Shown in pieces: positions 1 to 64,000 of a DNA stretch of 64,000 bases. The notes beneath the pieces are model-generated. The model was not told the DNA's origin. It saw nothing but the letters and a program-made list of their open reading frames with translations, and made no database searches. Source of the DNA: Haloterrigena turkmenica DSM 5511 (GTDB lineage Archaea; Halobacteriota; Halobacteria; Halobacteriales; Natrialbaceae); assembly GCF_000025325.1 (NCBI RefSeq), contig NC_013747.1, positions 1 to 64,000 of the forward strand, written 5' to 3'. The translations under genes and the position numbers were made by a program. Numbering within the stretch: position 1 is the stretch's first letter; each line of letters starts with the position of its first letter.

Positions 1-193
1 CTGTCACTCCGTCTCGTACTGAGCCGGCAGCTGTGTATTCTCTTCTGCTGTCCCTTCTCGTACTCTCGCGATACGCGCGCACGAAAATGCAAAGATCCGT
101 CTCCGAGTCAGGTCCACTCGCCGACCCGGCTCCGTTCGTCGTCGTCGTCGCGTCTCTCCGATCACGAGACGGTGACGACGCTAGTCCTCGAGG

Positions 194-385
194 TTACTCC
201 TCGGTCTCGTCCTCGTCGTCTTTCATCGAGCCGAGCTGCGAGACGAGCTCGTCGGTCGAGGCGTCGGACTCGAATGACAGCTGACCGTCATGATCGTTTT
301 CGTGGACGTTGACGGCTTCGACATCGTCCTCGTCGTCCGCCGTCTGCTGCTGTTGCTCGGATTCGTCGTAGCTACCAAAACCCAT
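194..385 (-). CDS. small acidic haloarchaeal protein (DUF5786-like)
   Basis: A 63-residue, very acidic protein beginning MGFGSYDESEQQ and ending in a run of Asp/Glu. It has no Cys, no membrane segment and no catalytic motif. The N-terminus matches what I remember of a small conserved haloarchaeal family called DUF5786; the family name is from memory. Its role is unknown. It stands alone, transcribed away from glmS, with no partner gene nearby. The acidic, low-complexity C-terminus suggests a partly disordered protein. The start is the first ATG of the frame and fits the family's length. Confidence 0.75.
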   Translation of the reverse strand: MGFGSYDESEQQQQTADDEDDVEAVNVHENDHDGQLSFESDASTDELVSQLGSMKDDEDETEE

Positions 386-1252
386 ACACTCACTTCATCA
401 GCCACTGCCAAAGGTGTGCCGATTCGATACGTCCCCGCAGCGGATCCTCACAGTTCGGATCGTCAATATGTTCGTTCCGACCGGTTTGGCTGACCGCGTT
501 TCCGGACCGCCGCCGCCGGCGCGCCCGCCGGCGGTTTCGACCGGAACCCCGGTGTGTTCGCCGGTCGGTCCCGACTTCGAGTCGTGCTTCGTGGGTTCCG
601 ACGCATCTCCCAGCGCGGTCGGTTCCAGTGGAGACGAACGGGACCGGCGACGCTCGAGGACCGGACGTCCCGACCGATCGATTCATTCTCGATAGTGTTT
701 CCTTTACGGCTCCCGCTATCAGTAGGGGAACCGATCACGCTCGCTCGCGAGGACTCACGAGCGTTTGATCCGAAATCGCTACTGTCGGCGCGCTCCGCGC
801 GATTTTCGTCAGTCCCGGTTCGCTCGCTCGGCCGCGGTCCCGTACGCAGTTACTGTTCGATTTTCGGTTGACATACCGGTTCTCGAATCCGGTTTCGACG
901 AACTATCGACGGATTTTCGACGCGAATCGCACAGACACGTTAGAAACGTGGTCGTGCCGATGAGTGTCCCGAATTCGAATATCGGGGAGGGAGAGCGGAG
1001 GCCGACCGTTACCCGTCAACTACCGCCTCTAGTAGCCCGTCTATAGTAATGGGTGCTGCTGGGAAGGGATGCAATATGTCCGTGTACCGCCCGTCGTCTC
1101 GAACAGTCGCCCCGGAAGCGCACCGATCGATGGCGCTATCGCGAGCGGCCGTTCGATCTCCCGTCTCCGCAACTGCGACGTCCCGTTCGATAACCGCTGT
1201 GGCGTTCCGGGGGGGCCGCTCTCCCGAACGACCGTACGGGGGGTGACCGTCG
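386..1252. other. intergenic region, no gene seen
   Basis: 867 bases between two divergent genes. Reading frames here are short, rich in Arg/Ser and typical of high-G+C shadows. The part around 850-970 is less G+C rich and carries a small perfect inverted repeat (936-950). I see no convincing TATA box close to the glmS start. An untranslated RNA or a long glmS leader is possible but not shown. Confidence 0.5.
936..950. promoter_or_regulatory. perfect inverted repeat, possible operator
   Basis: CACGTT and AACGTG form a perfect 6-bp inverted repeat around a 3-base centre (AGA). It sits about 300 bases before glmS in the least G+C-rich part of the gap. This could be a regulator site or chance; position and symmetry are the only evidence. 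Confidence 0.25.
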
Positions 1253-3067
1253 ATGTGTGGAATTATCGGCCGCGTCGGCGACGGCAACGCCTTCGAACCG
1301 CTGCTGACCGGCCTCGAGAACCTCGAGTACCGCGGCTACGATTCGGCCGGCATCGCCGTCCAGAACGGGTCTGGAATCAACGTCGAGAAACGCTCCGGCA
1401 AGGTCGACGAGCTGCGCGAGTCGATCGACGACACGCCGCTGGAGGGCTCGGTCGGGATCGGGCACACGCGCTGGAGTACCCACGGCCCGCCGACCGACGA
1501 GAACGCCCACCCGCACACCGACGAGACGAAAGACGTCGCCGTCGTCCACAACGGGATCATCGAGAACTACGCCGAGCTCAAGTCCGAACTGGCCGACTAC
1601 GGCCACGAGTTCACCAGCGACACCGACACCGAGGTCATCCCCCATCTCATCCAGTTCTATCTCGACGAGGGGATGGACAACGAGACGGCCTTCCGTCGCG
1701 CCATCGACGAACTCGAGGGGAGTTACGCCGTCACGGCGATGCTCTCCGGCAAGGACGTCCTCTACGCCGCCCGTCAGGGATCGCCGCTGGTCGTCGGTAT
1801 GGAGGACGGCGAATACTTCCTCGCCAGCGACGTCCCCGCGTTCCTCGAGTACACCGACAGCGTTGTTTACCTCGAGGACGGCGACGTCGTCATCGTCGAC
1901 GACGACGGCGTCGAGTTCACCGACCTCGACGGAAATTCGATCGAGCGCGAACCCGAGACCGTCGAGTGGGACCCCGAACAGGCCGGAAAGGGCGAGTACG
2001 ATCACTTCATGTTAAAGGAGATCCACGAGCAGCCGACCGCCCTGAGCCAGGCCCTGGAGGGGCGGATCGATACCCAGAACGCCCGGATCGCGCTCGCGGA
2101 CTTCGAGCCGGGAACGTTCGCGGACGTCGACAGCGTGCAGTTCGTCGCCTGCGGAACCTCCTACCACGCCGCGCTGTACGGCTCGCTCGCGCTGAAACAG
2201 GCCGGTATCGAGTCGACCGCTCTGTTGGCCAACGAGTACAGCGTCTCGGCGCCGCCGGTCGACGACGACACGCTCGTGGTCGCGGTCACCCAGAGCGGCG
2301 AGACGGCGGACACGCTGAACGCCCTTCGCCAGGCCGAGGCCGAGGGGGCGATGACCGTCACGGTCACGAACGTCGTCGGCTCGACCGCCGCTCGAGAGGC
2401 CGACGAGGCGCTGTTCATCCGCGCCGGTCCCGAGATCGGCGTCGCCGCGACGAAGACGTTCTCCTCCCAGGCCGTCATGCTGACGCTGCTGGGCCAGCGC
2501 ATCGCCGCCGATCGGCACGGCGAACCGTCGGCCGACCTCGAGACGCTGCTGCCGGACCTGGCCGCGATGCCCGACGCGATCGACGACCTGCTCGCGGAGA
2601 CCGACGCCGAGGCCATCGCCGAACGCTACCACGGGAGCCGATCGTACTTCTTCATCGGTCGCGGACTCGGCTTTCCGGTGGCCCTTGAGGGCGCGCTGAA
2701 GTTCAAGGAGATCACATACGAGCACGCCGAGGGCTTCGCCTCGGGCGAGCTCAAACACGGCCCGCTGGCGCTGGTGACGCCCGACACACCGGTCTTCGCG
2801 ATCTTTACCGGTCAGGAAGACGAGAAGACGCTGAAAAACGCCGAGGAAGCACAGACTCGCGGCGCGCCCGTGATCGCCGTCTGCCCCGAGGGCCACCGGG
2901 CGGTCGACGTCGCGGACGCCCACCTCGAGATTCCCGAGACCGACGCCGACCTCGCGGGACTGCTCGCGAACGTCCAGTTGCAGCTCGTCTCCTACTACGC
3001 GGCCGACCTCCTCGACCGGCCGATCGACAAGCCCCGCAACCTGGCCAAAAGCGTCACCGTCGAATAG
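1253..3067 (+). CDS. glmS: glutamine--fructose-6-phosphate aminotransferase
   Basis: Makes glucosamine-6-phosphate from fructose-6-phosphate and glutamine, the entry step to UDP-N-acetylglucosamine for surface glycans. The 604 residues match the family. The protein starts MCGIIGRVG, so after Met removal Cys1 is the N-terminal nucleophile of the glutaminase domain (about 2-220). Two SIS sugar-isomerase domains follow (about 285-430 and 455-595), with the motifs CGTSYHA and TQSGETADT, and the C-terminus ends AKSVTVE, the usual GlmS tail. The start is fixed by the MCGI sequence. A GlmU-like gene lies convergently downstream, so two steps of the same pathway are neighbours although not in one operon. 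Confidence 0.97.
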   Translation: MCGIIGRVGDGNAFEPLLTGLENLEYRGYDSAGIAVQNGSGINVEKRSGKVDELRESIDDTPLEGSVGIGHTRWSTHGPPTDENAHPHTDETKDVAVVHNGIIENYAELKSELADYGHEFTSDTDTEVIPHLIQFYLDEGMDNETAFRRAIDELEGSYAVTAMLSGKDVLYAARQGSPLVVGMEDGEYFLASDVPAFLEYTDSVVYLEDGDVVIVDDDGVEFTDLDGNSIEREPETVEWDPEQAGKGEYDHFMLKEIHEQPTALSQALEGRIDTQNARIALADFEPGTFADVDSVQFVACGTSYHAALYGSLALKQAGIESTALLANEYSVSAPPVDDDTLVVAVTQSGETADTLNALRQAEAEGAMTVTVTNVVGSTAAREADEALFIRAGPEIGVAATKTFSSQAVMLTLLGQRIAADRHGEPSADLETLLPDLAAMPDAIDDLLAETDAEAIAERYHGSRSYFFIGRGLGFPVALEGALKFKEITYEHAEGFASGELKHGPLALVTPDTPVFAIFTGQEDEKTLKNAEEAQTRGAPVIAVCPEGHRAVDVADAHLEIPETDADLAGLLANVQLQLVSYYAADLLDRPIDKPRNLAKSVTVE

Positions 3068-3101
3068 GCCGCCGATTTGCGGCCGACCGTCGCTCGTTTT
3101 C
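3067..3101 (+). terminator. hairpin plus T-run after glmS
   Basis: GGCCGC and GCGGCC form a perfect 6-bp stem with a 6-base loop, beginning at the last base of the glmS stop codon. A T-rich run follows at about 3096-3100. The position and the T-run suit a terminator; archaeal terminators depend mainly on the T-run. Confidence 0.45.
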
Positions 3102-3488
3102 TCGGATCGCTCTCTCGAATAGCCGAACGTGTCCGGCTCGAAATCGAACGGAACGCGGTCCCCGTCCGTCCCTGCCGCTCTCGGTTTGAAAACGTCGAAC
3201 GCGTCGAGTTCAGAGTACGAGTCGGCGATGCCGCGGGAACCGAAACCACCCCCATAGTTCCGGCTCCGAACGGCGCCGTCGGGATCCGACCCGCGACCCG
3301 CACTCGAACCGTCGAAACCGCGCTGGAGGGGACTGCCGCGATCGTATCGGGTCTGATCGATTCCCTCCACCCGCTCTAGCGATTCGCCGTGATATAAAGC
3401 CCCCACTTGCTACCGATGGTTCTAGCGCTCTATACGCCGTTCTGACGCTGCGGGTCCGATCAGCAACCGGCCGACGGCTCGCTGTAGG
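3102..3488. other. intergenic region with an orphan TATA-like box
   Basis: 387 bases between the ends of two convergent genes. No credible reading frame is present. A clean TATA-like element (GATATAAAG at 3391-3399, TTTATATC on the other strand) has no gene placed to use it in either direction, so a small or antisense RNA is conceivable. Confidence 0.4.
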
Positions 3489-4670
3489 CTACCTGTCGCG
3501 TTCGACGACCTCGCCGGGTCGCGTGGTCGCTCCCGCGGCGAGTTTCAGTCCGGGGAGCAGACTCGAGTTGATGCCGGTCTTGGCGCCGTCGCCGGCGACG
3601 ACGCCGAACTCGCGTCGACCCGTCGGGACCCGTTCGCCCTTGACGGAGAGTTCGACGATCGCGCCGTCGTGGCGGCGGTTCGCGACCGTCGTCCCGGCAC
3701 CGACGTTGACGTTGCGCCCGAGGACGCTGTCGCCGACGTACGAGAGGTGGCTGACCGAGGTGCCGCGTGAGAGAACGCTGTTCTCGATCTCGACGGCGTG
3801 GCCGACCGACGCGTCCCCGCCGATCAGCGTCGCGCCGCGGACGGAGGCGTTCGGCCCGACGGTCGCCCCCGAACGGATCAGGACCGGTCCCTCGATGACG
3901 GTGCCCGATTTCACCGTCGCGCCGTCCTCGACGACCACGTCGCCCTCGAGGTGGGCGTCGTCGCTGACCCGGCCGTCGATCCGCCGATCGAGGTCGGCGA
4001 GTTTCCACTCGTTGGCCGCGAGGAGTTCCCAAGGTCGACCGACGTCGAGCCACCGGTCGAGGGCGATCGGCGTCACCGCGAACCGGTCGAGCACCGTCGC
4101 GAGGACGTCGGTGATCTCGTGTTCGCCGCGCTCGCTTTCGGGGACCTCGAGCCACTCGCGAGCGCGTTCGGGGAAGGCGTAGGCGCCGGCGTTAGCGAGG
4201 TTCGTCGGCGGCTCGGTCGGCTTCTCGGTGATGTCGTCGACGACCCCGTCTTCGGTGCTGAGGACGCCGTAATTCCGCGGCTCGGCCACTTCGACCGCGC
4301 CGACGGCCGGACAGTTCGCGAACAGTCGGTCGATCGCCGCCGGATCGTAGAGGTTGTCGCCGTTCAGGACGGCGAAGGGGCCGTCGATATGGTCTTTGGC
4401 GGCGGCGACGGCGTGGGCCGTCCCGGCCTGTTCGGTCTGGACCGCATACGAGACCGGGACCCCTCGGTATTCGTCGCCGAAGTAGTCGCGAACGGTCTCG
4501 GCCTCGTAGCCGATGACGAGGACGATTTCGTCCGCCCCCGCGTCGACGGCCGCGTCGACGGTGTGGGCGACCAGCGGCCGGTCGGCGACCGGCAGCATCG
4601 GCTTCGGCAACTCCGCGGAGAGCGGTCTGATTCGCGTTCCCTCACCCGCCGCAAGAACAACGGCTTGCAT
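3489..4670 (-). CDS. glmU: bifunctional sugar-1-phosphate nucleotidylyltransferase/acetyltransferase (GlmU-like)
   Basis: Probably converts glucosamine-1-phosphate to UDP-N-acetylglucosamine by acetylation and uridylylation. Residues 1 to about 230 form the nucleotidyltransferase domain, with the signature LAAGEGTRIRPLS and the substrate motif ELPKPMLPV. The rest is a left-handed beta-helix with hexapeptide-type repeats (for example GATVGPNASV, RNVNVGAGTTV). The 393 residues match archaeal GlmU-like enzymes. Related proteins act on other sugars, so the exact substrate is inferred, helped by glmS next door. The start has a TATA-like box about 30 bases upstream, which fits a leaderless transcript. 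No GlmM is seen here. Confidence 0.88.
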   Translation of the reverse strand: MQAVVLAAGEGTRIRPLSAELPKPMLPVADRPLVAHTVDAAVDAGADEIVLVIGYEAETVRDYFGDEYRGVPVSYAVQTEQAGTAHAVAAAKDHIDGPFAVLNGDNLYDPAAIDRLFANCPAVGAVEVAEPRNYGVLSTEDGVVDDITEKPTEPPTNLANAGAYAFPERAREWLEVPESERGEHEITDVLATVLDRFAVTPIALDRWLDVGRPWELLAANEWKLADLDRRIDGRVSDDAHLEGDVVVEDGATVKSGTVIEGPVLIRSGATVGPNASVRGATLIGGDASVGHAVEIENSVLSRGTSVSHLSYVGDSVLGRNVNVGAGTTVANRRHDGAIVELSVKGERVPTGRREFGVVAGDGAKTGINSSLLPGLKLAAGATTRPGEVVERDR

Positions 4671-4695
4671 TGACGGTCCCTTCCGGGATTCGCCG

Positions 4696-4706
4696 GATAA
4701 TTATAC
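4696..4706 (-). promoter_or_regulatory. TATA-like box of the glmU-like gene
   Basis: On the minus strand the sequence reads GTATAATTATC, centred about 31 bases before the ATG at 4670. That spacing is standard for a leaderless haloarchaeal transcript. Confidence 0.5.
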
Positions 4707-5025
4707 AGCTACTACTGCCGTCGGGCGGTTTTCCGGTCGTTTCCGTCGGATTCCGCCCCGACGAGGCCCGCTATCGCCCGATTGCAGCCGACGGATTCGT
4801 CGTCGGCCGACTCCCGCTCGAGGGCGGCCGCGATCGCTCGCGTGACGCGTCGTCGGGACTGGCCGCCGAACCGGCGCTCACGGCGGGTAAAACAGTCGGT
4901 TAATACAAAGAAATATTGAATTTCTGCCGTGAGAGAGGGTGACACTGCTGTTTACCGGACTGTCACGATGAGCTGATTTTCTCGACCGATATCCGTGCGA
5001 ACGGCCGAGCGGCGGGATTATGCAG
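4707..5025. other. intergenic region, no gene seen
   Basis: Between two divergent promoters. It holds a perfect 7-bp inverted repeat (GCCGACG at 4787-4793 with CGTCGGC at 4801-4807) in a G+C-rich half, and an A+T-rich half around 4890-4960. The short frames look like chance. Confidence 0.4.
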
Positions 5026-5037
5026 TCTATAGTAAAT
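5026..5037 (+). promoter_or_regulatory. TATA-like box of the zinc-ribbon gene
   Basis: TCTATAGTAAAT is centred about 31 bases before the ATG at 5063, the expected distance for a leaderless start. This supports 5063 over the upstream TTG codons. Confidence 0.45.
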
Positions 5038-5062
5038 ACCGTTCTGTCGCTACGAGTTGTTG

Positions 5063-5272
5063 ATGTCGACGGAACCAACCGACGCGAAGTGGACGCCGAT
5101 GACGTCCGGCCAGGAAACGACCGCCCCCCGCTGTGTCAACTGCGGGAACCAGGTGACGCGTCAGTTCGCCCGCGTCTTCGGGGACAACCGCGACGTCGTT
5201 CACGCCTGTCCTGACTGTGCGACGTACCGCGAAATGAAAACTTCGGATTTCATCCCGAAGGAAGCCCGCTGA
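5063..5272 (+). CDS. small zinc-ribbon protein (DUF7563-like)
   Basis: A 69-residue protein with two Cys pairs, CVNC and CPDC, about 26 residues apart, predicted to bind one zinc ion. The core between them (NQVTRQFARVFGDN) and the overall plan resemble a small haloarchaeal zinc-ribbon family I remember as DUF7563. Such proteins may bind nucleic acid or a protein partner; the role is unknown. The start was taken at the ATG in line with the TATA-like box rather than the two upstream TTG codons. It is monocistronic. Confidence 0.75.
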   Translation: MSTEPTDAKWTPMTSGQETTAPRCVNCGNQVTRQFARVFGDNRDVVHACPDCATYREMKTSDFIPKEAR

Positions 5273-5796
5273 TTTCGTTCGTTGTTCGTCAGGTACCGCG
5301 TCCGTTCTCGACCGATCGACCGTCTCCGCGAGCAGTCGGACCGCCAACTGTCGGTTCCGATCCCGATACCGCCGCCAACTCCTACACCCACTTCCATTCC
5401 ACTCCCATCGGGCCGCGACGAGGCTGCGAGGCCGACCGAATGCGCCGAACCGGACGGAGGCTGCCCGGCGTCCGGCGTCCATGGTCCGTCGAAGCCGACG
5501 ACTACTGTTCCTCGTCTCCGCCCCGACGGGACCGATCGATCCGGTGCGTGGTCGAGCGTTCGCTTCCGATTATTCTGTCGGTATCCGGGTTAGCCGCCCC
5601 CTAGATTTCTGAACTGTCGATATCGTATATACGAACCGCCCGTTTTGATCCGGGTACGAATGGAGACAGCTCGTCCGTTTTCCGGCCGCCGGTCCGATCG
5701 GACCGCCGCAGTCGCGGACCGACCGTCGGCCGATCCGCCGTTCGGTCCGGGTATCGCCCGCACAACGCGATGCGAGTCGACCGCTCGGGGCCAGCG
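5273..5796. other. intergenic region with a 12-bp palindrome
   Basis: 524 bases with no credible gene. A perfect 12-bp palindrome, TCGTATATACGA (5623-5634), stands in an A+T-rich spot about 165 bases before the next start codon. It could be a promoter-operator for the HTH gene downstream, which would give that mRNA a leader. Confidence 0.4.
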
Positions 5797-6057
5797 ATGA
5801 GCGCGACCGAACCCGACTCCGAGGCCGACAGCCCGGACCCGAACGAATCGCTGACCGAACTCCCGCCCAGTTCGAAACTCGTCTACAAAGTTATCGAGTA
5901 CGAGGGGTCGATGACCCAGGAGGAGATCGCCGCCGAGTCCCGGCTCTGCGCTCGGACCGTCCGGTACGCGCTCGGCAAACTCGAGGACGCGGGCCTGGTC
6001 ACCAGCCGCGTCCACCTCGAGGACGCCCGGCAGTCGAAGTATCAGCTCGCGGACTGA
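5797..6057 (+). CDS. winged helix-turn-helix (MarR/TrmB-like) regulator
   Basis: An 86-residue protein whose C-terminal 60 residues read as a winged helix: a first helix (SSKLVYKVIEYEG), then MTQEEIAAESRLCARTVRYA as helix-turn-helix, then LGKLEDAGLVTSRVH and a beta-hairpin wing ending YQLAD. The N-terminal 25 residues are acidic and probably unstructured. There is no effector domain, so it may act as a simple dimeric repressor. The start was placed at the ATG before SATEPDS; nine more residues are possible from an upstream ATG. Targets are unknown; the surface-sugar genes downstream run in the opposite direction. Confidence 0.8.
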   Translation: MSATEPDSEADSPDPNESLTELPPSSKLVYKVIEYEGSMTQEEIAAESRLCARTVRYALGKLEDAGLVTSRVHLEDARQSKYQLAD

Positions 6058-6098
6058 GCGTCCGAGCGTCCGAACGCCGCTGATTCCCGATCGCGGTC

Positions 6099-7109
6099 TC
6101 AGCTGTGTTTTCGGTAGCGATCGATCAGCAGATCGATTCCGAACGAGCCCGCCGTGATCTCGTAGTGGGTTTCGAGGCGCGGGTTGAACTTCGCCTTGTA
6201 CCGGTTGATGCTCGGGACGCCGGCGCCGACGAGGTCGTATCGCTCGAGCCCGTCGCGAAGACCGTCGCGCATGACGTGCCAGTCGAGCAGGTCGTTGATC
6301 GGGACATCGACGTCGGTGTCGGGTTTGACGCCGCCCTGCCACCGGTAGCGGGTCCGCTCGGACTCGACGACGAGGATGCCGCCGACGAACGCCCCGTCGA
6401 CGCGACAGACGTACGGCCGGATCGCGCCGTCGGGCAGCCGTTCGTACATCGAACGGGCGAACGCCGTGCTCAGCTGGAACGGCTTGCCCTGACTCTCGTA
6501 GCGGGCCGCGACCTGCTCGACGATGCGATCGACGTCGTCCCCGTCGCCCTCTTCGACGACGTACGCGTCCGGATCGGCGTTACGGACGTTGCTCCGCGCG
6601 TCGCTGCTGAACCGCTTCAACAGGTCGTCCTCGCTTCCCTCGAGGTCGACGACGTAGGTGTAGCCCGGCTCGACGGTGTACTCGTTCCAGGCGAACGTCC
6701 GGAGGTCGTCGAACTCGGCGGTGACGAACTTGGCGTACACCGGCGAGATTTTCCGATCGATGTAGGCGAGACTACCCTCGAGGAACCGCCGCGTTCGGCG
6801 GTCGGCCTTGCGCTGTTTGAGTTTGTCGACGTTCAACAGCGCCGGTCCGAGGTAACACGACCACGAGAACGGCGCTGGCGAGAACGCTCCGGTGATCGGT
6901 CCCTTGGCGTACTCGAAGACGGGGAAGAGCCCGACCGGCTCTTGGCCCTTAAACCCGACGAGCAGGTGCGGCGTCGACCCGGTGTCCGTCGCCTGCAGTC
7001 GGAGCGCTTCGGCTCGGTAAAACGGGTTCGTCCCGTCCGAGCGCTCGACGTATCGGTTCCACTCGTCGGCGTCGGCCCGCGGATCGAGCGTCGTTACTTC
7101 GATACTCAT
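6099..7109 (-). CDS. FemAB/GNAT-like aminoacyl or acyl transferase
   Basis: A 336-residue protein with two GNAT-like halves in the FemAB style. It has the conserved string FSSDARSNVRNA near the middle and a C-terminal stretch resembling the FemX/PEP-CTERM-associated family (ALRLQA, LVGFKGQEPVGLFPVF, and YDLVGAGVPSINRYKAKFN near the end). In bacteria FemAB enzymes add amino acids to peptidoglycan; haloarchaea lack peptidoglycan, so the likely acceptor is a surface glycan or lipid-linked precursor (inference). The long open frame upstream was rejected: the ATG at 7109 lies 2 bases after the stop of the phosphatase-fold gene, so the two form an operon. Confidence 0.82.
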   Translation of the reverse strand: MSIEVTTLDPRADADEWNRYVERSDGTNPFYRAEALRLQATDTGSTPHLLVGFKGQEPVGLFPVFEYAKGPITGAFSPAPFSWSCYLGPALLNVDKLKQRKADRRTRRFLEGSLAYIDRKISPVYAKFVTAEFDDLRTFAWNEYTVEPGYTYVVDLEGSEDDLLKRFSSDARSNVRNADPDAYVVEEGDGDDVDRIVEQVAARYESQGKPFQLSTAFARSMYERLPDGAIRPYVCRVDGAFVGGILVVESERTRYRWQGGVKPDTDVDVPINDLLDWHVMRDGLRDGLERYDLVGAGVPSINRYKAKFNPRLETHYEITAGSFGIDLLIDRYRKHS

Positions 7110-7111
7110 CG

Positions 7112-8749
7112 TCAGAGATACCCCAGATCCGAGAGGTGGTCTTCGACGGCCCCGTCGTCGGTCGCGCGGATCGGATCGGGTTCGTAATCCGGGTACGTCG
7201 TCTCCTCTCCGGCGTCGACGACCGGCAAGGTCGTGCCGTCCATCTCGGCGTCGACCGGCACGTCGAACAGCGCACAGACCGTCGGCGCGACGTCGAAGAT
7301 CGTCGCCCCCTCGAGCGAGGCCGATTCGTCGACGTCGCTGCCCGCGGCGGCGACGATGCCGGTTCGCTTGTGGTTCCACGGCTCCATCGGCTCGCCGAAC
7401 TGCTCGGTTCCGACGTCGGCGACGATCGCGTTGTCGAAGTCTGCGGGAACCGTCAGAATGTCCGGCGCCTCGTCGACGTACGGTCCCTCGAAGTACGTCT
7501 CTCGGGGCTCGACGGCCTCGAACATCGGCTCTCCGTCGGGCGTTCGAACGGCCGAGAGCCGGTCGATCAGCTCCGATCTGACCGCCTCGTAGTCGGATTC
7601 GGGCACCTGCCCGTTGGGCTCGCGACCCTCGAGGTTGATCCGGACGCCGAGTTCGCTCTTCGAGCGGACGTACGCCGTCGACTCGGGGAAGTCGACCCGC
7701 TCGCTCGCCGCCCGAATCATCCCGTTCGGAACTCGCTCGCCGATCGGCTCCTTCAGTCCGACCCGCTCGAGCGCGGCGGCGACTCGCTGGGTCGTAATCC
7801 CGGCCTTCGCGGCGGCGTTCATCGCTCGCTCGAGCGCGCTCGTCCCGCCGTCGGCGGCCTCGCTGTCGCCACCGCTCTCCCCCTCGAGCAGTTCGTTCTC
7901 CCACGTCGTCGACCAGTTCGGCATGCCGCCGCCGCTCTCGACCGCGACGGACCCCTGCTCGCGCAGGAACTCGTTGACGCGGAACTCGTGGCCCGTCACT
8001 TTGCCGATCCCGTGATCGCTGACGAGCAGGACGTTCTCCGGGTCGGTTTCCGCGAGCGTCTCCCGCAGCTGTCGATCGACCGCCCGGTAGACGGCCTCGA
8101 CGGCCGCCTTGTCGCCCGGCCGCTCGTGGAAGACCGTGTCGGTCGCCTGAAACTGGAGGAATCCGAACTCGGGCTCGATCCGTCGCGCGAGGTATCGGAA
8201 CGCGGAGCCGCGGTCCTCGATCGTGCGCTCGTAGCCCTCGATCGACTGGTCCGGCGCGTCGGTCCCCTGCGGATAGACGTGATAGCCGTCACCGGCCAGT
8301 TTCACGTCCTCGAGGATCCCCTCCGGATGACAGGGCGGATCCTCCGGCGCGGTCATGCCCGGAATCAGCGCGCCGTCGAACTCCCGCGGCGGATGGGTGA
8401 CGGGGACGTTGACCACGACACTCGAGAGGCCGTACTCACTGAGCAACTCCCAGATCGGCCGCTCCCGAACGTGGGTCGCGTTCACCACGTCCCAGTCGTA
8501 GCCGTCGAACGAGAGGAAGTCGTAGACGCCGTGTTTTCCCGGATTCTTCCCCGTGTAGACCGACGGCCAGGCGCTCGCCGTCCACGGCGGGATCTGTGAC
8601 TCCAGCGGGCCACTGGTCCCGGTCTTGATCAGTCGTTCGATCGTCGGAATCTCGTCCGCCTCGAACAGCGGCTCGAGCACCGACCGACAGCTCCCGTCGA
8701 GCCCGACCACGAGCAGCTCGAGTTCGGTTTCGGTTGCCGAAGCTCCCAT
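7112..8749 (-). CDS. alkaline phosphatase superfamily enzyme (type I phosphodiesterase/nucleotide pyrophosphatase-like)
   Basis: A 545-residue metal-dependent hydrolase. Metal and nucleophile motifs are visible: VVGLDG near the N-terminus, PPWTASAWPSVYTG with the Thr/Ser nucleophile at about 55-60, the mid-protein segment LQFQATDTVFHE, and VSDHGIGKV. There is no signal peptide or membrane segment, so it appears cytoplasmic. Relatives often sit in exopolysaccharide or glycosylation clusters. The FemAB-like gene begins 2 bases after its stop, suggesting they work on the same surface polymer. A separate aminotransferase gene runs divergently. The natural substrate cannot be read from the sequence. 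Confidence 0.85.
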   Translation of the reverse strand: MGASATETELELLVVGLDGSCRSVLEPLFEADEIPTIERLIKTGTSGPLESQIPPWTASAWPSVYTGKNPGKHGVYDFLSFDGYDWDVVNATHVRERPIWELLSEYGLSSVVVNVPVTHPPREFDGALIPGMTAPEDPPCHPEGILEDVKLAGDGYHVYPQGTDAPDQSIEGYERTIEDRGSAFRYLARRIEPEFGFLQFQATDTVFHERPGDKAAVEAVYRAVDRQLRETLAETDPENVLLVSDHGIGKVTGHEFRVNEFLREQGSVAVESGGGMPNWSTTWENELLEGESGGDSEAADGGTSALERAMNAAAKAGITTQRVAAALERVGLKEPIGERVPNGMIRAASERVDFPESTAYVRSKSELGVRINLEGREPNGQVPESDYEAVRSELIDRLSAVRTPDGEPMFEAVEPRETYFEGPYVDEAPDILTVPADFDNAIVADVGTEQFGEPMEPWNHKRTGIVAAAGSDVDESASLEGATIFDVAPTVCALFDVPVDAEMDGTTLPVVDAGEETTYPDYEPDPIRATDDGAVEDHLSDLGYL

Positions 8750-8968
8750 GGAGACGAGAGAGGGGATACCTCTGTTTTGTTATTCGATTAGTTTGGCCGC
8801 CGTATGTTCGGATTGCTCATGGCAATGACGCGCATTTGGCCTCGGCTCTCCGAGTAATCATTGGTTGCCTATCACGTGCCATGAGATATCGTCCCAATCA
8901 CTATACCGTCGATCGTAGCGTTTCCGTTGGGATGGTGGAGTCGATTCAAAACGGTACTCTCCCGCGAT

Positions 8969-10144
8969 ATGGCCATGATCAGTGAACATCCGTCGCTATC
9001 CGCCCGGACACTGCTCGACCGGCGGGCGACGGGAATCGAACCGTTTCTCGAGCGCTACACCGCCAACTTCGCGTTCTACGGTTCCGGAAAGGCGGCACTC
9101 TACGACGGGCTCGCGGGACTCGTCACCCCCGGCGAGAACGTCCTCGTTCCCGCGTACTTGCCGGACGCGGTCGTCGAACCGTTTCGCGACCTCGGACTCG
9201 AGCCCCGGTACTACCGCGTTCGGGAGACGCTCGCACCCGATCGCGCCGACCTCGCTGAACGGCTCGACGACGAGACGGCCGCGGTCGTGACGGTCGACTA
9301 CTTCGGGTTTCCACAGCCCGAGCTCGAGGCGGTCGCGTCGCTGCTCGCCGACCGCGACTGCTATCACGTCGACGACAACGCGCACGCGCCGCTCAGCGTC
9401 GACGACGGCACGTTGCTCGGAACCCGCGGTCACCTCGGCGTCACGAGCCTCCGAAAGCTGTTGCCGATTCCGGACGGTGCCGTCCTCTACTGTAACGACG
9501 ACTCGGTCGCCGCGCGACTCGAGCCGTTGTCGTTCGCCGGCGTCCGCGACCGGTTCGGGGTCGACGACTGCCGGTACGTCCTCGAGTCGCTCGCCGGCGA
9601 TCTCCTCGGGACGAACGCGACGGTTCGCCGGGCGGTCGAGCGGCTGGTCGCCGAGCGAGCGGTGTCGGTCCCCGATCCGAAGGCGCGGTACGAGGCCGCG
9701 AAGACGCCGATGTCAAGACTCTCGGCGGCCGTCGTCGCCGCCGCCGATCCGACGGCGATCCGGCGCGCCCGTCGGACCAACTACCTCGCGTGGCGACGCT
9801 GCTTTGACTCCCGGTCCGGTGTCGAAGCCTATCACGAAACCCTTCCCGAGGGAATCTGTCCGCAGGTCTTCCCCCTTCGAACGGGGTCGCCCCAGCGACT
9901 GGTCGCGGCGCTCGAGCGGTGCGGGGTCGCCGCGCACACGTGGCCGCGACTCGCCGCGACCGTCCGCGACGATCCGGCCTACGCGGTCGCGCGGCGACTG
10001 GCTCGAGAGACCGTCGTCCTGCCGGTCCACCAGGGAGTCGATCCCATCGCGATCGAGGCCGTCGACGATCGACTCCGGCGGCGTGCCACGACCGCTAGTC
10101 GATCCGCGCCGCGGCGGTCAGTTCCCCGCGAACGTCGTCGCTGA
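8969..10144 (+). CDS. DegT/DnrJ/EryC1/StrS-like PLP aminotransferase
   Basis: A 391-residue fold-type I PLP protein. It shows the family order: FYGSGKAALYDGL near residue 30 (cofactor phosphate area), VVTVDYFGFPQ, then YHVDDNAHA with the Asp that contacts the pyridine ring, then SLRKLLPIPDGA, whose Lys is the likely Schiff-base residue. Members usually aminate keto sugars for surface glycans. It is divergent from the phosphatase-FemAB operon, which suggests a shared pathway. The last 50 bases overlap the end of the converging HerA-like gene; the C-terminal tail is Arg/Ser-rich and may be non-essential. A second in-frame ATG two codons on is an equal candidate start. Confidence 0.82.
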   Translation: MAMISEHPSLSARTLLDRRATGIEPFLERYTANFAFYGSGKAALYDGLAGLVTPGENVLVPAYLPDAVVEPFRDLGLEPRYYRVRETLAPDRADLAERLDDETAAVVTVDYFGFPQPELEAVASLLADRDCYHVDDNAHAPLSVDDGTLLGTRGHLGVTSLRKLLPIPDGAVLYCNDDSVAARLEPLSFAGVRDRFGVDDCRYVLESLAGDLLGTNATVRRAVERLVAERAVSVPDPKARYEAAKTPMSRLSAAVVAAADPTAIRRARRTNYLAWRRCFDSRSGVEAYHETLPEGICPQVFPLRTGSPQRLVAALERCGVAAHTWPRLAATVRDDPAYAVARRLARETVVLPVHQGVDPIAIEAVDDRLRRRATTASRSAPRRSVPRERRR

Positions 10145-11885
10145 GCGTGTAGGTCCGCTCGGTGGGCCGGTCGAGGACCCCTTCGGTCCGCAGTTCCGAG
10201 AGGAGACTCTGGACGGCGACCGTCGATCGATCGACCCGTTCGGCGAGGACCGCCGTCTCGAGGGGCCCGTCTCGAGCCAGGACGGCCAGCGCGCGTCGCC
10301 CGGTCGCCGCCGTACACTGAGACTGTCCGGCCGCCGTCTCGAGTCGGTCGTCGATCCAGTCGCCCTCGAACAGGGCCTCGAACGACGGGCGTTCGCTCGC
10401 GGTCGTCGTCCGCTCGTCTCGCTCGACTTCGTTTCGCTCGAACTCGTCCCGTTCGACCTCCGTCCGCCCGGTGTCGTTTCGCGTCGTCTCGTCGCGGTCG
10501 CTATCGCTCGTCGCCTCGTCCCGCTTCTCGAGTTCCTCGCGGATCGACGTGAACCCGAACTCGACCGCGTCACCGCCGGCGTGGACGATCTCGTCGTCCG
10601 ACTCCGTCGGGGTCGTCTCGGGCTCGGGCTCGCTCTCCTCGAGTTCGCGAACGCGGTCCCGAAGCCGCTCGTTTTCCTCGCGGAGCCGTTCCACCGTTTC
10701 CGTTCGCGATTCGAGCGTCGTCTCGAGCGTCTCGATGCGTTCGTCTCGCTCCTCGAGTTCCGCCCGAAGCTCGTCGCGCTCGTCCTCGAGGTCGACGATC
10801 TCGTCGTGGAGGCGACGCAGTTCCTCGTCGCTGCCGCCGCCGAGTTCCGTTTGAACCGTCTCCTTCCGGGTCAGCGCGTCGGCCATCTGCTTGGCCGCCG
10901 ACGAGACGTCCCGCGCCGACTCGAGTTCGTCCTCCAGGGTCTCGATCCGTTTCTCCTTCTTCTCGAGTTCGTTCTCGAGTTCGTTGATCCGGTCCTGTTC
11001 GCGCTCCTTACGCTCGGAGATGTTCTCGAGGTCGCCGACCAGCGCGTCCGAGACGGACTTCAGCTCGGGGCGCTCGAAGTCGTCGAGGCCGGGAGTCGCA
11101 CCCGCGTCGAAGGTCCGCTTGCGGCGGAACTGGACCTTTCGGACATCGACCTCGGTCCAGTCGGTCTGGACGAACGCCTGCCCGTCGTTCAGTTCGGAGA
11201 CGAGCTCCGAGTACTCGGTGTCGATGATCCGCCCGACGACCTTGGTGTCGTTGTCCCAGGTCAGCCGGTGCCAGACGAGCCAGTTGGCCTGCGTGATGAA
11301 GTCCTTCTTGACGTCCGCGGGCCGCTGGCTGATGCCGAGGATGCCAAGGCCGTGTTTGCGCCCGCGCTTGCTGATCTTGATCAACAGGTTCCCCGTCTCG
11401 CCGACGCCGCCGCCCTCGGGGATGTACTCGTGGACCTCCTCGACCACGAGCAGGAAGGGCTTCTTCATCTTCTTCTCCTTGACGAACAGCTGGCGGGCGA
11501 TCTTGCGCAGCAGTTCGTCGGCCACCTCTTCGTCGAGGTAGCCCGAGACGTCTAAGATGATCGGAACGTTCTCCTCGAGCGCGAGGCTCGCCATCTGTTC
11601 GGCGTGTTCGGGCCCGATCTGGATGTCGCACTCCTCGTCGGCGCCGGCGTGGAGCATCTCGTACTCCTCTTTGAGCCCGTAGTACTCGCCGTCGGTGTCG
11701 ACGATCAGGAGGGGAAAGCCCGCCTCGAGTAACTCCTCGGCGATGACCGACGCGGTGTTCGACTTCCCCGAGCCCGACTTGCCGGTCACGAACCCGCGGC
11801 CGGTCAGCAGTTCGACGACCGGGAGCCGCAGCTCCGATCCATCGTCGGTTTCGCCGACCAGAATCTGGCGCTGGTCGCTCACCAA
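10095..11885 (-). CDS. HerA-like DNA-translocase ATPase with coiled coil and winged-helix tail
   Basis: A 596-residue hexameric-type ATPase. Residues 1-300 are a HerA/FtsK-like domain, with Walker A TGKSGSGKSNTAS near residue 35 and Walker B FLLVVEEVHEY. Residues about 305-440 are a long Glu/Arg/Lys-rich coiled coil, followed by an acidic linker, and the last 80 residues (AVLAERVDRSTVAVQSLLSE) look like a winged helix. HerA proteins pump DNA in archaeal end resection, usually with NurA, Mre11 and Rad50; none of these is next door. The 9-bp-phased array and parA lie immediately upstream on the other strand, so a role in chromosome handling is plausible (inference). A TATA-like box sits about 33 bases before the start. 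Confidence 0.88.
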   Translation of the reverse strand: MVSDQRQILVGETDDGSELRLPVVELLTGRGFVTGKSGSGKSNTASVIAEELLEAGFPLLIVDTDGEYYGLKEEYEMLHAGADEECDIQIGPEHAEQMASLALEENVPIILDVSGYLDEEVADELLRKIARQLFVKEKKMKKPFLLVVEEVHEYIPEGGGVGETGNLLIKISKRGRKHGLGILGISQRPADVKKDFITQANWLVWHRLTWDNDTKVVGRIIDTEYSELVSELNDGQAFVQTDWTEVDVRKVQFRRKRTFDAGATPGLDDFERPELKSVSDALVGDLENISERKEREQDRINELENELEKKEKRIETLEDELESARDVSSAAKQMADALTRKETVQTELGGGSDEELRRLHDEIVDLEDERDELRAELEERDERIETLETTLESRTETVERLREENERLRDRVRELEESEPEPETTPTESDDEIVHAGGDAVEFGFTSIREELEKRDEATSDSDRDETTRNDTGRTEVERDEFERNEVERDERTTTASERPSFEALFEGDWIDDRLETAAGQSQCTAATGRRALAVLARDGPLETAVLAERVDRSTVAVQSLLSELRTEGVLDRPTERTYTLSDDVRGELTAAARID

Positions 11886-11913
11886 CGCATCACCTCGAGC
11901 GCGCGCGACGAAT

Positions 11914-11923
11914 TCATATATGG
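11914..11923 (-). promoter_or_regulatory. TATA-like box of the HerA-like gene
   Basis: Reads TCATATATGG on the plus strand, an A+T-rich core about 33 bases before the ATG at 11885. It lies just outside the heptad array that begins at 12006. Confidence 0.45.
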
Positions 11924-12005
11924 GTACACTCCGAACACGGCACCTTGAATATTGGCCTCGTCCGGTGGATTCGGGTGTTTCTGCTGGATCGATCGCTGTG
12001 TCTCT

Positions 12006-12877
12006 TCACAGTTGAGACAGTGCACAACGTGTAGACCGTTTACACCGTGTGATACGTCTTTTGCGTGAACAAATCACACTCAACTGCTATCGACCCTCCC
12101 GTCGTGACCGACTGCATCCGCTCGAGTCGTGAGGTACGGCGTACTCTTCGGAAGAGTGGACAGTTTGACCAGTGATACATTCTAAACAGTGCATCGGGTG
12201 GTCTCGAGTTCGTCCGATATGAGCCGACCGCCTCGCGTTTCAGTTCAGGTTCCCGCCGTGAGAACACGGTGAATAATTTGTAGGACGTGTGCACCGTTAA
12301 CGATTCTTCCACTGTCTACACTTCGTACGATGTCTAAACTGTGTGAGAATCATCGAAATACAGTAACGGCTTTTACAGCCGATATACTACTTGAAAACCG
12401 TCCCAGAACTACACCGTCTACACTTCGTCGGGTTATCTGAATCGGTACACCGTTCACACCGTATAGAATGTGTAGACTGTTTCCACTACTGTTAAGTTAT
12501 CTTATCCGAATGATAGACGTGTTACTCGCCGCGTCCGATCGCGTCGATCTCGACCCATGACTGATCCGATGTCTCCACTGTGTAGACGCTTTCCACTTAG
12601 GGAAACGTTCGCACGGGCGGCTCCCACTCCCGTTCCATCCTCTCGACACCGTTCAAACTGTGCATACCGTTTGAACTGTGCTCGAGGTCCGAACCGTTTC
12701 GACTGCTTCCGACGTTCGGACCGTGGACGATCCGTCCCACGTCGACCGCGGAACGTCGTTCGCGGAATCCTGCTCGCACTGATCGGAGCCGCTAGCCCGC
12801 AGATTCAAGACGGTTTGCACATTCTACACGGTGTACACGGTGGAAGCGGTCTTCGACGTTCGAACCGTTCGCACCGC
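12006..12877. repeat. array of ~39 heptads (NNACNGT) at 9-bp spacing; candidate centromere/operator
   Basis: The non-coding gap between herA-like and parA holds heptads of type ACACCGT, AGACTGT, CCACTGT, AAACTGT and GAACTGT. Within blocks they start exactly 9 bases apart: 12006-12051 (6 units); 12264-12336 (7); 12411-12483 (7, with two register-keeping gaps); 12566-12593 (4); 12646-12736 (about 9). A last block in opposite orientation starts at 12810, 12819, 12828, 12837, 12846 and 12855, just before parA. The count is by eye and includes degenerate members. Long arrays of short phased sites next to parA are typical of centromeres bound by ribbon-helix-helix proteins on plasmids. The region is clearly less G+C rich than its flanks, and no gene is seen in it. 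Confidence 0.8.
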
Positions 12878-12917
12878 TCCCGCTCGAGATCGGCCGCGGC
12901 GACGGACCTTCCCACAC

Positions 12918-13754
12918 ATGACGACTGACACCCCACGCGCCGTCAGCGTCGCCCTGCAGAAGGGCGGCGTCGGCAAGACGACCCTCGCGATCAACCTCGC
13001 CGAACGACTCGCCAACCGCGACAACGACGTCCTGCTCGTCGACTTAGACCAGCAGGGCAACGCCACCGAAGGCGTCGGCCTGAGCGACGCCTACACGAGC
13101 GACGTCCATATCGGAGATATTCTCGAAGACGGCACCGAGACGACGCTCGGCGACGTGATCCGCTCGGCGGGCGCCTTCGACGTGCTACCGGCCCACGAGG
13201 ATTTAGACAGCGTCGAGAACAGCATCCGCAGCGCGACCTTCGGCGAACTCTGGATCCGAAACGAGATCGTCGATCCGGTCCTCGGCGACACCTACGACTA
13301 CGTCGTCGTCGACTCGCCGCCGAACCTCGGGCCGCTGGCCGACGCCTCGCTCATCTCCACCCAGAACGTCATCGTCCCGCTGCGGATGAGCGAACCCAGC
13401 GTCAGCGGCTTCGAGCGGATGTACACCCAGCAGATCGGCCCGATCCGCAAGGAGATCGACCTCGACATCATGGCGATCGTCCCCAACTCGCTGGCCGGCG
13501 ACAACGAGGAAAAGCGTATCATCACCGACTTAGAGGAGTCCCAGTTCGGCGAGTTCCTGCCCCAGTTCGCCCGCTCGGAGCACTTCGACGATCCAGACTC
13601 GCCCGGCCCCGGCCTGCGCGAGCGGATCGCCTTCCGTCGGGCCTGGCGCGAGGGCGTCCCGCTCGCCGAATACGACCCTGACAACGACATGCTCGATCGT
13701 TTGGACGAACTCGCCGCCATCGTCGAGCGCGGAGGTGTCGCCGATGCCCGATGA
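12918..13754 (+). CDS. parA: ParA-family partition ATPase
   Basis: A 278-residue ParA/Soj/MinD-type ATPase. It has the deviant Walker A KGGVGKTT at residues 15-22, with the signature Lys, then LLVDLDQQGNATEG and VVVDSPPNLGPLAD (Walker B region). There is no N-terminal DNA-binding extension, as in the short (Ib-like) ParAs. It would form the dynamic filament or gradient that moves DNA bound by its partner. The start was placed at the ATG before TTDTPRAV; the longer frame runs through heptad repeats and was rejected. The heptad array reaches up to the promoter region, suggesting autoregulation by the partner. The next gene overlaps by 11 bases. Confidence 0.92.
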   Translation: MTTDTPRAVSVALQKGGVGKTTLAINLAERLANRDNDVLLVDLDQQGNATEGVGLSDAYTSDVHIGDILEDGTETTLGDVIRSAGAFDVLPAHEDLDSVENSIRSATFGELWIRNEIVDPVLGDTYDYVVVDSPPNLGPLADASLISTQNVIVPLRMSEPSVSGFERMYTQQIGPIRKEIDLDIMAIVPNSLAGDNEEKRIITDLEESQFGEFLPQFARSEHFDDPDSPGPGLRERIAFRRAWREGVPLAEYDPDNDMLDRLDELAAIVERGGVADAR

Positions 13755-14214
13755 CAACCGCTTCGCTGGACTGAGCGATGCCGTCGAGGACGATTCAGAC
13801 GAGGAATCGAGCGCCGAATCGGCGGCTGCCGAGTCCTCGAGCGAGGAGACCGATTCGACGACGACCGGAGACGATGCGTCTGCACCCGAATCCGAGACCG
13901 ATGGCGACTCGAGCGCCGAGACGGCGGAACCCGATGTCGATGGCGATACCGCTGACGACGCCAGCGCTGATGACGCCAACACTGACGACCCGACGGCGTT
14001 CCCGTTCGACGCGACCGAGAAGAAGACGGTGTACGTCCGCCCGGAGACGCTCGCCGATCTAGACGACGCGCGCGCGTTGGTCGACGCGCAGTTGCGAACG
14101 GACCACGACGTTCGCGATCTGACCGGTCGCGAGTTCTACGACGCCGTCTTCCGGCTCGCGGCCGCGGACACCGAGGGCGTGATCGACGAGATTCTCGAGG
14201 CCCGCGAGGAGTAG
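13744..14214 (+). CDS. acidic ParA partner, probable centromere-binding protein
   Basis: A 156-residue protein that overlaps the end of parA by 11 bases, so the pair is probably co-translated. Residues about 11-85 are an acidic Ser/Asp/Glu/Thr tail that looks unstructured. The C-terminal 65 residues contain KKTVYVRPETLADLDDARA, then DVRDLTGREFYDAVFRLAA. This strand-helix-helix order resembles a ribbon-helix-helix DNA-binding fold, although I do not recognise a named family. Small RHH proteins with a flexible tail (ParG, omega, CopG-like) are the classic partners of short ParAs. It is the natural candidate to bind the heptad array (inference). No ParB-type HTH is seen. Confidence 0.75.
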   Translation: MPDDNRFAGLSDAVEDDSDEESSAESAAAESSSEETDSTTTGDDASAPESETDGDSSAETAEPDVDGDTADDASADDANTDDPTAFPFDATEKKTVYVRPETLADLDDARALVDAQLRTDHDVRDLTGREFYDAVFRLAAADTEGVIDEILEAREE

Positions 14215-16215
14215 CTACTCGTCGCCAACGCTCCCGTCGATCTCGTCATCCCCGTCGCTTGTGCCGTTTCCGTCCTTTTCATCGGTTTCATCGGCGTCGT
14301 CGGCTTCGGAACCCTCGTCGCGTTCGACGTTCTGCTCGCGGATCGTCATCCCCTTGCGGCCGAGGTGCTGGAGCTGTTTGCGGGCGAAGTCCTCCTCGCG
14401 GGTCCCTCGCGTCGCGAGCACGTAGACGAGCGCACCACCGGCGGGGCGCATCGTCCGCCCGGCTCGCTGGGTTCCCTGCCGTCGGGAGCCGCCGAGTCCC
14501 GAGGCGACGATCGCCAGATCGGCCGTCGGGAGGTCGATCCCCTCGTCGCCGACCCGCGAAACGATGAGGAGGTCCCGCTCGTTCCGCCGGAACTCATCGA
14601 GCAGTCGCCGGCGCTCGTGGTGGGGCGTCTCACCGCTGAGGAACGGAACATCGAGGGCGGCCGAGAGGTCCTTCCCCTGCTCTAAGTAGTCGACGAATAC
14701 CAGCGCCTTCGAGTCGGGGTGGGCCGACAGCAGGTAGCGCACCTCGTCGACCTTCCCGCGATTCTTCGCGGCGATCCGGTACTTCTCCTGGCCGTCCGCG
14801 GAGGCGTAGGCGTTGCCCTGCTCGTCGTCACCCCACGGGACGTAGCGGATCTCGAGTTCCGGTTCGGCGACGAAGCCGGCCTCGAACAGCGCCTCCCAGT
14901 CGGTACCGATCGGCGGACCCACGAGGGTGAAGATCTCCTGCTGGCGGTCGTCCTCACGGATCGGGCTGGCAGAGAGGCCGAGTCGGTGTTTGGACTGCAA
15001 ATGGGTACTTCGGCGGTAGACGTCCGACGGGACGTGCTGGCACTCGTCGAAGATCACCAGCCCCCACTCGCGGTCGTCGAACAGCGAGCGGTGGCGATCC
15101 ATCCCCGCGATCTGGTAGGTCGCGATCGTCACCGGCCGGACCTCCTTGCGCCCGCCGTGGTACTGGCCGATCTGCTCCGGTTCGAGCGAGGTGTACTCGA
15201 GGATTGTGTCGGCCCACTGCCGGGCCAGATCGCGGCTCGGCACCAGAATCAGGGTCTCGCCGTCGACGTGAGCCATCGCCCCCATCGCGGCGACGGTCTT
15301 CCCGCTTCCCGGCGGCCCGACGAAGACGCCCTCGCCGGCCTCCGCGAAGCGGTCGACCCACGTTCGCTGGTAGTCTCGCAGTCGAACCTCGAGGTCGACG
15401 GGAAGCTCCTCGCCGGACTCGAGCTCGCGATGATCCTGCACCGGGTAGCCAGCCTCGTAGAGGATTCGCTTGATCGCGGCCTCCGAGCCCTCACGAACCC
15501 AGTCCTCGGTGTCAGATATCGGCGCGTGGACGTGTTCTTCGTCGAGTTTCTGCCGCGCGACGTTGCCCATAATCTCGGGACTCTTGGCCTCGAGGACGGT
15601 ATAGCCCTCTTCGTGGGTCGTCAGCCGGAACTGGTGGGCCCGATCCCACTGGCTCCGGACCCACTCCTCGAGTCCCTCGGAGCGCTGGCCGAGCGCCTGG
15701 CGCATCGTCCGGGCCAGCGCCTCCCAGGAGTCGTGGGGCGCCTGCCAGATGTCCTCGGGCCTGACGACGTAGCGATACCCCTGCTCGCTGTTCCCGTCCG
15801 CGAGGTGGGCGAACTGGGCGAGTTGCGCGCGGGTAAACTGGTCCGGTCGATCGACGATTATCTCGCGGCGCTTCGGGAAGACGACGACGCGCTCCCGGTC
15901 CGTGAGGTCCTCGAGTTCGCTGGGATACCAGACGACGGGATCCGTTTCGACGGCGAGGCGCTGGACGGCCTCTCGGTCCGCGAGGAACTCGAGTTCCTTG
16001 CGGGCCCGTTCCTGAGTGATATCCAGAGCCCGGGAGAGTGCGGCGGCGGTGAGCACCGGTCGCCCTGCCTCCTGCGATGCGTCGTGAAAGTCCGCGAGCG
16101 TGAACTGCTCGTCGTCCTGCTCGTCTCCGGTGGGATCGCTGTCCCCGTCGGCCGCTGGATCCTCGGGTCGCTGGCTCTCGCCACCGGTCGCTTCCGAAGC
16201 ACGTTCGTCGGTCAC
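14215..16215 (-). CDS. XPB/Rad25-like superfamily 2 DNA helicase
   Basis: A 666-residue SF2 helicase. The N-terminal 60 residues are acidic, followed by a winged-helix-like segment (LTAAALSRALDITQERARKEL). The motor domains lie at about 280-600: Walker A GPPGSGKTVAA, motif II FDECQ in place of the usual DEAH/DEVH, motif III LGLSASPIR, and motif VI QRAGRTMRP. An acidic tail follows. XPB-like helicases open DNA in repair and transcription. The stop codon abuts the end of the ParA partner gene (14214/14215), so the two transcripts converge with no space for a separate terminator. Its link to partition is positional only. Confidence 0.88.
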   Translation of the reverse strand: MTDERASEATGGESQRPEDPAADGDSDPTGDEQDDEQFTLADFHDASQEAGRPVLTAAALSRALDITQERARKELEFLADREAVQRLAVETDPVVWYPSELEDLTDRERVVVFPKRREIIVDRPDQFTRAQLAQFAHLADGNSEQGYRYVVRPEDIWQAPHDSWEALARTMRQALGQRSEGLEEWVRSQWDRAHQFRLTTHEEGYTVLEAKSPEIMGNVARQKLDEEHVHAPISDTEDWVREGSEAAIKRILYEAGYPVQDHRELESGEELPVDLEVRLRDYQRTWVDRFAEAGEGVFVGPPGSGKTVAAMGAMAHVDGETLILVPSRDLARQWADTILEYTSLEPEQIGQYHGGRKEVRPVTIATYQIAGMDRHRSLFDDREWGLVIFDECQHVPSDVYRRSTHLQSKHRLGLSASPIREDDRQQEIFTLVGPPIGTDWEALFEAGFVAEPELEIRYVPWGDDEQGNAYASADGQEKYRIAAKNRGKVDEVRYLLSAHPDSKALVFVDYLEQGKDLSAALDVPFLSGETPHHERRRLLDEFRRNERDLLIVSRVGDEGIDLPTADLAIVASGLGGSRRQGTQRAGRTMRPAGGALVYVLATRGTREEDFARKQLQHLGRKGMTIREQNVERDEGSEADDADETDEKDGNGTSDGDDEIDGSVGDE

Positions 16216-16291
16216 TGGCCGGTCGTAACGGCGGTGCGGGTAAACCGATTTCGTTCGACTCGATTGCGAATCGCGTCCGCCGCGACGGGAA

Positions 16292-18106
16292 CTAGAGGAA
16301 GACGTCTATCAGTCCGACGGTCACCGCGTACAGCACCATCGAGGTCGTCAGGGCGCGGCCGACGTGGTAGCCGATCAGCGCCCGATCGACGCCGTGGCGC
16401 AGGGCGATCGAGAGCGGCAGCAGGATGAAACACAGCATGACGAGGTAGATCCCGATCACGATCGCGAGGGGTTCGGCGGGGAACGCGGCCGCGTCGACTT
16501 CGCTCGAGGTGAATACGTTCTGGCTGGCCATCATCGCGGCCATGCCGACGGTGACACCAGCGACCATTGGCGCGAAGTACGCGGCCGTGGCGTCGAGCGT
16601 TCCCGTCACCTTTGCGAGATTCCGTTTCGTCTCGGCTTCGACCTCCGATAGCTCCTCTAAGTGGTCGGCCATAGAGACGATCGCCCGTCCAGCAGGCTTG
16701 CCCTCCTTCGACGCGATCGCCAACAGCGCAGCCGTGCCTCGAGCGCGGGGACTGGGAACGTCCTCGAGCGCGCCGTGGGGGCCGAGGAACGCCGATTCGA
16801 CGCCGATCTGGAGGCGTCGCTGCAGTCCGGCGGCGCGTTCGAAGACGGCGCCGGTCTCCCCCGGGACGCGGGTCGCCGCGAGGTCGACCGCCGACTCGAC
16901 GGACTCGCCGTCGGAGACCTGCCGGCCGACGATGTAGAGGGCGTCGGTGAGGTGGTCCTCGACCTCGCGAACGTAGTGACGGACCGCGAGGATCGGGCCG
17001 TAGACGGCCAGCAGCGCGACACCGACCGCGAAGCCGCCGGCGACGATCGGCGCGAGATGTGCGGGGCCGACCGCGTCTACGATCGCGTAGACGCCGATCC
17101 CGGCGAGGACGCCCCACAGTGCCCGGAGCCACAGCCGGTCGGGAACGTCGGGATGGTCACGCCCGATCGTCGGCGGCGGAAACGCGACCGGTCGACGAAC
17201 GAGTAGGTACAGCCCCGCGACGACCAGACAGGCTGGCAACACGACGTTGTAGAGGAAGACCAGGACCCAGATGTTGATCGAGACGCCGACCATCGGAACC
17301 GTCGGGACGAGCGCGATCAGCGCCAGCGGGATCATGATCCCGAACGCGAACAGCCCGGTCGTCAGCGTCCGAATCGAGGCCGTAAATTCCGCCATCTGGT
17401 TGCGTGTTCCGTCGAGAACCGCTGCGAGCGACCGATCGAGCGTCCGCTCGCGTTCGCCTGCCGGCGCGTCCTGGGCCGCCGCGAGCAGATGCGCCGAGCG
17501 CCGAAGCGCCGGGAATCGATCGGCCCACACCTCGGTGAACGAGAGTATCCCCGTCTCCGGCGTCCCGATCGAGCGGTCGATGTGTGCCGCGAGATCGGCG
17601 GCGAGCGGGCCCGTTCCGGTGTCGGCCGCGAACCGGACGGCGCTCTCGAGCGACGGCTGGACCTGCATGCGGAGGACGGCGCGACCGATGAGGTTCGGCG
17701 TCTCGCCGAGCGCTTCCGTCCGCCGGAACGCGGCCTGGAGACGCGGGAGCGACCGAACTGTGTAGATCGTCGCGACCGGCGCCACGAGAGTGAAAAACAG
17801 AACGAACGAGAGCGGCGCTCCCAGTGGGAGCAACAGGAGTGGCGGCACTACTGCTAAGATACCGGCCCCGTATCCCGCTCGAACGATCGTCTCGGCGTTG
17901 TGGGCTGAACCGACGAACGATAGCGCTTCCTCGAGGTCGTCGGACGGTTCGACGGCGGCGGGATAGAGTGTGGCGAGCGAACGAACGAGCGTCGCGCGCC
18001 AGCCATCGGGCGCGGTATCGGAGCGTTCGTCCGTAATTCCGGCGCCGTCCCTGATCTCCGTCGTGCCGACGCGGGAGACGGTCGCGGAGTCGGATGAACG
18101 AGCCAT
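16292..18106 (-). CDS. type IV pilus/secretion membrane platform protein (TadC/PilC-like, T2SSF)
   Basis: A 604-residue polytopic membrane protein, the inner-membrane platform partner of the secretion ATPase encoded just upstream (7-base gap). It holds two T2SSF-like repeats, each a cytoplasmic helical part followed by a pair of membrane segments: hydrophobic stretches near residues 75-115, 240-300, 325-370 and 505-600. Archaeal pilus and flagellum platforms (PilC, FlaJ) have this double arrangement. The start was taken at the ATG before ARSSDSA; the longer frame overlaps the ATPase gene and was rejected. No prepilin gene is recognised in the window. Confidence 0.85.
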   Translation of the reverse strand: MARSSDSATVSRVGTTEIRDGAGITDERSDTAPDGWRATLVRSLATLYPAAVEPSDDLEEALSFVGSAHNAETIVRAGYGAGILAVVPPLLLLPLGAPLSFVLFFTLVAPVATIYTVRSLPRLQAAFRRTEALGETPNLIGRAVLRMQVQPSLESAVRFAADTGTGPLAADLAAHIDRSIGTPETGILSFTEVWADRFPALRRSAHLLAAAQDAPAGERERTLDRSLAAVLDGTRNQMAEFTASIRTLTTGLFAFGIMIPLALIALVPTVPMVGVSINIWVLVFLYNVVLPACLVVAGLYLLVRRPVAFPPPTIGRDHPDVPDRLWLRALWGVLAGIGVYAIVDAVGPAHLAPIVAGGFAVGVALLAVYGPILAVRHYVREVEDHLTDALYIVGRQVSDGESVESAVDLAATRVPGETGAVFERAAGLQRRLQIGVESAFLGPHGALEDVPSPRARGTAALLAIASKEGKPAGRAIVSMADHLEELSEVEAETKRNLAKVTGTLDATAAYFAPMVAGVTVGMAAMMASQNVFTSSEVDAAAFPAEPLAIVIGIYLVMLCFILLPLSIALRHGVDRALIGYHVGRALTTSMVLYAVTVGLIDVFL

Positions 18107-18113
18107 CGATTGG

Positions 18114-20060
18114 TCACCCGTCGTACTGCCGTTCGGCGCAGGCCGTGGCGACCTCGCGCGGGCTCGTCCGCCCGTCGGCGGCGAGCGCCGCCAGCTGGTT
18201 CGTTCGCGTCTCGAGCGCACGGCGAACGTCGGCGTAGGTCTCGTCCGGTCCGGCGAGTCGATCGACGAGTCGGCTCTCGCCGCGATCGATCCGGCCGGTC
18301 GGCGTGGCGACTCCGTCCTCGAGTTCGTACAGCGGTTCGAACCAGTGATCGGCGCCGTCACTGATGACCTCTTCGATGCGGGCGAGCCGCCGTCGTCGGC
18401 CCTCGGCCGTGCGCCGGGACTGAACGGTGACGATTAGATCCGTCGCGCCGAACGAGGAGGGCGCGACGCCGAGGTCGGAGACGACGCGTTCGTAGACCTC
18501 GCTGGCCCCGTCGCCGTGGATCGTTCCCAACACGGCGTTGGCGTTGGCACCGACTCGCATCGCCTCGTAGAGCACGCGGGCCTCCTCGCCCCTGATCTCG
18601 CCGACCACGAGCGCGCCGTCGCCAAGTCGAAGCGCGGTTCTGAGTGCCTCTGTCGGGGTGATCTCCGGCCCATCCTCGCTGCCGGTACGCAGCGCCTGCA
18701 CGTTTCGCCCGACCGACTGGAGCGCGGCGACCGGGAGTTCGGGCGTGTCCTCGAGCAGGACCGTTCGCGTCTCGGGGTGCAGTTCGTACAACAGGGTCCC
18801 GAGCAGCGTCGTCTTTCCCGCGCCGCGGGTGCCGGCGATCAGGCCGGCGACGTTTCGCTCGACGGCGATCGAGAGGAACGCCGCTGCTTCCGCCGGCACC
18901 GTCCCGTTCGCGACGAGTTCGGGGAGCGTGAACCGATCGTCCGTTCGCTCCCGAAACGCGAAGGCGACGCCGTCAGCGACGGGATCAGTGACGCCGGCGA
19001 CGCGGACGCCGGTGCCGTTCTCGAGGACCGCCGTCGCGTCGACCGTCGGATTCGCACGCGAGAAGGCCCGGCCGCTCGTCCGTCGCACCCGGGACGCGAG
19101 CGCGCGTGCGCCCTCGGACGTCAGATAGACGTTCGTCGCCATCGACTCGCCGTCGACGACGACGCGGAGCGGGTTTCGATCCACGGGCGACGTCACGTAG
19201 ACGTCCGAAAGCCGGGGATCGGCGAACAGGTCCTCGAGAATTCCGTACCCGCTCGTATGCTTCGTCAGAATGTCCATCTCCAGTGAATCGGCCGGACCGT
19301 CGGTGACGTGTTCGATCGCCCGCGGGGCCGCGCGTTCGCCGTCGACCACGCCCTCGGCGACGGCCTCGTAGCCCTCGAGGAGACGCGACCGTTCGGTCGC
19401 CGAAAGGGTCAGATCGACGACGTCGAGCGCGTACTCCGTGACGCCGCCGGGTCGGTCGTAGATCCGCACGTCGCTGCCCGTCTCGAGCGACCGACCGTCC
19501 CGCAACCGCGTGTCGTCCGGGATCGTCGGATCGATCCGGTAGTGGCCGATCGTGAGTCCGACCGTCGGGGACAGCACTGCATCGTAGTTCTCGATCCCTC
19601 GTGCGACATCGACGAGCGTCGATTCGCGAACGATGTCGGTATCGACGCCGGTTCGCGGTCCGAGTTCGTCGGCGATCGCGAGCGGATCCCGCCGTGCAGT
19701 CGCGAGCAACGCTTCGTTCCGGTCTCCCAGTCGGTCGACGAACTGCCCGGCCGCGGCGAGCAGTTCGACGCCGCGGCCGCGATACTGGTACTCGAGGCCG
19801 TTCGTTCGAACGACGATCTGGCGGGCATCGCGGTCGGTCAGCGCGTCGACGGCCGTCCGGCGACACGCGAGCGCGGTCGCGAGGTCGCCGTCGCAGTCGC
19901 CGGCGTCGAGGACGAGGGTCTCGCCCGTTGTGGCGACGCCACACGAACACGCGTCCGGCGGCTCGGCGTCGCCGAATCGCTCGAGGCTGTCGAACACGCG
20001 ATCGACGCCGAATCCGTCGATAACCGATCGAAGGCCGCCCGCGGCTCCGTCTCCCGTCAT
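18114..20060 (-). CDS. type II/IV secretion system ATPase (pilus assembly)
   Basis: About 648 residues. The C-terminal half is a GspE/VirB11-type motor: Walker A AGTRGAGKTTLLG, Asp box VLLEDTPELP, Walker B region LRLGDGALVVGEIRGEEA, His box GTIHGDGA. The N-terminal 250 residues have few clear motifs and include a Cys pair (CSCG). It powers assembly or secretion with the platform protein that follows. Two starts are possible: this ATG, or a GTG at 20096 that overlaps the stop of the preceding gene as GTGA and would couple translation. The order small membrane protein-ATPase-platform is operonic. Confidence 0.88.
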   Translation of the reverse strand: MTGDGAAGGLRSVIDGFGVDRVFDSLERFGDAEPPDACSCGVATTGETLVLDAGDCDGDLATALACRRTAVDALTDRDARQIVVRTNGLEYQYRGRGVELLAAAGQFVDRLGDRNEALLATARRDPLAIADELGPRTGVDTDIVRESTLVDVARGIENYDAVLSPTVGLTIGHYRIDPTIPDDTRLRDGRSLETGSDVRIYDRPGGVTEYALDVVDLTLSATERSRLLEGYEAVAEGVVDGERAAPRAIEHVTDGPADSLEMDILTKHTSGYGILEDLFADPRLSDVYVTSPVDRNPLRVVVDGESMATNVYLTSEGARALASRVRRTSGRAFSRANPTVDATAVLENGTGVRVAGVTDPVADGVAFAFRERTDDRFTLPELVANGTVPAEAAAFLSIAVERNVAGLIAGTRGAGKTTLLGTLLYELHPETRTVLLEDTPELPVAALQSVGRNVQALRTGSEDGPEITPTEALRTALRLGDGALVVGEIRGEEARVLYEAMRVGANANAVLGTIHGDGASEVYERVVSDLGVAPSSFGATDLIVTVQSRRTAEGRRRRLARIEEVISDGADHWFEPLYELEDGVATPTGRIDRGESRLVDRLAGPDETYADVRRALETRTNQLAALAADGRTSPREVATACAERQYDG

Positions 20061-20092
20061 GGAGGCCACTGGCCGCGCATTCCGGTATAAAC

Positions 20093-20557
20093 TCACGCCC
20101 GCTGTGCGACGACAACTGGATCGTCGCTCGCGTCCGTTTCCAGCGTCAACACGAGCTCTCGTTCCCCGGCACCGTCGAGTTCGACTGGCTCGCTACCCGT
20201 GGCGTCGAGCCAGACGATCCGCTCGTCGATGGTGGCCGTCCGGGTCGTGCCGTCCTCGAGGACGTACCGCGCGGCGCTGAAGTCACCGTCCTCGTGCGGG
20301 ACGACTTCGAAGTGGTCGACGCCCGCCGTCATCAGCGACCGTTCAGGCAGCGAGACGGTGACGACTCGCTGCGGATCCGGATGCGTGTCGGGCGTGGGAT
20401 CGTCGTTTGAGACGAGCGACGTCGCCGCTCGGTCGAGGTCCTCGATACCCGCATCGAGCGTTCGTTCGGTGTTCATTGCGGCACCGTACTCGAGCGCGGG
20501 GACGGCGGCCGCAAGCAGCGCGAGCGCGAGCACGGCCGCGAGGACGTAGCGGATCAC
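20093..20557 (-). CDS. secretion-locus membrane-anchored protein (DUF7311-like)
   Basis: A 154-residue protein with one N-terminal hydrophobic segment (VLAAVLALALLAAAVP) and a mostly beta-rich outer part. It is first in the pilus operon and ends in a GTGA overlap with a possible start of the ATPase. I remember haloarchaeal relatives in the same place called DUF7311, but the number is from memory. It may be a pseudopilin-like or assembly factor; the N-terminus lacks an obvious prepilin-peptidase motif. Function unknown. Confidence 0.72.
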   Translation of the reverse strand: MIRYVLAAVLALALLAAAVPALEYGAAMNTERTLDAGIEDLDRAATSLVSNDDPTPDTHPDPQRVVTVSLPERSLMTAGVDHFEVVPHEDGDFSAARYVLEDGTTRTATIDERIVWLDATGSEPVELDGAGERELVLTLETDASDDPVVVAQRA

Positions 20558-20599
20558 GGCTCATCTGGCCGCCCCTTCGTACGTAAACCGTCGGTCTGT

Positions 20600-20608
20600 A
20601 GTTTAAGT
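20600..20608 (+). promoter_or_regulatory. TATA-like box before the 20632 gene
   Basis: AGTTTAAGTG lies about 27 bases before the ATG at 20632, a normal leaderless spacing. Confidence 0.4.
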
Positions 20609-20631
20609 GCGAAGCCGGGACCAGAGGGCGT

Positions 20632-21159
20632 ATGGTCTCGGACCGACCGGCGGCGGATGCCGCCGACAGGACGCATCGCTCGCGGCTTTCGTTCGGCGGG
20701 GACGACCGCGCGATCGAAGGCCTCCCGATTCGGCTGGTCATCGCTCTGGTCGTCGGCGTCGCCGCGCTGGCGCTCATGCTGAACATGCTCGGCGGCATCG
20801 GCGACGTCGGCGATACGGAGGTATCCGTCGAGATCGAAGACGAACTCGTCGAGGCGGACGCGACCGGGACGGACGGCGAGGTCAAAGTCTCGGTCATCGA
20901 CGAGAACGGTAACAACGTCGAAGACGCGAGGGTGATCGCGACGGCCGGTTCGGCACAACTCGACGGCGTCGTCGAAGCCGAGACGGGCAACGGGACGGGT
21001 CTCGAGGACCACGAGGCGCTCCTCGAGTTCGACGGCGACCAGAGTCTCCGTGCCGATCAAGATATCGGGACGCTCGAACTCGAGGTGATCCCGCCGTCGG
21101 ACAGCAACTACATCGATGAGCAGCCCAACCCCGAAATCCGCGTCGCATCGGACTTCTAA
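20632..21159 (+). CDS. membrane-anchored secreted protein, pilus locus (DUF7382-like)
   Basis: A 175-residue protein with an N-terminal cytoplasmic stretch of about 30 residues, one hydrophobic segment (RLVIALVVGVAALALMLNML) and an acidic outer domain rich in beta strands (EVKVSVIDENGNNVEDARV resembles a carboxypeptidase-regulatory or Ig-like repeat). It is divergent from the pilus operon, with its own TATA-like box. The hydrophobic segment preceded by a short charged part resembles class III pilins, but no clear peptidase site is seen. It may be a minor pilin or an accessory protein of the machine. Confidence 0.7.
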   Translation: MVSDRPAADAADRTHRSRLSFGGDDRAIEGLPIRLVIALVVGVAALALMLNMLGGIGDVGDTEVSVEIEDELVEADATGTDGEVKVSVIDENGNNVEDARVIATAGSAQLDGVVEAETGNGTGLEDHEALLEFDGDQSLRADQDIGTLELEVIPPSDSNYIDEQPNPEIRVASDF

Positions 21160-21197
21160 GACACGAGAACGGCGGACACGGTGGTGTGGTGACCCCG

Positions 21198-23417
21198 CTA
21201 CCGCGTCGGCGCGCCGTTCTCTCGCGCCGCCTCGAGATGCCGGCGCTCGATGACGACCTCGTCTGCGCGTTCGTTGGCGTCCTCGGGGTCGTACTGCCCG
21301 GCGACCTCCCGGATCGCCTGCATCGAGGCCGTTCGAACGAGCGCCTCGAGATCCGCGCCGGTGTAGCCCTCGAGTTCGCCTGCCAGTTCCGCGACGTCGA
21401 CATCGTCGGCCAGCGGCTTGCCGCGAGTGTGGACCGCGAGGATCTTCTCGCGGGCCTTGCGGTCGGGTTCGCCGACGAAGACGTGGGTGTCGAGTCGGCC
21501 GGGACGGAGCAGGGCGGGATCGATCTGGTCCTTGCGATTCGTCGCGGCCAGCACGACGAGGTTGGGGTTCTCGCGCATCCCGTCGAGCTCCGTCAGCAGC
21601 TGAGAGACGACTCGCTCGGTGACTTCGTTGCCCTCGCCGCGGGCGCTCGTGATGGCGTCGATCTCGTCGAAGAAGACGATCGACGGAGCAGATTGGCGGG
21701 CGCGCTCGAACACCTCGCGGATCGCCTTCTCCGATTCCCCGACGTAGCGGTCGACGATCTCGGGGCCGTCGACGCGGACGAAGTTGACGTCGGTCTCGCC
21801 CGCGAGCGCACGTGCGAGCAACGTCTTTCCGGTCCCCGGCGGCCCGTGGAGGAGCACGCCCGACGGCGGCTGGGTGTTGGTTTCCTCGAACAGCCGGTCG
21901 TAGGTCAGCGGCCACTCGACGGACTCCCGAAGCAGCTGTTTGGCCTCCTCTAAGCCGCCGACGTCCGCGAAGTCGGTGTTCGGCGATTCGGCGACGTACT
22001 CGCGCATCGCGGAGGGTTCGATCGAGGCCAGCGCTTCGTCGAAGTGACGCTTATGGACCGTCGGTTCCCGATTCCATTCCGCTCGCTCGTCGCTTTCGGT
22101 CGGCCGCCCGCGGATCGCCGCCATCGCGGCCTCGCTGACGACCGAATCGAGGTCCGCGCCGACGAACCCGTGCGTTCGACGGGCGAGCGCGTCGACGCTG
22201 ACGTCGTCGGCCAGGGGCATCCCGCGGGTGTGGACCTCGAGGATCTCCCGGCGACCCTCCGCGTCGGGAACGCCGATCTGAATCTCGCGATCGAAGCGGC
22301 CGCCCCGCCGGAGCGCGGGATCGATCGTGTCGACGCGGTTAGTCGCGCCGATGACGATCACCTCGCCGCGGGCGTCGAGGCCGTCCATCAGCGTCAGCAG
22401 TTGGCCGACGATCCGGTTTTCGGCGTCGCCGTCGTCGTCGCGCTGGCCGGCGATGGAGTCGATCTCGTCGAAGAAGATGATCGTCGGCGCGTTCTCCTCG
22501 GCGCGCTCGAACACTTCGCGGAGCCGTTCCTCGCTCTCGCCCTTGTACTTCGACATGATCTCCGGCCCGGAGACCGTCTCGAAGTTGGCGTCGACCTCGT
22601 TGGCGACCGCGCGAGCGATCAGCGTCTTCCCGGTGCCCGGCGGGCCGTACAGGAGGACGCCCGAGGGCGGATCGACACCGAGCCGGCGGAACAGCTCGGG
22701 CTCGGAGAGCGGGAGTTCAATCATCTCTCGGACGAGCTCGAGTTCCTCGTCCAATCCGCCGATGTCCTCGTAGGTGACGCCGGAGGTGGGTTCCGTTGGC
22801 GCGGTCGCGGCCGTACCGTCCGTCGCCGAACCGCTCGTCCCCTCATCGCGATTTCGTCCGTCGCTCCGGCCGGTCCTCGAGGCCCCGCCGCTTGCTCCTG
22901 TGTTGCCGCCCACGATTCGGACCGTCGTCGTGCTCGTGATACGGACGTCGCCGTCGGGGTCGGTATCGGTGACGCGGAACGGCTCCTGATCGACGCCCTC
23001 GATCCGGATCTGTTCGCCGGCTCGCACGGGCCGGTTCCGGAGCGTCTTGGTCGCCTCGCGTTCGGCGGCCGCTACCTGGTCGTCCGTCAGCGTCGGCGGC
23101 GGCGTCAGCGTGACGCGCTCGGCCTCGGCGATCGTCGACGTATCCTTCGTGCGAACGGTGACCGTATCGCCGACGTGGGCGCCGGCGTTCGCGCGCGTGT
23201 CGCCGTCGATCTGGATGACGTTTTCCGGAACCGACGGATCGGCCGGCCACATCTTCGCGACGGTCGCCGTCTGGCCGTCGATGACGACCGTATCACCGCT
23301 CAACACGCCGAGTTGGCGCCGCGCCAGCTCCGGGATCCGTGCGACGCCACGCCCGGCGTCTCGCTTTTCGGCGGCCCGAACCGTCAGCGAAACGCCGTCC
23401 GAATCCGACTCGCTCAT
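21198..23417 (-). CDS. CDC48/VCP-type AAA+ ATPase
   Basis: A 739-residue unfoldase. Residues 1-180 are the CDC48 N-domain ([18 protein letters not shown], with the double-psi-barrel string [12 protein letters not shown]), followed by a Ser/Thr/Gly linker. There are two AAA+ modules, each with Walker A GPPGTGKT and Walker B FFDEID, at about 230-440 and 500-700. Both modules look intact. It extracts and unfolds proteins, often for the proteasome. The start at the ATG before SESDSDG was chosen because the upstream frame overlaps the neighbouring regulator. It lies 89 bases after that gene's stop. Confidence 0.95.
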
Positions 23418-23506
23418 GACGTGCTCTTTCGCCCGCGTCGCCTTGAGAATTGTCCTGTCAATCGACGTTGAAATCGGTACCGTCGTCGGGTCGGCGGTCG
23501 TCCCCG

Positions 23507-24142
23507 CTATAGCGCGTTCTCGAGCAATCGATCGATTCCCCGGCGAAGACGCTCGGAAGCCGACGGTCCCGAAATCCCCAGTCGCTCGCCGATCTCCTCG
23601 GTCGAGGCCTTCCGCGGTACCGCGAAGTAGCCCGCATCTCGGGCGGCGACGAGCGCCTCGTACTGTTCCCGCGTGAGGCCGAAGGGTGGATCGTCCGCCG
23701 TCGATTCCCGGGTGAGGCGCTCGAGCTGGAAGGACGCGCCCCGATCGACGCAGAACGTGCGGAACTCGGCCAGCGCCTCGCGGTCGGGGAATCGGGCGCG
23801 TCCCCACCAGCCGTCGACGGTCACGATGCCGGCCAGCGGCGTGGTGCCGAGTTCGACGTACTTCCGGTAGATCGGGACCGGCGGATCACGCAGTTTGATC
23901 CGGTAGAGTGTGCTCCCGCTCGATTTGTCCAGTGGAAGTTGCTCTGCAACCGTGGGGTCGTTGGCCAACGCGGCGCCGAATTCGCCGTCACGGTCGTCGA
24001 CGACCCGACAGAGGACGGCGGGTCGGTCGGGATCGACGACGAGGATGCGTTCGATGTAGACCGTGATCCCGGGGACGGCCGCGACCGTGTCCGTCAGCGG
24101 GAGATCGAGCGACGTCAGCCGGAACTCCGCGATGAGTCCCAT
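23507..24142 (-). CDS. Bat-type (HTH_10) transcription regulator
   Basis: A 211-residue regulator of the bacterio-opsin-activator group. The N-terminal 150 residues are a beta-rich sensor-like part (MGLIAEFRLTSLDLPL). The C-terminal 55 residues are the HTH_10 domain: LTREQYEALVAARDAGYFAVPRK followed by STEEIGERLGISGPSASERLRRG. There is no PAS or GAF domain. A TATA-like box lies about 28 bases before the start. It may control CDC48 downstream or the divergent R2-like oxidase gene, which shares the 80-base promoter gap. The family is large in haloarchaea, so targets cannot be named. Confidence 0.85.
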   Translation of the reverse strand: MGLIAEFRLTSLDLPLTDTVAAVPGITVYIERILVVDPDRPAVLCRVVDDRDGEFGAALANDPTVAEQLPLDKSSGSTLYRIKLRDPPVPIYRKYVELGTTPLAGIVTVDGWWGRARFPDREALAEFRTFCVDRGASFQLERLTRESTADDPPFGLTREQYEALVAARDAGYFAVPRKASTEEIGERLGISGPSASERLRRGIDRLLENAL

Positions 24143-24163
24143 GGGATCACGTTCGTCCGGTAC

Positions 24164-24172
24164 GACTTAAAC
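24164..24172 (-). promoter_or_regulatory. TATA-like box of the Bat-type regulator
   Basis: GACTTAAAC on the plus strand (GTTTAAGTC on the coding strand), about 26-28 bases before the ATG at 24142. Confidence 0.45.
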
Positions 24173-24222
24173 ACCCTACTGTGTGAGATACAGCCTCATC
24201 GGAATTCCGAGCGTACACTCGT

Positions 24223-25131
24223 ATGGAAATGTCACGCGAGACACAGCCCGGGATGCGACTTGATTCGTCGACGCGTTCCCATCGTTACTACCGGAACGCC
24301 GTCGAGAAGCACTGGGATCCCCACGAGATCGATCTCGAGGCGGACCGTGAGGGCGCCACCGACCTTCCGGACCCGGCGTTCGAGGGGCTGAAACAGTCGC
24401 TGGCGCTGTTCGGCGCCGGCGAAGAGTCGGTAACCGAGGATCTGGCGCCGCTGGCGGTCGTCCTCGAGGACATCGAGGACCAGCTGTTCATCACGACCCA
24501 GCTCTACGAGGAGTCGAAACACACCGACTTCTTCGACCGCTACTGGCGGGAGGTGATCCACGCGGAGGAGGAGCGCCGCGGCCAGGAGCTATCGTCGCCG
24601 GCCGACGAGAAGTGGTTCAACGAACCCTACGACGAGCTGTTCGAGCGCAACGAGCGGGCGATGGTCCAGCTGCTCGAGGAGGACACGCCCAAAAACCGCG
24701 CGAAGGCCCACTGTCACTACCACCTAACGATCGAGGGCATCCTCGCGCAGACGGGCTACTACGGGCTGACCCTCGCCTACGGGGAGCAAGAGCCCGATCT
24801 TCCCGATCTACCGGGGCTGGTCGAGGGGCTCAAACTGGTCCGCAGCGACGAGGGGCGCCACGTCGGCTTCGGGATGGCCCAGCTCAAGTCGCTCGTGATC
24901 GACGGCGAGGTCGACCCCGACGTGCTCCGTGACACGGTCGACGAACTGGTGCCGCTCGTCCAGGACAGCCTCGCCGGAGAGGGCGGGGCCAGCACCGAGG
25001 AAGGGCCCGGTCCGAGCCCGTCGGACCTCGCCGAGTACGCGTATACCAAACACGAACAGCGCATGCGACAGATCACGACCGCGAGCGCGAAGATTCCGGA
25101 CGTCGAAGAACTGACCGAACTCGACGCCTAA
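24223..25131 (+). CDS. R2-like di-metal oxidase (R2lox/ribonucleotide reductase beta-like)
   Basis: A 302-residue ferritin-fold protein. The metal ligands follow the R2 pattern: a Glu in the first helix pair (VLEDIEDQLF), then EESKHTDFFDRY giving Glu and His, then a Glu in the segment CHYHLTIEGILAQ, and DEGRHVGFG giving Glu and His. The segment SKHTDFF and the length point to the R2-like ligand-binding oxidase branch (Mn/Fe) rather than a class I reductase small subunit; no large subunit is nearby. Its substrate is unknown. A second Met two codons on is an alternative start. The divergent Bat-type regulator may control it. Confidence 0.83.
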   Translation: MEMSRETQPGMRLDSSTRSHRYYRNAVEKHWDPHEIDLEADREGATDLPDPAFEGLKQSLALFGAGEESVTEDLAPLAVVLEDIEDQLFITTQLYEESKHTDFFDRYWREVIHAEEERRGQELSSPADEKWFNEPYDELFERNERAMVQLLEEDTPKNRAKAHCHYHLTIEGILAQTGYYGLTLAYGEQEPDLPDLPGLVEGLKLVRSDEGRHVGFGMAQLKSLVIDGEVDPDVLRDTVDELVPLVQDSLAGEGGASTEEGPGPSPSDLAEYAYTKHEQRMRQITTASAKIPDVEELTELDA

Positions 25132-25150
25132 CGCCGCCGGTAACGGCGTT
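25130..25150 (+). terminator. inverted repeat after the R2-like gene
   Basis: AACGCCG and CGGCGTT form a perfect 7-bp stem with a 7-base loop, overlapping the stop codon. No T-run follows directly, so its use as a terminator is uncertain. Confidence 0.35.
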
Positions 25151-25217
25151 CGATCGGTGAACTGGCTCGGTTGGTCGATCCTGTATTCTTAATTCGGTTC
25201 GCCGCGAAGTATCCGCC

Positions 25218-25739
25218 ATGGGCTCTCGTCACTGGCTGTACTTTGGCGGCTTCGTCGTCAGCGGGATTCTACTGGTCGGCGTCGGATTGATGGCACTCTT
25301 CGACGCGCTCTCTGTGCTTTCCGGGGGCGCGACCTACAGCGAGGAGGTCCTCCTGCTGGCGATGCTCGGGGCGGCCGCTGAGTGGGTCGTGATCGGTCTC
25401 GTTCTCGGGCTACTCGCGCTCGTGTTTCTGGCCGCGACGGTCGTCTCCGTGCTCCGGGACAAATCGCTCCCTCGAAGCGATCGACTGGTGTCGATCGTCG
25501 AGCGCCTCGAGCGAGAGTACCCGATCCTGCGGCAGTTCGACGTCTCGGAGCGAGTCGAGCCGACGACCGAGGATCGCAGACAGGAACTCAAAGAGCAGTA
25601 CGTCGCGGGCGACATCAGCGAGGCGGAGTTCGAGCGCGAGATGCAGCGACTGCTGGACGACGACGACGCCGCGGACGCGCAGTCGCGGTCGGGAACCCAC
25701 ACGAGCATCGAAATCGACGCCGACGAGCATCGAAACTGA
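25218..25739 (+). CDS. SHOCT-domain membrane protein
   Basis: A 173-residue protein with two membrane segments (residues about 7-32 and 50-80), a cytoplasmic linker, and a C-terminal SHOCT-type motif (RRQELKEQYVAGDISEAEFEREMQRL at about 118-145) followed by an acidic tail. SHOCT domains are short oligomerisation motifs found at the ends of many membrane proteins. An A+T-rich TTCTTAATT about 28 bases before the ATG fits a leaderless start. Function is unknown; it is monocistronic. Confidence 0.8.
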   Translation: MGSRHWLYFGGFVVSGILLVGVGLMALFDALSVLSGGATYSEEVLLLAMLGAAAEWVVIGLVLGLLALVFLAATVVSVLRDKSLPRSDRLVSIVERLEREYPILRQFDVSERVEPTTEDRRQELKEQYVAGDISEAEFEREMQRLLDDDDAADAQSRSGTHTSIEIDADEHRN

Positions 25740-25845
25740 TTCGCATCCCGTCGACGAGACGCTCGTCTCTCGGCGCGGGAGAATCAGCCGCCGCCCGACC
25801 GAATTCGGAGAAACGCATTTTGTCGTTCGCGGTGACTCCTCCCGT

Positions 25846-25980
25846 ATGGTACTCCAGACGGAGCGCGACGACGCGACTTGGTGGGAGTGCGAGACCTGCG
25901 GGCTGCTGTTCGACGAGAAGTCGGACGCCACCGAACACGAGAACCACTGCGACGACTCCGACCCGTCGTACATCCAGTAA
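25846..25980 (+). CDS. 44-residue C2H2-like zinc-finger protein (DUF7128-like)
   Basis: A short gene: ATG at 25846, stop TAA at 25978-25980. The 44-residue product has CETC, then after about 18 residues HENHC, so four to five metal ligands (Cys, Cys, His, His, Cys). Further features are two adjacent Trp before the first Cys and an end in DPSYIQ. I recall a family with this exact plan in haloarchaea, named DUF7128 (from memory). Role unknown; it may bind nucleic acid or a protein. Monocistronic. Confidence 0.72.
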   Translation: MVLQTERDDATWWECETCGLLFDEKSDATEHENHCDDSDPSYIQ

Positions 25981-26179
25981 GCGACCGGCGTCGACGCTCG
26001 ATGGCGGTCACTCGAGTCGAACGTGTGATTTGAACCCGAGAGTCTGGAATAGGTCGTTCAGCGGCACACGTGTTATTGTGGAGATGACTGCAGCTCGAGC
26101 TCGATGGCGACGAACGGAGAGCGGTGACGAACGAAGAGCGAGAACGGCCGGAGGCGCGGAGCCGGTACCTGATGCGTGC

Positions 26180-26200
26180 CGCCTGCACGGGGTGCAGGCG
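26180..26200 (-). terminator. perfect 9-bp hairpin after the 26206 gene
   Basis: CGCCTGCAC and GTGCAGGCG pair perfectly around a 3-base loop, 5 bases beyond the stop codon of the minus-strand gene. The strength and position suit a terminator or mRNA-end stabiliser, although no T-run follows. Confidence 0.45.
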
Positions 26201-26205
26201 TGCTT

Positions 26206-26715
26206 TCACTGGTCCGGGTCCCGTTCGGCCTCGGATATCGATTCCTCGGTCTCGGCGACGAGCGCTCGTCGGGCGGCGTCGATGTGATCCAGTGCCGTCT
26301 CGAGCCGAACGTCCTCGGTTCCGGATTGGCCCCCGTCGTCATCATCGTCTTCGTCGCTGTCGACCGACCGATCTCGGTCGTCCTGTGTTCCGGCCTCGTA
26401 CTGCCGACTGCGAACGCGGTTTACGCTCTCGAGGGCGTCGATCATGTGCTCGATGGCCTCGTCTAACGGACCGTCGTCTTCCGTCGGTTCACAGACAATG
26501 CCCTGTAGCTCCTCGAGCAGACGCGGATTGTACTCTTGGAGCAGCTCGACGTCTTCGTCGATGTTCTCGCGGATCCGTCGGCGAACCCTCGAGACGGCCT
26601 GATAGTGGTCGCTGTCGTCCGCATCACCGGCGCGGGCGAGGTGCCGTCTGTCGCGGTCCGTCGTCAGCGCACGCCCGTTGGTTACGTGGGGGATGTCCTC
26701 GGGCTGGGGTACCAT
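26206..26715 (-). CDS. acidic haloarchaeal protein of unknown function
   Basis: 169 residues. The N-terminus starts VPQPEDIPHVTNGRAL; the middle is helical (SRVRRRIRENIDEDVELLQEYNPRLLEELQ); an acidic Asp run of about ten residues is followed by a last helix (LDHIDAARRALVAETEESI). There is no Cys and no membrane segment. I do not recognise the family. The conserved-looking N-terminal half suggests a real gene, and the acidic composition fits the host. The start was set at the ATG before VPQPED; the longer frame enters a repeat cluster (26761-26894) that looks like a control region. Confidence 0.65.
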   Translation of the reverse strand: MVPQPEDIPHVTNGRALTTDRDRRHLARAGDADDSDHYQAVSRVRRRIRENIDEDVELLQEYNPRLLEELQGIVCEPTEDDGPLDEAIEHMIDALESVNRVRSRQYEAGTQDDRDRSVDSDEDDDDDGGQSGTEDVRLETALDHIDAARRALVAETEESISEAERDPDQ

Positions 26716-26760
26716 CACACCTACGATAGCGCTCGAACGTGTTGAGAGTACTCTTCCCCT

Positions 26761-26894
26761 ATGGGATAACGTTGCCAGAAATGGAACTGTATTGATCTGA
26801 TGGGATACCGTTATCAAAAGTGGAAATGTGTCGCTATGAGGTAACCCGCGATTGGTTACGAATAGTAGCGGTTGAAACGGCAAACGGTTATCCC
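26761..26894. promoter_or_regulatory. repeated GGGATAAC-type sites, operator-like cluster
   Basis: Two imperfect direct repeats start at 26761 and 26800 (39 bases apart), both beginning ATGGGATA followed by CGTT, with similar TGGAA-TGT ends; a weaker third copy starts at 26836 (36 bases on). GGGATAAC, GGGATACC and AGGTAACC face one way. GGTTAC (26854) and GGTTATCCC (26886) face the other. The block lies just before the acidic gene at 26206-26715. Multiple half-sites in both directions are typical of a repressor-bound promoter. Confidence 0.5.
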
Positions 26895-27512
26895 GGCTCC
26901 CGATTCTCGAGAGCAGTCGCTCGGAGGTAGGCGCTGAGAACAATCACCAGATAGCACACGTAGTACCGCTGACCCGAAAACCGGAATCACGGCGATCCAA
27001 CACGGGGCCCAGTGAACGCACTTTTACGCGTGTCTGATCCAGACTACTGGTACTCACGCGATACGTTTTCCTCGCTAATCACGTAGCGGAATACTCAGCG
27101 AGCCGCCACTCGTCACTGCGGCCGGAACAAATACGCGACATCGGCCGCTGAAACGGTGCTACCGATCGTTTACCTCAGTACCGCGCACGCTGAACGTAGC
27201 GTTCCGTCCGAAATCAACTCAGCCGTCTCAGTTGCCCTCGAGCGCTATATCGAAACGTCTCGCTAGTAACGAACTGCAACTGAACCAGTATGGAGGGAAC
27301 CATAAATCGGCCCTTCCCACCGATCGAAATTATCGGCCCGGTTACGACGCGGTTTGCCGCCTTCGACGATCGCTCGTGTCTGGGCCCGTGTCTAATTACC
27401 GAGATCAAGTTACTTTCCCTAGAATGAATAAACGTCGTTAAATTTCATCGAATCTTCCCGGATTTATTCACCCAATCGGGAATAGTTAGTATGTAGAATT
27501 GATATCTTGAAA
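26895..27512. other. intergenic region, no gene seen
   Basis: 618 bases of lower-G+C sequence with several A+T-rich spots and only short, unconvincing frames. No tRNA-like fold or insertion-sequence end was recognised. With the flanking repeat clusters it looks like accessory DNA. Confidence 0.45.
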
Positions 27513-27556
27513 CGATTGTAACAGTTGTAGCCGACGGTTGTAACGATTGTAGCCGT
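27513..27556. promoter_or_regulatory. 22-bp tandem repeat with four TTGTARC sites
   Basis: Two 22-base copies (27513 and 27535) each hold TTGTAAC followed 9 bases later by TTGTAGC. The sites start at 27516, 27525, 27538 and 27547. The pair lies about 50 bases before the lysine-repeat gene and probably controls it. The 22-base period is two helical turns, so a protein dimer could bind the same DNA face. Confidence 0.5.
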
Positions 27557-27604
27557 TAATACAGATCCTCAAAGTGGCCTCTGACGGGCGGAACTCGCCC
27601 GAGA

Positions 27605-28030
27605 ATGACAATGACTGAAGACAAGAAAACCAGCGACCGCCGGGGTATCCTCCGAACCGTGGGGACGGCGAGTCTCGCCGCGATCGGATTCACCGGCGCC
27701 GCTTCGGCAAGTGGAAAGGACGACTACGAAAAGAAAACGCCGCCCGGTCACAAATCGAAGCAAAGCGGGGAGCGCGGTAATAAAAAGGCCAGCAAGAGGG
27801 GGAGAGGCAAAAAGAAGGGCCACAAGCCGAAGAAGAAGCGCGGTAAAGGCAAGGGTCACAAGAAGAAGAAGAAGAAGAAGAAGAAGCGCGGTAAGGGCAA
27901 GGGTCACAAGAAGAAGAAGAAACGCGGTAAAGGCAAGGGTCACAAGAAGAAGAAGAAACGCGGTAAAGGCAAGGGTCACAAGAAGAAGAAGAAACGCGGT
28001 AAGGGCCACAAGAAACACGGAGACTACTAA
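27605..28030 (+). CDS. secreted lysine-repeat protein (Tat-type signal, polycationic)
   Basis: A 141-residue protein. Residues 1-36 are a Tat-like signal: a DRRGILRTVG twin-Arg motif, a hydrophobic stretch and an Ala-rich end (GAASAS). The mature part is roughly half Lys, with Gly, His and Arg and few acidic residues. It includes near-identical copies of the 12-residue unit RGKGKGHKKKKK, the first extended with extra Lys. I do not recognise a family. A polycation secreted by an organism with an acidic proteome could bind the acidic S-layer, extracellular DNA or polyphosphate, or act as a toxin (all inference). The start may also be two codons later. A strong hairpin terminator follows. Confidence 0.7.
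   Translation: MTMTEDKKTSDRRGILRTVGTASLAAIGFTGAASASGKDDYEKKTPPGHKSKQSGERGNKKASKRGRGKKKGHKPKKKRGKGKGHKKKKKKKKKRGKGKGHKKKKKRGKGKGHKKKKKRGKGKGHKKKKKRGKGHKKHGDY
27839..28009 (+). repeat. coding tandem repeat, 36-bp unit
   Basis: Units beginning CGCGGTAA start at 27839, 27887, 27923, 27959 and 27995. The first is 48 bases, with four extra Lys codons; the next three are 36 bases and nearly identical; the last is partial. The unit encodes RGKGKGHKKKKK. The near-identity at DNA level points to recent expansion by slippage or recombination. Confidence 0.85.
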
Positions 28031-28085
28031 AAGCAGAAAGAGGTGGGGGACGATTAGAATCGATGGATGACGCTCTCTAACAGGA

Positions 28086-28119
28086 CTCCTCGCTATTGAG
28101 GAGATCTCGTTTCTCTTTT
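28086..28119 (+). terminator. hairpin and T-rich tail after the lysine-repeat gene
   Basis: CTCCTC and GAGGAG form a perfect 6-bp stem with a 6-base loop, followed by a T-rich run ending CTCTTTT. It lies 56 bases after the stop codon at 28030. Confidence 0.5.
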
Positions 28120-28310
28120 ACCGGATATTAACGTCCGCACCGTTTCGATGGGTAGCGACGAGCGTGCCGACTCGTACTAACAGCTGTTGACCCGACGGAG
28201 AGTCGTTCAGACTCCGGAAAGTTCTGCCAATGTGGATCAGTCCCGGAGAAAAGCCGTCATCGAACGAGAACGAGGAGCATCTCACAGCGCGCCCGATACC
28301 GAACGCTCCG

Positions 28311-28556
28311 TTACTCGAGTCGGTCGCGATGGTCGGCAGCGAGTTCGCGGGCTTGCTCGAGCGTGTGGGTTTCGGTCCACCGCACGCGGTCGGCGTCGCC
28401 GTAGGCCAGTGCCGTCTTGAGTTCGTCGCGGAGGACGCCGTGGTCGACCGCCTGGACCGTCCCCGACCCGTCGCCGAACTCGTAGACGCCGGGCCGATCG
28501 GGCGCGCTCGAGACCGCGTCCCGGTTGAGGTCCCGCCAGGGTTTCTGTAGCGGCAT
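28311..28556 (-). CDS. small conserved haloarchaeal protein (DUF7508-like)
   Basis: 81 residues. The string APDRPGVYEFGDGSG resembles the first strands of a GIY-YIG-like fold, and the C-terminus is a helix (LEQARELAADHRDRL). The catalytic residues of GIY-YIG nucleases are not all visible, so activity should not be assumed. I remember it as DUF7508 (from memory). The start is 3 bases after the stop of the DUF5796-like gene, so the two are co-transcribed. Confidence 0.75.
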   Translation of the reverse strand: MPLQKPWRDLNRDAVSSAPDRPGVYEFGDGSGTVQAVDHGVLRDELKTALAYGDADRVRWTETHTLEQARELAADHRDRLE

Positions 28557-28559
28557 CGC

Positions 28560-29078
28560 TTAGCCCCAGTTCGTGCCGGAGCCGTTATCATCGGTCTCGG
28601 CGTCGGTAGTATCCGTACCGTCGTTTCCGTCCACGTCTCCGTCGCTCGAGTCGACGTGTTCGACGAGTTCGTAGGCGTGTTCGCTCATCTCGTCCTCGGC
28701 GAAGACGAACACGCGGCCGTCGACCGCCGAGAGGTCGGCCTCGACGCGGATCGAGTAGCCCTCCGTGGCGACGGTGACGCCGGGGAACAGCTCCTCCTCG
28801 TCGTCGCGCTCGAGCATCACGCGGCCGACGCCGGTCGACTCGAGGATGTCGTCGTGGGTGTTGCGGTCGTTGACGTAGGTCATGACGCCCTCGACGCCGT
28901 CGGGGTCGGTCACGAGGACGTGCACTTCCTTCCCCGGCGGCGTCGTGATCGCTCCCTCGACGGGTTTCGGTGGACCGTGATAGAAGACGTCCCGACCGTC
29001 GAGATATTCGACGACGACGCCGCCCTCGACGAAGTCGACGGCAATCGTGCTGGGTGCGACGTTGTTGCGCGCGCTCAT
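28560..29078 (-). CDS. DUF5796-family haloarchaeal protein
   Basis: A 172-residue protein starting SARNNVAPSTIAVDF. The conserved core has LVTDPDGVEGVMTYVNDRNTHDDILESTGVGRVML and ends VFVFAEDEMSE. An acidic, disordered-looking tail of about 35 residues follows. I recognise the pattern as DUF5796, found across haloarchaea; its function is unknown to me. It has no Cys, no membrane segment and no nucleotide-binding motif. The start is the ATG before SARNN; the longer frame runs into the divergent shikimate kinase promoter region. Confidence 0.8.
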   Translation of the reverse strand: MSARNNVAPSTIAVDFVEGGVVVEYLDGRDVFYHGPPKPVEGAITTPPGKEVHVLVTDPDGVEGVMTYVNDRNTHDDILESTGVGRVMLERDDEEELFPGVTVATEGYSIRVEADLSAVDGRVFVFAEDEMSEHAYELVEHVDSSDGDVDGNDGTDTTDAETDDNGSGTNWG

Positions 29079-29249
29079 TGGTCGCTCGTTCGGGCGGATC
29101 CCGGAAAAGCGGTCGGTTCCGTCGTCGATCCGTTGCTGCGAGACGCGGGCCGATGGCTCTCGTCGGAACGACCGCGTCCGTGACCTCGAGGCGGCGGGAG
29201 CCCGCAGATCCGACGAACCGTCAGCCGTAAGTACGCGGTCTGAGAGAGT

Positions 29250-30128
29250 ATGCCCATGGACGGCCGCGCCGTCGCCCCAGCAGCCGGAACGGTTCTCAAC
29301 GCGCTTGCGACCGGGACCGGCTCGGCGTTTGCGATCGACCTCGAGACGACAGCTACCGTCGAACTCACCGATGACGGCGAGATCGACGCCGAAATCACCG
29401 GGCAGCCCGACGCCGACACGACGCTCATCAAGCGCTGCGTCGCGATGACGCTCGCCGAGCACGCCGACGCGGCGGGCCTTGACGCATCGACCGTCGGCGC
29501 TCGAGTTCGAACGGACAGCGAGGTGCCGATGGCCGCGGGGCTGAAGAGTTCCAGCGCCGCGGCGAACGCGACCGTGCTCGCGACGCTCGACGCCCTCGAG
29601 ATCGCCGACACGGTCGACCGGATCGACGCCTGTCGCCTGGGCGTCCGCGCGGCCCGCGACGCCGGCGTCACCGCGACGGGCGCCTTCGACGACGCCAGCG
29701 CGAGCATGCTCGGCGGCGTCACCGTCACCGACAACACGACCGACGAACTGCTCGCCCGAGAGACGGTCGACTGGGACGCGCTCGTCTACACGCCACCCGA
29801 GCAGTCCTTCAGCGCCGATGCCGATATCTCGGCCTGCGAGCGCGTCGCGCCGATGGCCGACCTCGTCGCGGAACTCGCTCTCGACGGTCGCTACGGCGAG
29901 GCCATGACCGTCAACGGCTTCGCCTTCTCGGCCGCCCTCGAGTTCCCGACGGGACCGATGGTCGACGTCATGCCCGACGTTGCGGGCGTCTCGCTGTCGG
30001 GGACGGGACCGAGCTACGTCGCCGTCGGCGAGCGATCGACGCTCGAGGCGGTCCGAGACCGGTGGGACGACCGAGACGGAACGACACGATTACTGACGAC
30101 GCGAACGGACGGAACACAAACGACATGA
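29250..30128 (+). CDS. aroK: shikimate kinase, archaeal GHMP type
   Basis: Phosphorylates shikimate in aromatic amino-acid synthesis. Archaea use a GHMP-family enzyme unrelated to bacterial AroK. The 292 residues show the GHMP ATP motif PMAAGLKSSSAAANA (about 91-105) and the C-terminal SLSGTGPSYVAVGE. The N-terminus GRAVAPAAGTVLNALA is typical of the family. The start could also be the second Met, two codons in. The stop overlaps the ATG of the chorismate mutase as ATGA, so the two aromatic-pathway steps are translationally coupled. Confidence 0.93.
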   Translation: MPMDGRAVAPAAGTVLNALATGTGSAFAIDLETTATVELTDDGEIDAEITGQPDADTTLIKRCVAMTLAEHADAAGLDASTVGARVRTDSEVPMAAGLKSSSAAANATVLATLDALEIADTVDRIDACRLGVRAARDAGVTATGAFDDASASMLGGVTVTDNTTDELLARETVDWDALVYTPPEQSFSADADISACERVAPMADLVAELALDGRYGEAMTVNGFAFSAALEFPTGPMVDVMPDVAGVSLSGTGPSYVAVGERSTLEAVRDRWDDRDGTTRLLTTRTDGTQTT

Positions 30129-30451
30129 CTCGCAACTCCGAGACAGCCACGGACGGTGGGACAGAGAACCGAATCCCTGACGAGATGAGCCTCGACGAAC
30201 TGCGCGAGGAGATCCAGACGATCGACCGCGAGATCGTCGAGTTGATCGCCCAGCGCACCTACGTCGCCGACACCATCGCCCAGGTCAAAGACGAACAGGG
30301 CCTGCCGACAACCGACGAGAAACAGGAACAGCAGGTGATGGAGCGGGCCGGCGAGAACGCCGAACAGTTCGACGTCGACGCCAACCTCGTGAAGGCGATC
30401 TTCCGACTGCTCATCGAACTGAACAAGGTCGAACAGCGAGAGAACCGGTAG
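30125..30451 (+). CDS. chorismate mutase, AroQ type
   Basis: Converts chorismate to prephenate for Phe and Tyr. The 108 residues carry the AroQ helical pattern: MSLDELREEIQTIDREIVELIAQRTYVADTIAQVK holds the active-site Arg and Lys, then LPTTDEKQEQQVMERA, and the C-terminal helix ends with LLIELNKVEQ. The first 25 residues are acidic. The ATG overlaps the shikimate kinase stop by four bases. The frame stays open for 80 codons after the stop (see findings). Confidence 0.9.
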   Translation: MTRNSETATDGGTENRIPDEMSLDELREEIQTIDREIVELIAQRTYVADTIAQVKDEQGLPTTDEKQEQQVMERAGENAEQFDVDANLVKAIFRLLIELNKVEQRENR

Positions 30452-30630
30452 TTCGTTCCGGTAGGTCGCGTCACGGATTCCAGCTACCTGAACAAGTTCA
30501 CCAAAGAGATCAGAGATCGCGCTAAACGCGTATATGAGTGCATCTACCGCTTGATTAGTGATCGGGTTTCCTCTGGTCGCTGTTCAGTTAGTTCGCCAGA
30601 GACGAATAGTTGCAGACTCTATAATTTGAT

Positions 30631-31458
30631 TCACTGCTGTGTGACAAGGAAATACGATTCCATCGGAAAGACGACACCTTCATCGTCGGTGTAATCCTCC
30701 AGCGCACTCCTGACTTCTTCAACCAGAGTTTCTCGGACTTCCGATTCGACGTTTCCGAGTGGCTCCGATAGCGGTGAGCTAGCCGCCTCTCGGCGAACGA
30801 ACTCCTCTACCGAGGGATAGCGCATTGAGCCGATTTCGATGGTGAGCGACCATTTATCGAACCCCGCGTCCCGTGCGAGAGTACCGAGGTCGTCCCCGTT
30901 CCATTCAGGGAACGGCGAGCGCATCATTGCCTCGGCGTCGTCACCGACGTGGCTCTCTAGCGCTTTGGCGAGTTTGACGTATCCGGGATTGTACTCAAGC
31001 GGACGCCAGACGCTCACCGCGATGCGCCCGCCCGGACTCAACACGCGGTGCATTTCCTGAAACGCGGTTGGGGGTTCAGTAACGAACTGGAGCGCCTGTT
31101 GACAAAGGACGACATCGAAGGTTCCGTCGGAAAACGGAAGATCGGTTGCGTCTCCGTGTCGCCATTCGACCTCCAGTCGGCTCTCCGCAGCGGTCGTCTC
31201 GGCGACTTCCAACATCTTCTCATTGATGTCCAGACCCACCACGGTTCCCGCGCCACCTACTCGGTCGGCAACACGTCGTGCCACGATGCCGGTGCCACAA
31301 CCCACGTCCAGAACCCTGTCATCGCTCTCTAAGTCGACTTCGTCGATAAGTCGCTCGGCCCACGGCGCGAACATGGCGGGAACGAGATACCGCTCGTATG
31401 CTTCAGGGGCACTCTGTTCAAGTTGCCATCCAGCCGTTTCGCGTTCTCGTTTAGCCAT
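30631..31458 (-). CDS. class I SAM-dependent methyltransferase
   Basis: 275 residues. It has the SAM motif VLDVGCGTGIVARRVADR (about 49-66), the acidic residue of motif post-I (GLDINEKMLE), motif II DVVLCQQALQFV and motif III LSPGGRIAVSVW. This is the UbiE/MenG-like branch, but the substrate is unknown. The gene is less G+C-rich in third positions than its neighbours, suggesting acquisition. The start is the ATG before AKRERE; six upstream residues are possible. The end lies about 180 bases beyond chorismate mutase, convergently. Confidence 0.85.
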   Translation of the reverse strand: MAKRERETAGWQLEQSAPEAYERYLVPAMFAPWAERLIDEVDLESDDRVLDVGCGTGIVARRVADRVGGAGTVVGLDINEKMLEVAETTAAESRLEVEWRHGDATDLPFSDGTFDVVLCQQALQFVTEPPTAFQEMHRVLSPGGRIAVSVWRPLEYNPGYVKLAKALESHVGDDAEAMMRSPFPEWNGDDLGTLARDAGFDKWSLTIEIGSMRYPSVEEFVRREAASSPLSEPLGNVESEVRETLVEEVRSALEDYTDDEGVVFPMESYFLVTQQ

Positions 31459-31884
31459 GCTGTGACCACGTGTCAACTACCTCGGCACTGGATATGAAAT
31501 AGCTAGTGTGAAGACGGTGATTTTCATAGGTTGAGTACGGTAGACGAGCTGATTTCAGCAGATAGCATGGTGGATCTCACTAGTTCCATAGCCGTCTCGG
31601 GCGCTGAATTCAAAAATGACCTCGCGGCAACTGACGAAATATTCGAGGGCATCCGCTCACGGGTCCGTCTATTTGCGGGAATCGCTACCTGGTCGCTGCG
31701 TCACGAGAATCAGCGTCGTTAAATCTTCAGCTGATGGGAGTCGCGTGCTGCATACAGAGGATGAACTCAGCACAGATCACTATCTCTATCCGGAGTTGAA
31801 TATATGAATCAGCCGTCACGTACGACTGCGTATTGAAGGGACGCTGGAAATGATAGAGTGACCAATCGCAGGTCGTTAGTTCTC
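31459..31884. other. low-G+C intergenic region, no gene seen
   Basis: 426 bases between two minus-strand genes. Two overlapping plus-strand frames (31531-31722 with a TTG start, and 31616-31807) have no recognisable features. The sequence resembles the edge of transferred DNA, but no insertion-sequence ends were found. Confidence 0.45.
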
Positions 31885-32760
31885 TCACCGGATGAATGCG
31901 AGTACTTCTTCCGTGAAGCGGTCTGTCGCGGTGAGCATCGCCTCGTGTGCGTGCCCATCGAAGGTACTGATCCGGCTGTTCGGGAGCGCGTCGTGAATCG
32001 GGCCCGTCGCATCTTTCAAGAACGGAGGGCTCTCGCTGCCGGACAACAGCAACGTCGGCGTCGTCATGTCGGCGAACCGGGCTGCATCGAACTCGTACTC
32101 GCCGACCGCTGATAAGCTGCGGGGCCAGACATGTGCCGCGTCCACGAGGTCCTGCCAGTCCGGGGCCGAGCGTTGCGCGTCGATTTCCTTCGGCGTGGAT
32201 TGGGCGATCTCTTGCAGGAACAGAACGAGCACCTGTTCGTTTTCACCGTCGTCCAGCAGCCGTTCCATTTCCGCGAGCACCTCATCGGAGTCGAGTTCGT
32301 AATCGTCGAACGTAATGGGTGGCTCGTACAGGATGAGTTTATGTAGGTTATCGGTTCGCAGGGCCGCTTCAAGCGATAAGAGTGCTCCCGATGAGTGCCC
32401 AAGGAGAGTTACAGGTTCGTCGATCGCCTCAACGACCGTAGCCACGTCCTCGAACTCCCGTTCCAGATCATACTCGTCGGCGTCACCGGAAGCGGATGCT
32501 TCCGGTTGGCCAGCCGAGCTTCGCTCGGCGACGTCGCCGCTCTCACCGACACCACGACAATCCATCGCATAGACCGTGCAGTGGTCCGCGAAGGTGGCAC
32601 GGACGTCGGATAACTCCCAGAACCTGTGGTCACAGACACTTCCGTGAACGAGCACGAGCGGTGGCCCGCTCCCCGTCCGTTCGAAGGCAATCTCAGTCCC
32701 GTCTGCGGACGTGACTGTTTCCATCTCCTCTCCCGTGTCTGGTGGCGTTGCTTCTGCCAT
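31885..32760 (-). CDS. alpha/beta hydrolase
   Basis: 291 residues. The hydrolase fold is clear: LVLVHGSVCDHRFWE (oxyanion-hole region), TVYAMDCRGVGESGD, nucleophile Ser in LGHSSGALL, an acid in LLLSGSESPP, and His in FDGHAHEAML. Substrates are not predictable. The start could be the Met 12 codons later (METVTSADG), which is where most relatives begin. Like the methyltransferase downstream, it has codon use unlike the core genes around it. Confidence 0.85.
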   Translation of the reverse strand: MAEATPPDTGEEMETVTSADGTEIAFERTGSGPPLVLVHGSVCDHRFWELSDVRATFADHCTVYAMDCRGVGESGDVAERSSAGQPEASASGDADEYDLEREFEDVATVVEAIDEPVTLLGHSSGALLSLEAALRTDNLHKLILYEPPITFDDYELDSDEVLAEMERLLDDGENEQVLVLFLQEIAQSTPKEIDAQRSAPDWQDLVDAAHVWPRSLSAVGEYEFDAARFADMTTPTLLLSGSESPPFLKDATGPIHDALPNSRISTFDGHAHEAMLTATDRFTEEVLAFIR

Positions 32761-32949
32761 GGGTGGTTCACCCTCATTCCTCTAAGAGACGTAATCACAT
32801 AGAGTCATCTTGTGAAAAATCGCCACGGTCTGAACAGGAGGCACGACCCGCTTGAGTCGAGCAGCGGGAGAATCGGTAGTTGAGAGACCGTTTTTAGACG
32901 CCGTCTCGGGTGTGACGATAGATCCGATCTCGAGGAGCGAGCGTCGCCG

Positions 32950-34251
32950 CTAATCGTCACTCGGTACCGGCCCCGTCTCGCTACTCCACGAGCCACTCGA
33001 GAAGTCGACCCCGCCGTTCAGATGACCGACGAGCGTCGCGACGGCCAGGTCGCCGGTGACGTTGGTCATCGTTCGCAGACGGTCGAGCAGCGGATCGATC
33101 CCGGCGATGAAGCCGACGACCTCGACGGGGAGTCCGACCTGTGTCAGGACGAGCGTCATCAGGATCAGGCCCGCACTCGGGACGCCCGCGGTTCCGATCC
33201 CCGCGAGGACGGCGATCGAGACGACGGTGAGTTGTTCGACGAGCGTCAACGAGGCGCCGACGACGTTCGCGGCGAAGACGGCGACGATACCCAGGTACAT
33301 GCTCGTTCCGTCCATGTTGATCGTCGCGCCCAGCGGGAGCGAAAAGCTGTAGATTCCCTCGTTAACGTGGAGGTTCTCGTCGGCGTTCGACATCGACACC
33401 GGCAGCGTCGCACTCGAGGAGCTGATGCTCAGCGCCGTCACTAGCGCGTCCTTGATTCCGGCGAGGAAAGCGATCGGCGACTGCCGGGTCAACAGCAGGA
33501 TCATCACGCCGAGGTAGACGACGGTGATGTGGATCGCGACGCCGAGGACCAGCGTCAGCGCCAGCATCGCGAAGGTGGTGAAGACGTCGACGCCGGCCTC
33601 GGCGAACGCGACGGCCATGAGCGCGAAGATGCCGAGCACGCCGTACTCCATGATCCCCCAGACGAGCGTGAACAGCGCCTCCGAGCCCGCTTCGGCGAGA
33701 TCGAAGAACGTCTCGACGCCGTTTCTGACGCTCTCGTCGGTGGTGCGTTCGCGGAGGAGAACGAGCGCGAGTCCGAAGACGATCACGAAGAAAATCGTCG
33801 CCAGGATATCGCCGGACGCCATCGCGTCGATGGGGTTCTCCGGGACGATTCCGAGAAAGACCTCGCCGAAGCTCGGCGCCTCTTCGGCTTCGAACTCCGC
33901 GTTCGACAACGTCAGGCCCGCCCCGGGGTCGATGAGGTTCGCGACGGTTAGCCCGATCGTGATCGCGATCACCGTGGTGAGCATGTAGATCGCGACGACC
34001 TGCCCGCCGATCTTGCCGAGCGACGTCGGAGAGAGTTGCTTGATCCCCATCAACAGCGTGAAGATGATGATGGGGACGACGATCATGCTCAGCAATCGAA
34101 CGAACAGCTCGCCGAGCGGCTCGAGCACGGTCGCCGGTTCGCCGACGACGAGGCCGACTACCGACCCGAGGACGAACGCTGCGCCGATGCGGTAGACGAT
34201 TGGTACCGAACGATACCGGTTCCAGCCCCGACGGATGGATTTTGTTACCAT
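32950..34251 (-). CDS. dicarboxylate/amino-acid:cation symporter (DAACS family)
   Basis: 433 residues, polytopic, with about eight membrane segments and two re-entrant loops. The family signature SSSSATLPVSM lies near residue 285, and PLGATINMDGTSMYLG, the substrate and Na+ site motif, near 315. The second hairpin is AGIGTAGVPSAGLILM. It would import glutamate, aspartate or C4-dicarboxylates with Na+ or H+. It stands alone. The N-terminal Arg-rich stretch before the first membrane segment fits the positive-inside rule and supports the chosen ATG. Confidence 0.92.
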   Translation of the reverse strand: MVTKSIRRGWNRYRSVPIVYRIGAAFVLGSVVGLVVGEPATVLEPLGELFVRLLSMIVVPIIIFTLLMGIKQLSPTSLGKIGGQVVAIYMLTTVIAITIGLTVANLIDPGAGLTLSNAEFEAEEAPSFGEVFLGIVPENPIDAMASGDILATIFFVIVFGLALVLLRERTTDESVRNGVETFFDLAEAGSEALFTLVWGIMEYGVLGIFALMAVAFAEAGVDVFTTFAMLALTLVLGVAIHITVVYLGVMILLLTRQSPIAFLAGIKDALVTALSISSSSATLPVSMSNADENLHVNEGIYSFSLPLGATINMDGTSMYLGIVAVFAANVVGASLTLVEQLTVVSIAVLAGIGTAGVPSAGLILMTLVLTQVGLPVEVVGFIAGIDPLLDRLRTMTNVTGDLAVATLVGHLNGGVDFSSGSWSSETGPVPSDD

Positions 34252-34354
34252 TGTCCATACTTTTTAGACACTATCGTGTGAAACGGTTCACCACGCAACA
34301 TCCGGGCGTATAGGGGAGGGTCCACTCAACAGCTATTAGGACAGTTCGCAGCCG

Positions 34355-34368
34355 GTGGCTGGAGCCAC
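34355..34368 (-). terminator. small hairpin after the CBS-epimerase gene
   Basis: GTGGC and GCCAC pair with a 4-base loop, 11 bases beyond the stop codon of the minus-strand gene. It may act as a terminator. Confidence 0.3.
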
Positions 34369-34378
34369 TTCGATCGGA

Positions 34379-35758
34379 CTACACTTCTCCGGAGGGGAGT
34401 TTTTCGTGCGGGCGCTCGGTCGTCGGCTCGTCGTCGACGGACTCGAGAACGGCCGTCGTGTTTTCGAAGCTCGGGGCCTGATCGAGCGTTTCGTAGTTGT
34501 TGTACCTGGTGGCCGTATACTCCTCGTACAGCCCGGCTTCGAACGCCTCTCGTAACTCGAGACAGTGATCGCGGACCGTTCGCTCCGGCTCGAAGTCCAG
34601 CACCGATCGGATCCTGTCGAACGCGACGCGGTAGCTCCGCTCATCGGTCAGTTCGTCGTGGTATTCGATCGACGCGTCGGGGAAACAGTCCTCGACGATG
34701 GTCGCGAGTTCGTCGATCCGATAGTTCTGCTCGTTCGAGCCGACGTTGAAGACGGTGTCGCCGACGTCCTCGATCGGCGCCGTGAGACACTCGACGTACG
34801 CGCGAGCGGCGTCGGCGACGTGGACGTTCGGCCGATACTGGTCGCCGCCGAAGACGGGGACGACACCTTCCGAGTAGGCTTTCACAGGGAGGATGTTTCC
34901 GACGAGGTCGAACCGCATCCGCGGCGACCGGCCGTAGACCGTCGCCATCCGAAGGATCGTCGGGGCGAAGTGCTCGTCCGCGAACTCCCGGAGCACGCGT
35001 TCGGACTGGATCTTCAGCCGGGCGTACAGCGAGACGGGGTTGCGAGCGTCGTCCTCGGCGAGCCGTCCGGCGTCGCCGTCGGAGCGGCCGTAGACGCTAC
35101 AGGTCGAGGCGAAGATAAACCGCGTGATGCCGTGGTACTTGCACAGCGACGCCAGAAGCTGCGTCGAGTGGAGGTTGTACTCGAGGGTCTTCTCGGGGTC
35201 GATTTCAGAGGCCGGATCGCCGACGATCCCGCCGAGGTGAACGACCGCGTCGACGCCGTCGATCGCCTCGAGGACCGCGTCGACCGATCGCGCGTCACCC
35301 TGGTAGAGCGTAAACCGATCGTCGTCGGTAAGCTCGGCGACCCCGGCGTCGCCGTAAAACAGCGGATCGAGGACGCGGACGTCGAACCCGTCGTCGAGGA
35401 GCTGTCGACAGAGGACGGAGCCGAGGTATCCCGCGCCGCCGACGACGAGCACCCGCTCGACGCCGGTAGCCGTCGGTTCGGCGTCGGCCGCGGATCCGTC
35501 GAAGTGCTCGGCGGTCGTGACGTCGATGACGGTCCCGTCTTCATCGACGACGGTCGGCTCCTCGTCGACGGCAGTCGCAACCGGTGCGTCGGGCGCGGCG
35601 CCGTCGCGGAGGGCTCCTCTGAGTCGATCGACCGTCGCCGTTCCGACAAGTCGGTCGTCGTCGTCGACGACAACGATACCTCTGTACTCGGAGCGGTCGA
35701 TCCGCGCGATCGCCGTCCGGATCGACGTCCCTGCATCGGCTGTAACTGGCCATCTCAT
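34379..35758 (-). CDS. NAD-dependent epimerase/dehydratase with N-terminal CBS-like domain
   Basis: 459 residues in two parts. Residues 1 to about 90 look like a CBS-type segment (RTAIARIDRSEYRGIVVVDDDDRLVGTATVDRL, then EEPTVVDEDG). Residues 100-420 are an extended SDR: VVGGAGYLGSVL (NAD-binding Gly motif), ASTCSVYG and YARLK (Ser, Tyr and Lys of the catalytic triad), and a C-terminal half typical of sugar-nucleotide epimerases. CBS domains usually bind adenine nucleotides, so the fusion may tie sugar-nucleotide supply to energy charge (inference). It lies downstream of, and parallel to, an aminotransferase gene, suggesting a shared glycan route. Confidence 0.85.
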   Translation of the reverse strand: MRWPVTADAGTSIRTAIARIDRSEYRGIVVVDDDDRLVGTATVDRLRGALRDGAAPDAPVATAVDEEPTVVDEDGTVIDVTTAEHFDGSAADAEPTATGVERVLVVGGAGYLGSVLCRQLLDDGFDVRVLDPLFYGDAGVAELTDDDRFTLYQGDARSVDAVLEAIDGVDAVVHLGGIVGDPASEIDPEKTLEYNLHSTQLLASLCKYHGITRFIFASTCSVYGRSDGDAGRLAEDDARNPVSLYARLKIQSERVLREFADEHFAPTILRMATVYGRSPRMRFDLVGNILPVKAYSEGVVPVFGGDQYRPNVHVADAARAYVECLTAPIEDVGDTVFNVGSNEQNYRIDELATIVEDCFPDASIEYHDELTDERSYRVAFDRIRSVLDFEPERTVRDHCLELREAFEAGLYEEYTATRYNNYETLDQAPSFENTTAVLESVDDEPTTERPHEKLPSGEV

Positions 35759-35955
35759 AGGTGACTTTGACCCCAACTGCCGCAGCGTCCGCGGTCTCGC
35801 ACCGACGTCAGCGCGGCCTACTCATCCAGACCGGATTGTTCCCCTTTGTTATGGATCGGTTTTCTAGACAGTCAGTCGGTCTCGAACGAGCGCCGCGTCC
35901 GCTCAGTGTCCTCGTCTCAAGACGGTCGTCGCCTCGAAACAGCGCCCAGAAGTGG

Positions 35956-37131
35956 TCAGTTCGTCGGATTGGGCCGATCCACCGTCCCGACTTCCCGCCC
36001 GCGTTCGACGCCGGCTTCGACGGCCGACGTGATACGGTCGATCTGGTCCGCGGCGAGTTCCGGATGCATCGGTAACGAGAGGACGCGTCCCCCGATTTCC
36101 TCCGTGATGGGGAGCGAACCCCGTTGGTAGCCGTACTCGTCGCGGTAGCTCCGCGTCAGATGAGCGGCCGGCTCCCAGTAGATCTTCGACGCGATATTCC
36201 GGGACGATAACGTGTCGATAACGACGTCTCGATCGATGCTTTCCGCGAGGGTAACGGTGTAGAGCTGGTAGACGTGTCGGCCGCGGCCGGCCGCCGTGTG
36301 TGGTTCGACGCCGTCGACGTCCGCGAGTCCCTCCGAGAGGCGCGTTGCGACGCGCCGCCGGTCCGCGATGTGGTCTTCGACCCTCTCGAGTTGCGAACAG
36401 CCGATGCTCGCGACGAGGTCCGACATTCGGACGTTCGTTCCCAGGCTGACGTACTCGCCGCTGTCGCTCGAGTCGAAGTAGTCGTCCGAGGCACGACCGT
36501 GTGAGCGAAACCGGTCGAGTCGACGAGCGACGTCGTCGTCGTCGGTGACGACGGCTCCGCCCTCCCCGGTCGGCAGGATCTTGTTCTGACAGAAGCTCAG
36601 CGCGGCGGAGTCGCCGATCGTTCCCAGCGTTCGACCGCGGTAATCGGAGCCGAACGCCTCAGCGGCGTCCTCGATCAGCGTCAGATCCGCGTCGGCGGCG
36701 ATATCCTCGAGCAGTCCGATCTCGCTGGGGGCGCCGTACGGATGGACGGGGACGATCGCGGCCGTATCGTCGGTTATCAGCGTCGCGGCGTGTTCCGGAT
36801 CGATCCCGTACGTCTCCCGCTCGATGTCGGCGAATACCGGCCGTGCGCCGACGAGTCGGACGGCGTTCGCCGTCGCGATGAACGTAAACGAGGGCACGAT
36901 CACCTCGTCGCCCTCGCCGATCCCGTGGGCCGTCAGCGCGGCGACCAGGGCCGTCGTCCCGGAGTTGACCGTGATCGCGTGCTCGATGCCGAGATACTCC
37001 TCGAGGCCGCGCTCGAACTCCTCGATGTACGGCCCGTTTGCCCAGTACGAGCCTCGAGTGAGCGAATCGACGGCGTTAGTCACGTCGGTTTCGTCCCACG
37101 GGATTTCGAATAGCGGAATCTCGTCGCTCAT
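35956..37131 (-). CDS. DegT/DnrJ/EryC1/StrS sugar aminotransferase
   Basis: 391 residues. Clear family motifs: TVNSGTTALVAAL (about 56-68), VPVHPYGAPSEI, LIEDAAEAFGSDYRG (Asp contacting PLP), and SFCQNKILPTGEGGAVVT, with the Schiff-base Lys. It aminates a keto-sugar nucleotide, probably for a surface glycan. The N-terminus IPLFEIPWDETDV and the full length match the family. A TATA-like box is about 29 bases before the ATG. The CBS-epimerase gene follows on the same strand after about 200 bases. Confidence 0.92.
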   Translation of the reverse strand: MSDEIPLFEIPWDETDVTNAVDSLTRGSYWANGPYIEEFERGLEEYLGIEHAITVNSGTTALVAALTAHGIGEGDEVIVPSFTFIATANAVRLVGARPVFADIERETYGIDPEHAATLITDDTAAIVPVHPYGAPSEIGLLEDIAADADLTLIEDAAEAFGSDYRGRTLGTIGDSAALSFCQNKILPTGEGGAVVTDDDDVARRLDRFRSHGRASDDYFDSSDSGEYVSLGTNVRMSDLVASIGCSQLERVEDHIADRRRVATRLSEGLADVDGVEPHTAAGRGRHVYQLYTVTLAESIDRDVVIDTLSSRNIASKIYWEPAAHLTRSYRDEYGYQRGSLPITEEIGGRVLSLPMHPELAADQIDRITSAVEAGVERGREVGTVDRPNPTN

Positions 37132-37155
37132 TACGTGCCCGATTCACGGAAGAAT

Positions 37156-37165
37156 GGATTAAGTA
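37156..37165 (-). promoter_or_regulatory. TATA-like box of the sugar aminotransferase gene
   Basis: TACTTAATCC on the coding strand, about 29 bases before the ATG at 37131. Confidence 0.45.
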
Positions 37166-37287
37166 GCCGTCCGCTACCGCGGCGAAGGCACTCGTTTCGA
37201 GAGTTATGAGAGTCAAACGAAGCGAACGGCTGCGGACGCCGATCCGCGTTCCGGCGTCACGACCGTCGCTCGCGTTCGCTCTGTGCG

Positions 37288-37683
37288 TTACAGTTCGGGT
37301 GCCGGAACGACGACGACGGGTAGCGATGACTCCTCGAGGAGCGCGCGAGCGGTCGTTCCGACGCCCGAGGAACTGTCTGCGGCCACCTCGCGCGGCGTGA
37401 TCAGGAGTTCGTCGGCCTCGGCGGTCGCCGCTTCCTCGAGCAGGACCGCAGCCGGGTCGTCCCCGTCATCGTCCTCGCGGAGCTCCGTCCGGACCTCCCC
37501 GACAGTCGCCAGTCTGACGGGAGCGACGTTCAGCGCCTCCCGTGCGTCCCGACGGGCCGTCGCGTCGTCGGCTGGCGCGACGGCGACGACCGAGACGGTG
37601 TCGTCGGCCGTCGCCCGCTCGTCGAGGTAGTCACAGATCGCTGCCGCCGTGTGGACGGACGTCGTTCCGACGAGATAGTGCAT
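37288..37683 (-). CDS. UspA-like stress protein
   Basis: 131 residues with a Rossmann-like alpha/beta pattern: MHYLVGTTSVHTAAAI at the start, VSVVAVAP in the middle and SSLPVVVVPAPEL at the end, as in universal stress proteins. The ATP-binding motif of UspA (G-x2-G-x9-G-S/T) is not clear, since GVGTTARALLEESS is a partial match. The C-terminal half carries a short loop of Asp/Gly. The start was set at the ATG before HYLVG. It is monocistronic and convergent with no neighbour. Confidence 0.72.
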   Translation of the reverse strand: MHYLVGTTSVHTAAAICDYLDERATADDTVSVVAVAPADDATARRDAREALNVAPVRLATVGEVRTELREDDDGDDPAAVLLEEAATAEADELLITPREVAADSSSGVGTTARALLEESSLPVVVVPAPEL

Positions 37684-38042
37684 ATCGGATTCCTCGAGCG
37701 GCGGTCCAAAGAATCTGTGGAACGGCTTTCGAGCCGTCAGCGACCGTGCTACCACCAGTCTCCGTCGTCAGGATACCGACTGGTGAGGATTTTCCGACCC
37801 AGAAAACGCACTCGTAGCACTATTAGGGGACAGCCGAAAGGAGTGACTGGGGCGGAGCACCCGACTCTCGACGGCACTCTCCCCGTCGAATCCGATCATC
37901 CCATCCCCATCGTCTAGCCCCACCCTGATCGTCAGGCGGCCTTCCCCATCCGGGCCGTCCTGATCCATCCGTCCCCTCTCCCCGCAGTTCGCTTCGGCCC
38001 ACGGAGGATCGCGTTCTGATAGATTTCCGCCGCGTCGAACCC
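37684..38042. other. intergenic region, no gene seen
   Basis: 359 bases between two minus-strand genes. Frames crossing it are low-complexity shadows. No promoter-like box was convincing and no repeat was seen. Confidence 0.45.
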
Positions 38043-38354
38043 TTAATGCTGTCCGTACAGCGAGTACATGATCGCGAGCAATCCGACGAGTCGACTGACG
38101 TTTTCGAGAAAGACCGTGACGACCTGGTCCGCCTGAAACGCGGTCGTCACCGTCAGGTTGATCAGAAACGGACAGAGGGTGAGAAAGAGCAGGCCGACGG
38201 CCAGATAGAGCATCGACGACGCGTCGTTGCGGCGGTAGCCGCGGTAGGCCTGGTACGCGATGAGCGTCCCGATCAGCGCGACGAGGAAGAGGCTCGCGAC
38301 GGTCAACAATTCGAACAGGGGCGCCTGATCGATTCGCACGACGTCCCGGGTCAT
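38043..38354 (-). CDS. three-segment membrane protein (DUF7521-like)
   Basis: 103 residues with three hydrophobic stretches (about 13-37, 47-70 and 80-98) and a cytoplasmic loop with the string YQAYRGYRRNDA between the first two. I recall this family as DUF7521, which typically follows a small winged-helix gene; the number is from memory. Its ATG overlaps the stop of that regulator as ATGA, so the two are translated together. The pair resembles a membrane sensor or anti-regulator with its DNA-binding partner (inference). Confidence 0.78.
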   Translation of the reverse strand: MTRDVVRIDQAPLFELLTVASLFLVALIGTLIAYQAYRGYRRNDASSMLYLAVGLLFLTLCPFLINLTVTTAFQADQVVTVFLENVSRLVGLLAIMYSLYGQH

Positions 38355-38701
38355 CGCATCCCCTCCCACATGCGGGTGAACTTGTCGGCGACGTCCTCTT
38401 CGTCCTGGTACGTAACCTCGAGTTCGAACTCGCCGTCGCCGAGGGAGAGTTCCAGCGACTCGAGGTTCGCGCTGTAGACGCTGTAGTGGTTGCCGTCGGG
38501 GGCGAGTTCGGTCTCTTCGGAGACGAGTTGACACTCCTCGAGACGATCGAGCCGTCGGTAGATCGTGGGCAGGGACGCATCACACCGTTCGCTCAGGGTA
38601 CTAGCAGACATGGGTTCGACGCTCGTATGGGTGAGGATGTCACGTGCGTACTCGTCGTCGAGCACGGCGAGCACCGTCGATAAATCGGTATCCTCACTCA
38701 C
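38351..38701 (-). CDS. winged-helix regulator (ArsR-like), partner of the membrane protein
   Basis: 116 residues. The winged helix occupies about 8-75: LAVLDDEYARDILTHT, then MSASTLSERCDASLPTIYRRLDRL as helix-turn-helix, then QLVSEETELAPDGNHYSVYSA as the wing. The rest is a short dimerisation part rich in Glu. There are no metal-binding Cys, so it is not a classic metal sensor. A TATA-like GATACTAATA lies about 25 bases before the start. It overlaps the downstream membrane-protein gene by four bases, and its targets probably include its own promoter. Confidence 0.85.
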   Translation of the reverse strand: MSEDTDLSTVLAVLDDEYARDILTHTSVEPMSASTLSERCDASLPTIYRRLDRLEECQLVSEETELAPDGNHYSVYSANLESLELSLGDGEFELEVTYQDEEDVADKFTRMWEGMR

Positions 38702-38894
38702 TGCTACCTGTTCGTTTCCCTATTAGTATCAAAAACGGTCCGGTTTTTCTGATCGAGAAAATTCGCTCTCGAGTGAATCGATATGTAGGAGCCGCGTCCA
38801 ACCGCTGTCGTCTCGACAGCACCCATTCTATATACCGATATAAGGTTTACCACAGATCGTGCCACCCCGAAACAGTCGAGGAGGACGTCCGAAA

Positions 38895-39722
38895 TCACTG
38901 CGTCTCGAGCCAGTGGAACAGCCGCTCGAGCAGCCGATCCTCCGCGTCGGCCGAGAACCGATGGCCCTCCGTCGCGAACGCCTCGAGGAGGACGTCCGTC
39001 TCCAGGGCGGCCGCGGCGTCGACGCTGTCTCCGATGTCGACGGAGTCGTCGTCGCGCCCGTGAAAGATCGCGACCGGGACCGACAGCGAGGCGGCGACGT
39101 CGTCGAACTCGTAGGTCTCGAAATCGTCGAAGAATCGCGCGTCGATTCGGTCACCGGTTTCGAACTCGTAGATACCCGCGCAGTTCGCGTGTCGCTCCTC
39201 GCTCGCGGTTTCACCGCTCGCTCCATCGGGACCCTCGCGGCTCGCGTGTCGCTTCGCTCCCGCTCGCCTGTTCGAGGTCCCACTCGGTTCGTCCTCGCGC
39301 TCGACGATCGCCCGATACTCGTCGAACGCGCGGTTGTACGTCACGGGCGCTCTCGTCGCGACAGCTTCGACTCGCTCGTCGTCGACGGCCGCGTGGAACG
39401 CGACCTTGCCGCCGAAACTCGAGCCGAAGAGGACGATCGACGGCGGCGCGACGTACTCGAGGACGGCGTGCAGATCCGCGAGTTTGTCGCTCAGCGTCTG
39501 GTCGACGAACCGGCCGTCGGACGCCCCGCAGCCGCGGAAGTCGAACCGGACGGCGTTGTAGCCGTGCTCGACCGCCCGCCGACACCGGCGTTCGTAACTC
39601 CCGGTCTTGTCGCTCAGAAAGCCGTGACAGAAGACGATCCAGTCGTCGCCGGGGGCCTCGTGATGGACGGCGGCGACCGTCTCCCCGTCGGCGACGGTGA
39701 CGCGGTGTTCCGTTTCGGTCAT
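38895..39722 (-). CDS. alpha/beta hydrolase
   Basis: 275 residues. Hydrolase motifs: WIVFCHGFLSDKTGSY, AVRFDFRGCGASDG, LFGSSFGGKVAF with Ser as nucleophile, FHGRDDDSVD with the acid, and TEGHRF with the His. An Arg/Ser/Gly-rich loop of about 45 residues (around 145-190) is inserted between the core and the cap, unusual but probably surface-exposed. The start is the ATG before TETEHRV; the longer frame is high-G+C read-through. It diverges from the small zinc-finger gene. Confidence 0.85.
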   Translation of the reverse strand: MTETEHRVTVADGETVAAVHHEAPGDDWIVFCHGFLSDKTGSYERRCRRAVEHGYNAVRFDFRGCGASDGRFVDQTLSDKLADLHAVLEYVAPPSIVLFGSSFGGKVAFHAAVDDERVEAVATRAPVTYNRAFDEYRAIVEREDEPSGTSNRRAGAKRHASREGPDGASGETASEERHANCAGIYEFETGDRIDARFFDDFETYEFDDVAASLSVPVAIFHGRDDDSVDIGDSVDAAAALETDVLLEAFATEGHRFSADAEDRLLERLFHWLETQ

Positions 39723-39845
39723 CGGTCGATCGCAGGACGGTCGCGACCGTATGCGTTGCCGTTTCACGCCGGTTGTGGGTCTCGAGCGGGGCGAAGGACC
39801 GCCATCGGCCAACCATTTACTTCCGATCGGCGCAATCTATCGACT

Positions 39846-40010
39846 ATGACCCGCACGACCTACCGCTGTACCTGCGGCGCCCTCCTCGAGTTCAAGCAGG
39901 ACCTCGAAAAGGAGCCGGGAATCGCGACGCCCAGCTGGAAGTGTACGGACTGCGGGACGCCAGTGCCGGGACAGATCGCCGAGAAGGTCAGACACCAGCA
40001 CCCGTCCTAA
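39846..40010 (+). CDS. 54-residue zinc-finger protein
   Basis: A short gene: ATG at 39846, stop TAA at 40008-40010. Four Cys in the order CTC-GALLEF and CTDC suggest one zinc site. The N-terminus MTRTTYRCTCGALLEF is typical of small haloarchaeal zinc-ribbon proteins. A TATA-like CATTTACTT is about 30 bases before the start. It lies at the end of a long antisense shadow frame in the same register, which can hide it. Function unknown. Confidence 0.72.
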   Translation: MTRTTYRCTCGALLEFKQDLEKEPGIATPSWKCTDCGTPVPGQIAEKVRHQHPS

Positions 40011-40128
40011 CGCGGCCGTCCGATTCGGCTCACGTCGGCGGGTCCGAAACAACGACGTGACGGCATTCGGACGGTATCGCAAGCATCGTCGATATACTCC
40101 CGTCCCGAATATTCCCCGAGAGACGACG

Positions 40129-40422
40129 ATGGATTGTTCCCGCAGACGGACGCTCGAACTGGGTTTCGGCGCGGTCGGATCGATGGCGCTACTGGCTGGC
40201 TGTAGCGACAGCGGGTCAGGTGACGAGAACGAGACCGAGACCAACGAGAGCGACGGCGACGGTAACGCGAGTGACGACGAACAGGCCGAACACCCGGACG
40301 AGGTCGGTGACGACATGGAAGAAGAAGGCGAGCCGACGGGGTACGCCCCGGACGCCAACGAGAGCGAGGAGAACGACAGCGACGACGAAAACGCGACCGC
40401 CGGCCCGGAGCAGGACGACTGA
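40129..40422 (+). CDS. acidic Tat lipoprotein
   Basis: 97 residues. The N-terminus has SRRRTLELGFGAVG followed by LLAGCSDS, a Tat signal with a lipobox Cys (residue about 24), so it is exported folded and lipid-anchored. The mature part is about 70 residues of Asp, Glu, Asn and Gly with no folded look. The role may be a surface anchor or cation binder; there is no family I recognise. The start was set at the ATG before DCSRRR, because the upstream frame overlaps no promoter. Confidence 0.72.
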   Translation: MDCSRRRTLELGFGAVGSMALLAGCSDSGSGDENETETNESDGDGNASDDEQAEHPDEVGDDMEEEGEPTGYAPDANESEENDSDDENATAGPEQDD

Positions 40423-40440
40423 GACGTTTCGGGCGTCGCG

Positions 40441-40773
40441 TTACGCCCGTTCGACACCGCGGTCGGAGTCAGACGTCGATTCGGACTCGAGTCGACGCCG
40501 ACGCCGCTCCACGTGTCGCCACTGCGCGTAGCTGTAGTACAGCAGCGAGACCACCGCGAGCGCGCCGAGTGCGACCGTCGCTCCCAACAGGACGACCAGC
40601 GGTTCGACACCCGACTCGAGGGCGCTCCGGGAAAGTCCGTTAGGGACCTGTCGCTGGACGCTCGCGGGGCCGATAGCGAGCATGTACCCGACGAGCGACA
40701 GGGCGCTGACGGCCCACAGCGCGAGCGATGCGGCGGAGACGAGCCAACTGCGTCTGATTTCGGCGTCGGTCAT
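40441..40773 (-). CDS. two-segment membrane protein, unknown
   Basis: 110 residues with two hydrophobic stretches (about 10-35 and 60-85), an outer loop rich in Gln/Ser/Gly, and a cytoplasmic Arg-rich end (HVERRRRRLESES) that fits the positive-inside rule. No known motif. It is convergent with the lipoprotein gene (18 bases between stops). The start was taken at the ATG before TDAEIRR. Confidence 0.68.
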   Translation of the reverse strand: MTDAEIRRSWLVSAASLALWAVSALSLVGYMLAIGPASVQRQVPNGLSRSALESGVEPLVVLLGATVALGALAVVSLLYYSYAQWRHVERRRRRLESESTSDSDRGVERA

Positions 40774-41041
40774 CGGTCCCTCCCGACCGTCGAATCGGAG
40801 ACCTCGCCGGACGGACACGGGTTCGTCCGGGACTCGAACGACTCGAGAGCGACCGCGGATACAGCAGTCCTCACAGTGATGTTACTCGAGGGATACGAGT
40901 CGACTCGCTTAGGTCCAGAGCTGAATCTGATCGCCAGTTATCCCACGGGGGCGTGTCGCTACCCGGTCAGAGAACGCGGTCCGTGAGGGGGCCAAATCAA
41001 TCCTGAGAGTCGCTTTCTGAATTGAATCGTCCACATTGTAA

Positions 41042-42313
41042 TCACCGTTCAAACGCGTCCGCAAGCTCCTCCCGCATGAACTCCCGGCGACGCCGCCGGG
41101 CCTCTTCTTCGCCGAGATAGTTCTCGACGACGACCTGCGCGTCGTCGCTGCCCTGTTCGTCCGCAACCGCTTCGATCTGCCTCGAGAGGCGTTCGACGGC
41201 GTCGGCGTAGGTCCGATACCAGAACCGGCGGCCGTACTGAGGCGTCGGCGTCTCATCGCCGTCATCCAGACCAGCTCGCTTTGCGAGTCGCTTGAAGCGA
41301 TTCGTGACCGTGTCCGGCCGGACGTGGCCGCTCGCAGCCGCGGTACTCGGGAACAGATACTCGCCGTCCCACTCGTCGCGGTCGGCGAGTTGCGCCCACC
41401 GATCGGCCAGCGTCTCGAGGCCGTAGTGTACTGAGACCGTTCCGGGTCCGTTTTTTCGCGTCTCGAAGACGATCCGCGGGTCGTCGGCGTCGAAGTCGAA
41501 TCCGCCATCGTCGGTCCGCGGTTCGAACTGGGCCGTCGACAGCGCCGCGACCTCGCCGCGACGAAGGCCCCATGCACACGTCGCAACGACTAGCAGGCGG
41601 TCGCTGACGGCTTCGCAGGCGTCGGCGAGCGCCCGAACGTCGTCGGGCTCGAGTGCGTCCGGGTTGCGGTCCTCGGCGTCGGGCGTCTCCTCGCTCCATG
41701 CGCGTTCGTGTGGAGCGCCGCGGGCTGGATTGTACGCAGCGTCGCGATCGCCGGCCAGCCACTCGTACCACTGTCGGACGTCGGTCAGGTGTTTGTACTT
41801 CGATTCGGCGCTCGAGAGGTCGCCGTCGAGTACGTCGAACACGTCCCGCACCCGCTGTTTCTCGTCTCGCCGTGGTTCGTCGTCGTTCCGGAGCGGAGTG
41901 ACGATATCGTCCCGGCTGTGGAGGTCGCCGTAGGTTCGGACGTATTTCGCGAGGCGGGCGCGTTTCGAGTCGATCGTACTGTCCGCGAGGTTCTGCCGGC
42001 GAAGGTAGGTCTCGAGGTACAACTCGAGTTCGTGGATGGTGGTTTCATCGTCGATACCCCACGGGTAGTCGTCGTCAGTATCGGGGTCTGGATAGCCGAC
42101 CGTCGCGAGGAACTGTGCGAGCGTCAGCTCGTGATGTTCTCGAAGCGCGTAGGTGATTCCCGAGTAGCCGGCTTCGGCGATCTCCGTGTAGGTTGGTCGC
42201 GTCTCGAGGTCAAGCCCCTCTCGAGCGAGGACGGGTTCGATCTCCGTGTTCCAAAACGCTTGGAGTTCTCGGAGATCCATCCGAGACCAGTTGATCGTCT
42301 CACCGCTACTCAT
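41042..42313 (-). CDS. tyrosine recombinase/integrase
   Basis: 423 residues. The N-terminal SAM-like DNA-binding domain is at about 60-170 and the catalytic domain at about 190-410. Catalytic residues: Arg in WGLRRGEVAAL, Lys in FETRKNGPG, Arg in QYGRRFWYRTY (the usual His is Gln here), and nucleophile Tyr in VVVENYLGEEEA. It matches a group of haloarchaeal integrases. No tRNA or direct-repeat attachment site was found nearby, so it appears to be an orphan. A perfect 7-bp inverted repeat (42424-42442) lies about 110 bases before the start. A second recombinase lies 2.6 kb away. Confidence 0.83.
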   Translation of the reverse strand: MSSGETINWSRMDLRELQAFWNTEIEPVLAREGLDLETRPTYTEIAEAGYSGITYALREHHELTLAQFLATVGYPDPDTDDDYPWGIDDETTIHELELYLETYLRRQNLADSTIDSKRARLAKYVRTYGDLHSRDDIVTPLRNDDEPRRDEKQRVRDVFDVLDGDLSSAESKYKHLTDVRQWYEWLAGDRDAAYNPARGAPHERAWSEETPDAEDRNPDALEPDDVRALADACEAVSDRLLVVATCAWGLRRGEVAALSTAQFEPRTDDGGFDFDADDPRIVFETRKNGPGTVSVHYGLETLADRWAQLADRDEWDGEYLFPSTAAASGHVRPDTVTNRFKRLAKRAGLDDGDETPTPQYGRRFWYRTYADAVERLSRQIEAVADEQGSDDAQVVVENYLGEEEARRRRREFMREELADAFER

Positions 42314-42423
42314 CGTCTCACCCACTCGAGAAGGCCGTTTGCTCCGAGTTGGGAGTATTCTAAGACCCTCGTTTTCACACGTTTCGCTACAACTGACAAT
42401 ACCGTAAAACTACTGGTGACTGC

Positions 42424-42442
42424 GTTGTCTGCATGAGACAAC
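42424..42442. promoter_or_regulatory. perfect inverted repeat upstream of the integrase
   Basis: GTTGTCT and AGACAAC pair perfectly around five bases. It lies about 110 bases before the integrase start, in low-G+C DNA that also holds a 12-bp palindrome TATATCGATATA (42491-42502). It could be an operator or part of an attachment site. Confidence 0.35.
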
Positions 42443-42609
42443 CCGGATTGGAGAAATCTGATCCTATTGATGCGTTGTAGAAATAAACCATATATCGATA
42501 TACGGAATTTTCGTCCCAGAGGCGCCGGCCGGGACCATCCAGAAGTAGTCCGGAACTTTGCTCGAGAGGCGCGATTACTATAACGACGAGCGCCGCGCTA
42601 CTCAGCCGA

Positions 42610-43440
42610 TTATTCCCGCCCGGTCACCGTCACGGTCCCCGTCTCCGTCCGCACCTCGAGTCGATGCGTTCCCTGTCCGACGACGGCCTCGATCAGCGAA
42701 TCGCCGGCCATCTTCGGTAGATCCGCTACGCCGGAGACGGAGATATTGCCCGAATCGGTCGTGATGTCGAGCGTCAGATCCAGTCGATCGGGCAGGCGGA
42801 GTTCGACGTCGCCGGATGACGTCTCGATCGTCGCGTCCCGTTCGATATCCGGCAGTGTCGCCGTAACGTCGCCGGAGTCGGTCTCGAGGTGTTCGATCGA
42901 CGCTGGATCGACAAGTTCGATCGTTCCGGCGTCGGTCGTCGCCGAGACGGTTCCGTCGACGGCTTCGATGCGGACGTCGCCGGTTTCCGTGACCGCGGTG
43001 AGATCGCCGCGGACGTCGCTGACGTCGATTTCACCCGTCCTCGTGTCGACGTCGCGGACCGCGAGGCGATCGGGGACCACGACAGAGAGATCGAGGACCG
43101 GAACGGGACGGAGACCGAAGAGCATCCGCGAGTCGTCCCGCTGGACCGCCACCTCGAGGCAGTCGCCGTCGGCGACCGTCTCGAGCCCGATCGTCTCGAG
43201 GTCGTCCGGGCTGACGGCGGCCTTTCGGCCGTCGACGACGACCTCGTCTCGGGATGTCGAGCGAACGTCGACGTCGCCGATGGCCGTCGAGACGGACACC
43301 GCGGAGAGGTCGCTCGCGGAGTGCGTTTCGGTGACCGATTCCTCGACATCGCGGCCGTCCGCGAGACAACCGGCCACCCCTGCGACGGTCCCGACGGCGA
43401 TCCCAGCCAGGATCGACCGTCGCGATGTCGTGGGAGTCAT
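42610..43440 (-). CDS. DUF4097-type beta-helix lipoprotein
   Basis: 276 residues. It begins TPTTSRRSILAGIAVG with a Tat-like motif and a lipobox ending GVAGCLADG, so it is a surface lipoprotein (Cys near residue 23). The mature part is built from repeated short strands such as TRTGEIDVSDVRG, VTETGDVRIEAVDG, TDSGDVTATLPD and TSSGDVELRLPD, the stacked turns typical of DUF4097 (adhesin-like). Binding partners are unknown. It is transcribed away from the glycerophosphodiesterase gene across a 240-base gap. Confidence 0.83.
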   Translation of the reverse strand: MTPTTSRRSILAGIAVGTVAGVAGCLADGRDVEESVTETHSASDLSAVSVSTAIGDVDVRSTSRDEVVVDGRKAAVSPDDLETIGLETVADGDCLEVAVQRDDSRMLFGLRPVPVLDLSVVVPDRLAVRDVDTRTGEIDVSDVRGDLTAVTETGDVRIEAVDGTVSATTDAGTIELVDPASIEHLETDSGDVTATLPDIERDATIETSSGDVELRLPDRLDLTLDITTDSGNISVSGVADLPKMAGDSLIEAVVGQGTHRLEVRTETGTVTVTGRE

Positions 43441-43683
43441 ACTCTGACGTACTTCATCGGCCGATATAATGGCGACAGTCACCGGCGGAGAGCGTTCGGT
43501 CGGACCGACAGTCAGCCGCTCCGATCGGTCGTCGACTTCCGCTCGATCCGCAGTTCATCCCGTGGACGATCATAGCTCTTCCCGGCGTCCCAGTGCGTGA
43601 CGTTGACACGGATACTGCCACGGGTTAGTACGAATTAGAAATATAAGATGTATTAGTTGTGTTTCAGGTCCGCTGACGTACAG

Positions 43684-44760
43684 ATGTCCGATCCCAACGG
43701 CGACGAGAGACGAACCGGCCATCCAGACACCTCGGGGTCCGCGCTCCGGCGGCGGTCCGTTATCGCCGCTGCGGGGGCGTCGGCGATCGGCATGGTCGGC
43801 GCTGCGAGCGCCGATCGCGGCCGCGGGACCGAGCGCGATCGATCCGCCGGCTCCGACAATCGACAGCGCAACCGATCGCGCGAACGCGGGTTCGTCGATC
43901 GGACCGACGAGCCGGATCTGATCGCCCACCGCGGATTCGCCGGACTCTACCCCGAGAACACCGTCGGCGCCGTCGAGGCGTCGGCCCGCGGTATCCGGTC
44001 GCCGTACGCGCCGTCCCGCGGGGCGAACATGATCGAAATCGACGTCGTTCCGACCGCCGACGGCGACGTCGTCGTCTTCCACGACGACCGTCTCGCCGAG
44101 CGCGACGGCGGCGAGCGCGGCCTCACCGACACCGAGGGCGTCGTCTGGGAGACCGACACTGAGACCGTCACGAGCGCCGAAGTGCTCGAGAGCGGCGAGA
44201 CCGTTCCCCGACTGCGCGAGACTCTCGCGGCGATTCCGTCCCACGTCGGCGTCAACGTCGAGCTGAAGAACCCGGGCTCGTTCGACGTTCGATTCGCCGA
44301 GTCGCTCTCGAGCGAGGAACTCGCGGGGCAGAAAGAGCTCTGGCAGCCGTTCGTCACCGACGTGCTCGCGGTCGTCGACGACTTCGACCACGAGTACCTC
44401 TTCTCGTCGTTCTACGAGGCGGCGCTAGCGACGACCCGCGAGGCGTCGGACTACCCGGTCGCGCCGCTGCTCTGGGACTCCGTCGAAGCCGGCCTCGAGG
44501 TCGCCCGCCGCTACGAGGCCGAGGCGATCCATCCGCCGTACGATATGATCCGCGATACGCCGTTCTACGCCGACCAGCACTACGCGGAGGACGCCGGCTG
44601 GGACGAGATCGACCTCCTCGCGGTCGCCAACGAGGAAGGGCGGGACGTGAACGTCTTCACCCTCGAGACCTGGTACCAGGCCGACCAGTTGGCGGCGGCC
44701 GGCGTTGACGGGCTGATCAGCGACTACGCCGACGTGCGCCGGTTCGGCGTGACGAACTGA
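43684..44760 (+). CDS. glycerophosphodiester phosphodiesterase, Tat-exported
   Basis: 358 residues. After an N-terminal part with the Tat-like LRRRSVIAAAGASAIG, the GDPD fold shows LIAHRGFAGLYPENT (catalytic His and Arg), EIDVVPTADGDVVVFHD with the metal Glu and Asp and second His, and VNVELKNPG. It cleaves glycerophosphodiesters, here probably outside the cell, to scavenge glycerol phosphate from lipid head groups. The start is the ATG before SDPNGDE. It is not in an operon with transport genes. Confidence 0.87.
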   Translation: MSDPNGDERRTGHPDTSGSALRRRSVIAAAGASAIGMVGAASADRGRGTERDRSAGSDNRQRNRSRERGFVDRTDEPDLIAHRGFAGLYPENTVGAVEASARGIRSPYAPSRGANMIEIDVVPTADGDVVVFHDDRLAERDGGERGLTDTEGVVWETDTETVTSAEVLESGETVPRLRETLAAIPSHVGVNVELKNPGSFDVRFAESLSSEELAGQKELWQPFVTDVLAVVDDFDHEYLFSSFYEAALATTREASDYPVAPLLWDSVEAGLEVARRYEAEAIHPPYDMIRDTPFYADQHYAEDAGWDEIDLLAVANEEGRDVNVFTLETWYQADQLAAAGVDGLISDYADVRRFGVTN

Positions 44761-44884
44761 CGGCGCCGCGAGTGGTTCGACTCTGTGGGACCGAAACACA
44801 GATTTAGGGCGGTGGCGCAGTATCGTACGAGTAGATGATCAGCGGCGGCGATCTCACGAGGCGGTTGCTGCGGGTGATCGAGTC

Positions 44885-46069
44885 GTGACCGACTCCGGCG
44901 CTGACACCGAGACGGAGGCCGATACTGACGTCGCCGTGATCGACGCGGTCGACGCCTACCTCCAGCGGAAGGCGGTCGGCGACCCGGACGGCCCGGGCGC
45001 CGGCACCTACGCCTCGAACGCCGAATCGATCCTGCGCCGCTGGGCCGACTGGCTCGAGGGCGAACACGGCGTCCGGTCGCTGTTCGCTCTCGAGGTCGAG
45101 CACATGCGATCGTACGCCGACGAGTTGCGGGCCCGAGCCGACCGGGGCGAGTACGCCGCCTCTACCGCTGGCACCTACTACGCGGTCGTCCGGGCCTTTC
45201 TCTCGTGGTGCGTCCGCGGCGGGATCCTGGAGACGAACCCGGCCGCGACCGACGCGGCCGAATCCGCCCTGCCGACCGCCGAGGAGCGACCCGACAGCGA
45301 GTTCTGGACGGCCGACCAGCGCCGGCGCCTCGAGACTCACGTCCGCGAGCGAGCCCTCGAGGCCGCGACGGAGCCGATCGACCGCGACGAACGCTGTAAC
45401 CGACTCCGGGAGTACGCGCTGGTGGCGCTGCTGGCTCACTCCGGGGTTCGGGGCTCCGAGCTGTTTCGCGTCCCCGACGACGAGCGTCGGACGGGGGCGA
45501 CGTGGGACGACGTCGACTTCTATACCGGGACGGTCCGCGTGCTGGGCAAGTCCCAGCGCTTAGAGGACGTGCCGCTGCCGGCACCGGCCCGGACGCCGCT
45601 GCGACGGTACCGTGTCGTCCTCGATCCGCCGTCGAACGACTGGCCCCTCTTTCCGACCCGTCACGCGCCCTCGATCGCTCGCCGAGTCAGGGAAGTGCTG
45701 GCCGAGCGCGGCCACGACGAGACACGGATCGAATCGCTGCTCGACGAGCGGACGGCGACGCAACTCGCCCGCGAGCGGACGATCGCCCCGCCGGCGATCA
45801 CGACCGAGGGCGCCCGCTCGGTGCTCAAACGCCTCTGCGAGGCCGCCGATGTCGACGTCGACGGCGACTACCTGACGCCGCGGGGCGTCCGTGGCACCGG
45901 CGACGGCGAGGACGCCACCGGTTATCGGCGCGAAGCGACCGACGCGAAACCAGCACTACGCGCGTCGGTACTCGAGCAGGCGATCGCCGTCCCGGAAGAA
46001 CAGCCGGTCGTGATCGACGTCGATCCGATCGACTCGAGCGGGAAAGACGATCCATCGGAAAACGGTTGA
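44885..46069 (+). CDS. tyrosine recombinase-like protein, catalytic residues degenerate
   Basis: 394 residues with a GTG start. The N-terminal part (about 20-110) has the SAM-like DNA-binding pattern, and the second half resembles a XerC/XerD catalytic domain: Arg in LAHSGVRGSELF and Lys in VRVLGKSQRLEDV. In the last catalytic segment, LTPRGVRGTGDGEDATG, the usual His is Arg, and the following region (ALRASVLEQAIA) has no Tyr where the nucleophile is expected. It may therefore bind DNA without cutting it, or have become inactive. A T-run (46084-46088) after the stop can end its transcript, just before the converging antiporter operon. Confidence 0.78.
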   Translation: MTDSGADTETEADTDVAVIDAVDAYLQRKAVGDPDGPGAGTYASNAESILRRWADWLEGEHGVRSLFALEVEHMRSYADELRARADRGEYAASTAGTYYAVVRAFLSWCVRGGILETNPAATDAAESALPTAEERPDSEFWTADQRRRLETHVRERALEAATEPIDRDERCNRLREYALVALLAHSGVRGSELFRVPDDERRTGATWDDVDFYTGTVRVLGKSQRLEDVPLPAPARTPLRRYRVVLDPPSNDWPLFPTRHAPSIARRVREVLAERGHDETRIESLLDERTATQLARERTIAPPAITTEGARSVLKRLCEAADVDVDGDYLTPRGVRGTGDGEDATGYRREATDAKPALRASVLEQAIAVPEEQPVVIDVDPIDSSGKDDPSENG

Positions 46070-46119
46070 GTCGACTGCGCTGGCGTTTTTCTCGAGAACA
46101 GATAGCTCCCTGAGGGGCC

Positions 46120-47976
46120 TTAGACGAGGAGCAACAGGAGGATCACCGTCAGCACGACCGTCAGCAGGAGGACGGTGGTCCCGATGCTCGCCCGGAGGTG
46201 AATCGTCGACGGTCGACCGCCATCGGTCGGCTGCCGATCCTCGACGTCGACCCCGGGAACGCGGCGAGCGGCGGCGTCGACGGCCAGCACCGGGTTGTTG
46301 CCGATCCAGTAGCAGCGCTTGACGAGGCCGACGGCCGCGGCGTCGACGACCCGGTAGAGTTCGGTCGTCGCGAGCATCGACCACCGGCCGACGTAGTAGC
46401 CCGCGGGGAAGACGACCCGCGCCGGATCGCCCAGATCGAGCTTCGAGAGCGGTTTGCGGACGACGGCGAAGGTGACGAGCGCGACTGCCGTCAGAATTCC
46501 CGCCGTCTCGAGGTGGCTCGAGCTATAGGGGTGGAGGTGGCCCTCGCCGTCGTTCGGGTAGACGAACGAGAACTCACCGCCGTGGGCGTGGATCGTCGGC
46601 GCGAGGTCGGCCAGTCCCTGCCACCAGACGCCGAAGAGCAGGCAGGCCCCACCCAGTCCGAGCATGGCGATCGTCTGGCCGGGTCTGGCGTCGGGCACCG
46701 AGATGTCGCTCTCTCCGTGGAAGAAGACGTAGTAGCCGAGCTTGATGAACGACAGGAGGGTCCCGATCGCGCCGATCCAGAGCAGCCAGTACAGCGCCTC
46801 GAACTCGTGGACCCCGTAGTAGTGGGGATCGGCCGCGTCGAAGAGCATTCCCTTGCTGATGTACCCGTTGAAGCCGGGGATCGCGGTGATCGAGAGCGCG
46901 CCGAGGCCGAATCCGATCGCCGTCAGCGGCATCTCGCGCCAGAGCCCGCCGAGTTTGTAGAGGTCCTCCTCGCCGGTGCGGAAGATGACGACGCCGACGG
47001 CCATGAACAGCAGGCTCTTGAACAGGATGTTGTTGAACAGATGGCTCATCGCCCCAGCGGTGGCGATCTCGGTTTCGACCATCCAGGCGCCCATCCCGAT
47101 TCCGGCGACGATGTAGCCCAGCTGGGCCTGGATGTGGTAGGACAGCAGCGCCCGCATGTCGTGTTGCAACAGGGCGAACGTCGCCCCGTAGACGGACATC
47201 AGTCCGCCCATGTACGCGATGTAGATTCCCAGTTCGCTCTCGGCGCCGATGGGGAACGCCCGGTAGAGGACGAACGCGCTCGTCTTCGTGGTGTAGACCG
47301 AGAGGAACACCGACGCCGCGAAGTGCGGCCGCGGGTAGGTGTCGGGCAGCCACGTGTGGAGCCCGATAAAGCCGACGTTGACGCCCATTCCGAGCACCGC
47401 GAGCATCGCCGGCAGCCCGGACGCGATCCCGGTTCCGTCGTAGACGAACGTCCCGGCCTCGACGTAGTGGGCGGCGACGGCAAGCAGCACGATCACGCCG
47501 CCGGTGCCGTGGAACAACGCGTAGCGGAAGCCGGCCCGGACGGCGTCGCCGCCGTAGTGCCAGACGACCAGCGTGCTCGTCACGGCCATCAGCTCCCACA
47601 TGAACACGAGCACGAGCCAGTCGCCGGCGAACGCCGCCCCGAGCGAGGAGGCGACGTAGGTGAGCGCGATCGCGACCAGTTCGCGGCTGGCACCGCTCGA
47701 GTAGGCGTAGATGACCGAACAGATCCCGAGGAAGCCCAGTCCGATGCCGATCATCTGGGAGAAGCCGTCGACGTGGAAGGCGACGACGTCGAACCCGAGG
47801 AAGGTGCCGGTGAGGTAACTCCCTTCGGGGGCGTACACCGAGATCGCCAACACGCCCGCGAGGCTCAGCGCGCCGGCGGCGAAGCCGGCGATTCGGGGCA
47901 GTACGAGCACGAGCAACGCCGCCGCGAACACCAGCAGCGGCGGGTAAGCCATCGTCAGGAGATCGCTTTCGATCAT
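46120..47976 (-). CDS. Mrp/Mnh antiporter subunit, NuoL/MnhD-like (third)
   Basis: 618 residues, about 14-16 membrane segments, the last product of the antiporter operon. The proton-translocating core shows FMWELMAVTSTLVVWHY (Glu in helix 5), HTWLPDTYPRPHFAASVFLS and FNNILFKSLLFMAVG. A long cytoplasmic tail and one last segment (TTVLLLTVVLTVILLLLLV) follow. Its ATG overlaps the preceding stop as ATGA. It belongs to the complex I-related family; the operon has three such subunits, more than the two of classic Mrp. Confidence 0.85.
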   Translation of the reverse strand: MIESDLLTMAYPPLLVFAAALLVLVLPRIAGFAAGALSLAGVLAISVYAPEGSYLTGTFLGFDVVAFHVDGFSQMIGIGLGFLGICSVIYAYSSGASRELVAIALTYVASSLGAAFAGDWLVLVFMWELMAVTSTLVVWHYGGDAVRAGFRYALFHGTGGVIVLLAVAAHYVEAGTFVYDGTGIASGLPAMLAVLGMGVNVGFIGLHTWLPDTYPRPHFAASVFLSVYTTKTSAFVLYRAFPIGAESELGIYIAYMGGLMSVYGATFALLQHDMRALLSYHIQAQLGYIVAGIGMGAWMVETEIATAGAMSHLFNNILFKSLLFMAVGVVIFRTGEEDLYKLGGLWREMPLTAIGFGLGALSITAIPGFNGYISKGMLFDAADPHYYGVHEFEALYWLLWIGAIGTLLSFIKLGYYVFFHGESDISVPDARPGQTIAMLGLGGACLLFGVWWQGLADLAPTIHAHGGEFSFVYPNDGEGHLHPYSSSHLETAGILTAVALVTFAVVRKPLSKLDLGDPARVVFPAGYYVGRWSMLATTELYRVVDAAAVGLVKRCYWIGNNPVLAVDAAARRVPGVDVEDRQPTDGGRPSTIHLRASIGTTVLLLTVVLTVILLLLLV

Positions 47977-49928
47977 TCGGACATCACCTCCAGGGCCTCC
48001 TCGAGGGACAGGCCCTGCAGTTGGTCGAAGGAGTCGACGCCGAAGACGCCCTCCACGATGTGCGTGATCAGGTCGAGGAAGACGGCGTGGTCGGGGACGA
48101 CCCCGAGGACGACCGCGCCGGTCGCGATGATCGCGATCGGCGCCAGCATGAGCCACGTGCTCTCGCCGAACGGCGACTGTCGCTGCCAGCCGCCGGCCGG
48201 CGGTCCGCCGGTGAGGTGGTCGTCGTGGTCGCCGTGGTGGTCGACGGAGCTGACGTGTTCGCCCTGCTCGTTGTCGGGAACGGTGTGGTCGCTCGGATAC
48301 TGATCGACGGCGTACTCGTAGTCCTCGTTCCCGTTCTCGTCGTCGACGGCAGCCGCGTCAGCGTCGGCGCCCTCGTCGTCCACGTCCGCCGGGGCTTCCC
48401 GCTCGGACCGATCGGCGCCGCCGTCCGTGGCGACGCCTTCCTTCTGGCCCCGAGCGGTGTCACCGTAGGACTCGAAGATCCCGCCGCGCGGGAACTCAAG
48501 GACCGGTTTGGCGTCGTGGCGGTCCTCGCTCTCGAAGAAGGCCGTGTAGACGACCGGCCAGAAGTAGGCGATGTTGAGCACGCCCGAGAGGAGCAGCGTG
48601 CCGGCGAAGATCCAGTACTCGCCGCCCATGTAGCCGGAGCCGATCAGCATGTAGAACTTGCTGACGAAGCCGGCGATCGGCGGGAGGCCGGCCATCCCGG
48701 CCGCGCCGATCGTGAACGCACCCATCGTCAGCGGCATCCGTTTGCCGATGCCGGCCATGTCGCTGATGTAGTCGGTGTGTGTCTCGACGTGGATCGCCCC
48801 CGCACAGAAGAACAGCGTGAGCTTCGCGAACGCGTGGGCGGGGATGTGGAACAAGGCGCCAACCATCGCGTAGGGGTGTAACATCGAGAGCCCGAGCACG
48901 ATGTAGGACAGCTGTGCGGTCGTCGAGTAGGCCAGCCGGCGCTTGAGGTGGTCCTTGCGCATCGCGATGATAGAGGCCGCGGTCAGCGTGAACGCGGCGA
49001 CGATCGCGACGGGGATGTTGAGCCCGACCTCGCCGATCCCCGGAACGTCGAGTGGCAGGTCGTGGATCAGTCCCGGTCCGTAGACGTCTAAGATGACCCG
49101 CGCGACGCCGAAGGCGCCGGACTTGACGACCGCGACCGCGTGGAGCAGCCCGGAGACCGGCGTCGGCGCGACCATCGCGTCCGCGAGCCACGAATGCAGC
49201 GGCATCAGCGCCGCCTTGACGCCGAAGCCGGCGATCAGCAGGAAGAACGCGGCCTGCGCGAAGCCGGGTTCGGCTTGCGCGGCCGTCGCGAGCGCCTCCA
49301 TCCCGCCGGACTCGAAGGCCAGCGTCGGATCGCCGTTGATCGACGCGGTCAGCCAGTAGACCATCACGGTCCCGGCCAGCAGGAAGACCCCGCCGCCGAA
49401 GAACGTGTAGGTGAGGTACTTCCGGCCGGCGATCCGGGCCTCGTTGTCCTCGTTGTGGGCGACCAGCGGGTAGGTTACGAGCGACAGCAGCTCGTAGAAG
49501 ACGAAGATCGTCACCAGGTTCGCGGCGAAGGCGATCCCGACCGCGGCCGAGAGGCTCGCCGCGAACGAGGCGAAAAAGCGGGTCTGGGCGTGCTCGTCGA
49601 GCCCGCGCATGTAGCCCGCCGCGTAGAAGGACGTGAAGATCCAGAGGAAACTCGCCAGCAAGGCAAAGAGGATCCCCAGCGGATCCGCCCGCAGCGCGAA
49701 GTCGACGCCCGGGAGGAACCGAAGCCCCGTGCTCTCGTAGAGGCTCCACGAGTAGACGGTACCGGACATGACCGCGGGGAGCATGCTGGCGACGATTCCG
49801 AACTTGCCGAGCGCGGCCAGTACGGACCAGCCCTCGCGGAGATTCGGACGGCGATGCGACGCGACAATCAGGACGATCGCGACCGCCGACACCAACACGG
49901 CGGCGAGCGGTCGTAGGTCTGCAACCAT
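47973..49928 (-). CDS. Mrp/Mnh antiporter subunit, NuoL/MnhA-like
   Basis: 651 residues, about 15 membrane segments. Core motifs: FVFYELLSLVTYPLVAHN (Glu in helix 5), LHSWLADAMVAPTPVSGLLHAVAVVKSGAF, and AYSTTAQLSYIVLGLS. A cytoplasmic loop of about 110 residues (about 480-590) is acidic and holds a His cluster (DHHGDHDDH), unusual for the family and possibly metal- or pH-sensing. It carries the ion path with the neighbours. It starts one base inside the preceding stop (TAATG) and ends in ATGA overlap with the next gene. Confidence 0.88.
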   Translation of the reverse strand: MVADLRPLAAVLVSAVAIVLIVASHRRPNLREGWSVLAALGKFGIVASMLPAVMSGTVYSWSLYESTGLRFLPGVDFALRADPLGILFALLASFLWIFTSFYAAGYMRGLDEHAQTRFFASFAASLSAAVGIAFAANLVTIFVFYELLSLVTYPLVAHNEDNEARIAGRKYLTYTFFGGGVFLLAGTVMVYWLTASINGDPTLAFESGGMEALATAAQAEPGFAQAAFFLLIAGFGVKAALMPLHSWLADAMVAPTPVSGLLHAVAVVKSGAFGVARVILDVYGPGLIHDLPLDVPGIGEVGLNIPVAIVAAFTLTAASIIAMRKDHLKRRLAYSTTAQLSYIVLGLSMLHPYAMVGALFHIPAHAFAKLTLFFCAGAIHVETHTDYISDMAGIGKRMPLTMGAFTIGAAGMAGLPPIAGFVSKFYMLIGSGYMGGEYWIFAGTLLLSGVLNIAYFWPVVYTAFFESEDRHDAKPVLEFPRGGIFESYGDTARGQKEGVATDGGADRSEREAPADVDDEGADADAAAVDDENGNEDYEYAVDQYPSDHTVPDNEQGEHVSSVDHHGDHDDHLTGGPPAGGWQRQSPFGESTWLMLAPIAIIATGAVVLGVVPDHAVFLDLITHIVEGVFGVDSFDQLQGLSLEEALEVMSE

Positions 49929-51574
49929 TAGTTGAACACCTCCGTGAGGAACGGCTCGAGGAAGTCGGCGAACGCTCCACCAGCGAAGCCGAGCGCGACC
50001 GCGACGATCGCCGCGATGACGACCACCGCGACCATCCCGCTCGAGACCGGGTCCGTCGATCGGCCGTGACCGTCACGACCGGGACCGCCGGACGGATCGT
50101 ACGAGACGCCGGCCGCGAGCGGGGTCTCGATCGCGCCGTCGTCCGACGCTGGATTCTCGCGAGCATCGCCAGCGCTCTCGTCGCCACCGTCGGTCGCGAC
50201 CGCTCCCGGCCCGTGTCCGTGGGTAGACTCGACTCCGGGGGCCGGCGTGAAGTACATCTTCTCGAGCAGGCGAGCGGCGTAGGCTAAGGTGAGCATGGTA
50301 CTGAGGAAGATCACGGCCGCGACGGGCCACAGTTCGGCCTCGACGGCGCCAAGCGCGATGTACCACTTGCCGACGAAGCCGACGGCCGGCGGGACGCCGA
50401 CCAGCGCGAACAGGAGGACGGCCATCGCGCCGGCGACGACCGGCCGCCGCTCGGCGAGGCCGGCGTACTCGTTGACGGTGCGAGCGCCGTAGCTCGTCGC
50501 GACGATCGCCGCCGACAGGAAGAGGCCGGCCTTGAGAATCCCGTGGCCGACCAGGTGGATCGCGGCACCGGTAAACGCCGTCTCGGAACCGCCAGCGATG
50601 ACGACGCCGTAGGCGGCGATCACCAGGCCGAACTGCGAGACCGACGAATAGGCGAGCATCCGCTTTACCTCGCGCTGGATCACGGCCAGGACGGTCCCGG
50701 CGAGGACGCTCACGCAGCCGACGGTGAGGACGATCGAGGCCGCCCGCGGCATCGAGGCGAGATAGTCGACCTCGAAGACGGTAACGATCAGCCGCCCGAA
50801 CGCGTACGCGGAGGCCGTCGAGACCAGCGCCGCGATCAGCGGCGTCGCTCCGTCGGGGGCCTGCTCGTAGGCGCTCGGTTGCCACGTGTGTAGCGGCCAC
50901 TGGGCGACCTTGGTCGCGAAGCCGACCACGATGAACGCGAACCCGGCCTGAATCAGGGTCTGGCGTTCCGCGTTCGGGATCGCCTCGGCCAACTCGACCA
51001 TGTTGAGCGTCCCCGTCGCCATGAAGACGAACGCGACGCCGATAAGGTACATCGACGCGGCGACGGTCCCCAAGATGAGGTACTTCAGGGCGGCGACCGC
51101 CGATTCCGGGCCGTCGCCGCTGGCGACGAGCGCGTAGGTCGCGAGGCTCGAGATCTCGAGGAAGACGAACAGGTTGAAGACGTCGCCAGTCAGCGAGATA
51201 CCGAGCAGTCCGCCGACCAACAGTAGGTAGGCGGTGTAGAACGTGTTCCCGCGCGGGCCCCCGCGTCGCGTGTACGCGAGGACACCGGTGGCGACCCCGG
51301 TCACGAGCAGGACGACCAGTATCGAGAACTGGTCGGCGACGAGTTGGATCCCGTACGTTCGGGGATAGCCGCCGAGGGTGTGGACCACTCTGCCGCCGGC
51401 GTGGACGGCGCTCGCGAGGTAGCCGGCGGCGACGAACAGCGCGGCCGTCGTGATCGCGGCGACGGACCACCCGGTGCGGTCGAACCGCAGGCCGAGCGCG
51501 ATCGGGAGCGTCGCCGCGAGAATCGGGGCGACGATCAGCAGCGGCGGGAGTAGTTCGACGACACTGCTATTCAT
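49928..51574 (-). CDS. mnhD: Mrp/Mnh antiporter subunit D
   Basis: 548 residues, about 14 membrane segments. Motifs: LFVFLEISSLATYALVAS (key Glu), WPLHTWQPSAYEQAPDGATPLIAALVS, and AYSSVSQFGLVIAAYG. The C-terminal loop holds a short THGHGPG string and acidic stretch before the last segment (GMVAVVVIAAIVAVAL). The ATG lies within the end of mnhC, giving an 8-base overlap (51567-51574). A GTG two codons earlier is less likely. Confidence 0.9.
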   Translation of the reverse strand: MNSSVVELLPPLLIVAPILAATLPIALGLRFDRTGWSVAAITTAALFVAAGYLASAVHAGGRVVHTLGGYPRTYGIQLVADQFSILVVLLVTGVATGVLAYTRRGGPRGNTFYTAYLLLVGGLLGISLTGDVFNLFVFLEISSLATYALVASGDGPESAVAALKYLILGTVAASMYLIGVAFVFMATGTLNMVELAEAIPNAERQTLIQAGFAFIVVGFATKVAQWPLHTWQPSAYEQAPDGATPLIAALVSTASAYAFGRLIVTVFEVDYLASMPRAASIVLTVGCVSVLAGTVLAVIQREVKRMLAYSSVSQFGLVIAAYGVVIAGGSETAFTGAAIHLVGHGILKAGLFLSAAIVATSYGARTVNEYAGLAERRPVVAGAMAVLLFALVGVPPAVGFVGKWYIALGAVEAELWPVAAVIFLSTMLTLAYAARLLEKMYFTPAPGVESTHGHGPGAVATDGGDESAGDARENPASDDGAIETPLAAGVSYDPSGGPGRDGHGRSTDPVSSGMVAVVVIAAIVAVALGFAGGAFADFLEPFLTEVFN

Positions 51575-51944
51575 CGGCACGCACCTCCCGCAGGGTATCC
51601 TCGCGGAGCGTTCCGTACTCCGAGTAGATGCGGATGATCAGCGCCAGCCCGACCGCCGTCAGCGCGATGCCGACGACGATGGCGGTCAGGACGATGACCT
51701 GGGGCAGCGGGCTCGCGACCATGACCTCCCCGGGCTCGCCGTGGTGGGGAACGATCGGCGCCGACGCGCCGTCGGCGTCGATGTAGGCCATCGAGATGAA
51801 AAACAGGAAGATCGCCGTCTGGAAGAGGTTCACCCCGATCAGCTTCTTCACGAGGTTCTCGCTGGCGATCACCATGTAGATCCCGATGCCCAGCAGGACG
51901 AACATCAACACGTACGTGTAGCGGCTCGCGAGGAGTTCAATCAT
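51567..51944 (-). CDS. mnhC: Mrp/Mnh antiporter subunit C (NuoK-like)
   Basis: 125 residues, three membrane segments (about 5-30, 38-58, 80-108). The NuoK-type Glu lies in ASENLVKKLIGVNLFQTAI. It overlaps mnhB by 8 bases at its start and mnhD by 8 at its end, so the three are made together. Confidence 0.92.
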   Translation of the reverse strand: MIELLASRYTYVLMFVLLGIGIYMVIASENLVKKLIGVNLFQTAIFLFFISMAYIDADGASAPIVPHHGEPGEVMVASPLPQVIVLTAIVVGIALTAVGLALIIRIYSEYGTLREDTLREVRADE

Positions 51945-52455
51945 CGTCGCTCACCTCCCCGTCGGCGGAGTCGTGGCGATTCTCGAGACCGCCGGTACCG
52001 CTCGGACGGTCGGGTTCGAACCCCGCCGCCATCGCGAAGAAGAGGGTGATAATGACCCCCGAGACGATCAGCGAGATGCCGGCGATCTCGACGGCCTCGA
52101 GCCCCCACTTGGGCTTGATGTGGAAGACCTCTTTGAGCATGGTGAACTCAAGGAAGTCCCCGCCGAGGGCGACCATCCCGAGGCCGATCGCACCGAAGAT
52201 GATGACGCCGCCGGTGACGAGGCCGACGAGCAGGGAATTTCGCAGCCACTGGCGGGTCGGTTCGATTCCGAAGGCGAACGCGAGCATGAGGATCGTGACG
52301 CCGACGATGGTTCCGCCCTGGAAGCCGCCCCCGGGGGCGTCGCCCCCGTGGAAGGTCATGAACAGCCCGTAGGTGAGCGTGAACGGTGCTATGATCTTGA
52401 CGGCGGTCATGATCACCTGACTCTCGGTGTAGGTATCGTCGAAGGATTCGGGCAT
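51937..52455 (-). CDS. mnhB: Mrp/Mnh antiporter subunit B
   Basis: 172 residues, four membrane segments, with the family string HGGDAPGGGFQGGTIVG (about 39-55). The segment after it, TILMLAFAF, and the helical cytoplasmic end are typical of MnhB. The last 25 residues are acidic. The stop is within mnhC; the start lies next to the stop of the DUF4040-like gene. Confidence 0.93.
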   Translation of the reverse strand: MPESFDDTYTESQVIMTAVKIIAPFTLTYGLFMTFHGGDAPGGGFQGGTIVGVTILMLAFAFGIEPTRQWLRNSLLVGLVTGGVIIFGAIGLGMVALGGDFLEFTMLKEVFHIKPKWGLEAVEIAGISLIVSGVIITLFFAMAAGFEPDRPSGTGGLENRHDSADGEVSDDD

Positions 52456-52995
52456 TTAGGCGAACACCTCGCGTTTCAGGACCACCAGCGTCGAGACGCC
52501 GGCGGCGAAGACGACGACCGCCTCGCCGAAGGTGTCGAACCCACGGTAGGCGGCGAGGACGGACGTGACCGCGTTCTCGACGCCGGTCTGTTCGTAGGTC
52601 TCCGTGATGTAGTGTTGGGTCACCTCGGGGTTCGACCAGACCGGCGTTTCCAGGCTCCCGACGGGGTACATCTCGGGGAGCACGACGGTACAGAGCACGA
52701 GTACGAACGCGCCGACGGCGACGACGCCCGGCACGTGGATGCGCTCTCTGAGCCGGTCGGTCGTGGGTCGAGTCGTGCGCGCGATCGTCAGCAACAGCAG
52801 CAGCGTCGTCACGCCGGCGCCGATCGCCGCCTCGGTCATGGCGACGTCGGGCGCCAGCAGGAACGTATAGAGGATGGCCATCCCGAGGCTGTAGGCGCCG
52901 AAGACGATGATCACCGACAGCACGTCGCGGAACAGCGCCGTCGCGACGGCCGTCACGAGGATGAAGACCGCGAGGGAGTAGGCGAACAGGCTCAT
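52456..52995 (-). CDS. Mrp antiporter DUF4040 subunit (MbhE/MnhA C-terminal-like)
   Basis: 179 residues with four to five membrane segments. The string APDVAMTEAAIGAGVTTLLLLLTI matches the DUF4040 part fused to the end of MnhA in many bacteria; in archaea it is a separate gene. The C-terminal segment (GFDTFGEAVVVFAAGVSTLVVL) matches MnhB-leading or MbhE-type proteins. Start at the ATG that overlaps the mnhG stop as ATGA. Confidence 0.85.
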   Translation of the reverse strand: MSLFAYSLAVFILVTAVATALFRDVLSVIIVFGAYSLGMAILYTFLLAPDVAMTEAAIGAGVTTLLLLLTIARTTRPTTDRLRERIHVPGVVAVGAFVLVLCTVVLPEMYPVGSLETPVWSNPEVTQHYITETYEQTGVENAVTSVLAAYRGFDTFGEAVVVFAAGVSTLVVLKREVFA

Positions 52996-53381
52996 CGGGT
53001 CTCGCCCTCCGTTCCGGCTTCGACCTCGGTGTCGTCCGTTCCCCCGTCCTCGGCGAGGACGGGTTCGACGTCCAACTCCGCCGCGGAGCGGGCGATGGCG
53101 TGGGCCGCCGTCGGATTCGTGATGAACACGAAAAACAGCAGCAAGACGGTGTAGACCGCCGCGTGCTGCCAGCCGAACGCGAGCGCGACGCCGGCTAGCG
53201 CGAAGCCGGCACCGAGCGTGTCCGTCTGGGAGGCGGTGTGGGCCCGAGCGTAGATGTCCGGGAGCCGGAGGACGCCGACCGTCGAAACGAGCGTGAAGAA
53301 CACGCCCAGTCCGAGACAGGCAACGATCGCCCAGAACCGAACGGTCTCGAGGGTCGACTGGAGCGCGATCGGCTCGATCAC
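52992..53381 (-). CDS. mnhG: Mrp/Mnh antiporter subunit G
   Basis: 129 residues with three membrane segments. The G-subunit signature GVLRLPDIYARAHTASQTDTLG is seen at about 35-56, followed by LLFFVFITNPTAAHAIARSA. An acidic C-terminal tail is added. The GTG start overlaps the mnhF stop as GTGA. Confidence 0.93.
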   Translation of the reverse strand: MIEPIALQSTLETVRFWAIVACLGLGVFFTLVSTVGVLRLPDIYARAHTASQTDTLGAGFALAGVALAFGWQHAAVYTVLLLFFVFITNPTAAHAIARSAAELDVEPVLAEDGGTDDTEVEAGTEGETR

Positions 53382-53659
53382 AGCACACCACCCCGGTCGA
53401 CGGTGAACTTCGAGATGGCGATCGACATCAGGAAGTTCAGCAGGGCGTAGATCAGCGCTACGTCGAGGAACCACGACTGATCGAGCCCCGCCGCCAGCAG
53501 GGCGAGGATGACGACCGTGTTCGTCCCGATGACGTTGACCGCCAGCAGCCGATCCTGCGTGGTCGGGCCGACGATCGCGCGGTAGAACAGCACGATCGCG
53601 AGGACGACGAACAGCGCCGCCGCCGCGAGGAAGACGTCCTCGAGCGGAACGGGCGTCAC
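53378..53659 (-). CDS. mnhF: Mrp/Mnh antiporter subunit F
   Basis: 93 residues, three membrane segments. The signature FYRAIVGPTTQDRLLAVNVIGT and the C-terminal YALLNFLMSIAISKF identify MnhF. The GTG start overlaps the mnhE stop as GTGA. Confidence 0.92.
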   Translation of the reverse strand: MTPVPLEDVFLAAAALFVVLAIVLFYRAIVGPTTQDRLLAVNVIGTNTVVILALLAAGLDQSWFLDVALIYALLNFLMSIAISKFTVDRGGVL

Positions 53660-54690
53660 AGTTCGTCACCTCCGACGATCTCGGCGTCGTCGCGTTCTTT
53701 CGGCGACGGGATCGCCGCCGACTCGCGGCCGTAGAAGACGAAGCGGATCGCCTTCTCGAGGCCGCCGTCGAAGAGGTCCTCGCGAGCCGACGGGATCAGC
53801 GTGTGGACCAGCAGCTGCTGGTCGTTGGCCCGGACCGTCAGGGTCCCCGGCGTCAACGTGATGCTGTTGGCCAGCGCGAGCAGCGGGAGGCCGCTGCGGA
53901 CCCGCGCGTTGACTCGAGTCAGCGTCGGCTCGATCGGCATCGACGGCCGGAGGATCACGGCCGAGACGGCGATGTTCGCCTTGACGATCTCCCAGAGCAG
54001 ATACGGGATATAGAAGACGAACCGGACGGCCCGCAGCGGCGACTGGACCCTGTCCAAGGGCATCGAAAAGGTGACGTGGGCCAGCGAGACCGAGACGATG
54101 CCGGCGACCGCCGCGCCGGTGAGGAGATCGAACCAGTAGAACGGATCTCCGAGGACGAGATAGAAGCCGAAGGAGATCCAGAACGTCGCGAACAGGCGAT
54201 CGAACCCCGTGTGGGAAAGGACGAGACGACCGTGACGGGCCGCCCGCTCGACTGGCGCCTCGTCGTAGGACATCCCGACGCGGTCGAGTTCCCGCTCTAA
54301 GGGCTGGAGCATCGACGCGGTGACGCCCGGACTGTACTCCGGATCGAGCACGAGCCGATCGATCCCGTGGTCGTCGGCGTAGGCCCGGAAGATCTCGGCG
54401 TAATCCCGGGGACCGAAGAGGTACTCGTCGGTCCCGAGGACGGCCGTTTCGATCGTCACGTCGGCCCCGTCGGCGTCCTCCTCGACCCAGTTTTCCGCCC
54501 GCTCGAGCAGCTCCTCTGCCCCGTCGCTCATCCGCTTCCCTTCGGGCAGATCGACATCGTAGGGGAGTGCGATGACCAGGTGACACTCGAGGGAGTCGGC
54601 CGTCTCGAGGCCCGACTGAACCGCGTAGCCGACCGTTTGCCGGACGGTCACGGTGTCCGACAGCGGTACGAGTACGCGTTCAGCCGCCAC
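53656..54690 (-). CDS. mnhE: UspA-MnhE fusion, antiporter subunit E
   Basis: 344 residues in two parts. Residues 1-140 look like a universal-stress-protein domain (RVLVPLSDTVTVRQTVGYA, then HGIDRLVLDPEYSPG). Residues about 165-330 are MnhE: four hydrophobic segments, with LLWEIVKANIAVSAVIL and LPLLALANSITLTPGTLTV, the family signature. The first gene of the operon, with a GTG start. The soluble domain may let a nucleotide or stress signal regulate the antiporter (inference). Confidence 0.9.
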   Translation of the reverse strand: MAAERVLVPLSDTVTVRQTVGYAVQSGLETADSLECHLVIALPYDVDLPEGKRMSDGAEELLERAENWVEEDADGADVTIETAVLGTDEYLFGPRDYAEIFRAYADDHGIDRLVLDPEYSPGVTASMLQPLERELDRVGMSYDEAPVERAARHGRLVLSHTGFDRLFATFWISFGFYLVLGDPFYWFDLLTGAAVAGIVSVSLAHVTFSMPLDRVQSPLRAVRFVFYIPYLLWEIVKANIAVSAVILRPSMPIEPTLTRVNARVRSGLPLLALANSITLTPGTLTVRANDQQLLVHTLIPSAREDLFDGGLEKAIRFVFYGRESAAIPSPKERDDAEIVGGDEL

Positions 54691-54719
54691 GGCACATCAC
54701 TCCCGGTGACCGTCGATGG

Positions 54720-54727
54720 ATATTCAT
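54720..54727 (-). promoter_or_regulatory. TATA-like box of the antiporter operon
   Basis: ATGAATAT on the coding strand, about 33 bases before the GTG start at 54690. It could drive all nine overlapping genes. Confidence 0.4.
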
Positions 54728-54935
54728 GAGACTCGTCGTTAGTCGAGTCAAGCGTCACCTGTAGGAAAACGATTTCGTTATCTGCCAGACTGCCGGCCGA
54801 TTTGCTGGGTTTTCACGGGCTGTTCATGACGAACGACCGTATTTTCTGTTGCGGTTGTGACGCCGGTCAAACGACGGGCCAACCGCCCGACCGATACTTT
54901 TACAACTATACTTGTTCTATCGCAATTCGAATTTC

Positions 54936-55124
54936 ATGACGGCAACGAACGAGACCGTTTACGGTCGGATCGAGACCGCACGCACCGAACTGACGCCGAT
55001 GCAGGTCGCGACGGGGCTGCTGTTCGCGGCGGCGATCGCGTTCACGTTGCTCTTCCTTCAGGATCCCCTCGCCCACGACGCGATGCACAACTTCCGCCAC
55101 GGCGCCGGCATCGTCTGTCACTGA
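54936..55124 (+). CDS. cbtB: cobalt transporter subunit CbtB
   Basis: 62 residues with one membrane segment (about 22-42) and the C-terminal His motif of CbtB: PLAHDAMHNFRHGAGIVCH. The His and Cys residues probably bind Co2+. The start was set at the ATG before TATNET; eight more residues are possible. An A+T-rich AACTATACT lies about 28 bases before it. cbtA follows after 3 bases. Confidence 0.9.
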   Translation: MTATNETVYGRIETARTELTPMQVATGLLFAAAIAFTLLFLQDPLAHDAMHNFRHGAGIVCH

Positions 55125-55127
55125 GCG

Positions 55128-55910
55128 ATGCTCTCAGACTATCTGCAACGCGGCGTCCTCGCGGGAGTCGTCGCCGGCCTCGCGTACGGACTGTACATTG
55201 CCTTCGTCGCGAACCCCCTCACCGAGTACGTCCACGACGCCGGCCACGACCACGCCGGACACGGTCACGACCACGGCGCCGGCGATCACGGCCACGCACA
55301 GGAGGGCGCCGAACACGTCGTCTCCGAGACGACGACGGCCCTCGTCAGCGTCGGCAGCGGCGTCCTCTGGGCGATCCTGCTGGGCGGGCTCTTCGCCGTT
55401 GCGCTGTACCTCTTCGAACCGGCGCTGCCCGGCCGCGACGGACTCGAGTCGTACGTCCTCGCGGGCGCTGGGTTCCTGACCGTCTCGGCGACGCCGTGGC
55501 TGGTCGTCCCGCCCGCAGCGCCGGGCGCCGACCACCTCTACGGCGTTGACGCGAGAATCGGCATCTACGTCGGTCTCGTCGGTCTCGGTGCGGTGGTCTC
55601 GGCGGCGGCGATCCTCGCGTACAGGCGAGAGGCACCCCGGAATCCGGCACTCGGCGTGCTCGCCGCCGCAGTGCCGATCGCCGCGGTTGCGATCGTGCTG
55701 CCGCTGGTCACGCCGACGGTCGTCACCCAGCCCGACGTCGCCGGCGAGCTCGTCACGGCGTACCAGGCGCTGGCCGCGCTGAGCCAGGCCGCGATCTGGG
55801 TGCTGATCGCGGGCACGTTCAATCGGCTCCGGCGGCGGGCCGAACCCGCGGTCGACGCCACGGATGCATCGGACGCGAACTCACGCGACCAGCTGACGAC
55901 GAATCCCTAA
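55128..55910 (+). CDS. cbtA: cobalt transporter subunit CbtA
   Basis: 260 residues, about six membrane segments, starting LSDYLQRGVLAGVVAGLAYG as in CbtA. The first outer loop has a His-rich stretch (HDHAGHGHDHGAGDHGHAQ, about 43-62), a likely Co2+-binding site. CbtB plus CbtA import cobalt for cobalamin. A ferredoxin-like gene follows 9 bases after the stop, suggesting a joint role in cobalamin supply. Confidence 0.9.
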   Translation: MLSDYLQRGVLAGVVAGLAYGLYIAFVANPLTEYVHDAGHDHAGHGHDHGAGDHGHAQEGAEHVVSETTTALVSVGSGVLWAILLGGLFAVALYLFEPALPGRDGLESYVLAGAGFLTVSATPWLVVPPAAPGADHLYGVDARIGIYVGLVGLGAVVSAAAILAYRREAPRNPALGVLAAAVPIAAVAIVLPLVTPTVVTQPDVAGELVTAYQALAALSQAAIWVLIAGTFNRLRRRAEPAVDATDASDANSRDQLTTNP

Positions 55911-55919
55911 GTTTTCGAG

Positions 55920-56285
55920 ATGCAACGCCAAACCGACCGACAGCGCGACCGACTCGCCGCACAGGTGTTCGTCTGTACGAACGACCGCGACTCCGAGTAC
56001 GTCTGTTGTGCCGACGTCGGCGGGCAGGCGACCCTCGAGGCGGTCACTGACTGGCTGCGCGAGCGCGACGCGTTCTGGAACCCGATCTCGGTGATCGAAA
56101 CCGGTTGTCTGGGCCTGTGCAGCGAGGACGGCACGGCGATCGCGATCCAGCCCCGCGACGAGTGGTACTCGGACGTCCGGCCGGCGGAGGTGCCCGACCT
56201 GCTCGAGACCGAGTTCGGACCCGACGCCGAACGGGTTGGCGAGGAGTATCGGCGACGAACGGACGATCCGTCGGCCGACGAGTGA
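55920..56285 (+). CDS. [2Fe-2S] ferredoxin-like protein
   Basis: 121 residues of the thioredoxin-like ferredoxin type: FVCTNDRDSEYVCCAD provides Cys ligands near 19 and 29-30, and IETGCLGLCSEDGTA the last pair. Relatives (CbiW-like) occur in haloarchaeal cobalamin clusters, so an electron-donor role in corrin-ring or cobalt chemistry is likely (inference). The gap to cbtA is short; an operon of three is clear. Confidence 0.85.
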   Translation: MQRQTDRQRDRLAAQVFVCTNDRDSEYVCCADVGGQATLEAVTDWLRERDAFWNPISVIETGCLGLCSEDGTAIAIQPRDEWYSDVRPAEVPDLLETEFGPDAERVGEEYRRRTDDPSADE

Positions 56286-56509
56286 GGCTCGGTCGCTCGC
56301 GCTCTCGCGGTACGACGGAGTCGAGCCACGTTCCTCGCGACGCGACGGTTTTTCTGTTCCAACGCGTTCGTACGGTCACTATTGCAGTGATTCTCGAGCC
56401 TTGGCGGAGAGTTCGAGCCCTGCAGCGTCCCGGAGTGACATCCTGTCGGCCGTGTATTAGCAGTTTCCGATGAATCCATCTTAAGAGATATTGAGTGGTG
56501 TGTAGACAC

Positions 56510-56947
56510 ATGACGCGGAAGACGTTGGTTCCGGTCGACGGGTCACCGCAGGCCGAAGCGGCGCTTCAGTACGCGCTCAAGGAGTTCCCGGACGCAGAAA
56601 TCACCGTGCTACACGTCGTTCAGCTCCCGGAAGGATACTGGTCCCTGTTCGTCGAATCGGAGGCGGAGTTCCCGGGACACGAGCGAGCGGAGGAGCGAGC
56701 TCGCGAACTGTTCGACGCGGCCGAGCAGCGCGCAGCGTCGGTCGACCATCCGATCGAAACGACGATAGAGATGGGCGATCCGGCGCGAGAGATCGTCGAA
56801 TACGCCGTGACGAACGACTTCGATCAGATCGTAATGGGGAGCCACGGCCGGCACGGCGTCGATCGATTGCTATTCGGAAGCGTCGCGGAAACGGTCGTGC
56901 GACGCGCCCCGATGACCGTCGTCGTCGTTCACGAGACAGCGGAATAG
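56510..56947 (+). CDS. universal stress protein UspA
   Basis: 145 residues with the full ATP-type USP pattern: KTLVPVDGSPQAEAALQYAL at the N-terminus and MGSHGRHGVDRLLFGSVAETVVRRAP near the C-terminus (G-x2-G-x9-G-S). It probably binds ATP and acts in stress survival. The start was set at the ATG before TRKTL; five upstream residues are possible. It is monocistronic. Confidence 0.92.
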   Translation: MTRKTLVPVDGSPQAEAALQYALKEFPDAEITVLHVVQLPEGYWSLFVESEAEFPGHERAEERARELFDAAEQRAASVDHPIETTIEMGDPAREIVEYAVTNDFDQIVMGSHGRHGVDRLLFGSVAETVVRRAPMTVVVVHETAE

Positions 56948-57118
56948 GCGCCACCCAACGGCACAACAGCAGGAGAGAGCAGATCGAATGCACTCGAGTT
57001 CGCGGCCGAGCCGGTGTGCAGTCTCGGGGACGGCGCCGGCGACGTGTTCACGACACCAGGGAACTCGAGCGAGAAATCGAACACGTATTGCGCCCGGGCG
57101 GCGGCGTCCGAGTCCGTT

Positions 57119-57283
57119 CTACAGGGGGATAGCAGCGATCTCTGTGGAGCCACAGGAGGAGCAGTTCGCTTCGTCTGTCGAGAGCGTCGTTCCACAGCGA
57201 CGACACTCGTAATGGACGTTGGTCCGTTCGGCGCCGCTCCGAGCGTCGCCGATCCAATTCAAGAGGTCGATTAATACAGACAT
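57119..57283 (-). CDS. 54-residue zinc-ribbon protein
   Basis: A short gene on the minus strand: ATG at 57283, stop TAG at 57119-57121. The product starts SVLIDLLNWIGDARSG, then VHYECRRCGTTLST, then ANCSSCGSTEIAAIPL. CxxC and CxxC spaced about 14 residues apart form a zinc ribbon. This pattern is common among small haloarchaeal proteins of unknown role. It is divergent from the thiolase, sharing an A+T-rich promoter area with repeats. Confidence 0.75.
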   Translation of the reverse strand: MSVLIDLLNWIGDARSGAERTNVHYECRRCGTTLSTDEANCSSCGSTEIAAIPL

Positions 57284-57335
57284 CCGTGACTGTCACTCGA
57301 TTCTGTCGTCCAGTCCAATAAATACTTTGTGTTCA

Positions 57336-57376
57336 TATGTCTAATTTGCTAGCTTATAACTAGATATATGTCTAGA
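57336..57376. promoter_or_regulatory. A+T-rich control region with repeated ATATGTCTA
   Basis: ATATGTCTA occurs at about 57336 and again at about 57367, and CTAGA-TATATG-TCTAG forms an inverted repeat (57360-57375). The block lies between the divergent zinc-ribbon and thiolase genes and may be a shared operator. Confidence 0.4.
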
Positions 57377-57507
57377 ATGGGGAATTACAGTCGGCAGTTC
57401 TTCGCTAGATCCGAGACTGGCCCTCGAGTTTCGAGCACGACCGTTTCTCCCACGCGAATTGCGACCCACGACCAAGGTTAATCTGGGTCCGTGTGGACTG
57501 CTCTCCC

Positions 57508-58695
57508 ATGTCCGGTTCCGGGATTGATACCGACGTTATCCTCGTCAACGGCGCGCGAACACCCCACGGAACGCTGCTCGGCTCGCTCGCGGGCGTCGAG
57601 GCGGTCGAACTCGGCCGCACAGCGATCGACGGCCTCCTCGAGCGCGTCGACATCGACGCAGGCGATATCGACTGGGTGGGTCTCGGGAACGCCATCCAGG
57701 CCGGAATCGGTCAGGTGCCGGGCCGACAGGTCGTCGTCGAGTCCGCGCTGCCCAACGAGACGCGTGCGACGACGATCAACGAGGCCTCGGGATCCGGAAT
57801 GAGTGCGATCACGCTCGCGGCGGATCGGATCGACGCCGGCCGCGCCGACCTGGCGGTCGCGGGCGGGTTCGAGTCGATGACGAACGCGCCGTGGATCCTC
57901 CCCGACTACCGGACAGGACGCCGGTACGGCGACGTCGAGATCAAGGATTCGATGCTGCTGGACGCGCTGTGGGACGTCAACCTCGACGTCCACATGGGCG
58001 AGATTACCGAAGGAATGGTCGACCGCGAGGGAGTCTCCCGCGAGGCACAGGACGAGTACGCCCTCGAGAGCCACCAGTGGGCCGCCGAGGCGATCGACTC
58101 GAGCGCGTTCGACGACGAGATCGTTCCCGTCGAGACGGACGGCGAGACGGTCGAGACCGACGAGGGTCCCAGACCCGACTCCACGCTCGAGGAACTCGCC
58201 GAACTGCCGACCTCGTTCCACGAGAACGGGACGATCACGCCGGGTAACGCCTCGAAACTCAGCGACGGCGCGGGTGCCGTGCTGCTGGCCGACGAAGCCG
58301 CTGCCAACGAACGCGGCCTCGAGCCAGTGGCGAGACTCGTCGACTACGCCACCGCCTACCGCGATCCCGACCGGTTCAACGAGGCCGTCGGCGACGTCGT
58401 CGAGAACCTCCTCGAGCGCAACGACCTCGCGGTCGACGACGTCGACGCCTACTGGATCAACGAGGCCTTCGCCGCGCAGGCGGTCTACGTCATGGATCGC
58501 GTCGGCATCCCGCGCGAGAAGATGAATCCGCAGGGCGGCGCGGTCGCGTTCGGCCACCCAATCGGCGCCTCCGGCGGGATGCTCGCGGCAAGTCTCGCCT
58601 ACCAGCTCCGTGACGATCCCGACATCGAGCGCGGCTTCGTCGGGATGAGCATCGGCGGTGGCGGCGCGATCATGGGACTGCTCGAGAGTTACTGA
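57508..58695 (+). CDS. thiolase-family acetyl-CoA acetyltransferase with Ser for both catalytic Cys
   Basis: 395 residues with the full thiolase fold. The usual nucleophile motif N-x-x-C-G-S-G is NEASGSGM here, with Ser94 in the Cys place. The C-terminal C-x-G-G-G motif is SIGGGGA, with Ser381. His350 in FGHPIGASGG is present, as is NEAFAAQ. I recall haloarchaeal ketothiolases reported with a Ser-based active site, so this may be active rather than broken. It could serve acetoacetyl-CoA or PHA-precursor chemistry. No partner (OB-fold subunit) gene is adjacent. The start is the ATG before SGSGIDT. Confidence 0.86.
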   Translation: MSGSGIDTDVILVNGARTPHGTLLGSLAGVEAVELGRTAIDGLLERVDIDAGDIDWVGLGNAIQAGIGQVPGRQVVVESALPNETRATTINEASGSGMSAITLAADRIDAGRADLAVAGGFESMTNAPWILPDYRTGRRYGDVEIKDSMLLDALWDVNLDVHMGEITEGMVDREGVSREAQDEYALESHQWAAEAIDSSAFDDEIVPVETDGETVETDEGPRPDSTLEELAELPTSFHENGTITPGNASKLSDGAGAVLLADEAAANERGLEPVARLVDYATAYRDPDRFNEAVGDVVENLLERNDLAVDDVDAYWINEAFAAQAVYVMDRVGIPREKMNPQGGAVAFGHPIGASGGMLAASLAYQLRDDPDIERGFVGMSIGGGGAIMGLLESY

Positions 58696-58790
58696 TCGCG
58701 TCCGAACGCACCCGCCACGACCGAACGGAAACCGTCCCTCCGGACCGATCGTGGCTCGAGACCTCAGTCGACGGTCCCGTCTTCGAGACG

Positions 58791-58800
58791 TTTACTTATC
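58791..58800 (+). promoter_or_regulatory. TATA-like box of pyrD
   Basis: TTTACTTATC, about 27 bases before the ATG at 58822, suits a leaderless transcript. Confidence 0.5.
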
Positions 58801-58821
58801 GGCCGTTCCGACTACCAGCAA

Positions 58822-59892
58822 ATGACGCTGTACTCGCGGGTTCGCCCCCTCGCGTTCAAGCTGCCGGCCGAGACGGCCCACGACCTCGGCAAGCGAACGC
58901 TCCGGGCGGCCCAGTCGACGTGGCCGACGCGGCGAGCCCTCGCCGCGGCCTATCGGTATGACCATCCCGCGCTCGAGGTCGACCTGTTCGACTCGACGTT
59001 TCCGAACCCGGTGGGGATCGCGGCCGGCTTCGACAAGAACGCCGAGGTGACCCACGCCCTCGAGGCGCTCGGCTTCGGGTTCGTCGAAATCGGCACCGTC
59101 ACGCCCTATCCGCAAGAAGGCAACGACCGTCCCCGGCTATTCCGGCTGCGGGAGGACGAGGGGATGATCAATCGGATGGGCTTCAACGGGCAGGGAATGG
59201 AGACCGTCAAGGAACGACTCGAGGAAGACGGCACGCCGGGATTCCCGCTTGGCGTCAACATCGGGAAGATGAACTCCTCGACCGAACGGGAGGCGATCGA
59301 GGACTACCGACGGGTCTTCGATCGGGTCTCGCCGTTCGCCGACTACGTCGTCGTCAACGTCTCCTGTCCGAACACGCCCGACGAGTTCAACGAGGCCTCG
59401 CCCGAGCATCTGCGGGCGATCTTCGAAACCCTCGAGGCCGAGAACGACGGGAACGTGCCGATGCTGGTGAAGATCGGTCCCGACGAGCCCGAGGACGCGA
59501 TTTTGGATCTCGTCGATATCGTTCAGGAGTTCGGTCTGGACGGGATCGTCGCGACGAACACCTCGACGGCTCGCGAGGGGCTCGAGTCGCCCGCCCGTGA
59601 GGAGTGGGGCGGACTCAGCGGCGCCCCCATCGAAGACAGATCCACCGACGTGATCCGAACGATCGCCGGGCACACGGACGGCGAACTCCCGATCGTCGGC
59701 GTCGGCGGCGTCGATTCGGCCGCGAGCGCCTACGAGAAGATTCGCGCGGGCGCGTCGCTCGTGCAACTCTATACGGGGTTCGTCTACCGGGGGCCGTCGA
59801 CGGCCGGGCGGATCAACCAGGGACTGGTCGACCTGCTCGAGCGCGACGGATTCTCGTCGGTCGAGGACGCGGTCGGCGCCGATCTCGAGTAG
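58822..59892 (+). CDS. pyrD: dihydroorotate dehydrogenase, class 2 (quinone)
   Basis: 356 residues. Oxidises dihydroorotate to orotate in pyrimidine synthesis, passing electrons to quinone. The class 2 N-terminal extension is present (SRVRPLAFKLPAETAHDLG), then FPNPVGIAAGFDKNAE, FVEIGTVTPYPQ, NRMGFNGQGM, VNVSCPNTP with the class 2 catalytic Ser, and VGVGGVDSAASAYEKIRAGASLVQLYTGF for FMN binding. The dihydroorotase-like gene of the preceding step lies convergent 0.6 kb downstream. Confidence 0.95.
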   Translation: MTLYSRVRPLAFKLPAETAHDLGKRTLRAAQSTWPTRRALAAAYRYDHPALEVDLFDSTFPNPVGIAAGFDKNAEVTHALEALGFGFVEIGTVTPYPQEGNDRPRLFRLREDEGMINRMGFNGQGMETVKERLEEDGTPGFPLGVNIGKMNSSTEREAIEDYRRVFDRVSPFADYVVVNVSCPNTPDEFNEASPEHLRAIFETLEAENDGNVPMLVKIGPDEPEDAILDLVDIVQEFGLDGIVATNTSTAREGLESPAREEWGGLSGAPIEDRSTDVIRTIAGHTDGELPIVGVGGVDSAASAYEKIRAGASLVQLYTGFVYRGPSTAGRINQGLVDLLERDGFSSVEDAVGADLE

Positions 59893-60039
59893 CGTCGCGG
59901 CGCGGACCGATGGCTATGATCCTCGAGTCGCGAGGGCGGCCCTCGCGGAACGGGCGTAGCGGGGAGCATCCGCTGCGGCGGATATAGCGGTCCACCGTAG
60001 CGACGGGCGACTCACGCCGAACGGGGGCGGCGCCGACGG

Positions 60040-60279
60040 TTAGTCGGCGGGTTCGGCGTCGTCGATCGCGTCGTCGAGTCCGTGCAGTTCCGCCGGGCCG
60101 ACGGCCTCGTCGGCGCGTTCCTCACGGATCTCGCGGGAGGTCGAGTCCTCCTGTTGGGACTCGACGACGGGATCGGTGTCACCGTCGGTCACGGAGAGGT
60201 ACACCGACCGAAGCTCCGCCGTCTTGTCTGCCTCGTCCGTCTCTCGGTCCTCGTCTGCCTCGGATTCGGATTCGGTCAT
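60040..60279 (-). CDS. small acidic protein, unknown
   Basis: 79 residues, very acidic with many Glu, Asp and Ser. A moderately ordered part reads TAELRSVYLSVTDGDTDPVVES. No Cys and no membrane segment. I do not recognise the family. A TTTATATTC box lies about 40 bases before the start. It sits between the two pyrimidine-pathway genes on the same strand as the dihydroorotase-like gene, but its role is unknown. Confidence 0.6.
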   Translation of the reverse strand: MTESESEADEDRETDEADKTAELRSVYLSVTDGDTDPVVESQQEDSTSREIREERADEAVGPAELHGLDDAIDDAEPAD

Positions 60280-60449
60280 GGGTGGTGACCCTCATCGAAT
60301 CCGATGGATCGGGCGGTGAATATAAACCCCCCGCCACTTTCACGAAATGAGAATCGTCGGTATCAACGACATCCGTTCCCGTCCAGACGAACGGCGTAAT
60401 CGAAAGCGACAGGTACGGTCACTGTTCGACGTCGGCGGAGTCGTCGTCG

Positions 60450-61823
60450 CTACACGTCGTCGACGGCGACGCGAGTCCCGTAGCCGGAGTCGCCGACGAC
60501 CTCGCCGTCCTCGTAGACGACCTCGCCGCGGACGACGGTCGTCACTGCCTTGCCGGTGAACGACTCTCCGATAAAGGGCGTCACGCAGTTCTTCGAGTGC
60601 AGTTCGTCGCTATCCTCGAGCGTCCACGCATGTTCGGGGTCGACGATCGTGAAGTCGGCATCGGTGCCGACCTGCAGCGATCCCTTCTGGGGGTACATCC
60701 CCCAGATCTGCGCCGGACGGGCCGAGTGCCGTCGCACCCACTCCTCGAGGGAGAGCCGGCCTTGATCGACAAAGGAGAGCATGACCGGAATTTCGGTCTC
60801 GAGGCCGACGAAGCCCGAGACGGCGTCCCAGGTGTTGCCGAAGGGGTCGTCGACTTTCTTCTCCTCGGGGGTGTGGGGGGCGTGATCGGTCGCGATGGTA
60901 TCGATCGCGCCCTCGTCGATACCGACCTCCCACAACCGCTCGCGCTCCTCGGCGTCCCGAATCGGGGGCTGAATCCGCGCCGGGTTCCCCTTCTCGCGCA
61001 TGACCTCCTCGGTGAACCAGAGGTAGTGGGGCGTCGTCTCGGCGGTGACGTCGACGCCGCGTTCCTTGCCGCGAGCGACGGCCTCGGCCGCGGAGCCGGA
61101 GGAGACGTGGAACATGTGGACCTTTGCGCCGGTCTCCTCGGCGAAGGTGATCATCCGCTCGACGGCCTCCTGTTCGGCAATCACGGGCCGGGAGTGGGAG
61201 TGATCGATCGGGTCGTTTCGCCCCTCGGCCTTGAACCGCTCCGTGTAGTGGTCGATGATCTCCCCGTTCTCCTCGTGGAAGCCCAGCCGTTTGCCGGTCT
61301 CGCGGATCGTCTCCATCGCCTCGATGATCTCGCCGTCGTTCGGCGGCGGGACGTCGCCCACCGTCGACCCGAGGAAGATCTTGAACCCGAGCGGGCCGAC
61401 CGCGTCGATATCGGGGATGGTATCGAGGTTCTCGCTCGTGACGACCGCGTAACTCTGGAAGTCGACGTGGGCCGAGGCCTCGCCGCGCTCGAACTTCAAC
61501 TCGAGGTGCTCCGGCCGGTCGATGACGGGATCCGTGTTGGGCATCCCGACGACGGTCGTCACGCCGCCGGCGGCCGCGGCCCGCGTGGCCGACTCCCAGT
61601 CTTCCTTGTACTCGAGGCCGGGCTCGCGGTTGTGGATGTGGCCGTCGACGATCCCCGGCACCAGCGCGTTACCCTCGCCGTCGACGACCTGCTCGGCATC
61701 GGGAAGCCGGTCGCTGCGGCCGACGGCGACGATCTCACCGTCCTCGACGGCGACGCCCGAGTCAGGCGAGCGGCCCGCCGGCGTGACGACGGTACAGTTG
61801 CGTACGACGAGATCAACGGACAT
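60450..61823 (-). CDS. pyrC: dihydroorotase-like amidohydrolase
   Basis: 457 residues. The binuclear-metal amidohydrolase pattern is visible: VDGHIHNREPG (HxH), the carboxylated Lys in GFKIFLGSTVG, His in VHMFHVSSG, and Asp in IATDHAPHTPEEK. It is in the class I dihydroorotase group that includes allantoinases. The nearby pyrD favours dihydroorotase, but allantoinase activity is possible. The longer frame upstream was rejected: a TATA-like box about 29 bases before this ATG fits a leaderless start. It diverges from the epimerase gene. Confidence 0.86.
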   Translation of the reverse strand: MSVDLVVRNCTVVTPAGRSPDSGVAVEDGEIVAVGRSDRLPDAEQVVDGEGNALVPGIVDGHIHNREPGLEYKEDWESATRAAAAGGVTTVVGMPNTDPVIDRPEHLELKFERGEASAHVDFQSYAVVTSENLDTIPDIDAVGPLGFKIFLGSTVGDVPPPNDGEIIEAMETIRETGKRLGFHEENGEIIDHYTERFKAEGRNDPIDHSHSRPVIAEQEAVERMITFAEETGAKVHMFHVSSGSAAEAVARGKERGVDVTAETTPHYLWFTEEVMREKGNPARIQPPIRDAEERERLWEVGIDEGAIDTIATDHAPHTPEEKKVDDPFGNTWDAVSGFVGLETEIPVMLSFVDQGRLSLEEWVRRHSARPAQIWGMYPQKGSLQVGTDADFTIVDPEHAWTLEDSDELHSKNCVTPFIGESFTGKAVTTVVRGEVVYEDGEVVGDSGYGTRVAVDDV

Positions 61824-61847
61824 TGCCGAGAGGTTGCTGAGGGGCGC

Positions 61848-61856
61848 GCATATAGC
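61848..61856 (-). promoter_or_regulatory. TATA-like box of the dihydroorotase-like gene
   Basis: GCTATATGC on the coding strand, about 29 bases before the ATG at 61823. Confidence 0.45.
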
Positions 61857-62047
61857 TTCCCCAAACGAATCGCGCCCGGTCCGCGAATCCCGGGTGCATC
61901 GCACACCATTCTCCGGAGCGGGCAATGCGATTCCGGACCGTGACCGACAGATCCGTCCCCGTAAGCACCAGTTTACGGGAGCGAGCAGACGGAACCGCGA
62001 AGGTACGAATCGGATACTAAACAGCGGGTGGCTGGTAGAACGGTCCA

Positions 62048-63025
62048 ATGGATACAGCAGCGATTCGCGACAAAACGGTGCTCGTCACCGGCGGCGGCGG
62101 GTTTATCGGAAGTCACCTCGTCGAGGCGCTGGCGCCGCACAACGAGGTCCGGGTCCTCGATAACTTCTCCTCGGGCGACCGGCGCCACCTCCCCGACAGC
62201 GTGACGGTCGTCGAGGGCGATATCGGCGATCCGATCGCCCTCCAGCGGGCGGCCCGCGGCGTCGACGTCATCTTTCACCACGCGGCGCTCGTCAGCGTCT
62301 CCCGCAGCGTCGACGCTCCGCGGCGGAGCAACGAGACGAATCTCGACGCGAGCCTGCTGGTCTTAGAGCAGGCCCGCCAGGAGGACGCCCGCGTCGTCGT
62401 CGCCTCGAGCGCCGCGGTGTACGGCCACCCCGACGAACTCCCCGTCTCGGAAACCGCGTCGACCGAACCGACCTCGCCCTACGGCATCCAGAAACTCGCT
62501 GTCGACCAGTACGCTCGCCGCTACGCGGATCTCTACGATCTGGAGACGGTCGCGCTGCGGTACTTCAACGCCTACGGACCGCGCCAGCAGGGTCCCTACA
62601 GCGGCGTCATCTCGACGTTCCTCGAGCAGGCGCGCGCGGGCGAACCGATTACGATCGAGGGCGACGGCGAACAGACTCGGGACTTCGTTCACGTCAGCGA
62701 TATCGTCCGGGCGAATCTCCAGGCGGCGACGACCGATGCGGTCGGCGAGGCCTACAACATCGGCACGGGAAGCCGGACGTCGATCGAGGAGTTGGCGGAG
62801 ACTATCACGGACGCGACCGGCTCCGACTCGCCGATCGTCCACCGCGATTCCCGCCCCGGCGACATCAGACACAGCGGCGCGGACATCTCCAAAGCCAGGC
62901 GAACGCTCGGGTTCGAGCCGCGCGTGAGCCTCGAGAGCGGGATCCAATCGCTCGTTGACGGGACGCGGCTGCTGCCGGCGGACACCGACGTCGAATCGAG
63001 TCGAGAAGAACGAACCATCAGCTGA
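62048..63025 (+). CDS. NAD-dependent sugar-nucleotide epimerase/dehydratase (GalE-like)
   Basis: 325 residues, extended SDR. NAD motif VTGGGGFIGSHL (14-25), DNFSSGDRRHL, catalytic ASSAAVYG and SPYGIQK (Ser, Tyr, Lys), ALRYFNAYGPRQ, DFVHVSDIVRAN and a C-terminal sugar-binding part. It is closest to UDP-glucose 4-epimerases; the substrate is inferred. A TATA-like GATACTAAAC is about 33 bases before the ATG. It stands alone, divergent from the amidohydrolase. Confidence 0.9.
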   Translation: MDTAAIRDKTVLVTGGGGFIGSHLVEALAPHNEVRVLDNFSSGDRRHLPDSVTVVEGDIGDPIALQRAARGVDVIFHHAALVSVSRSVDAPRRSNETNLDASLLVLEQARQEDARVVVASSAAVYGHPDELPVSETASTEPTSPYGIQKLAVDQYARRYADLYDLETVALRYFNAYGPRQQGPYSGVISTFLEQARAGEPITIEGDGEQTRDFVHVSDIVRANLQAATTDAVGEAYNIGTGSRTSIEELAETITDATGSDSPIVHRDSRPGDIRHSGADISKARRTLGFEPRVSLESGIQSLVDGTRLLPADTDVESSREERTIS

Positions 63026-63197
63026 AGGCGGCGTGCGGGCTCGCAAACGCTATCAGAAGATTGTTTGGTACCAATTACCAAGGAGTCGTCACCTGTCTCG
63101 AGAGACGATCGAAAACAGAGTTAGTAGCGGATAGAACGGCGTTTCCGTGAGTGTAGGTGAAAGATAACTAACGGAATACGCCGCCTCACGAACGGGT

Positions 63198-63605
63198 ATG
63201 ATCGAGAGTCTCGCCGGCGTCGCCACGGTTCCCGGCCAGAGCGGCGCAACGCCCGTACAGAGTCTCGTCGTCTTCGCCGTCAGCCTGCTGATCGGCGCGA
63301 TCGGCATCTACGTCGGCGCGAAGGTGATCGTCGACGCCGAGGACTACACGTACGCGCTCGTCACGGCGTTGATCGGGGCGGTCGTCTGGGGCGTCGTCGG
63401 GTTCTTCCTCGGTTGGATTCCGCTGCTCGGCCCGCTCCTGGTCTTCGTCGCCTACCTCGCGGTGATCAACGCCCGGTATCCGGGCGGCTGGATCGACGCC
63501 GCCGCGATTACGATCGTCGCCTGGCTGTCGGTCCTGGTCGTCCTCTACGTCCTCGCGCTCATCGGCGTTACCGGGTTCGAGGCCGCCGGCGTGCCGGGCT
63601 TCTAG
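63198..63605 (+). CDS. four-segment membrane protein, unknown
   Basis: 135 residues, with four hydrophobic stretches (about 20-45, 50-72, 74-92 and 100-125) and short charged loops (KVIVDAEDYTYA; VINARYPGGWIDA). Typical of a small haloarchaeal membrane family without an assigned function. A TATA-like GATAACTAAC lies about 28 bases before the ATG. Confidence 0.75.
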   Translation: MIESLAGVATVPGQSGATPVQSLVVFAVSLLIGAIGIYVGAKVIVDAEDYTYALVTALIGAVVWGVVGFFLGWIPLLGPLLVFVAYLAVINARYPGGWIDAAAITIVAWLSVLVVLYVLALIGVTGFEAAGVPGF

Positions 63606-63655
63606 AGCGGACGAGAGCCGCCCGCGCCAGCGTCGTCGCTTGACTGTCCGCTCTC
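63605..63655 (+). terminator. 9-bp inverted repeat after the membrane-protein gene
   Basis: AGAGCGGAC (63605-63613) and GTCCGCTCT (63647-63655) match perfectly with a 33-base G+C-rich loop, starting at the stop codon. Such a long loop is unusual for a terminator; it may instead fold as an mRNA-end structure. Confidence 0.3.
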
Positions 63656-64000
63656 GCGATAAGTGTCCGCCGCCGTTCCGCGCAACCTCGGTCGAGCCCT
63701 CGCGCGAATCACCTCGAGCGCGACTGAATTCCACCGTAGCACTCTCGCGGCACGATACTACTCGTGGCACAGTGGTCCCATAGCTGCATGTTCCGGTCTC
63801 CGTCGCGACTCGCTCGAACTGTCAGGAGACGGGACTGTCTCGAGCACTGCTCGAAAGGAGTGTTCGGACGACCCGCGACGAGTCGTCTCGTCGCACCCTG
63901 TTCGATCGACTCGAGTGAGAGAAACGGCACACGCAGGATCGGTGCGGAGGCGGCCCGAGACTCCGATCGATCGGCGTTCAACTGATTCCGATTCTCGAGA
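63656..64000. other. window end, no gene seen
   Basis: 345 bases to the edge. Two short opposing frames have no recognisable features, and no promoter or repeat is clear. Confidence 0.4.

Follow-up and report, generated by a model that had tools for sequence, protein, structure and literature searches.

The intergenic region upstream of a short parA gene of Haloterrigena turkmenica carries an array of palindromic units in a 9-bp register. With a probability of about 0.84, and judging from sequence comparison, we consider this array to serve plasmid pHTUR04 as its partition site (centromere), and probably the par operon as an operator too, with the product of 13744-14214 as the coating protein of a type Ib-like ParABS system. 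The window, i.e., the whole stretch of 64,000 bp that was analyzed, comprises bases 1-64000 of a 171,943-bp replicon. The genome of H. turkmenica (5,440,782 bp, seven replicons) includes six circular plasmids, and the array replicon, as the fifth-largest, would correspond to circular plasmid pHTUR04, a name we assigned by size rank. Close orthologues of the locus come from replicons deposited as circular plasmids, e.g., the 171-kb pHTS171 of H. salifodinae. An earlier note on this DNA had taken the flanking sequence for chromosomal, which is refuted by the small size of the replicon in this genome and by the plasmid location of the orthologues.

The array lies far above chance. In the intergenic region 11886-12917, match fractions of 0.365, 0.331, 0.311 and 0.302 were obtained at lags of 9, 18, 27 and 36, respectively, in comparison to 0.253 in shuffled sequence. 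Against a null of 5000 dinucleotide shuffles, the excess corresponds to z 7.9 for lag 9 and z 10.8 for the mean of the four lags, confirming the periodicity that had been noticed by eye. The region contains 28 ACNGT cores, while 7.2 +/- 2.5 were expected and 17 was the maximum among the shuffles. A palindromic weight matrix, trained only on the 26 other orthologous loci with the window left out, identified 29 units here and about 2-3 per kb at equal score in the rest of the window. Of the 27 core-to-core steps, 18 are multiples of 9 (binomial p ~1e-11). The number of about 39 heptads counted previously includes degenerate copies, as 28-29 units pass the threshold. Place and period of the array as first described (12006-12877, 9 bp) were reproduced, but exact cores follow each other without a gap in runs of at most four in the window (block 4) and at most five in orthologues. 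Lags divisible by 3 yet not by 9 remained near background in the array. A coding origin of the periodicity was therefore rejected, in line with the former impression that the repeats have no coding explanation.

The plasmid was scanned for periodicity over its entire length, stretch by stretch, and the remaining genome was searched for exact patterns. The sliding 9-specific score peaked at the array (0.093) and reached 0.038 at best elsewhere on the 171,943-bp replicon. All clusters of at least three cores at multiples of 9 on the complete replicon fall within the array, and the scan revealed no second 9-bp array on it. Three exact tandem cores occur in the genome only at the array and once on replicon C6.

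To define the unit, 811 ACNGT sites from the upstream regions of 27 orthologous loci were aligned on their cores. The alignment reads A(-4) C(-3) A(-2) C(-1) N G(+1) T(+2) G(+3) T(+4), with T(-5) and A(+5) as flanks, i.e., the 9-bp palindrome ACACNGTGT, adjoining units being joined by a TA step. The ACACNGTGT pattern recurs at +9 and -9 around the aligned cores. For the group of the window the unit was taken from direct counts; an unconstrained EM search, which reached its site-density limit, gave a less clear motif. Since the unit is self-complementary, the terms 'heptad' and 'reverse-oriented' carry little meaning, and unit orientation as a code was rejected for the same reason. The oriented NNACNGT heptads of the earlier note are views of one symmetric unit, and its reverse-oriented block at 12810 shares the register of the block at 12646, the distance from the last unit of block 4 to the first of block 5 being 90 bp or 10 units. 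The block starts at 12006, 12264, 12411, 12646 and ~12808-12810 could be retained, whereas the block at 12566 is short and weak, with one strong unit centred at 12579. The array is composed as follows (no strand assigned; "matrix" denotes the weight matrix from other loci):

12006-12870, proposed partition-site array: 28-29 units with the consensus ACACNGTGT, their centres 9 bp apart within a block, occupying most of the intergenic region 11886-12917
12006-12050, block 1: five units with centres at 12010, 12019, 12028, 12037 and 12046 (matrix)
12264-12344, block 2: centres at 12268, 12295, 12313 and 12340 in a single 9-bp register (matrix)
12411-12482, block 3: centres at 12415, 12451, 12460, 12469 and 12478 (matrix)
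12575-12583, single strong unit: centre at 12579, inside the block formerly placed at 12566 (matrix)
12646-12726, block 4: centres at 12650, 12659, 12668, 12677, 12695 and 12722, including the longest exact run (four)
12808-12870, block 5, formerly the 'reverse' block: centres at 12812, 12821, 12830, 12839 and 12866, in the register of block 4

An array is present upstream of parA in all 27 orthologous loci. In the 23 loci that were measured, it consists of 18-42 cores, mostly ~30, across 0.8-1.7 kb, and 500 of 712 core-to-core spacings are multiples of 9. The intergenic DNA itself is poorly conserved, with ~53% identity to orthologues as compared to ~87% for parA; beyond the nearest species, the corresponding values are 0.48-0.59 and 0.84-0.94. 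When compared to more distant orthologues, only 7-17 of the 28 cores share an aligned column. Unit number and register thus persist despite diverged intergenic DNA, pointing to selection on the register rather than on the sequence. Such a turnover of positions with register and unit kept is as expected for an array that would be selected as a binding matrix.

The array fills the space between the promoters of two diverging genes, its final ACNGT core ends 49 bp before the ATG of parA, and palindromic arrays could serve regulation alone. The array might accordingly be an operator only, through which the partner or another regulator represses parA, perhaps together with the diverging HerA-like gene, with the true partition site elsewhere. 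We regard this as unlikely, because the numbers of cores in the orthologues and the length they span far exceed regulatory need, distant groups keep the array without the HerA-like gene, the replicon has no second array, and a single site fills both roles in type Ib systems (PMC5016525).

The partition-site reading assigns the following roles to the genes around the array:

12918-13754, plus strand: ParA, a 278-aa deviant Walker ATPase with KGGVGKTT near the N-terminus and a Pfam AAA_31 match (7.9e-35) at residues 7-180
13744-14214, plus strand: partner of 156 aa, the proposed centromere-binding protein, with N-terminal MP[DE][DE]NRFAGL, an acidic linker and a C-terminal 75-aa domain
13984-14211, plus strand: C-terminal domain of the partner, an extended KKTVYVR followed by three helices, with invariant Tyr97, Arg129, Glu130, Ala134 and Arg154
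10095-11885, minus strand: HerA/DUF87-like ATPase containing a coiled-coil region, on the other side of the array and transcribed away from parA, an arrangement kept in nearly all orthologous loci
14215-16215, minus strand: XPB/Rad25-like helicase, a convergent neighbour kept in most orthologous loci and outside the proposed mechanism

The product of 12918-13754 displays the KGGVGKT Walker A motif and the ParA/AAA_31 domain of the ParA superfamily, and its nearest PDB sequences are Soj/ParA structures. Its ATPase domain starts at residue 7, and an N-terminal DNA-binding (HTH) domain is absent. The ATG of the partner gene (13744) precedes the stop of parA (13754), so that the two genes overlap, and the order array, parA, partner is also found in the orthologues. 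In the partner, a long, acidic and variable linker connects the conserved N-terminal motif to the C-terminal domain. The MP[DE][DE]NRFAGL motif is kept in the group of the window, and its Arg is missing in the group with MSNPFDDL. As a side observation, the HerA/DUF87-like gene would place a DNA-pumping ATPase beside the proposed centromere, where it may take part in plasmid handling. The block of HerA-like gene, array, parA, partner and XPB-like gene is conserved on secondary replicons of ~155-245 kb in several genera of Natrialbaceae (L067-L083, L086, G027/G100/G023), suggesting an old, stable replicon lineage (chromid-like).

AlphaFold2 models of the partner domain, with pLDDT values of 91.2 and 93.9, consist of an extended, strand-like KKTVYVR and, after it, three helices with 22, 14 and 13 residues. 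This order of elements fits a ribbon-helix-helix (RHH) monomer, making an RHH fold plausible for the partner, and by eye the KTVYVR stretch resembles the strand KTVRVR of omega (PDB 2bnw). The partner did not match any family in Pfam or NCBIfam, and a Pfam search with all 28 partner domains returned noise only. Sequence profiles of the partner against the PDB gave one marginal match, VicH with an E value of 0.029, and none with a larger alignment; the profile did not match the omega repressor. Foldseek searches of the PDB with two models of the domain found no meaningful match, and VIA-align merely re-ranked ten Foldseek hits. As neither database nor fold searches returned a supporting match, the RHH assignment is an inference from the predicted architecture.

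Beyond the orthologues, ParA homologues of ~36-70% identity with a recognisable partner are mostly preceded by 9-bp arrays. Motif discovery in these distant groups, with period and symmetry unconstrained, yielded consensi that are 9-bp-periodic and in most groups self-complementary. The unit covaries with the partner subfamily: TASSTANNN goes with Q[RK]P[LF]YAR partners, ACATWATGT with MHGFYVR and AMANTKTNN with KS[VI]YVR. ACNGT cores occur at 31/kb in the KKTVYVR group, at 13/kb in the close KS[VI]YVR group and at 4-5/kb where the partner is of the QRPLYAR or MHGFYVR type. Conversely, TASSTA reaches 6/kb in its own group and at most 0.5/kb elsewhere, and CATWATG 9/kb as compared to ~1/kb. A 9-specific signal was absent from ParA homologues without a recognised partner (L097-L100, L126), the excess not exceeding 0.012. 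Certain loci that do have a partner, or a related ParA, were also weakly periodic or aperiodic over the 800 bp ahead of parA (e.g., L131, z 0.8; L147, z 2.1; L127, z 2.1). Since the unit tracks the partner subfamily and loci without a recognised partner lack the array, the simplest interpretation is that the array is read by the partner. The centromere proposed earlier and its 9-bp register beside a short parA are therefore well supported by the comparison, with the array in 27/27 orthologues and a constant 9-bp step while the unit varies with the partner subfamily. Residues of the partner strand would set the specificity for the unit, with KKTVYVR directing ACACNGTGT and QRPLYAR TAGCTANNN, and the position of Thr95 (T, S, P or G among the groups) would be the first candidate for a specificity residue.

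That the unit follows the partner also speaks against reading the array as a replication origin whose iterons are bound by an initiator protein. The layout is iteron-like, and several other plasmids or contigs have an orc1/cdc6 gene at a distance of ~1-8 kb from par. The three orc1/cdc6 genes of the 171,943-bp replicon, however, are located at 102, 117 and 142 kb, far from the array at 12 kb. An orc-linked origin was judged unlikely for this distance, and we consider an iteron-type origin at the array very improbable.

A partition site would be used as follows. Each palindromic 9-bp unit of the array would be bound by one dimer of the partner, and the dimers together would coat the array to form a phased, wrapped nucleoprotein filament. 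The flexible acidic N-terminal part of the partner, with its conserved Arg motif, could then reach ParA and stimulate its ATPase, and a gradient of nucleoid-bound ParA would move the plasmid and thereby segregate it. Bound to the array, the partner may in addition repress the par operon, resulting in autoregulation. Distinct palindromes per plasmid, even within one cell, would keep the par systems apart.

The locus shares several features with type Ib partition systems, i.e., a short ParA without N-terminal HTH, an overlapping small downstream gene and an upstream array of short repeats, which in this comparison would take the centromere role. In delta/omega/parS of pSM19035, a type Ib system with the RHH protein omega, a small ParA likewise acts with a small partner carrying a flexible N-terminus and with many short units. 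Its parS sites comprise 7-10 contiguous short units each and overlap promoters (PMC9499535, PMC5016525), and full activation of the ATPase requires four or more contiguous units (PMC9499535). Exact cores of the array in the window form runs of up to four, and the runs lengthen when degenerate units are included. Omega recognizes 7-bp heptads in direct and inverted orientation, whereas here 9-bp palindromes are found, with ~30 units in one site.

SegAB of Saccharolobus/Sulfolobus chromosomes resembles the locus in its archaeal ParA, the overlapping downstream gene for a small partner and the upstream palindromes; SegB is an RHH protein whose palindromic binding sites include ones upstream of the operon (PMC5120986, PMC12284271). 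SegB sites are 13-bp palindromes dispersed on the chromosome, two of them near segA, in contrast to a single dense plasmid array of 9-bp units, and PDB searches revealed no sequence link between the partner and SegB. Repeats upstream of the operon are also shared with ParF/ParG/parH of TP228 and ParB/parS of pCXC100, in which the RHH partner acts as repressor, too, the pCXC100 repeats being direct only (PMC5016525). The units of TP228 are separated by AT-rich spacers, unlike those of the array. The AspA-ParBA system of the Sulfolobus plasmid pNOB8 represents ParA-based archaeal plasmid partition (PMC5120986), but combines a single 23-bp palindrome and spreading with an additional adaptor, ParB, instead of using an array, whereas no adaptor gene adjoins parA here. 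Relative to the systems compared, with the repeat length of pCXC100 outside the comparison, the 9-bp step would be new. A literature search, with most subscription journals outside its range, found no published description of such 9-bp arrays.

The inheritance of large plasmids and minichromosomes in haloarchaea is poorly understood, and the archaeal systems treated in the reviews consulted are those of Sulfolobales. The locus combines a clearly delimited site with a specific candidate binder, and its array is open to scrambling or re-phasing. The same layout is found on replicons of two workable strains, namely pHME505 of Haloferax mediterranei, with a 9-bp array of z 17.2, and pNRC100 of Halobacterium salinarum, with a 327-bp array directly before parA (L182:2168-2494, z 13.9). 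The pNRC100 array is built of CTATTNNNN units at 9 bp and changes strand once, about two thirds along. In H. turkmenica itself, the 413-kb (C3, L105) and 180-kb (C4, L106) replicons carry a system of the Q[RK]P[LF]YAR type, the array being weak at L105 (z 4.7) and clearer at L106 (z 7.2), where CTATT-like units are visible. The partner subfamilies with their differing palindromes represent a natural data set for DNA reading and for the coexistence of par systems in one cell.

The partner domain was detected in 191 of 392 sampled haloarchaeal genomes of the order and in 55 of 95 genera, and par loci with 9-bp arrays also occur on contigs of 2.9-4.1 Mb (L103, L104, L130, L132, L141, L144-L146). 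A far-reaching extension, which we consider doubtful, would be a haloarchaea-wide partition class in which an unnamed family of small proteins reads palindromes at a 9-bp step, several distinct unit codes separate co-resident megaplasmids, and main chromosomes of some genera have adopted copies as true centromeres. For the array in the window, the large contigs and the neighbours common to two congeners might be taken to suggest a chromosomal centromere, but the window belongs to a 171,943-bp replicon with orthologues on circular plasmids, and the chromosomal par copy G084, which adjoins orc1/cdc6 genes, looks like an integrated plasmid. A chromosomal centromere is thus extremely unlikely here, and plasmid partition remains the preferred reading. 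Among the large contigs, four of one genus (L144, L145, L146 and L103; 3.5-4.0 Mb) carry strong arrays, and two of the species share flanking genes and a nearby tRNA-Val.
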